Shown piece by piece: positions 1-34,998 of a stretch of 34,998 nt of DNA. This DNA comes from Candidatus Poseidoniaceae archaeon (lineage in GTDB: Archaea > Thermoplasmatota > Poseidoniia > Poseidoniales > Poseidoniaceae), in contig JAPKFC010000013.1 in the NCBI GenBank assembly GCA_028821785.1, positions 1-34,998 on the forward strand. The letters are read 5' to 3'. Under the pieces are notes generated by a model. That model was not told where the DNA came from. It ran no database searches and saw nothing but the letters and a program-made list of their open reading frames with translations. Each line of letters starts with the position of its first letter. Within the stretch, counting starts at the first letter, position 1. Both the position numbers and the translations under genes were made by a program.

Positions 1-725
1 TGAAGATCCCATGTAAGTCCTCCATTTAGAGAACGGGAACATTGAGGTCCTGCAGCAGAACTGCCGGTATTAATACAGAAAACAAATATTGTATCATACA
101 TCGCATTACCGTCAACATCTGGCATTGAAGCAATAGATTGGTGATCTTGTGGAGTATAGTATCCCTCTGCAGTGAATGGAATAGACCACGATTGTCCGTC
201 ATCATCCGAATATTCAACGAACATAGCGGTCAGAGCATGCATATCGAATTTTACAATTCGGTCAGTCCATTTATCGACATAGATGTAAGGGTCATTGGAT
301 GAAGGGACCATCCCGATATCAGGGAATACTGGATTAAATGGACCCATATTTGTCCATGATTGACCTTGGTCCATCGATGTATAGATCATGCTTCCTCTAC
401 CGGCTCCACCAAAAGATGCGAAATGGATTCCACCGGTTGATGTAACTCCAATTGTAGGTTCAAAAGTAGTATCGCCTATTCCGTAATAAGTTCCACTAAC
501 AGGGTATGGAGTTGAGTTTCCAGTTAGGTTGTCATATCCGATTGTATCATTACTAGCATTTACTGCACCAGGGTAATGATACCATGATGTAGATGTGAAT
601 AATCCATCCAAAGGAGTAGTAACTTCCACTACTTGTTCAACTTCATCATTTCCAAAACATCCAGATAATGTAGCACTCATCATAAGGAGAGCAAACAAAA
701 TTGCTGGTGATTGACGTAGTCCCAT
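1..725 (-). CDS. Secreted BNR/Asp-box (sialidase-like) repeat lipoprotein; C-terminus lies outside the window
   Basis: Manual translation from ATG at 725: MGLRQSPAILFALLMMSATLSGCFGNDEVEQ... (signal peptide with LSGC lipobox); Asp-box motifs SMDQGQSW and SRSLNGGLTW; frame open to the window edge. Confidence 0.8.
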   Translation of the reverse strand, partial: MGLRQSPAILFALLMMSATLSGCFGNDEVEQVVEVTTPLDGLFTSTSWYHYPGAVNASNDTIGYDNLTGNSTPYPVSGTYYGIGDTTFEPTIGVTSTGGIHFASFGGAGRGSMIYTSMDQGQSWTNMGPFNPVFPDIGMVPSSNDPYIYVDKWTDRIVKFDMHALTAMFVEYSDDDGQSWSIPFTAEGYYTPQDHQSIASMPDVDGNAMYDTIFVFCINTGSSAAGPQCSRSLNGGLTWDL

Positions 726-937
726 AATGTTGCGGGGAGGACAATTGCACATGATACTAACGGATAGATGGAATAAATTCGCTTGCCGTGGCGATTGCTA
801 TCGCCTATATGATGTAGGGGAGAGTTCAAAGAGGGGAGACGATTTGTCTAAAACACGGACTTAACCACTGTTATTGAAAATGCGAAGATTGCATAACATT
901 CAAACACCATTGGCATTAATTGTAAAATCGGAGGGAT

Positions 938-2335
938 TTGATGTTCTTGATAATCGGCTCGGGAAACCTCGCAATACGGTTGGCTACTTGGTGCCAGAGT
1001 AGCAGAAGTTGCATCATCGTTGGTTTGAGTGAAAAGTTGCCAGTTCAGCAACAAGATGAACTTGAAAATGTTGAAGTTATGGCATTGCCGCATGCTGTTT
1101 CACTGAATTCACTACCACTTGGTGATAGGAATCCAACAGCAGTACTATTACTCGACCCAAGTGCTTTGGATGATTCAGATCCTATTCAAGCACTGAATAC
1201 AATGTGGCCAAATGTTCCAATCTTGACCACATTACCGCTTCAAGGGGATGGAATTGATTTAGTTAGTATCGATGATGTTTCATTTGCAGCAATCCAAGAT
1301 AGAATTCGAGCATGGGACCGAAACGATGGTTCAACTGTAGTGCAGCATTATCTTTCAAGCGTTCCTAGTGGCTCTAAGGTTGCAATCTTTTGCCACGATA
1401 ACCCTGACCCCGATGCGCTTGCTGCTGGGCTTGCAATCCATGAATTTGTCAATACTATGGATCTTGATGCTAAATTATACCACGGTGGATTGATTGAACA
1501 CCAACAAAACAGGGCGATGGTTCACCTGCTTGACATTCCAGTACGCCGCTTAATTCTAGATTGGGAGGTGGCGGATGTTCTTAGGGAGAGTGATGTAATT
1601 ATCACTGTTGATTTCCATAGACCTGGTGCGAATAACATCCTACCAGAGGATTGTGTGCCTCATATCATTATTGATCACCATAGTGTTGAAACTAGTGTCG
1701 CTGCCGACATCACAATGGTTCGTCCTGAGTTTTCTGCAACATCCTCAATGGTTGCTAGTTTGTTGATGAGTATCAATTTCCCAATGAATGCTAGAGTTGC
1801 AACCGCATTAGCATTTGGAATAAGAACCGACACTTTGGGTTTCACAAGAGACTTCAATGCGGTTGATATTAGAGCCTTATCATGGTTGAATGCATGGGTG
1901 GATTCAGACTTACTTCGTTCTATAGAAGCACCACCTCGCTCGCAACAAACTCTTGAATCATTCAGTGAAGGGCTCAATAATAGGGTTCTAGTTGGTAAGA
2001 CGCTATTAGCACCGATTAGTCAAATGCCAAATCGCGATGCATTAGCTCAAATAGCCGATTTCTTACTTCCGACTGCAGATGTTGACAATGTCATCGTCTT
2101 CGGTCCAAGACGCGGCAGAATCATTCTTTCAGCAAGAACTAGCAATCCTGACATTCACATCGGTCGTTTATTGGCGGAAAGATGGCCTGATGGACTGGCA
2201 GGAGGGCACAAAGCCCTAGCAGGTGGGCAAATTCCATTCGAAGTGCTATTGGATGAAGTAGTAGATGATGTAGATCAAGCAAGCGATGATGCATTGAAAG
2301 CTATGGCAATAGAACTTGAAAAAGTATTCAATTGA
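938..2335 (+). CDS. DHH/DHHA1 family phosphoesterase with N-terminal TrkA-N-like Rossmann domain
   Basis: N-term FLIIGSGNLAIRLATW; DHH motifs CHDNPDPDALAAG, ITVDFH, IIIDHH; DHHA1 motif GGHKALAGG. Confidence 0.85.
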   Translation: MMFLIIGSGNLAIRLATWCQSSRSCIIVGLSEKLPVQQQDELENVEVMALPHAVSLNSLPLGDRNPTAVLLLDPSALDDSDPIQALNTMWPNVPILTTLPLQGDGIDLVSIDDVSFAAIQDRIRAWDRNDGSTVVQHYLSSVPSGSKVAIFCHDNPDPDALAAGLAIHEFVNTMDLDAKLYHGGLIEHQQNRAMVHLLDIPVRRLILDWEVADVLRESDVIITVDFHRPGANNILPEDCVPHIIIDHHSVETSVAADITMVRPEFSATSSMVASLLMSINFPMNARVATALAFGIRTDTLGFTRDFNAVDIRALSWLNAWVDSDLLRSIEAPPRSQQTLESFSEGLNNRVLVGKTLLAPISQMPNRDALAQIADFLLPTADVDNVIVFGPRRGRIILSARTSNPDIHIGRLLAERWPDGLAGGHKALAGGQIPFEVLLDEVVDDVDQASDDALKAMAIELEKVFN

Positions 2336-2349
2336 ATCGGAGGGATTGA

Positions 2350-3513
2350 ATGACTACCTCGCCATTTATTGATATTAATCCTAACTTACGCATTCTAGGA
2401 ACTGCTCACGTTGCTACAGCAAGTGTGGAAGCAGTAAGGCATCATATTGCAGAATATCAGCCTGATATAGTCGCTGTGGAATTATGTAAATCAAGACATG
2501 ATGCTTTGACCAGTGACCGTAGATTAGACAAAGAAGGGTTGCTCAAAGTCGTCAAAGAAGGTAAGGCTCCTCTAGTCCTAATCCAGTCATTATTGGCTGC
2601 AGAGCAGAGAAAACTTGGTTTGGACGAAGGCCAGCAACCTGGTGCGGAATTAATCACTGCAGTCGAAGAAGCAAAAGCAGCCGGCTTAGAAGTTGCATTA
2701 GTTGACAGAGATATCCAAGTGACATTGCGAAGAGCATGGAAGAATATGCGATTCATAGAAAAGTTTAGAGTTCTAAAATCATTATTGGCTCAAGAAGATG
2801 CAGAAGAAGAAGTACTTGATGTCAACACACTTCTTGACGATAGTGATTTGTTATCTTCATTGATGGAGGAGTTAAGAGGATTTTCTCCAGGTGCTGGTAA
2901 AGTCTTAATCGATGAAAGAGATGAATATTTAGCAACAAAACTTTCTGCTCTAAATTCAGACAAGAAGGTTTTGGCAGTAGTCGGTGCAGGTCATCTAGCG
3001 GGTATTAAGGAGTACTTAGTTGAGGATAAATGTGATATTAAGCGTGTAGAAGAATTACAAAGTCTTCCACGAAAAACAGTCGCTATGAAAGTAATGCCTT
3101 GGGCGATACCAATGCTGGTAATGGGATTGATGGCCTATTATTTGTCCACAGGTAGCGATATTGACTTGGTTCAATTTTTCACAGTTTGGACTGCAGCGAA
3201 CGCTATTTTTGCCGCTATTGGATGCATTATTGCAAGAGGTCATCCATTGGCGATACTAACAGCAGCACTCGCCTCTCCAATCACCTCATTGAATCCGACA
3301 CTAGCAGCGGGTTGGTTTGCAGGATATGTACAATTGAAAATTGCAGAACCTAGTGCAGAAGATTTAGCAGATTTCCTGAAATTAGAACGGCTTGGAATGT
3401 TTTGGTCAAATAAAGCTGGTAGAGTTTTGATGGTCACAGCAATGACCAATCTTGGTAGTATGGCCGGTGCATGGGTGGCTGCAGCAGGATTGCTCGGTGG
3501 ATTCGGATTATAA
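2350..3513 (+). CDS. TraB/PrgY (GumN-like) family membrane protein
   Basis: LRILGTAHVATASVEAVRHHIAEYQPDIVAVELCKSRHDAL; AVVGAGHLAGI; C-terminal TM segments; GGAGGG upstream of the ATG. Confidence 0.85.
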   Translation: MTTSPFIDINPNLRILGTAHVATASVEAVRHHIAEYQPDIVAVELCKSRHDALTSDRRLDKEGLLKVVKEGKAPLVLIQSLLAAEQRKLGLDEGQQPGAELITAVEEAKAAGLEVALVDRDIQVTLRRAWKNMRFIEKFRVLKSLLAQEDAEEEVLDVNTLLDDSDLLSSLMEELRGFSPGAGKVLIDERDEYLATKLSALNSDKKVLAVVGAGHLAGIKEYLVEDKCDIKRVEELQSLPRKTVAMKVMPWAIPMLVMGLMAYYLSTGSDIDLVQFFTVWTAANAIFAAIGCIIARGHPLAILTAALASPITSLNPTLAAGWFAGYVQLKIAEPSAEDLADFLKLERLGMFWSNKAGRVLMVTAMTNLGSMAGAWVAAAGLLGGFGL

Positions 3514-3514
3514 C

Positions 3515-4378
3515 TCACAAATTATTGAGAACTTTGAGTAAGTCAATGTGCTCCTCAACATCATGAACACGTAGAATATCTATGCCCTCATTATGGGCAA
3601 AGGCGGCAACTGCAAGAGTTCCAGACAATCGATCATCTGTATTTGTTTTACCAGTTAATTGAGATATTATTGATTTTCTTGAAACTCCCCATAGAATGGA
3701 ATAATTGTTATTTGCGCGAAACATTTCATGGTTTTGAAGTAATTCCACATTATGTTGTAGAGTTTTTCCAAAGCCTATACCTGGGTCCAAACAGATCAAT
3801 TGTTCAGGATGTCCAGCCATAACCAATGCATTTGCAATTTCTTTCAAGTTTTCTGAAACTTCTTGGCTACAGTTTTCGTAGGTTGGGTTTGCTTGCATGT
3901 TATTTGGTTCACCTTGCATATGCATAATGCAAACAGCACAACCGCTGTCAAGTACAACTTCAACCATTTCAGAGTCGCGTAGCCCAGATACATCATTTAT
4001 CATATCGGCTCCTACTGCAATCGCTTGCCTTGCGACTTCGGCTTTTCTTGTATCAATCGAAATCAATCCGTCTTGATTTGCTTGCCTTAGTCCATTGATG
4101 ACAGGAATTACTCTGTCAAGTTCTTCTTGTAGTGAAACAGTTTCAGCATTTGGCCTTGTTGATTCACCACCGACGTCAACCCAAGTTGCACCCTGATTCC
4201 ACATCTTCAATCCATTTTCAATCGCGCAATCTAGACTGTCTTGTCTTGAGGCTGGATGGAATGAATCGGGAGTGATATTGAGAATCCCCATTATTATGCA
4301 GGAATCTTCATCATTCCTGCGTAAAGCCGCAGAAACGACCTCTCGGCGGGAATCATTGGGTCTAGAGTCACGCCTCAT
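3515..4378 (-). CDS. folP: Dihydropteroate synthase
   Basis: MGILNITPDSF, DVGGESTRP, ISIDTRKAEVA, INDVSG, LDPGIGFGKT. Likely start ATG at 4378 (or 4291); the longer 436-aa ORF runs antisense through the neighbouring + gene. Confidence 0.9.
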   Translation of the reverse strand: MRRDSRPNDSRREVVSAALRRNDEDSCIIMGILNITPDSFHPASRQDSLDCAIENGLKMWNQGATWVDVGGESTRPNAETVSLQEELDRVIPVINGLRQANQDGLISIDTRKAEVARQAIAVGADMINDVSGLRDSEMVEVVLDSGCAVCIMHMQGEPNNMQANPTYENCSQEVSENLKEIANALVMAGHPEQLICLDPGIGFGKTLQHNVELLQNHEMFRANNNYSILWGVSRKSIISQLTGKTNTDDRLSGTLAVAAFAHNEGIDILRVHDVEEHIDLLKVLNNL

Positions 4379-4430
4379 CGTCAAGGCCAGCGCGGCAGGT
4401 TTCATAAGATGTGACAGTGAAGCACTCCGT

Positions 4431-5090
4431 ATGTCCGAAGAGGCCGAAGTATTGGAATTTGAGGATGAAGCACCTATAATTCCCTCTCTTGAGGTAGATG
4501 ACCCCAGTGAATCCAATCTAGAATTAGCCAACCGTCTGATTGAAAGATTGAGTCCAGAAAACCGAGGTGCATTAAGAGAAATGATCTCTAAGAAAGGGTC
4601 ATTTGGAGGAGGATTAGTAACTCTAATGGTAGTATTTTGGTGGTTAGCAGTAGATTCTGTTGTAAGCGATAATTTAGATGTTGGACTTTCCAAGTTCTTT
4701 GGTTTTAATTTCTCAGAAGTTGCACTTATCGTTATTGGATTAGCCCTAATCTCTTCTATTCTCAAAGACTTTAGCAGAGAACTTGGGTTATTAGCACCTT
4801 CATTCATTTCCGGTGGCATGGTCATTTTCAGCGCACTCTATGTCGTTGAACCACTAATTAACGGATTATGGCCAAATGATTTTGACTTGAATGAAGGATT
4901 ATTTAGAACATTTAGATTAACTATTCTGTGGGTTGGTGTTACAATTGGAGCAAAATTATTAGTCGATTCAGCATTACTAATGTGGCTCAAACAATTCTGT
5001 GATGCCAAGGGAATTGATATTCAATCAAACAATCCAGAACCACCACAAGAGATAACTGAAGATACTGATGTATTAGAGGAATTCTTGTGA
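4431..5090 (+). CDS. Hypothetical membrane protein with several TM helices
   Basis: ATG at 4431 (MSEEAEVLEFEDEAP...); hydrophobic segments GGGLVTLMVVFWWLAV, EVALIVIGLALISSIL, GGMVIFSALYVVEPLI, FRLTILWVGVTIGAKLLV. Confidence 0.65.
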   Translation: MSEEAEVLEFEDEAPIIPSLEVDDPSESNLELANRLIERLSPENRGALREMISKKGSFGGGLVTLMVVFWWLAVDSVVSDNLDVGLSKFFGFNFSEVALIVIGLALISSILKDFSRELGLLAPSFISGGMVIFSALYVVEPLINGLWPNDFDLNEGLFRTFRLTILWVGVTIGAKLLVDSALLMWLKQFCDAKGIDIQSNNPEPPQEITEDTDVLEEFL

Positions 5091-5127
5091 CGGCATCCTC
5101 TTGAAGGACTGATTGTTGGCTTGCGGC

Positions 5128-5697
5128 ATGGCAGGTGAGAGACTTGATATTTTGCGCCTAGGTTATCGCAGAGGGCGTGACCCACGCATCACCACCCATC
5201 TTGCACTTGTTGGAAGAGCGCTTGGCGCTGATAGATTTCTACTAGCTGGTGATGATGATGAAAAGATGTTTGATAATGTTAAATCAGTCAATGCCCGTTT
5301 CGGTGGCGATATGCAGTGCGAGCATATCAAGAGTCCAATGAGTTGGCTTCGAAGATTTGTATCGGAAGATGCAGGCGATGGCGAGGCTGGAGTTGCGATC
5401 CACCTCACCATGTATGGTGAACCATTTAGAGAAGCGATTCCTCGAATTAGGAGAGATAGACCTGTAGCAATAATTGTTGGTGGTGCGAAAGTACCCGGGG
5501 ATGTCTACAAATTATCGCAATATAATGTCGCGGTTGGAAATCAACCACATTCGGAAGTAGCCGCTTTAGCCCTCTTTCTTGATGCGTGGTATGGAGAGGC
5601 TGCAAGCGAAAGAAATTTTGATGGTGCCCGCTTGATAATTGAACCATCGCCAGATGGTAAGAAAGTTATAGATTTAGAGCACCAAGAAGAAGAGTAA
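5128..5697 (+). CDS. trm56: tRNA (cytidine(56)-2'-O)-methyltransferase, aTrm56 family
   Basis: LDILRLGYRRGRDPRITTHLALVGRALGA; GVAIHLTMYGEP; IIVGGAKVPGDVY; NVAVGNQPHSEVAALA. ATG at 5128 preferred over TTG at 5113. Confidence 0.9.
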   Translation: MAGERLDILRLGYRRGRDPRITTHLALVGRALGADRFLLAGDDDEKMFDNVKSVNARFGGDMQCEHIKSPMSWLRRFVSEDAGDGEAGVAIHLTMYGEPFREAIPRIRRDRPVAIIVGGAKVPGDVYKLSQYNVAVGNQPHSEVAALALFLDAWYGEAASERNFDGARLIIEPSPDGKKVIDLEHQEEE

Positions 5698-5711
5698 GTA
5701 TATTCTTACTC
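5692..5711 (+). terminator. Perfect inverted repeat GAGTAAG-tatatt-CTTACTC spanning the trm56 stop codon; possible 3' hairpin
   Basis: 7-bp perfect arms, 6-nt loop; stop codon TAA (5695-5697) lies inside the 5' arm. Confidence 0.35.
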
Positions 5712-5818
5712 AGTGTGCTTATTGGTATTCTTGCTTTGTAATGATTCAATGCGTTTTGTTTGATAATCTATGCTTTTCATACCTAATGACTATGAGTCGC
5801 CGGTAACGACCAAAGTTG

Positions 5819-7126
5819 ATGTCGGGAGACGGTTCGCAGTACGGCAGTTTCTCCCCCGGCTCTAGATGCCGCGGAGTTGGCACCACTCCCACCTTTTTTG
5901 ATGCCGCAGATGGACTGGTTTCCGGCGAGGAATTACCACCTTCTGCAAGCGGTGAAGGAATTCTATTAACTGCGGATGGTGGCCGTTATGAGGGTTCTCT
6001 TTTCGGTGCAGAAAAACATGGTGAAGGCGAATTGGTATTTACAACTGGAATGATGGGATACCAAGAATCATTGACAGACCCATCATTCGCCGGACAAGTA
6101 CTAACCTTCACTTATCCATTGATTGGAAATTACGGCATTCATCAAGGAAAGTCTGAGTCATCTAGTGTCTGGCCACGTGGAATTGTGGTCCGTCATGCAA
6201 TGACCCAACCCGATCATCGCGATTCAATTGCAACTATTGGAGAATTGATGAGGTTGCATGAAGTTCCTGGAATTGAGGGCATTGATACGAGATCTATCAC
6301 TCGCAGAGTTAGGGAACTTGGTACTGTGTTGTGTGTATTTGGGCCTAAAGATGCAGAACAGCAACTCAATGCAAGATTGCAACAATTGACTTCACCAGAT
6401 TTGGAAGACCTCGTCGATGAAGTATCAATTAACTCACCTGTTATTCTCAATGAGGGTGCAGTTGATGCGTTAAACCGCCCATTGCCTCGTCTTGGAGCCT
6501 TAGATTGTGGAATCAAATATAATATTTTGAGAAACCTTTGCCGCCACTTTGAAGTTGTTTGGTGTCCACCTAATACTGATTTTGCTACTTTGAAAAACAA
6601 TTATCAAATCGATGCATTATTCTGTTCAAATGGACCAGGTGACCCTGCTCATGGTGGAATGGCAAATCACGCTAAGAATACACTGGCCGCTGCTGTAAAG
6701 GACCATATGCCGGTCATGGGGATTTGTTTAGGCCATCAACTAATGGGACTTGCTTCTGGTTTGCAGACCTACAAAATGCGATATGGGCACCGTGGTGCAA
6801 ATCAACCAGTGGTTGACTTAGCAGATGGCACTGTTTTAATCACCAGCCAAAATCATGGTTTTGCAGTTGCTGACCCCGAGTCTGGGATGTTAGCAGCTCA
6901 TCCAAGTGGAGCCTGTTCAGAGTTGGTTGAAAGCCAGCATGGAGCAGAGGTCAAAGTTCGCTATGTCAATGCTAATGACAGAACAGTTGAGGGATTGGAT
7001 ATCGTAGGCCACCCATCATTTACAGTTCAATTTCATCCCGAAGCATGCCCCGGTCCTAATGATGCTGCACCATTATTCCAACGCTTTAGAGAAATAGTTG
7101 ATTCTCATTTGGGAGGTGGATTGTAA
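5819..7126 (+). CDS. carA: Carbamoyl-phosphate synthase small (glutaminase) subunit
   Basis: GILLTADGGRYEGSLFG; MMGYQESLTDPSFAGQVLTFTYPLIGNYG; GICLGHQLMGLASG; HGFAV; QFHPEACPGP. Confidence 0.95.
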   Translation: MSGDGSQYGSFSPGSRCRGVGTTPTFFDAADGLVSGEELPPSASGEGILLTADGGRYEGSLFGAEKHGEGELVFTTGMMGYQESLTDPSFAGQVLTFTYPLIGNYGIHQGKSESSSVWPRGIVVRHAMTQPDHRDSIATIGELMRLHEVPGIEGIDTRSITRRVRELGTVLCVFGPKDAEQQLNARLQQLTSPDLEDLVDEVSINSPVILNEGAVDALNRPLPRLGALDCGIKYNILRNLCRHFEVVWCPPNTDFATLKNNYQIDALFCSNGPGDPAHGGMANHAKNTLAAAVKDHMPVMGICLGHQLMGLASGLQTYKMRYGHRGANQPVVDLADGTVLITSQNHGFAVADPESGMLAAHPSGACSELVESQHGAEVKVRYVNANDRTVEGLDIVGHPSFTVQFHPEACPGPNDAAPLFQRFREIVDSHLGGGL

Positions 7127-10100
7127 TGCCAAGGCGAGATGACATAGAAACGATTCTCGTTCTCGGTAGCGGTCCGATAAAAATTGGTCAGGCTGCAGAG
7201 TTTGACTTCTCGGGAAGTCAAGCAGTAAAGGCATTGCGAGAGGATGGCTATCGAGTCATTTTGGTGAATTCTAATCCAGCAACAATTCAAAATGATCCGG
7301 AGATGGCAGATGTAGTGTATATTGAACCGCTGCTGCCAGAAACAATAAAGAGAATTATGGAAATTGAGAAACCGTGTGCATTATTGGCAGGGATGGGTGG
7401 ACAAACCGCTCTAAATATTGCTAGTGAACTAGCACATAATGGTACTTTAGAAGAATTGGGTATTGAGTTGATTGGTTCTGATTTAGATGCAATTGATAAG
7501 GCGGAAGATAGACAATTATTCAACGATGTATGCGAGTCTATAGGTTTGCCATTGAGTGAGGCTATCGCCTGTACTACCATGGATGAGGTTATTGCAGCAG
7601 CAGAACAATTAGCATCTTGGCCTATTTTGATACGACCTGCATTTACCCTGGGTGGACTTGGTGGTGGAACTGCTTGGGATATGGGGCAATTAGTTGAAAT
7701 TGCTACGTTAGGACTTAGAAATTCAAGAATAAGCCAAGTTCTTATCGAGGAATCAATTCTCGGGTGGCAAGAATTGGAATATGAGGTCATGAGAGATGAT
7801 GCGGACAATGCAATCATCGTTTGCACAATGGAAAACATTGACCCGATGGGAGTTCATACGGGAGAATCAACTGTCGTTGCACCACTTCAATCATTCAGCG
7901 ATGCAGACCACCAAATATTACGAGATCAAGCACTTAGATTAATTCGGGCATTGAATATCAAGGGTGGTTGTAATGTTCAATTTGCTTTCAACCAATCAAC
8001 TGGTGAAATTAGAGTAATTGAAGTCAATCCTCGTGTTTCACGTTCTTCAGCACTTGCCAGTAAAGCCACTGGATATCCAATTGCTCGCATGGGTGCGAAG
8101 ATTGCAGTAGGCTATACTCTTGATGAATTACCAAATCCAATTACTGGAGAGGGAACGACTGCTGCCTTTGAACCAACTCTAGATTATTGCGTTGTCAAAA
8201 TACCGCGTTGGCCATTTGACAAATTCCGAACTGCGGATAGAACTCTAGGTACAAGCATGAAATCTACTGGCGAAGTAATGGCAATAGGGCGTAACTTTGA
8301 GGAGGCTTTCCTCAAGGCTTGGGCCAGCCTTGAGCAAGGTTATGCGTATCCAAGGCCTCTGACAAGAGCGGATGAATCAGAGGGTGAAGGCATGGCTACA
8401 AGGGCTTTGGAGACACTTCCTGATAGCCTTCTTGTAGAATGGTGCAGAGTTGCAACAGATCGTAGAATGGGTGCTTTAATTGAAGCCTTTAGGCGTGGCT
8501 GGAGCGTAGAGAAAGTTCATGAGATTACTAGGATTACTAGATGGTTCCTTTATCGTTTCGAGAATATTGCTCAAATGGAAGCAGAAATATCCGCAACAGA
8601 ATCATTACCAAGTCAATTAGAATATAATCAAATCAGGCACTGGAAGAGTCACGGATTCAGTGATGCACACATCGCTGATGCACTGGCCAAATTCCCTGCA
8701 TTAGGTCCAAAATCATTGCAAAGTGGCCACAATGAGCAGGCGGTAATGCTGCGCCGTCACGAACTAGAACTACATCCAAAATACAGGATGGTAGATTCTT
8801 GCGCAGCCGAATTTGCTGCCAAGACTCCTTATTATTATTCAACATATGAAATTAATGACGATTTGGGAATAGATAAATTGCCAGATTTGGAAAATAGAAC
8901 AAAGCAGCGATTGGTTGCAATAGGTTCAGGGCCGATTAGAATTGGACAAGGTATTGAATTTGATTATGGTTGCGTACACGCAGTTAAGGCGATACGCGAA
9001 GCAGGTCACGATGCAATATTGATAAATAATAATCCTGAAACAGTATCTACTGATTTTGATACCTCTGACCGATTATACTTTGAGCCTTTAACATTAGAAT
9101 ATGTATCTGAAATCTTGTTACGTGAGAATGCACATGGAATCTTGTTGCAGTTTGGAGGACAAACTGCAATTAATTTGGCAGAACCATTGCAACAAAGAAT
9201 GCCACATCTGGAAACACTAGGGCTAGAATTGAGTATAATGGGCACTTCGTGTGATGCTATTGATGAAGCAAGTGATAGAGATCGATTTGAGAAGTTTGCC
9301 AAGCGTAATGGAATACGCATGCCACGTGGTCAAACCGGAACTACAGCTGATGATGTACGCGAGGCGATTAAGAACATTGGTTTCCCAGTATTGATTCGAC
9401 CATCTTATGTTCTTGGTGGGAGAGGAATGGAGATACTTTCAAACGATAAGCAAGTTAATGCTTACTTAGAAGAGGCTTACTTGGCTCCAGACAAACCATT
9501 GCTAATCGATGAGTATCTTGGACATGCTACTGAACTTGATGTTGATGCTGCTGCTGATGGTGAACAAGTATTGGTGGGCGCGATAATGGAGCACCTGGAA
9601 CAAGCTGGAATACATTCAGGAGATTCAACTTGTTTCATCCCAACACAGAACATTTCACCAGAGATGCTGAAAAGAGTCGATGAGCAAACAAGAATTATCG
9701 GTTTGAAACTAAAGATAAAAGGTTGCTATAATATTCAATTTGCAATTCAAGGCGATAACTTATACTGTTTAGAAGTGAATCCACGTTCATCTAGAACTGT
9801 TCCATTCGTTGCTAAATCAACTGGTTTACCAATGGCAAGAATCGCTGCAAGAATCACAATCGGTATTCCGTTATCACAACAGGAAATACCTCGTCGCACA
9901 ACAGGTCATGTTTGTGTTAAGGCACCAGTTTTCCCGTTCATTAAGTTAAGGGGGTTAGACCCAGCACCTGGTCCTGAGATGAAATCAACCGGAGAGGTAT
10001 TTGGTTCGGATACCAGGGCTGACCTGGCATATCTCAAGGCCCGCTTGGCAACTGAAATTCCAGTTGCTACAGAGGGTGGTGCTTATCTTACAGTAAGGGA

Positions 10101-10470
10101 TGAAGACAAGATAGACCTGATTCCTATTGCTCAGTCATTGGTAGATCTTAACTTCACAATTTTTGCTACACCGGGTACTGCAGATGTATTGCGTAAAGCC
10201 AATATTCCTGTGACCACATCTTATCGAATTGCAGAAAGAACACATCCAGATTCTTTAGATTTAATGAGAAAAGGAGATGTTAATTTCATTGTAAATGTGC
10301 CTACTATATCCGGTGGTGCAGTTCGTGATGGAAATATGATGCGACGCTTAGCAGTTGAATTGAATATACCATTTGTTACAACAATGCGTGGTGCGGTAAT
10401 GGAAGTTGCAGCAATGAAGGCAAGGTTGGAGAATATACTTGAACCAAGGCACCTAGAAGTGCACTATTGA
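7126..10470 (+). CDS. carB: Carbamoyl-phosphate synthase large subunit
   Basis: 1114 aa with two ATP-grasp halves: [24 protein letters not shown] and [24 protein letters not shown]; TAATG overlap with carA. Confidence 0.97.
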   Translation: [1114 protein letters not shown]

Positions 10471-10475
10471 TTTAT

Positions 10476-11729
10476 TCAACAAGCATCGTATGCTTCGATA
10501 ATATATTTTGTTAGAGGACTTGTCCAAGCGAGTTCACTAATTCCCGCTTCTCCCTCAATAGCATAGATTCTGACAACATCACGAACACGAACATTGCCTT
10601 CGCTTGAACGAGCAACAATTGTTGCAGGTTTGACAGTCTTTCCAGTTCCATGTGGGTCGTATATGGTATCAAGAGCATCAGAAAGGAACCAATCTGCCTT
10701 ACCTGCAGCCTTACCTTCGTATGTTTTCTTAGGAGTCTTTGCACCAAACATACCGCCACCGGTCTTCTTCTTGGTACCACCTGATGTTGGTTTCTTTGCA
10801 GTAGAGGTGCCAGATGATTTACCTGTACTTGCACTCTTAGTTGCTGATTTTGAAGAACTTGCAGCACCTCTGCCCGAAAATTCTTGTTCCATCTCAGAGC
10901 GAATTTCCTCTTCCAATTCTTTACGAATCTCTTTTTCTAATTTACCTCGCAACTTTTCTTCAATCGCAGCAGGATTATTCTTTCCGGATAGAGCAATTGC
11001 ATCATCTCTCTCATCGGTTAGTATTTGCAATGTTCCAAGATAGTGAGATGCTACTTGAATAAGAGCAGTTTCCATAGAAGCCTCAAGTTGCATTGACACA
11101 ACATCATTGGAAGATTCTCTCCACTTTCTCCACTGCAACATAGTATTTGTATGGATGTCGGAACCACATTTAGGACAGAAACTTCGCTTTGGTGGTTTTA
11201 GGACTGGTATTGCTCGCATTGCATCTGGGTCAATCCCTTCATGCTCGCCACTTGCAACATCGTGAATATGTGTGGAAGCTTCCATTCCATTATCCATTGC
11301 TTCTCTAAACATGCCCTCTTTCAAATCTAGTCTTCCAGATTGGATTAAATCCCAGCCATTGGTATCTCTTATAACTGCCATAACCGCTGCATTAGAAGCA
11401 GGTGATTTACCCCACTCGTAGTTTGAAAATGACTTTGAGGAACTATCTTCATCCTCGTCAGCGAGTGCAAGATCAATTTCATCACCTTCTGCTGGCGCAG
11501 CGATTCCCATAAGAATCGGATTTGCACCTTCCTCTACTTTGGCAATCATATCGAATTTTTCAGCCATTGAAAGGTCATCGCGAATACGAATTACATCTTT
11601 CAGTTGATTTAAATCATGACCAGTTGCAGTGATTGGACCTTGACCGTCCATATCATGGCCGCAGGATAAACAGAATTTTGCTGCCGCCTCAACGCCTGCT
11701 TCACAGGTTGGACAATAGACACCGGCCAT
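10476..11729 (-). CDS. Hypothetical protein with two zinc knuckles and an S/T/K/G-rich linker
   Basis: YCPTCEAGVEAAAKFCLSCGHDMDG and SFCPKCGSDIHTN; Lys/Glu coiled segment; linker SSSKSATKSASTGKSSGTSTAKKPTSGGTKKKTGGG. Start 11729 or 11780. Confidence 0.7.
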   Translation of the reverse strand: MAGVYCPTCEAGVEAAAKFCLSCGHDMDGQGPITATGHDLNQLKDVIRIRDDLSMAEKFDMIAKVEEGANPILMGIAAPAEGDEIDLALADEDEDSSSKSFSNYEWGKSPASNAAVMAVIRDTNGWDLIQSGRLDLKEGMFREAMDNGMEASTHIHDVASGEHEGIDPDAMRAIPVLKPPKRSFCPKCGSDIHTNTMLQWRKWRESSNDVVSMQLEASMETALIQVASHYLGTLQILTDERDDAIALSGKNNPAAIEEKLRGKLEKEIRKELEEEIRSEMEQEFSGRGAASSSKSATKSASTGKSSGTSTAKKPTSGGTKKKTGGGMFGAKTPKKTYEGKAAGKADWFLSDALDTIYDPHGTGKTVKPATIVARSSEGNVRVRDVVRIYAIEGEAGISELAWTSPLTKYIIEAYDAC

Positions 11730-11864
11730 AAAGTGCGAAGATACTTCACCACATTTGAAGGGTATGCCTAATTTTATCAAAAGTGAGTAGATTACCGCCT
11801 ACTTATGAAAAGCCGTCAATAATATACAACTCGCATAGGGAGTTGGCATATGATCTCTAAACAA

Positions 11865-13469
11865 TTAATCTAATTGGCAACAAGAATCTAATTGCTTTAG
11901 GATTGCATTCTTATCCATTTCAGCCAGAATCGGAGCCAAACGAGGTCCTCTTTCAAGTCCCATTAATGCCGCATAGGCAGCACGATATGCACTTCTTGGG
12001 CTCATATCGTTGTCCTTGGCAGATTGAGGGATTGCACTAGCTATTGATTCAGCATCCCACTGACAATTCCGTAGCGCAGCAGTCAATTCCTTCAAAGCAG
12101 ATTTTTCATCACTATCCAATAGAGATAATGCCTTTTCATCGGGAGAAGACAATATTTGGATCCTCATTTCCTCTGGAAAGTGTTCACTCTCTATCCAATA
12201 CCTCATACGGGCGAGTCTATCTTCTAATTGCTTAGTAGGCTCGGTAATCGCTGAAGATGAGATTAGGCTCTGCCAGATTGCATCGTCGCTTGATTTAGTT
12301 TGGGCCAATAATGCCAGATGTCTAAATGATACAGAAGTAGCCTTTGCTATTGTACCAGGTTCAACCATGGACAAGCGAAGTGCTGCTTTTGCATCCTCTA
12401 CTTGAACAAGTTGTCTGCGGCTAATATTTTCATCATTTATTTCACTATCAAAATCTCTAGTACAAAGTCTTTCAAATTCATCTGCTAAAGTGACTAGACC
12501 CATTCCAGTATCAAAATCTATAGCCTTATTAGGTTTTGAATTAGCAATCAGTAGTCTCAGTATTTGAGGGGGTACTAAGCGCAATGCTTCAATAGGTCCA
12601 ATGGTGTTTCCAGTCGATGAGGACATTGCGCCCTTTCCACGTAAACTAATCCATTCATAGGTCAGAGGTTGCGGTGGTTGATGTCCTAGAAGTGTGGAGA
12701 TTTCTCTACCGGTTGCATACGAACCGCCCGCTGCGCCATGGTCCTTGCCAAAGGCTTCGCAAGTGACTCCAATCCAACTCCATTTTGCTGGCCAATCAAT
12801 TCTCCAAGGTAACTTTCCTTCCCCCTTTGTAATATCTGAAGAACCTTCAACTCCATGTGAATCGATCCAATGAACTAGTGGATATTCGTATCCAGTGACC
12901 TTTACGCCATCTAAAGATTGCTTGCTATCAAGCGGACTCCATGGAAACCAATCACTTGCTAATTCTCTACTTGATACCCTCTCGATAATTTCTCTTATCT
13001 GTTCGGCTGAATCACAAGCCATTTTGGTCATTTCTGCGAATTTACCATCTCGATAAGAACTCAAATTGTCTATGATTCGTGGTCTTACTCCTATTTCTGC
13101 CAATGCCTCCATGAAAGGGGTCAAGAAATGGTCAGCATAGGTCCACCCATCATCATTGAATCGCTGCCAATCGGGATTATTATCCCCTTCTCTTGGTGCC
13201 GGTATTGCACCAATTTGGTGGCCAATGAATTGTTCAAATTCTGGCCCTAGGAAACTGTAGACTTTACGCAACGGGTCTGCAGAATCTACAATGAATATGA
13301 AATCGACATCAAGACCAGCATCTCTCGCAGCTCTTGCTAACATATCTCCAGTTAGTATTTCTCTTAAGTGCCCGATGTGAAATTCACCACTTGGGGTAAT
13401 ACCAGTTGAGATGACATGAGTATTACCTCTATGCGACAAAGATTTTGCCGCTACATCTGCCCAGTGCAC
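11865..13469 (-). CDS. lysS: Lysyl-tRNA synthetase, class I (archaeal type)
   Basis: ISTGITPSGEFHIGHLREILTGD; FIVDSADPLRKVY; GKDHGAAGGSY; GKGAMSSSTGN. Confidence 0.95.
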   Translation of the reverse strand: MHWADVAAKSLSHRGNTHVISTGITPSGEFHIGHLREILTGDMLARAARDAGLDVDFIFIVDSADPLRKVYSFLGPEFEQFIGHQIGAIPAPREGDNNPDWQRFNDDGWTYADHFLTPFMEALAEIGVRPRIIDNLSSYRDGKFAEMTKMACDSAEQIREIIERVSSRELASDWFPWSPLDSKQSLDGVKVTGYEYPLVHWIDSHGVEGSSDITKGEGKLPWRIDWPAKWSWIGVTCEAFGKDHGAAGGSYATGREISTLLGHQPPQPLTYEWISLRGKGAMSSSTGNTIGPIEALRLVPPQILRLLIANSKPNKAIDFDTGMGLVTLADEFERLCTRDFDSEINDENISRRQLVQVEDAKAALRLSMVEPGTIAKATSVSFRHLALLAQTKSSDDAIWQSLISSSAITEPTKQLEDRLARMRYWIESEHFPEEMRIQILSSPDEKALSLLDSDEKSALKELTAALRNCQWDAESIASAIPQSAKDNDMSPRSAYRAAYAALMGLERGPRLAPILAEMDKNAILKQLDSCCQLD

Positions 13470-13480
13470 TATGATTCACC

Positions 13481-14062
13481 TCAGACTGCAACAGCTCTAA
13501 TGATTCCACGTAGTGGGACACCGTCAATCTCGTTGCGGGTGGTTTTGTTTACCAATACCACTACGAGTCCGACTTCTCCACCGGAATCGCGGATTGCCTT
13601 AATGGTACGTGACATGGTGACTCCAGATGAAAGAACATCGTCAACAATAACAACTCTCTTACCAGCAACTTGGCCATATTTATTCGAAAGAGAACCTTTT
13701 CCATTTCCACTATCAGTGGTCCTATAGACAGTCATTTCCGAATCGATCATACGAGCCACTTCATGACCAAATGCAATTCCATTGATTGAAATTCCTACGA
13801 CTGTATCAGTTTCTCCAAGTCCCATTTCTTCATCAACAACATCACCCATTATTGCACCAATCGCTGCAATACGGCCTGGTTTGACGCCAATAGTTCTCCA
13901 ACCGATTCGTACATCCTTTGGATGATTTTCGTTTTCTCCTGTGAGAAGCCAAGCAATAGTATCTTGTGATAATGATAATTCATCAGCAATCTGTTGGGAG
14001 TTTAAACCCTCAAGGCGCAGATTAGTCGCGAGGGTGCGTAATTCTTCGATACTTAATACCAT
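13481..14062 (-). CDS. gfcR: GfcR-like transcriptional regulator (HTH plus PRTase-like domain; orotate phosphoribosyltransferase homologue)
   Basis: HTH: MVLSIEELRTLATNLRLEGLNSQQIADELSLSQDTIAWLL; PRPP loop: GKRVVIVDDVLSSGVTMSRTIKAIRDSG. ATG at 14062. Confidence 0.8.
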   Translation of the reverse strand: MVLSIEELRTLATNLRLEGLNSQQIADELSLSQDTIAWLLTGENENHPKDVRIGWRTIGVKPGRIAAIGAIMGDVVDEEMGLGETDTVVGISINGIAFGHEVARMIDSEMTVYRTTDSGNGKGSLSNKYGQVAGKRVVIVDDVLSSGVTMSRTIKAIRDSGGEVGLVVVLVNKTTRNEIDGVPLRGIIRAVAV

Positions 14063-14173
14063 CAAACCAAAGGGGGTTGCCTCACCCAATTCAAACCTTT
14101 GCTTGTAATACCTCCAAACAAGCGACATCTAGCCCTACAAAGGCTTCAAGAAAGGTCGGCACAGGGAAGGGGC

Positions 14174-14584
14174 ATGGGCGACTTCGAATATGAGGCTCTT
14201 CTCGACCGAGCTAGAGAAAATATTCCAGAAGAGATATCTTCAGGTTCTCGTTGGAAATTACCTACTCCTCAGATAATGATCGAAGGTTCAAATACAATCC
14301 TTAGAAACTTCAATGAATTGGTTTCTATGATGGATAGAGATGATAATCATGTATACCAATTCATCCTAAACGAGTTAGGAACTTCAGGTTCAAGAGATGG
14401 ACCACGTGCTAGATTCAAGGGAAGAATTCCACCAAAGAGAATCAAGCGAACTATCGCTAATTATGTCAATATCTACATCAAGTGTAGTCAATGTTCTGCC
14501 CCTGATACTCACTTTATCAAAGAGGATAGAACTACTCTTCTAAAGTGCCAAGCATGTGGTGCTTCAAGACCAGTTAAACTTTGA
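14174..14584 (+). CDS. Translation initiation factor aIF-2 subunit beta
   Basis: YEALLDRARENIPEE; GPRARFKGRIPPKRIKRTIANYVNIYIKCSQCSAPDTHFIKEDRTTLLKCQACGASRPVKL. ATG at 14174 gives 136 aa. Confidence 0.93.
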   Translation: MGDFEYEALLDRARENIPEEISSGSRWKLPTPQIMIEGSNTILRNFNELVSMMDRDDNHVYQFILNELGTSGSRDGPRARFKGRIPPKRIKRTIANYVNIYIKCSQCSAPDTHFIKEDRTTLLKCQACGASRPVKL

Positions 14585-14908
14585 TTAGTCTAATTTTAGG
14601 AGTTGCTTTTCAGCAATCTTTCCCGTTTTAAGATGTTCAAGGATTGGTATTAGGTCATTCTCATCACTGATAGTATACCAAACGCCTTCTGGATAAACAA
14701 CACAAGTAGTTCCTTGGTCACAATAATCCAAGCAACCTGATTTCTGTACTCTTATGTCACTCAAGCCTGCTTTAATGGCAGCCAATTTTAGGGCTTTCAT
14801 GTAGTCTATACTACCTCTGTCAAAACAATTTGGTTTTACAGCGCCTTCAGGTCTCTGATGTCCACAGATAAAGACGTGGCGCGAATAACCTACATCGCCC
14901 TCCGGCAT
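14585..14908 (-). CDS. Thioredoxin-like [2Fe-2S] ferredoxin domain protein
   Basis: VFICGHQRPEGAVKPNCFDRG...VQKSGCLDYCDQGTTCVVYPEGVWYT, a Cys pattern of thioredoxin-fold 2Fe-2S ferredoxins. Confidence 0.85.
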   Translation of the reverse strand: MPEGDVGYSRHVFICGHQRPEGAVKPNCFDRGSIDYMKALKLAAIKAGLSDIRVQKSGCLDYCDQGTTCVVYPEGVWYTISDENDLIPILEHLKTGKIAEKQLLKLD

Positions 14909-14914
14909 TGTCCC

Positions 14915-15358
14915 TCAACCCCAAAGGTGAGCATCATCGTTTCCGCTTTTTTGCTTCTCTACCTTTTCGTGCAAACTGCTACGACGCTTCATATCATCTC
15001 TTTCGAATGCGAGTAATTCTGAATCGTCAATATATGGAGGGCGAGTATGAGCTACTAAAACAACCTGAACGATTACATCTCTAGAGATATAGTGACTTTT
15101 ACCATCCTCGGATAGCACTTCAAGACTTGACTTACCGCTTGATAACAAACGACCCTTAATCCAGCCATCGTTTCCTTCAGCAAGCGCTCTTGCATCCATT
15201 AGAATCTCAATTAGATCATCACGGCGGAGGCCGTGGCGCCTCTCCAACAGATTTCCATTGTGTATTCCAACATTAGATTCAAGGTCCGGAGAGCCCATTT
15301 CTTCCCATAATGTGTGCGCCCATTCCGGTAAGTCAATGCTGTTCTTCTTCTTCGCCAT
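14915..15358 (-). CDS. Hypothetical protein, possibly lineage-specific
   Basis: 147-aa ORF in an apparent operon with the ferredoxin (6-bp gap); no recognised family. Confidence 0.6.
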   Translation of the reverse strand: MAKKKNSIDLPEWAHTLWEEMGSPDLESNVGIHNGNLLERRHGLRRDDLIEILMDARALAEGNDGWIKGRLLSSGKSSLEVLSEDGKSHYISRDVIVQVVLVAHTRPPYIDDSELLAFERDDMKRRSSLHEKVEKQKSGNDDAHLWG

Positions 15359-15532
15359 GTTGTAGTTGATTAGGCGACGCTACTTGAACGCTCGTACTTG
15401 CACGAATGAATTTATTTTTACAAAAAGTTCATTGCGATGCTATATTTCACATTCGTGGAACAATAATTGCCGCTTATTTAGGGGAGTGCCTTCATCAAGG
15501 GTGGGCTACCGGCATGGAATGGAGGAATAGGC

Positions 15533-16699
15533 TTGAAGGTCTCATGGCGAACAATACCAACAGTCCTTTTGGAGGACGAAGTTCTCGATAAAGCCTTCTC
15601 TCGGGCGCGAAAAGCAGCTGATAGAGTTGATGATTCAGACAAAGTATTTCGCGTAAGAAAACAGATGAACAGAATGGTTCAGACCGCAGCAGATGTAATC
15701 TACAGCCAGTTTACTGAGATGGTTGAATGCTGGCCAAGCCTAGATCAATCACCTCAATTCGATATAGCAATGATAGATGCCTGTGTAGGGTGTGATGATT
15801 ATCGGCATCACCTTTCAATGCTACAGTGGGCTGCGAAGAGAATCACTGCTATCGCAGGACAGAACTCCAAGAAAATTGTACGTACTGCGAGGACTGAATT
15901 AATGCACGATGCAAGAAAGGAAGCGTATGGTCGGATAAGTTCTATTATGCGTCAAGTAGGCAAATCCTTACTATGGTTAAGTGAAGCGAGAGAGACTCTT
16001 AAAAAGTTACCAACAATTAATTCTGAATTACCTTGTATTGTGGTCTGTGGTGCTCCAAATGTCGGTAAATCCGCTTTTATTTCTGCATTGAGTTCAGGTA
16101 ATATGGAAGTAAATCATTATCCATTTACTACTAAACAAATACACGTTGGGCATTTCTTTCATAGAAGGCTTCAGCATCAATTAGTTGACACTCCTGGTTT
16201 GCTTGATAGGCCTATGATAAATAGAAACGCAATTGAAATGCAAGCGATAGCAGCATTAGAAAATACAGGATCTTTAGTTCTATTTTTACTGGATGGAAGC
16301 GAGCATTGTGGAACTCCAATGGAGGAACAATTGAATCTTCTTGAAGAAGTAAAGGGATTATTACCAGAGACTGATTTATTGGTTGTATCATCAAAAGCAG
16401 ATTTACTAAATCCAAAGCCAGAGATGTGGGATGAAGTTATTGCAGCTGAAAAGCAATGGCGTGATGAAGGTAGTGAAGGAGATCCACAATTGCCACTTCT
16501 CTACGACACTCAAGGCCGTCCGACAATGTCAGCAACTGAATTCGTTGGAATGGATGCGATGAGATTGGAAATTGTTCACCGAGTGAAATCTGCTCGCGAA
16601 ATAGACCCTCTAAGTTTACCAGAGGGATGGTATCGTAGAGATCTAGATATTGCTAAACCTAAGTATATGAAAACAAGAGATTGGGACCGTCGTGAATAA
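15533..16699 (+). CDS. NOG1-family Obg-like GTPase
   Basis: WRTIPTVLLEDEVLDKAFSRARKAA (NOG1 N-term); G1 GAPNVGKSAF, G3 DTPGLLDRP, SSKADLL; TTG start. Confidence 0.88.
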   Translation: MKVSWRTIPTVLLEDEVLDKAFSRARKAADRVDDSDKVFRVRKQMNRMVQTAADVIYSQFTEMVECWPSLDQSPQFDIAMIDACVGCDDYRHHLSMLQWAAKRITAIAGQNSKKIVRTARTELMHDARKEAYGRISSIMRQVGKSLLWLSEARETLKKLPTINSELPCIVVCGAPNVGKSAFISALSSGNMEVNHYPFTTKQIHVGHFFHRRLQHQLVDTPGLLDRPMINRNAIEMQAIAALENTGSLVLFLLDGSEHCGTPMEEQLNLLEEVKGLLPETDLLVVSSKADLLNPKPEMWDEVIAAEKQWRDEGSEGDPQLPLLYDTQGRPTMSATEFVGMDAMRLEIVHRVKSAREIDPLSLPEGWYRRDLDIAKPKYMKTRDWDRRE

Positions 16700-16700
16700 A

Positions 16701-18479
16701 TCACATTTGTTCAATCGGAATGATTCCTACACCTTGCATACCTGCTTTCAATAGATTTCTTGCTAGTTCTGAAACCTGCAGATAGAGTGGGTTTGGAACA
16801 CCTTCAACTAGAATGTGGCAGTCTCTGTAAAATCCGTTGTAAGCATTTGCTAAATCTAGTAATTGAGCCGCAAACAAATGTGGCTTTCTCATATTTACTG
16901 CTTTGTCGAGTATATCGTTATGCCTTGCAATCGTTCTTAGAAGTTCTACAATTCCAGTTGGCATCTCTTGCTGTGAATAATCAATTTCAGATGCTATAAT
17001 TGAATCAACATCAGCACCTGCTTCAATACAGCGTAACATTACAGAATGTGCTCTAGTATGGCTGTACATGATGAATGGTGCTGAGCCCGCCTCAAATGCC
17101 AGTGCTTCTTCCCAACGGAACGTAAATCCCTTGTCAGGGCTCACTTTTATGATATTGAAACGAACAGCAGAAACACCTACAGCCTCTGCAATTTCCATAA
17201 CCTTTTCTTCCGAATAATCAGGACGTAGTTCTCTTACAATCGTTGCGGCTTGTGCTTGTGCTTCCTCAAGTAAATCATCCATGAAAACTACGTTTCCCTT
17301 TCGCGTAGACATCTTTCCTTCTGGTAACTTGATAAAACTATAGAACAACACCTCTGGGACTCGTTCTCCTAATTCTGTTAGAGCCATTGCAACTTGCTTG
17401 CCTTGCAATTTATGATCTTCTCCTAGAACATTAATCAAATCATCACTCTGTTGCCATTTCCACATATGATATGCAATATCTCTAGTTGCATAGAGTGATG
17501 AACCATCTCCTCTTCTAAAGAAGAATTCAGTTTTACCCTTTAGACCACGTTGGCCCAAATCAAGGTAGCCTGCACCATTATCCGCTTCACCATAAATCTC
17601 CATTTCACTGAGTCTTTGCATCAATTTGGCGACATCTCCATCGATGACGAATTTGGATTCTTTAGTGAAGGTATCAAAATCGATTCCCAATCTGCTAAGA
17701 GTAGTCAGCATTCCATCAAGAACGGGTTGGTAGGCTGATTCAAACTGATCTAGGACATCTTGGTCACCATGTTCACTAGCATGAACCAATCTTCCGATTT
17801 CATCCTCTATCGCTTGTGTGTTTTCACCTTCACGCATTTTTTGTGCAGCTTGGTACCAGCGAACAGTTTCATGGTCGGCCTTGCCTGACCAACGAGGATT
17901 TACAGGATCTCTTCCAACAAGAGTTTGCTCAACTTGTTCCTTGCTAAGGTTTGCAAGAGCCCATGCTAATACTGCAACTTGCTTACCCATGTCGTCAACA
18001 TAATATTCTGCTCTGACTTCGTTTCCAAATAAACGATGAAGACGAACTAAGGAATCGCCGAGTATTGCGTTTCTTGCTCTACCGACGTGGAATGGACCAT
18101 TTGGGTTTGCAGAGGTATGCTCGATGAGAACCTTTCTCCCCGTACTATTCATCGTTCCCAAAGCATCACCAATGCGAACTTTACCCGACAAAACTTGTTG
18201 CGCTAACCAATTAACATTGGCTTTGATGTTAAGATATCCACCAACTGCAGAAACTTCACCTATCGCTGGATTAGAAGAGATTTCATCAGCTATTGATTGA
18301 GCCAATTCAACTGGATTTCTTGACAACTGTTTTGCCAAAGGAAAACATGGAAGTGAAAGGTCTCCTTGAGATGTATCACGGCTAGGTGCTAACATTTGGC
18401 GCCAATTATCGCCTGAAATACCGGCTTTGACAAGGGCCTGTCCAATCAGTTGTTCGATCTCATCTCGTAGAAGTTTCAA
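16701..18479 (-). CDS. argS: Arginyl-tRNA synthetase
   Basis: HTSANPNGPFHVGRARNAILGDSLVRL; YVDDMGKQVAVLAW; LPEGKMSTRKGNVV; C-terminal DALR domain. Confidence 0.97.
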   Translation of the reverse strand: MKLLRDEIEQLIGQALVKAGISGDNWRQMLAPSRDTSQGDLSLPCFPLAKQLSRNPVELAQSIADEISSNPAIGEVSAVGGYLNIKANVNWLAQQVLSGKVRIGDALGTMNSTGRKVLIEHTSANPNGPFHVGRARNAILGDSLVRLHRLFGNEVRAEYYVDDMGKQVAVLAWALANLSKEQVEQTLVGRDPVNPRWSGKADHETVRWYQAAQKMREGENTQAIEDEIGRLVHASEHGDQDVLDQFESAYQPVLDGMLTTLSRLGIDFDTFTKESKFVIDGDVAKLMQRLSEMEIYGEADNGAGYLDLGQRGLKGKTEFFFRRGDGSSLYATRDIAYHMWKWQQSDDLINVLGEDHKLQGKQVAMALTELGERVPEVLFYSFIKLPEGKMSTRKGNVVFMDDLLEEAQAQAATIVRELRPDYSEEKVMEIAEAVGVSAVRFNIIKVSPDKGFTFRWEEALAFEAGSAPFIMYSHTRAHSVMLRCIEAGADVDSIIASEIDYSQQEMPTGIVELLRTIARHNDILDKAVNMRKPHLFAAQLLDLANAYNGFYRDCHILVEGVPNPLYLQVSELARNLLKAGMQGVGIIPIEQM

Positions 18480-18489
18480 TTAATTCACC

Positions 18490-19737
18490 TCACATCCAAG
18501 GATAGCGCAATATTGCTGCAAGACCGCCAAATCCATGCATTAGTTGAGAGCCTTCCTCTGTATCAACCGAGATATATACAAGTTCAGTGTTGGATTTTAC
18601 TGCCATTGCACTCAGTTCATCGATTAAAGAAATATTTTCTAGTTCCTTGGCCTTATCTCCAGAAATATCACAAGAAGGGCAATTCGGCATTACTTCCATG
18701 CGGCCAATTGTTATTTTCCATTCATGTTTACATCCACCGCATTGTAGAGTTATTGCATTCTTTCTCAATGCTTCAGAAATAAGTAATTTTTGAACTGCAC
18801 CTTGGTCAAGAGCTTGCTTAACCATTTGCTCACCATATGTTGCCTTTGGGTGGGTTTTAATCAATTCAGAAAGGAATACATCCATGACTTTACGCTCAGC
18901 GTCAAGTTCTATTTCTCCCATCATCTGTCCAGCATTGCCGACCAATTCACGGATTCCACTCTCGTTGGAATATCCTACATCAAAAGTGATCCTAGCAATT
19001 TTTTTAACGATTTCGTGATGGAAATAATCATTCTTGACAACGAAATCCTTTGTAGCGCCTGGCCCTCCAATAATGATTGCTTGGATATTTTCCAAATTTG
19101 GTAACCAGTAATCACAAGCATGCTCACTAGCACGCTTGAAGAACTTGTGCGCAGCCTCTTCAATAAGTCTCTCGAAACGTTGTGCTGATTGACCTCCTTG
19201 GCGGTGCTTGCCCATAATATTGGAAACTAAATGCTCCTGAACGTGTATTCTTTTACCGGTAGCGATTCCAAATGCTGCTTCAGATCTATCTATGACGAAT
19301 AATCCATATGATTTTTTGTCGATAAGCATATCTTCAAGTTGTGTTAATTCAAAAGTTGAATCACATCGATAGCGAAATGACAAAAGTGGTTGAGGTGGGT
19401 CCTCAACTAAGACATTGATCATACGATTTCTATTGTTTCCAACAATGATTGAACCGACGAATAGGGCGATACCGTGTTCTCCTGCATTTTTTATTTTAGA
19501 GAGTGAAGAAAGTGCAGAATCAATCGCTCCTTGTACATTCTTGCGAGTTCCTTTGGATTTGATATTTGCAGCTTGTCCGTGTTCATTTTGTAGTAGTTGA
19601 CGTGCATCGGATACTTGACGGTCTGGTGGAATAATAATGCTGACTAGTTCAGTGCCAAACCCCTTCATTTCACGAAGGTCTTCCAATGCCATCTTGAGAC
19701 GGAGTCGGCGAGAAGCAAGTTCAACATCATCTGACAC
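18490..19737 (-). CDS. prf1: Peptide chain release factor aRF1
   Basis: NIKS motif (AANIKSKGTRKNVQ) and GGQ motif (GKHRQGGQSAQRFERLIEEAAHKFFKR). Confidence 0.96.
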   Translation of the reverse strand: MSDDVELASRRLRLKMALEDLREMKGFGTELVSIIIPPDRQVSDARQLLQNEHGQAANIKSKGTRKNVQGAIDSALSSLSKIKNAGEHGIALFVGSIIVGNNRNRMINVLVEDPPQPLLSFRYRCDSTFELTQLEDMLIDKKSYGLFVIDRSEAAFGIATGKRIHVQEHLVSNIMGKHRQGGQSAQRFERLIEEAAHKFFKRASEHACDYWLPNLENIQAIIIGGPGATKDFVVKNDYFHHEIVKKIARITFDVGYSNESGIRELVGNAGQMMGEIELDAERKVMDVFLSELIKTHPKATYGEQMVKQALDQGAVQKLLISEALRKNAITLQCGGCKHEWKITIGRMEVMPNCPSCDISGDKAKELENISLIDELSAMAVKSNTELVYISVDTEEGSQLMHGFGGLAAILRYPWM

Positions 19738-19939
19738 AGTCTACGCCTCTAATTTAGTGGTAGAGACGAGGGGTTTTCAACCCTCCCACCTTTGTTGAAT
19801 TAACTTTGAAGTTCTCAAGTAAGTTACTTTGATAAATTTCCTATTCATTGAGGTAGAATTTGATTGAAACTTAATAATTGGCTCTATGTCAATAATCACA
19901 AGGGATATGCTCAAAGAATAGGTCTGCGAGGGGAGACCG

Positions 19940-20647
19940 ATGACAAGTCGTCACATCGTTGCATTAGGAGGCAGTCTGTTGCGTCCGGAGGAATCCGAAC
20001 AACGCAGTGCATGGTTCGGTCAACTTAGACAACTAGCAGTCCACTTGGAAGGTAATGGCCGAAGAGTTGGCATAGTCATAGGTGGAGGGCTTCCGGCAAG
20101 AGAGGCTATTGAATTAGCAAAAACTTGTGTTTCAGAATCTAATAAATTAGACCAAGTTGGCATTGCAGCAACTCGATTGAATGCAACAGTAATCCAGCAA
20201 GTATTGCTTGATACCGGCTGTAATGTAGCACCTTCAATCCCTCACACTACTTCAGAGTCTGCTGAATTATTAGAAAAATACAATTTTGTGGTGATGGGTG
20301 GAACTACTCCTGGCCATACAACTGATGCAGTGGCAGTTGCTTTTGCTAGAGACGCAGGTGCTAGAACCTGTATTATTGCAACAAATGTTAGTCATGTCTA
20401 TGATAAAGATCCTAGAGAATTTGATGATGCTGAAACATTGACGAAATTGACAATTGATCAGTTGGCAGAGATTACTGGAATAGGTGAACCACTTGCGCCA
20501 GGTGCTTCAGCGGTTATTGACCCAGTCGCAGTTGGTTGGGCAAAAGATTCCTGTATCGATTTGGCGGTATTAGATGGACGCCAAATATCAATATTAGAGC
20601 AAGCATTAGATGGCCAACCATTCGATGGTACGCTAATAACTTCATGA
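19940..20647 (+). CDS. pyrH: UMP kinase, archaeal type (amino-acid kinase fold)
   Basis: IVALGGSLL; IVIGGGLPAREAI; VVMGGTTPGHTTDAVAVAFARDAGA; NVSHVYDKDPREF. Confidence 0.9.
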   Translation: MTSRHIVALGGSLLRPEESEQRSAWFGQLRQLAVHLEGNGRRVGIVIGGGLPAREAIELAKTCVSESNKLDQVGIAATRLNATVIQQVLLDTGCNVAPSIPHTTSESAELLEKYNFVVMGGTTPGHTTDAVAVAFARDAGARTCIIATNVSHVYDKDPREFDDAETLTKLTIDQLAEITGIGEPLAPGASAVIDPVAVGWAKDSCIDLAVLDGRQISILEQALDGQPFDGTLITS

Positions 20648-20656
20648 GGTGAGAAA

Positions 20657-20905
20657 ATGTCAGAATCAGCAAGTAATACGAAAAATTCACGCAATAGCAG
20701 CCGAGTACAGCCGCATAAGCATTGCAGGATTTGCCAAGAAGCGATTCCAACAAAAACAGAACCAAGAGTTTGCAAGAAAGAAGAGTGTATCACTAAGAAT
20801 GAAAAGAATGAGAAGAGTCAGAAACAAGTTAGGGTTCTAATGCTCATCTTCTTTGGTATATTCGCTCTACCATTTATTGCCTCAATTGTATTACAAATAC
20901 TTTGA
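20657..20905 (+). CDS. Small zinc-ribbon protein with C-terminal TM helix (DUF2116-like)
   Basis: HKHCRICQEAIPTKTEPRVCKKEECITKNEKNEKSQKQVRVLMLIFFGIFALPFIASIVLQIL. Confidence 0.75.
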   Translation: MSESASNTKNSRNSSRVQPHKHCRICQEAIPTKTEPRVCKKEECITKNEKNEKSQKQVRVLMLIFFGIFALPFIASIVLQIL

Positions 20906-20908
20906 GAA

Positions 20909-21415
20909 TCAAGAGTTTTGGAATTCTCCAAGCAATCCTTCAGCAGTACCAGCGATTTGTTCAGTTTGTCCTGCAGCGGTTAGGCGGTCACCCAATTTGT
21001 ATAATTCTTTGAATGCCTCTTTTATTGAACTGGTTTGCTTTAAGAATTGTATTGCAGGCCAACCACAGTCTATGATTCCCGGCTCTACTGTGCTTTCTTC
21101 AACCCACGCCGCGCATGACACACCATGGCATAGTGCACTGAATTGTGATAGATCTAACCAAAATGTATTGCGTTTACAGACAGGACAAGTTTTGCATTCA
21201 ATTGTCGATAGAACGGTCATTGCATCATCTCCAACAATATCAATTTCCCAAATAACTATGCTTGCAGACTTTAAATTCATAAGTTCACTTTTCTTTAGAA
21301 AAGTGCGTAATACCTGCCAAGCAGTCTCTTCTGAACTAAAGCAGCCCATGCCTATGGCCTTACCATCTGCTTCAACAGCAGTTGGAACAAATACGCGACT
21401 CGGAGTATCGGCCAT
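20909..21415 (-). CDS. Hypothetical protein with CxxCxxC / CxxxxC putative metal site
   Basis: IECKTCPVCKRNTFWLDLSQFSALCHGVSCAAW; start MADTPSR at 21415 avoids the overlap with folB (ORF extends to 21508). Confidence 0.55.
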   Translation of the reverse strand: MADTPSRVFVPTAVEADGKAIGMGCFSSEETAWQVLRTFLKKSELMNLKSASIVIWEIDIVGDDAMTVLSTIECKTCPVCKRNTFWLDLSQFSALCHGVSCAAWVEESTVEPGIIDCGWPAIQFLKQTSSIKEAFKELYKLGDRLTAAGQTEQIAGTAEGLLGEFQNS

Positions 21416-21489
21416 TACAACGCCCTTGATGCGAAGCCCTTCAATACTTATGCAAAAATATGCAATTAAACTTCTATTTGTCAAGCCGA

Positions 21490-21864
21490 TTATTGCGGGC
21501 GAGACCATTCCATTTCAATGACGGGTAAGCCACCTGGATGAGGTAGTGGTGCTTGTGGTTTTTCAATTCGTATTTTTATTTTGCAAACCATCTCATTGCT
21601 GGAAAGGTTTTTAATTATTCTTTCACACATTGTTTCCATTAGTCCAATCGGTTTTTTAGCATCAATAATTTCAGCATCAATTGCGATTTGGATGTCTGCA
21701 TAATTCAATGTATTTGCTAACTTACCTGCAATGCTATGGTCCATTATTGTCGCCCATACAGTGAAATTGAAAGGTTGTTGTTCCTTATGTTCGAATTCAT
21801 AATAGCCATGCTTGGCCATAACAGTATAATTCTCTAAAGCGACAGTGATAGTCATAGTGATCAC
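21490..21864 (-). CDS. folB: Dihydroneopterin aldolase
   Basis: ALENYTVMAKHGYYEFEHKEQQPF...TLNYADI...ETMCERI...KIRIEKPQAPLP, FolB pattern. Confidence 0.87.
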   Translation of the reverse strand: MITMTITVALENYTVMAKHGYYEFEHKEQQPFNFTVWATIMDHSIAGKLANTLNYADIQIAIDAEIIDAKKPIGLMETMCERIIKNLSSNEMVCKIKIRIEKPQAPLPHPGGLPVIEMEWSRPQ

Positions 21865-22158
21865 TCATTGTTCAGAATCTCTTTCGTGAACCCAAATTAG
21901 ATGGTATCCGAATTGAGTTTTTACAGGAGCTGAGACTGTTTTCAAAGGGGTACTCCATACCGCTACCTCAAATTCCTTAACCATATTTCCTTTACGAAAC
22001 CAACCCAAATCTCCACCTTTTTGGGAAGAAGGACAAGAACTCTTTTTCCTTGCTAATTTTTGAAAATCTTTTAATTTTGAAACTTTATCTTTAATCTGTA
22101 CTGCTTCAGATTTAGATTCAACCAAAATGTGACTTGCCCATGCATTAGGTGCGACCAT
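21865..22158 (-). CDS. PpiC/parvulin-type peptidyl-prolyl isomerase
   Basis: ASHILVESKSEAVQIKDKV; CPSSQKGGDLGWFRKGNMVKEFE; PVKTQFGYHLIWVHERD. Confidence 0.92.
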   Translation of the reverse strand: MVAPNAWASHILVESKSEAVQIKDKVSKLKDFQKLARKKSSCPSSQKGGDLGWFRKGNMVKEFEVAVWSTPLKTVSAPVKTQFGYHLIWVHERDSEQ

Positions 22159-22198
22159 GAAAGGGCTATGAGATTCTATTCTTCAACTCTTTTGAACA

Positions 22199-24004
22199 TC
22201 AAGAATCGAGATTGTAGGCTAAGGCACTCAAATACGTCCCATAAATTGTAACAGATACACCCAGTGATTCTTCGTTAAAACGTTCCATATTGTCTTTGTA
22301 AGTGTGATACTCCCAACTTCCGCTACCATAGCATACGACAGCTCTACCGTTTGCACCACTTCCTAAATCATAGACAAATGGTCCATGATCAGAATTGTAT
22401 GGCATTCCATCTTTGTCGCCCTTGTCTCCTAATAGTGCAGACATACGAATTTCGTATCTATTGGCAATATCTGGATATGTTGAAATATATGCTTTTTTGA
22501 TGCTTTCAACATTTTTATAATCGGCCATACTATTTGTGAACAATGTCAATGAGTTACCACGGTTAGCAAAATCAGCATCGACGTGATTCATATCCAAATT
22601 TATGTATAGGCGTAGATTTCTTTTCAAATCGTCCTTCATTTCATTAACATATGCTCTACTGCCGTAAAGTCCTTCTTCTTCTCCACCCCATGTGCAGAAT
22701 CGGATTGTTCTATCAGGTGTTCCCGATTCGTTAACGAGTTTGGAAATTTGTCTTGACATCTCCATAATACTAGCTGTTCCTGAAGTATCATCAATTGCAC
22801 CCGGTCCATTGTAAACTGTATCGTGGTGTGCTCCAGCAATGACTACTTCAGATGATTTTCCTTTGAACTCTCCACAAGGAACGTAAATTGTTCTTGTGCC
22901 CCCATTATCGACATCTATGTCCAATGAGATTGTTCCCGAACCATTGATTACTGCAGCTTCTAATATTTCACCAGCATCTTTTGACATTGCAATGAATGAT
23001 AACTCGGTTGGTACAGTTCCACCGTTTGCTTCTGTAATTGCTTCTATAGAGGTTCCCTTGAAAATCGGTACACAATCATTGACTTCAACTTTACCGCAAT
23101 TGTAATCTTTGTTTACTCTGATTAACGACACTAAATCATTCTCTGCAGCTTTACTCATCAATGCAGTATTGCCAGTTATTGAACCTCCACCTCTAACATA
23201 GCCAATTTGTCCACTCGCTTCTTGCCACAGTGATTCTTCAGAACCGTTGCCTAAATCAACAATTGGGACATCATCACCGAATTGGAAGAAACTAGAACCG
23301 CTGAATCCTTGGATGACATAATCAATTCGATGTTCAAAGGTATATGCAACACTTCCAAGGTCTGCAGCAGAACACGGCGGTGCGAATGGATTGATATTAC
23401 CCGGAGTACAAACTTGTAGAGATGGTTCTGCATTTACATGGTGCATTTCAACCTCATAAGAATGGAGTGTAGTTGTCATTCCAAGGGACTCGAAATGCTG
23501 TTCAATCATCTGTGCAGTAGCGGCTTCTTCATCAGTTCCACTCATTCTACCTTCCCAATCAGGGTGGCCGAGATCAACAAGGCTCTGAGCATACTGTCTA
23601 GCCATTGAAGCATCATATTCAATCAATTCAAATTCAAGTTCCTCTTCAAATCCAAGCCATGCAGGTTGAATAATAAGAACTGCTGAAATCATCAGCAGAG
23701 AAAGACCTATTGCCGCTATTATTTTGAGCTTATGCGGACTTACTATTGGGGCTATCATTCTTTGAAATGTAGCAGAATGACTTGAAGATTCAGTGTTCTC
23801 ATCCAACTGAAGAAACTTCTCATCGGAATCGCCATCAACTAATATCGCTTCTGCAGCGGGTATCTGTGGGAGTAACTTGCCTGTCTGATGAGCCGATAGA
23901 CGTTCAATCAATTGGGCCTTAGTTCCGGATACTGGGAGTGCATTGGTTTTGCAAAGTTCCTTTAATTCGAACACTTTCAATGAATTATAATCTGTATCAG
24001 ACAT
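22199..24004 (-). CDS. Membrane-anchored M28 family metallopeptidase with N-terminal SAP domain
   Basis: SAP: YNSLKVFELKELCKTNALPVSGTKAQLIERL; TM: KIIAAIGLSLLMISAVLII; M28 metal ligands: AGAHHDTVYNGPGAIDDTSGTA, TWGGEEEGLYGSRAY, LDMNHVDAD, NSDHGPF. Confidence 0.9.
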   Translation of the reverse strand: MSDTDYNSLKVFELKELCKTNALPVSGTKAQLIERLSAHQTGKLLPQIPAAEAILVDGDSDEKFLQLDENTESSSHSATFQRMIAPIVSPHKLKIIAAIGLSLLMISAVLIIQPAWLGFEEELEFELIEYDASMARQYAQSLVDLGHPDWEGRMSGTDEEAATAQMIEQHFESLGMTTTLHSYEVEMHHVNAEPSLQVCTPGNINPFAPPCSAADLGSVAYTFEHRIDYVIQGFSGSSFFQFGDDVPIVDLGNGSEESLWQEASGQIGYVRGGGSITGNTALMSKAAENDLVSLIRVNKDYNCGKVEVNDCVPIFKGTSIEAITEANGGTVPTELSFIAMSKDAGEILEAAVINGSGTISLDIDVDNGGTRTIYVPCGEFKGKSSEVVIAGAHHDTVYNGPGAIDDTSGTASIMEMSRQISKLVNESGTPDRTIRFCTWGGEEEGLYGSRAYVNEMKDDLKRNLRLYINLDMNHVDADFANRGNSLTLFTNSMADYKNVESIKKAYISTYPDIANRYEIRMSALLGDKGDKDGMPYNSDHGPFVYDLGSGANGRAVVCYGSGSWEYHTYKDNMERFNEESLGVSVTIYGTYLSALAYNLDS

Positions 24005-24065
24005 ATTTGCACCATAGGGGGCTATTAGCCCGACCTTGATGAACTAAATGGTATTATGATTAGAA

Positions 24066-24638
24066 TTATTGGATTTCTTTGCCAGTCCATCGCTTGCCGA
24101 TGTCATGCTCTAGTCCCAATTGGTCAAGTATTCTTGCAACAATAAAGTCGACCAAGTCATCGATTGATTGCGGATGATTGTAAAATCCAGGAGATGCTGG
24201 GATAATGATCGTATTCCAAGATGATAATTTCGCCATATTTTCAAGATGAGCAGTAGCATAAGGGGCTTCACGTGGAACGATTATCAACTTGCGTCTTTCC
24301 TTTAATGCAACAATTGCAGAACGTGTTACTAAATTATCACCAATCCCTGCAGCCAGTTTGCCCAAAGTAGTTCCTGAACAAGGGCAGATGACTACAGCAT
24401 CAATATTTGCAGAACCAGATGCAGATTTTGCTGCAACATTTTTCCCATCTTCAAGAATGGCAGAATAGTTTGCAGCAATGGTTTCTTTATCGGTTTGACA
24501 TTCATGTGCTAGTGTCAGTTCTCCAGATTCAGTTACAACAAGCCGTACTTGAACTCCAAGATTTGACAAGCACTCAGTAAGGCGTTTGCCGTATATTGCA
24601 CCAGATGCGCCGGTTATTGCCACTACTACTTCACCCAT
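24066..24638 (-). CDS. ubiX: UbiX-type flavin prenyltransferase
   Basis: MGEVVVAITGASGAIYGKRLTECL; VVICPCSGTTLGKLAAGIGDNLVTR; IIVPREAPY. Alternative start 24662. Confidence 0.93.
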   Translation of the reverse strand: MGEVVVAITGASGAIYGKRLTECLSNLGVQVRLVVTESGELTLAHECQTDKETIAANYSAILEDGKNVAAKSASGSANIDAVVICPCSGTTLGKLAAGIGDNLVTRSAIVALKERRKLIIVPREAPYATAHLENMAKLSSWNTIIIPASPGFYNHPQSIDDLVDFIVARILDQLGLEHDIGKRWTGKEIQ

Positions 24639-24679
24639 GTACTGTGCAACTCCTTTTTGCATATATGCCCTTGTTTTTA

Positions 24680-25837
24680 CTAATGTATTGAAATCAAGGC
24701 CTTTTCTAAGTTTAATATTGCCTCTAAGAATAATTCAGGCTCTATAGACCATGCTACTCTCAGCCATCCACTTAATTCTTCTGAGAACATAGAGCCGGGT
24801 ACTGCTAATACCGAATGCTCTGCACATGCTCCATCGACGAAGGTCATTGAATCAAATCCATTTGGAAGTTGGAAAGCACCGAAAACACCGTATGGTGGTT
24901 CATTCCAAACAATATTCTGTCTTGCCAGCATTTCCCTTAATACTGGAAGGTTAGTTTCTCTATAGTGTTTGATTTTTTCAAGAGCTAGGTCCAAGTGTGG
25001 GAAAACAGCACTTGCTAAGCGAATCGTAGGGCTTGCCATCATTCCTGAAAAGGTTAAGAATGCTCTTTTTGCATTGGAAGTAATTTCTTTGTTGGCGATG
25101 ATCCAGCCAAAACGAATGGGGCCCAATCCATAGATTTTGGTTAATGAGTTGATAGATATACAGTGTTCACCTTCTAAGTGGAATGGTTTGTAATCTTCTG
25201 TACCCTTCATCGAATCGATATATACTTCATCGGAGATGATTTTGATTTCCAACTCCTTACATGTATCTATTATCCATCTGCGGTCACTGCTTTCATAATC
25301 CCATCCGCATGGGTTTAATTGTGGAGTAATCATCAATACCTTCGATTGTTGTAGAACCTCTAGCCATTCTTTTTTGTTTATTCTCCATGGTCCAAAGCCG
25401 TCAACGGGAGGGTGTCTTTGAACAGGAATGGTATCGCAGTTTAGCAATAGTGGGGTTTGAGAAACCGGTGCGTATGCTGGAGATTCAACAGCAATAATAT
25501 TTTTTTGACCATCTGATGCAGGTTCCAAACAAGCCAGTAATGCAATGTTTAAGGCCTGAGTTGCACCATGCGTAATCACAATATTTTCAGGAGTTGTTGC
25601 GTATCGCTTTGCAACCATTTGCTCTGGACGAGGGTACTCCGAAATGTGATGATAACCGACATCTTTCAGGTTGGTTGCTAGATATGTTTCAAAATCCCAA
25701 ACATATTGCAGTCCGCTAAAAGATAAATTATATTTTCTCATTTGTTGTAAGCGAGGAACATACCATTCAAGATATTGAATGGGGTGAATCTCTCCCCCGA
25801 TTGTAGAACTACCATGATGGGGCCATGGGTTGTCCAT
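24680..25837 (-). CDS. PLP-dependent class I/II aminotransferase
   Basis: NIVITHGATQALNIALLA; NPCGWDYE; ISDEVYID; PLP-lysine context SINSLTKIYGLGPIRFGW. Start 25837 or 25870. Confidence 0.88.
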   Translation of the reverse strand: MDNPWPHHGSSTIGGEIHPIQYLEWYVPRLQQMRKYNLSFSGLQYVWDFETYLATNLKDVGYHHISEYPRPEQMVAKRYATTPENIVITHGATQALNIALLACLEPASDGQKNIIAVESPAYAPVSQTPLLLNCDTIPVQRHPPVDGFGPWRINKKEWLEVLQQSKVLMITPQLNPCGWDYESSDRRWIIDTCKELEIKIISDEVYIDSMKGTEDYKPFHLEGEHCISINSLTKIYGLGPIRFGWIIANKEITSNAKRAFLTFSGMMASPTIRLASAVFPHLDLALEKIKHYRETNLPVLREMLARQNIVWNEPPYGVFGAFQLPNGFDSMTFVDGACAEHSVLAVPGSMFSEELSGWLRVAWSIEPELFLEAILNLEKALISIH

Positions 25838-25902
25838 GCTCAACGCTAATCGCTCGCAGTTGTTGAGCATATCCTTGTATTGCTGAAAATTATGTATTGA
25901 GA

Positions 25903-26541
25903 TTAATCCTTTACAATTCTGTTAACATTACTTTGCATGTTTTTCAATAGGGACTGAGTGAATTGTTCAATAGAGATTTGGTAATCTAATCTAGCGAGAG
26001 AAGTAGTTGTCTTACTTTCAAGGCCACAACCTGCCAAACCCTCCACTCTTCCACTCGGAGTGTCTATATTGATTGAAAAGCCATGACGAGAAACCCATCT
26101 AAGGAATGAAAGCCCAATACTGCAGATCTTCTTATCATCAACCCATACCCCTTGCATTCTATCATCTCTTGAAGATTTTATTCCTAAATCATCAAGCGTA
26201 CTAATGATCCATTGCTCAAGTAATGAGATTATTGCCGCGACAGAAGTTTCCCCATCTAAATCCCATTTGAAAATAGGATATCCAACCAATTGACCAGGCC
26301 CATGCCAAGTCAAACCGCCTCCTCTGTCTACCGTGTGAGATGGATAGCCTTGTGGTGCTTTTATTCCATCATTTGTAGCGCGTGGCCCTACGGTTACGAT
26401 TTCGGGGTGATGTAGCAATAGTAGTGTGTCGGGAATCTGATCATCGATTCTTTGCCGTTGAAGTTCTTTCATCAAATCCAACGCTTCTGGATAAGGGATT
26501 TCACCGAGATGAATTATTTCCACATCTCTTTGTTCGGTCAT
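25903..26541 (-). CDS. lipB: Lipoyl(octanoyl) transferase
   Basis: VDRGGGLTWHGPGQLVGYPIF; GVWVDDKKICSIGLSFLRWVSRHGFSINI; GLAGCGLE. Confidence 0.93.
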   Translation of the reverse strand: MTEQRDVEIIHLGEIPYPEALDLMKELQRQRIDDQIPDTLLLLHHPEIVTVGPRATNDGIKAPQGYPSHTVDRGGGLTWHGPGQLVGYPIFKWDLDGETSVAAIISLLEQWIISTLDDLGIKSSRDDRMQGVWVDDKKICSIGLSFLRWVSRHGFSINIDTPSGRVEGLAGCGLESKTTTSLARLDYQISIEQFTQSLLKNMQSNVNRIVKD

Positions 26542-26561
26542 AGTATCGCCTCTCTAGTTAG

Positions 26562-27014
26562 TCAGTACTGTCCTGATGAGCCGAAGCCTCCGCTCCCTCG
26601 CTCAGTATTTCCCAATTCCTCGTATGATGTTTCAACTATTGTTACCTTTGGTACTTGAGCGAATAATAATTGCGCAATACGCTCACCTTTACTTACTGTA
26701 AAACTATCACCCTGGCCTATCCATGTCGCTAGTACTTTCAATTCTCCACGATAGTCTGCATCAATAGTTCCTACACCGTTTGGTAGTATCATTCCTTTTT
26801 TTCCGAGTGATGAGCGGCATCTTATCTGTCCTTCCCAACCTTCTGGTATGGCGACAGCCAGTCCAGTTGCAATGAATGTGCTTGCACCTTTAGGAACAAT
26901 TGTCTCACATAAAGCGTACAAATCCCAGCCAGCAGCCAATGCTGAGCCTTGAGTTGGCAACCTTGCTTCATCATCTAAACGTGCGAACTGGACCGACAAT
27001 TGAATTTGCTCCAT
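26562..27014 (-). CDS. dut: dUTP diphosphatase
   Basis: ALAAGWDLYA; CRSSLGKKGMILPNGVGTIDADYRGELKV; GERIAQLLF; RGSGGFGSSGQY C-terminal motif. Confidence 0.95.
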   Translation of the reverse strand: MEQIQLSVQFARLDDEARLPTQGSALAAGWDLYALCETIVPKGASTFIATGLAVAIPEGWEGQIRCRSSLGKKGMILPNGVGTIDADYRGELKVLATWIGQGDSFTVSKGERIAQLLFAQVPKVTIVETSYEELGNTERGSGGFGSSGQY

Positions 27015-27118
27015 GTACGGTCGTTGTGAAGGAGGTTTTTGACCCTTATTCTAAAGTTGAAACTTACTTACATAACTCCAGTGGAAGGTGAGGGGTATTT
27101 TTTGTTAGTTTTTGGGCT

Positions 27119-27133
27119 AAAATCAATGATTTT
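27119..27133. promoter_or_regulatory. Perfect 15-bp palindrome AAAATCA-a-TGATTTT in the divergent dut/nrdB intergenic region; candidate operator
   Basis: Directly read inverted repeat, 7-bp arms with 1-nt centre. Confidence 0.35.
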
Positions 27134-27301
27134 CACTGGGTTGCAAAGAGAAATGCGAATCGGCACACTGCTTAGTGCTTTTCACTTTCGCCGAACACTA
27201 CCATAACACCTGTTTCCAAAGTCTCATTAGGGGTCAGTATTATAGTCTCTCTCGGAGGGCAATAAAACTCCAGCGTGTGAGAGAATCGGAGGTGTCTAAT
27301 T

Positions 27302-28342
27302 ATGGTAATCGAAAAGCCAAGTCAAAATGAAGATGGTTTTGAGTTGGACTTGAGTCATGAGCACTTAGAGCCAATGCTTCAAACCAATCTCGACCGATTC
27401 GTATTGTTTCCAATTGAGCATTCTGACATTTGGGAAATGTACAAACAAGAACAAGCATCATTTTGGACAGCCGAGGAAATAGATTTGGCAGAGGATCTAA
27501 AAGATTGGGCTACATTGAATGATGATGAAAGACACTTCTTAAAACATATATTGGCATTTTTCGCAGCAAGCGATGGTATAGTCAATGAAAATTTAGTGAT
27601 GAATTTTTCTAATGAAGTTTGTTGGGCCGAAGCCAGAGCATTCTATGGTTTCCAAATTATGATGGAAAACATTCATGCAGAAACTTACTCACTACTGATT
27701 GACACATACATCAAGGACGATATTGAAAAAGACCACCTCTTCAAGGCATTAGAAACAGTCCCAGCGGTTAAGAAAAAGGGCGATTGGGCAATGCGTTGGT
27801 TATCTCGTAAGAAAGGTTCATTCGCTGAAAGATTAGTTGCCTTTGCAGCAGTTGAAGGTATTTTCTTTTCAGGTTCTTTCTGTGCAATCTTCTGGTTGAA
27901 GAAGAGAGGATTAATGCCAGGATTAACATTCTCCAATGAATTAATTTCTAGAGACGAAGGACTTCACTGCGATTTCGCTTGTTTATTACATAATAAATTA
28001 TTACGTGGAGCAGGTGAAAAAGCCATTCACGGAATTATCGCGGAAGCAGTAGTAATTGAAATTGAGTTCGTAACGAGCGCACTTCCAGTTTCCTTAATTG
28101 GAATGAATTCAAAACTGATGGCTCAATATATCCATTTTGTCGCAGACCGCCTATTAATTTCTCTTGGAGCTTCAAAGTTATACAATGCAGAAAACCCATT
28201 CCCTTGGATGGAAATGATATCAATGCAAGGTAAAACTAATTTCTTCGAGAAGAGAGTCGCAGAATACCAAAAAGCAGGTGTTATGGATTCAGCAAGTCTT
28301 GGGAGTGTACAACAACGCTTCTCAATGGATGAAGATTTTTGA
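27302..28342 (+). CDS. nrdB: Ribonucleoside-diphosphate reductase class I small subunit (R2), eukaryote-like
   Basis: [32 protein letters not shown] (di-iron and radical Tyr region, very close to the eukaryotic R2 motif); GGAGG RBS upstream. Confidence 0.95.
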
Positions 28343-28397
28343 AGCAGAGGGTATGAATAATAATTATCAACAATTACAATGAAATTAAGGAGGAATA

Positions 28398-30794
28398 ATG
28401 GTGGCGCTACAAGTAGTAAATAGGAAAGGGGAACGTGAAGATGTACGTTTTGATGCAATAATGGAGAAGTTGACACATTTAGCCGAAGGGTTAGATCCGA
28501 TTTGGATAGATCCTGCTCATGTTGCAAAATTGACAATAGAAGGATTATACGATGGAGTTACCACTAGAGAACTTGATCAACTAGCAGCGGAGACTGCCGC
28601 TTCACTTGCTTCTCAACACCCAGACTACAGTCGTTTAGCAGCTAGGATTTGTGTTGATGACTTACACCGTTCAACCAAAACACAATTCTCGGAAGTCATC
28701 ACCGATCTAAGAGATTACATCGACCCAGAATCACGCAAGCACGCACCTCTGATATCCGAGGAAGTTTATGCTGTGATAATGGAAAATGCAGAGGTTTTAG
28801 ATAATCACATCAATTACGGACGCGACCATAACTATGATTATTTTGGATTCAAAACTTTAGAACGTTCATATTTACTGAAACTCAATGGCGAAGTTGCAGA
28901 AAGGCCTCAGCATATGTTGATGAGGGTCGCAGTGGGGATTCACCATGGCAATATAGAGAAGGCATTGAAGACTTATGATCTGATGTCAGAAGGATATTTC
29001 ACTCATGCAACTCCAACCCTATTCAATTCAGGAACACCAAAGCCCCAGATGTCATCGTGCTTCTTACTTACAATGCAAGATGATTCATTAGAAGGAATCT
29101 ATGATACTCTGAAACAATGTGCATTAATTTCTAAATCCGCTGGTGGAATTGGACTTTCAATTCACCATATCCGCTCACAAGGCGCATATATCAAAGGGAC
29201 AAATGGCACAAGCAATGGAATCGTTCCAATGCTTCGCGTATTCAATGACACAGCTCGATATGTTGACCAAGGCGGCGGTAAGCGGAAGGGTTCAATCGCA
29301 GTATATCTTGAGCCTTGGCACCCAGATATCTTGGCGTTCTTAGACCTAAAGAAGAATCACGGTAAGGAAGAAGTTCGAGCAAGAGATTTGTTCTATGCAA
29401 TGTGGGTTTCTGATCTATTTATGGAAAGAGTAGAGGCAAATGCAGATTGGTCTTTATTCTGTCCAAATGAATGTCCAGGTCTCCAAGATGCTTACGGTGC
29501 TGAATTCAAAAAGTTATACGAATCATATGAGGCTGAAGGAAGAGCGCGCAAAACAATTCCTGCGCGTACGGTTTGGGATAAAATTGTTGAATCACAAATT
29601 GAAACAGGTACTCCCTACATGTGTTACAAAGATGCAGCAAATGAAAAATCCAATCAAAAGAATCTAGGAACAATTAGGTCCTCAAATCTTTGTACAGAGA
29701 TTATGGAATACACTTCACAAGATGAAGTGGCTGTCTGTAACCTTGCTTCGATAGCACTTCCAAAGTATGTTGACATGGAAACTAAATCATTTAATCATAA
29801 ATTATTATATGATGTGACATATCATGCAACTGGGAATCTAAATCGAGTAATAGATGTTAATTTTTATCCGGTAATAGAAGCACAAAATTCCAATATGAGG
29901 CATAGACCGATTGGTCTAGGTGTTCAAGGGTTAGCAGATACATTTGCAATGCTTGGGCTGTGCTTTGAAAGTGAAGAGGCTAGAGCATTGAATAAGGAAA
30001 TATTTGAAACAATTTACTTTGCATCATGTACGGCTTCAAAGGATGCGGCGATGGCAGAAGGAGCTTACTCTACCTTCCAGGGTTCACCTGCTAGTGAAGG
30101 AAAACTTCAGTTTGATCTGTGGGGGATGAATGAGCACTCCGGTCGTTGGGATTGGGATACTCTGAAACAAGAAATAGTAGAGCATGGTATGCGTAATTCA
30201 CTACTTGTGGCGCCTATGCCAACGGCATCAACTAGCCAAATTCTTGCAAATAATGAGTGCTTTGAAGCATTTACGTCCAATCTTTATGTCCGCAGAACTT
30301 TATCTGGGGAATTTATTGTTTTGAACAAGCACTTAGTTCGTGACTTGATTGCAAGAGATTTGTGGTCTCTAGAAATGAAGGATGAAATCTTAAGACACAA
30401 AGGTAGTATTCAATTAATTTCTGGGATCCCTGATGATATCAAGGAGATGTACAAAACCACCTGGGAAATAAAGCAACGCTACGTCCTTGATATGTCAGCG
30501 GATAGGGGCGCATATGTCGATCAAAGCCAATCATTGAATATTCACATGGTCGATGCCAATCCTGCTAAAATAACTTCGATGCACTTCTACGGATGGAGAA
30601 AAGGTCTCAAAACAGGAATGTATTATCTTAGGACCAAGGCAGCAGCTGATGCGATTCAATTTACGGTTGAAGCCAAAGTAAAGGATGATCAAACAGTTGC
30701 AGGTCTAGCAGATCGGGCTGAGGAACTTAGCAGTTTAGAAGCGATTGCTTGTTCGCTTGATACTCCAGATGACTGCCTAAGTTGTGGTTCGTGA
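28398..30794 (+). CDS. nrdA: Ribonucleoside-diphosphate reductase class I large subunit (R1), eukaryote-like
   Basis: ATP cone; [83 protein letters not shown]-terminal CLSCGS. Confidence 0.97.
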
Positions 30795-30854
30795 ATAATC
30801 TCGCCCTTTGGCCTATTATCAAACATGGCTTAAACGCCATATTGATGTGATTTC

Positions 30855-31136
30855 ACCGTATTCTTTCAAATACCCCTTGCCACAGCCCCCGACATGGCAC
30901 AAGGTACTGTCAAATGGTTTAACTTTACGAAAGGATTTGGATTTATAGAAAGAGAAGGGGGTGACGACCTCTTCGTTCACGTCTCCGAAGTCACTGGAGA
31001 AATTACAGACGGAGATCTAGTTACTTTCGAAGTCGGCGAAGGTCCAAAAGGTCCTAACGCAATCGGCGTTTCAAAAGTTGTTGAAGACGAGTGAAATTTT
31101 CACTTTACTCTGAAACAATTTTTTGTTAACTTAACT
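30855..31136 (+). repeat. csp duplication block, copy 1 (pairs with 32232-32512)
   Basis: Shared block covers about 35-40 bp upstream, the whole csp ORF and about 42 bp downstream, ending TTAACTTAACT. Confidence 0.85.
30894..31094 (+). CDS. Cold-shock domain protein, copy 1
   Basis: [36 protein letters not shown]1 [10 protein letters not shown]2 LFVHVS; 66 aa. Confidence 0.96.
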
Positions 31137-31192
31137 GTTTACAAAACACAAGTTACCACTAACTTGTTAATTGATCGATACGAGGGGATTGC

Positions 31193-32005
31193 ATGGATGC
31201 AATAACAACTGGAATAACCGTTTCAATTATTGCGTTGATAGTTTCTATATTAGCAGGTTCTTTTCCACTATGGAAAAAAATCGCAGAACAGCAAAATCTT
31301 CTCAATTGGATGACTGGCCTTGCTGCCGGTATCTTATTGGCATCTGCATTATTAATTGCAATACCAGAAGGTTTTGAATTAGCATCTGATAGTAATTATT
31401 CTGGTGACTCCGTATTCCTAGGTGCAGCAATATTATGTGGATTCTTGTTTATGTTAATTCTAGAAGGCTTTGGCTTTGGTCACGATGTCCATGAAGAACA
31501 TCACAATCACTCGCACGACCATGATCATGACCATATTCATCATGTTACAGGTTCTAGCTTAGTATTTGGATTGAGTGTCCATGCATTAACCGATGGATTA
31601 GCCATTGGTGCCGGCATCTCTTCACAATCAACAATCCTTACATTGACTCTAACTATGGCTGTTATAGCCCACAAGATCCCAGCAGCGTTCTCATTAGGAG
31701 TATTTTCTCTGCATGAGAGGGGTGATAGAAAGGCAGCATTGAAAGACTTGACACTCTTTTCACTAGCCACGCCACTAACCATAATGCTTAGCGTATTATT
31801 CATGGGTGAATTAGAATCACACTTGCTTGCTATGGCAGTATTATTTGCAGCTGGAACGTTCCTTTATGTTGCCACAGTAGACGTCTTACCAGATGTACAC
31901 TCACCCGATACTGGAAAACTAGCATTAATTCAAGTGATTATAGGTGCAGCAATAATGTTCGCAATTCTCGTTGCATTAGATGCGAGTGGAATCATTGCTC
32001 ATTGA
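31193..32005 (+). CDS. ZIP family divalent metal transporter with His-rich loop
   Basis: Multiple TM helices; His loop HDVHEEHHNHSHDHDHDHIHH; HALTDGLAIGAGIS; HKIPAAFSLGVF. Confidence 0.92.
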   Translation: MDAITTGITVSIIALIVSILAGSFPLWKKIAEQQNLLNWMTGLAAGILLASALLIAIPEGFELASDSNYSGDSVFLGAAILCGFLFMLILEGFGFGHDVHEEHHNHSHDHDHDHIHHVTGSSLVFGLSVHALTDGLAIGAGISSQSTILTLTLTMAVIAHKIPAAFSLGVFSLHERGDRKAALKDLTLFSLATPLTIMLSVLFMGELESHLLAMAVLFAAGTFLYVATVDVLPDVHSPDTGKLALIQVIIGAAIMFAILVALDASGIIAH

Positions 32006-32013
32006 GGGTCAAA

Positions 32014-32231
32014 TTAACTTGAGCAAGATCGGATAGAGCATTTGGCTTTATTTTTAGTCTACTAAGTTCGTCGAGTAAACATTTTAGCTGCAAATCTATT
32101 TATTCAGGATATACATTTTCTAATAAGTGTAATAGTCCTCTAAACAACTAAAAACGCTGTTTTACCCAACATTCTCAATTGCTAACAGAACCATCCAATC
32201 GCTAAATACATCTTTTTTCTTTGAGAGTTCC
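32014..32231 (-). pseudogene. Decayed partial duplicate of the selO 3' end
   Basis: 32014 TTAACTTGAGCAAGATCGGATAGAGCAT aligns with 32507 TTAACTTGAACACGATAGCATTGAGCAT; similarity continues to ..CTCAATTGCTAAC..CCATCCAAT..AAATACAT.. Peptide trace [21 protein letters not shown] matches SelO MKLTNPKYVFRNWMAQLAIED. A -1 and a +2 indel relative to selO break the frame. Confidence 0.82.
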
Positions 32232-32512
32232 ATCGTATGCTTCAAATACCCCTTGCCGTAGCCCCCGATATGGCACAAGGTACTGTCAAATGGTTTAACT
32301 TTACGAAAGGATTTGGATTTATAGAAAGAGAAGGGGGTGACGACCTCTTCGTTCACGTCTCCGAAGTCACTGGAGAAATTACAGACGGAGATCTAGTTAC
32401 TTTCGAAGTCGGCGAAGGTCCAAAAGGTCCTAACGCAATCGGCGTTTCAAAAGTTGTTGAAGATGAGTGAAATTTTCACTTTACTCTAAAACATCTTTTT
32501 GTTAACTTAACT
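32232..32512 (+). repeat. csp duplication block, copy 2 (pairs with 30855-31136)
   Basis: Same block; one synonymous difference in the 201-bp ORF plus a few flank differences. Confidence 0.85.
32270..32470 (+). CDS. Cold-shock domain protein, copy 2 (protein identical to copy 1)
   Basis: 66-aa translation identical to 30894-31094; only GAC to GAT differs at the penultimate codon. ATG at 32270 preferred over the upstream in-frame start at 32237. Confidence 0.95.
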
Positions 32513-34030
32513 TGAACACGATAGCATTGAGCATCCAACTTTACTTTTTGCCCACTCGGGTCGTTTAGTAAACCATTTACTATGCATATCCATTTGTTCC
32601 GCATATGGATTTTTCAATAACTCTAATAATTCTTCACATAAAGAAAAATCACCTTTTTCAGCATCCTCAATTGCTAACTGGGCCATCCAATTACGAAATA
32701 CATATTTTGGATTTGTTAATTTCATTTTTATTCTATCTGGTGTGGCATCGACTCGATCCCACCATTTCAGCAACCATTCATTCCATTGCTGTGTTGGAAT
32801 TTCATCCTCTTCATAAAAAGCAAACTTTAGAGATTCAACATTAGGTGCCTCAATATCTGATAGAAGTCGGAAAAATATAGTCATATCAGTTTCAACCAGT
32901 TGTAATAGGGAATTCAATTCCCGAACTAATTCAACATCTTTCTCTTCAAATGTATCAAATCCAAGTTTCCCAGCCCACATGGAATTTTGTTGTTCTCCAA
33001 TGGCTTCAAAATATACATCCAAAATTTGGGATAACTGTTCAGGTTCATCGAAAAGTGGAGCAATTGACTCTAATAATCTGGCAACATTCCAACCAGCTAT
33101 ACGAGGCTGATTAGCAAATTTATAACGTCTATGTGACAAATCAGTAGTGTTTGGAGTCCAGTTTGGATCGTAGTCTTCAATCCATCCATATGGACCATAG
33201 TCAATAGTTAATCCATGTATGGACATATTATCTGTATTCATGACCCCATGTACAAAACCAACTCTCATCCAATGCGAAACCATAGTCGCAGTTGATTTTG
33301 CAATGTCTGCTAGCCATGCTAGTAATTGTTGATCGTTTGAGTATTGATGGCCTGGGAAGTGGTTTCTTATCGTATGTTCAACCAATTCCCTAAGTGTCTC
33401 TGTATCACCAATCGCGGTATGGATTTGGAAACTTCCAAAGCGAATGAAACTCGGAGAAACTCGGGATATAATTGCACCTTGCTCGAATGCTCGGTTTCCA
33501 TCATATAGGATATCTCTCATTACCTCTTCTCCAGTTGTGACCAATGATAATGCCCTAGTTGTAGGAACACCCAAATGATGCATTGCTTCACTACATAGAA
33601 ATTCTCTAATCGATGAACGTAGTACGGCTTTTCCATCCGCAGTACGTGAATAAGGAGTGAGTCCAGACCCTTTGAGTTGTAATTCAACAATTCCTACATC
33701 ACTTTCAACTTCACCCAAAGTAATCGCTCTTCCATCACCCAATTGATGAGCCCAAGTTCCAAATTGATGCCCTCCATAGCGTTGAGCATAAGGGTCCATG
33801 CCTGAACTAGGAGCACCTCCAGACAATATTTCTAAATCTCCTTTTGTAATCGATAGAGACTTGGCCATTTCTTCACTCCATAATTGTAGTGAGGGATTGG
33901 GTGACGGTGTTGGTAGTACTCTCGACCAACATGCCCCTTCTACTTGCCGCGCAGGACCTCCAACGACGGAATCTCCAGGAGTTTCATCAACGAAACGGGA
34001 GTACCAAGTCAAAGAAGATAGGTTGGACAC
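32507..34030 (-). CDS. selO: SelO/YdiU family pseudokinase (protein adenylyltransferase)
   Basis: RYGGHQFGTWAHQLGDGRAITLGEV; ELQLKGSGLTPYSRTADGKAVLRSSIREFLCSEAMHHLGVPTTRAL; VHGVMNTDNMSIHGLTIDYGPYGWIEDYDP; C-terminal CSS. Confidence 0.95.
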   Translation of the reverse strand: MSNLSSLTWYSRFVDETPGDSVVGGPARQVEGACWSRVLPTPSPNPSLQLWSEEMAKSLSITKGDLEILSGGAPSSGMDPYAQRYGGHQFGTWAHQLGDGRAITLGEVESDVGIVELQLKGSGLTPYSRTADGKAVLRSSIREFLCSEAMHHLGVPTTRALSLVTTGEEVMRDILYDGNRAFEQGAIISRVSPSFIRFGSFQIHTAIGDTETLRELVEHTIRNHFPGHQYSNDQQLLAWLADIAKSTATMVSHWMRVGFVHGVMNTDNMSIHGLTIDYGPYGWIEDYDPNWTPNTTDLSHRRYKFANQPRIAGWNVARLLESIAPLFDEPEQLSQILDVYFEAIGEQQNSMWAGKLGFDTFEEKDVELVRELNSLLQLVETDMTIFFRLLSDIEAPNVESLKFAFYEEDEIPTQQWNEWLLKWWDRVDATPDRIKMKLTNPKYVFRNWMAQLAIEDAEKGDFSLCEELLELLKNPYAEQMDMHSKWFTKRPEWAKSKVGCSMLSCSS

Positions 34031-34078
34031 ATATCTTGCACATCAAGAATTGTTTTCAAGATGACTATGCTAAATCAA

Positions 34079-34998
34079 TCAGCGTTGTTGCCAATCGCTT
34101 CCATTCCACCACTGTGTGGAATTGTCGCTCATAGTTCTCCAAGTGTGGCCTGCTTCGTCAGTCCATCGCTGAACTTCAGTTGCAGCAGCCATTACTGTAG
34201 GCTGTGGCTCATACTGTTGAGTTTGAGTAATTGGCTGAGGGTTATCATATTGCTTAGGTGCTAATACTAATTCATCACTACCCTTTTTCTTCATGAAAAC
34301 CATTACTGCAGCTAATGAAAGAATAATGACAACGGCTGCAATACCGATCATCATGTACATTTGACGTTGTTCTGCAGCAAGTTTCGCAGCCTTTGCTTCT
34401 GCTGCAGCTTGTGCGTTATCTCCAACACCATCGCCATCAGTATCCATGGTTTCATTAGGATCATTAGGGAATGCATCAGCATTGTTACCAACACCGTCAG
34501 CATCAGAATCCATCGTTTCAGTAGCATCATTAGGGAATACATCGCTATTATCTCCAGTACCATCTGAATCAGTATCTACTGTTTCAGTAGCATCATTAGG
34601 GAATGCGTCAGCATTGTCGCCTACTGTATCATTATCAGAATCCATAGTTTCTGTAGCATCATTAGGGAATGCATCAGCATTATCACCTACTCCGTCAAGG
34701 TCGGTATCCATCGATTCATTCGAATTATATGGGAATTGATCTTCGGTATCCGGGACAGTATCTCCATCATCATCTGTATCTGCATTATCTCCAATTCCAT
34801 CGCCATCGAAATCAGAAGTTTCTGCAGAGTCCAATGGGAACGCATCATTATCATCAGAGACACCATCTGCATCATCATCTGTATCTGCATTATCTCCAAT
34901 TCCATCGCCATCAAAATCTGAAGTTTCACTTGCATCATCTGGAAATGCATCATCCCCATCCAATGTTCCATCACCATCAGAATCAATGTCTTGAATTG
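34079..34998 (-). CDS. TSP type-3 (Ca-binding) repeat protein with TM anchor and Trp-rich C-terminal tail; N-terminus lies outside the window
   Basis: Repeats such as DTDGDGVGDNADAFPNDATETMDSD; TM IGIAAVVIILSLAAVMVFMKKK; tail WTDEAGHTWRTMSDNSTQWWNGSDWQQR; frame open to the window edge. Confidence 0.88.
   Translation of the reverse strand, partial: IQDIDSDGDGTLDGDDAFPDDASETSDFDGDGIGDNADTDDDADGVSDDNDAFPLDSAETSDFDGDGIGDNADTDDDGDTVPDTEDQFPYNSNESMDTDLDGVGDNADAFPNDATETMDSDNDTVGDNADAFPNDATETVDTDSDGTGDNSDVFPNDATETMDSDADGVGNNADAFPNDPNETMDTDGDGVGDNAQAAAEAKAAKLAAEQRQMYMMIGIAAVVIILSLAAVMVFMKKKGSDELVLAPKQYDNPQPITQTQQYEPQPTVMAAATEVQRWTDEAGHTWRTMSDNSTQWWNGSDWQQR
34461..34724. repeat. 66-bp tandem repeat within the TSP3 gene (4 units)
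   Basis: TCATTAGGGA starts at 34461, 34527, 34593 and 34659, exactly 66 bp (22 codons) apart. Confidence 0.85.
34768..34912. repeat. 105-bp-period repeat within the TSP3 gene (2 copies)
   Basis: CATCATCTGTATCTGCATTATCTCCAATTCCATCGCCATC begins at 34768 and 34873. Confidence 0.75.

Follow-up and report, generated by a model that had tools for sequence, protein, structure and literature searches.

One tandem duplication of a unit carrying a cold-shock gene (csp), a metal transporter gene (ZIP) and the end of selO very probably underlies the locus described here. The initial csp-ZIP-psi-selO-csp-ZIP-selO array would then have been remodeled by loss of the second ZIP copy, by gene conversion and, in one relative (G024), by collapse of the repeat. 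The locus lies in a 34,998-nt stretch of DNA, hereafter the window, from a 1.8-Mb MAG (G000) of the Poseidoniales (Marine Group II archaea). Every sequence used came from a MAG, and the relatives that we compared, where named, are also Poseidoniales (Marine Group II).

csp and the selO 3′ End Form a Tandem Repeat

Between nrdA (28,398 to 30,794, plus strand) and a gene for a thrombospondin type 3 repeat membrane protein (TSP3; 34,079 to 34,963, minus strand), two flanks that close relatives have in common, the window reads csp-ZIP-psi-selO-csp-selO. The two csp genes (30,894 to 31,094 and 32,270 to 32,470, both on the plus strand) differ by one synonymous change and encode identical 66-residue cold-shock domain proteins (PF00313, E value of 1e-20 for copy 1). 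They sit within a direct repeat of 272 nt (30,865 to 31,136 and 32,241 to 32,512) with 97% identity and a spacing of 1,376 bp, as expected from the original prediction that the csp block recurs. The same prediction held that the DNA to the left of the second block resembles the 3′ end of selO. This proved correct, since the stretch from 32,008 to 32,233 (minus strand) aligns to the end of selO (32,501 to 32,725) with ~72% identity and a score of 181, while the maximum reached in 300 shuffles was 45. This decayed copy, which we call psi-selO, forms the right end of unit 1. Intact selO itself (32,507 to 34,030, minus strand) encodes a protein adenylyltransferase SelO of 507 residues (PF02696, E value of 8e-111). 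The csp and selO-tail homologies, predicted to meet near 32,232, abut at 32,230 to 32,241. The two copies stand head to tail and keep the same internal order, and they meet at a single junction, TTCCAT (32,228 to 32,233, plus strand), where psi-selO is joined to the 5′ flank of csp2. No second copy of the region was found elsewhere in the window genome.

A short inverted repeat lies 3′ of the csp stop codon in all the close relatives (31,090 to 31,136 in the window; L050, L051, and L053). Its sequence differs between the window (GTGAAATTTTCAC), G025 (CGCTAGCGATAGCG), and G033 (CGCTATTCATAGCG), and it may fold as a hairpin at the 3′ end of the csp RNA. Scans for promoters and terminators of the bacterial type gave nothing above chance.

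The Duplication Is Common to Three Species and Has a Single Origin

Two other species display the same arrangement, with the order csp-decayed ZIP-psi-selO-csp-ZIP remnant-selO in G007 and csp-ZIP remnants-psi-selO-csp-ZIP remnants-selO in G047. The three psi-selO copies (window, G007, and G047) cluster in a single clade (support 100/100), and the three species have in common both the TTCCAT junction and the csp2 5′ flank. There was thus one duplication, which took place before G047 split off, in agreement with the earlier claim that csp and the selO 3′ end were duplicated in tandem. Since all the records are MAGs, one might suspect an assembly artifact in a single MAG, but we are nearly certain that this is not the case because three species-level MAGs, which have each acquired mutations of their own, agree in both arrangement and junction.

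A tree of 20 kb of flanking sequence gave the topology (outgroups, (G047, (G007, (G024, window)))), with support of 99.8/98 and 100/100. G024, which has the order nrdA-csp-ZIP remnant-selO with a single csp, is nested within the duplicated clade in this tree. Its single copy is therefore derived and the repeat was lost. The G024 csp has a csp1-type 5′ flank together with a 3′ spacer like the second spacer of G007, which is the product expected of recombination between two csp copies, and G024 would thus best be read as a csp × csp collapse. When nrdA (2.4 kb) or selO was used alone, the four close species were not resolved. The selO gene tree pairs the window with G047 (95/98), contrary to the 20-kb flank tree, a conflict that may point to recombination at selO. 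The selO gene of G007 (L034, 6,001 to 7,570) has a low-similarity internal stretch and extra length relative to that of the window, with 523 aligned columns for 507 residues.

No duplication was detected in the outgroups G025 and G033. G025 has the order nrdA-csp-intact ZIP-TSP3 with no selO at the locus, while in G033 one contig ends within nrdA-csp-ZIP and another starts with selO-TSP3. A third genome, G026, has only csp between the flanks, and selO was not found in either G025 or G026.

The breakpoints offer a hint as to mechanism. TTTCAT is present within selO at 32,720 to 32,725 and upstream of csp in the outgroups G025 and G026, and the window has TTTCAC (30,851 to 30,856, plus strand) upstream of csp1, at the left-hand breakpoint of the duplicated unit. 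This suits a short-homology mechanism, although a 6-bp match is short enough that it could be due to chance. As for the orphan selO tail, its proposed decay is supported, as is the duplication, by the junction common to three species and the single clade of the tails. Identity between the psi-selO copies of the window and G007 is 77%, compared to 93.6% for the 20-kb flank of the same pair, which fits free drift.

ZIP Was Probably Part of the Duplicated Unit

The ZIP gene of the window (31,193 to 32,005, plus strand), which would be the retained ZIP of unit 1, is intact and encodes a 270-residue ZIP-family metal transporter that matches Pfam Zip (PF02535) with an E value of 4e-36 and 125 bits, well above the curated cut-off of 35. 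It displays 80% amino acid identity to the G025 ZIP adjoining nrdA-csp, with a dN of 0.11 and a dS of 1.37 (near saturation), and the protein is conserved relative to G025. At this locus, ZIP is intact in the window, reduced to wreckage in G007 and G047, and present as a remnant in G024. G007 has another ZIP relative elsewhere, with 53% identity. After csp2, G007 retains ~95 bp from the start of the ZIP segment, and the ZIP remnant of the G024 spacer is also found in this unit 2 of G007. In G047, the second spacer contains ~100 bp from the 5′ side of ZIP and, farther along, ~120 bp that are collinear with its 3′ part. The latter match has a score of 70, which none of 300 shuffles reached (maximum of 59 with the whole ZIP segment and 48 with the 3′ part). 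Since the 5′ and 3′ parts are in order, a whole ZIP once stood in the second spacer of G047. Together, the ZIP beside nrdA-csp in the outgroups and the ZIP remnants after csp2 indicate that the duplicated unit was csp-ZIP-selO′.

The original prediction was different, namely that csp-selO′ was duplicated without ZIP and that a ~877-bp ZIP segment then entered unit 1 at a TTAACT junction. This scenario can draw on the TTAACT copies that border the ZIP segment on either side and mark the csp2/selO joint, and on G024, whose order is nrdA-csp-selO without a ZIP gene. It is contradicted by the outgroups, which already have nrdA-csp-ZIP, and by the ZIP remnants present in G024 and in the second units of G007 and G047, and we regard it as very improbable. 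A relative with nrdA-csp-selO but no ZIP had been sought as support for it, which G024 is only superficially, since it keeps a ZIP remnant and its position among the duplicated species makes it derived. We also rejected the insertion of ZIP as a mobile or foreign segment because there is no ancestral empty site: the outgroups carry ZIP, and the ZIP-less site of G024 holds the remnant. The proposed synteny check for an unduplicated csp-ZIP order succeeded in part. While nrdA-csp-ZIP is present in G025 and G033, no genome was found to have csp-ZIP-selO intact and unduplicated on a single contig, and the G033 contigs break exactly in this interval. One of these (G033:C122, L052) begins one base inside TTAACTTGA at the selO stop codon, and its neighbor ends in the middle of ZIP, at codon 135; the breaks may reflect a repeat or population variants.

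The TTAACT at the csp2/selO Joint Resembles a Deletion Scar

There are seven plus-strand copies of TTAACT in 3.9 kb, compared to ~2 expected, including copies within csp and at the selO end. Nearly all of this excess comes from the duplication of csp and the selO tail, and a motif that occurs within csp and as the end of selO argues little for an insertion footprint. Moreover, since TTAACT ends the csp 3′ flank (31,095 to 31,136 for csp1, plus strand) as GTTAACTTAACT and spans the selO stop codon (32,507 to 32,509), it is expected at the edges of anything between csp and selO. The motif is therefore where it was reported to be, at the ZIP edges and the csp2/selO junction, but it is better read as the trace of a deletion than as that of an insertion.

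The sister G024 is informative in this respect. Its spacer is bounded by two 9-bp AACTTAACT repeats, 123 bp apart, and recombining these repeats reproduces the csp2|selO joint of the window letter for letter, G024 having both repeats and the intervening DNA while the window joint keeps one. On this comparison, the simplest reading of the joint would be a deletion between AACTTAACT repeats in the window lineage, and we propose that TTAACTTAACT (32,502 to 32,512, plus strand) is the scar of the deletion of ZIP copy 2. This illustrates a more general caution, that short repeats on either side of a segment, together with a ZIP-less relative, can give a deletion the look of an insertion.

The csp Copies Appear to Be Homogenized by Gene Conversion

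The csp coding sequences are 99.5, 99.5, and 100% identical within genomes, while identity between the three duplicated species is 94.4 to 96%. The same is true of the DNA 3′ of csp, dead ZIP included, which is 98% identical between the units of each of G007 and G047, compared to 83% between the two species. Since dead ZIP DNA is likewise homogenized, selection on the csp protein cannot explain the likeness of the copies and was ruled out as its sole cause. Paralogs are thus closer than orthologs even in DNA that is not under selection, and the positions of the copies are kept by descent. The contrast between csp (97%) and the selO tail (72%), which were duplicated together, would be best accounted for by gene conversion of the internal tract. 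Near identity of the csp copies within genomes could also come from recent separate re-copying in each species. However, this explanation, which we find scarcely plausible, is refuted by the csp2 5′ flank and psi-selO junction that the three species have inherited in common. The 5′ flanks of csp1 and csp2 also keep copy-specific differences across species, only the internal tract being homogenized.

If gene conversion is the homogenizing process, it bears on the double ZIP as well, since conversion copying ZIP from unit 1 to unit 2 could in principle mimic it. A corresponding scenario would have csp-selO′ duplicated, ZIP entering unit 1, and conversion then carrying it over to unit 2. Both the duplication and the insertion would precede the split from G025 and G033, and G025 would later have lost the rest. 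Conversion between the units is clearly active and the ZIP flanks are homologous between units, which makes such an insert copyable, but extra losses are required in G025 and G026. Constrained trees preferred an origin of psi-selO inside the window clade over one before the split of G033, with a borderline difference (delta lnL of 6.2, AU p of 0.051), and the divergence of psi-selO from selO is only modestly above that among psi-selO copies. We therefore consider this scenario improbable and favor the duplication of a unit that already contained ZIP.

Proposed History of the Locus

We propose that the ancestral locus was nrdA > csp > ZIP > < selO < TSP3-repeat protein, the intact csp-ZIP-selO ancestor being a reconstruction. 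Before the window species, G007, G024, and G047 diverged, their common ancestor would have undergone a single tandem duplication of a ~1.38-kb unit, probably via recombination or template switching at the short TTTCAT match. This unit would have begun a little upstream of csp, taken in ZIP, and extended into selO, of which it covered the last ~220 bp. In the resulting csp-ZIP-psi-selO-csp-ZIP-selO array, the cut-off selO tail would have been free to decay. The second ZIP presumably decayed and was then lost, its last piece in the window probably going by deletion between AACTTAACT repeats to leave the exact csp2-TTAACT-selO joint, while ZIP copy 1 would have stayed intact in the window and decayed in G007 and G047. 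The csp copies and the adjacent 3′ DNA, where both copies retain it, would have been repeatedly homogenized by gene conversion, and the G024 array was probably collapsed to one copy by csp × csp recombination.

Each of these processes has known counterparts. Like other tandem segmental duplications at short homology with partial pseudogenization, this one has a head-to-tail unit, a truncated gene at the joint, and a short match at the breakpoints. It differs in that the unit spans three genes, one of which was lost differently in each species, but nothing is categorically different. The window joint equals a deletion between the 9-bp repeats of its sister, as in deletions between short direct repeats by slippage or single-strand annealing, although here the deletion is deduced from comparison rather than observed. 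Concerted evolution by gene conversion is known in prokaryotes, for instance for tuf and mtrA, and the seven archaeal genes in one survey all come from methanogens, with csp or other cold-shock genes not being mentioned in its main text (PMC6053082). The present case is alike in that paralogs within a genome are closer than orthologs between species and differs from those of the survey in having adjacent and very short copies and in coming from uncultured Poseidoniales. Searches of open-access literature returned nothing on this locus. Tandem duplication, short-repeat deletion, and concerted evolution being already known, the locus is a further clean small example, a compact and well-resolved case in an uncultured archaeal order where one tandem duplication probably led to decay, microhomology deletion, conversion, and collapse within a few species.

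Loss of the ZIP transporter, whose function is predicted from its sequence, varies by species and may bear on metal use. A more speculative idea, which we think unlikely, is that these archaea keep the two short (~280 bp) csp copies as an actively recombining repeat that raises dose, with the intervening segment and its metal transporter being switched on or off between species via conversion and collapse.

In distant members of the genus (L054 in G018, L055 in G058, and L056 in G029), csp and selO are again convergent near-neighbors but do not adjoin nrdA, with a phosphomannomutase-like gene close to them in L054 and L055.
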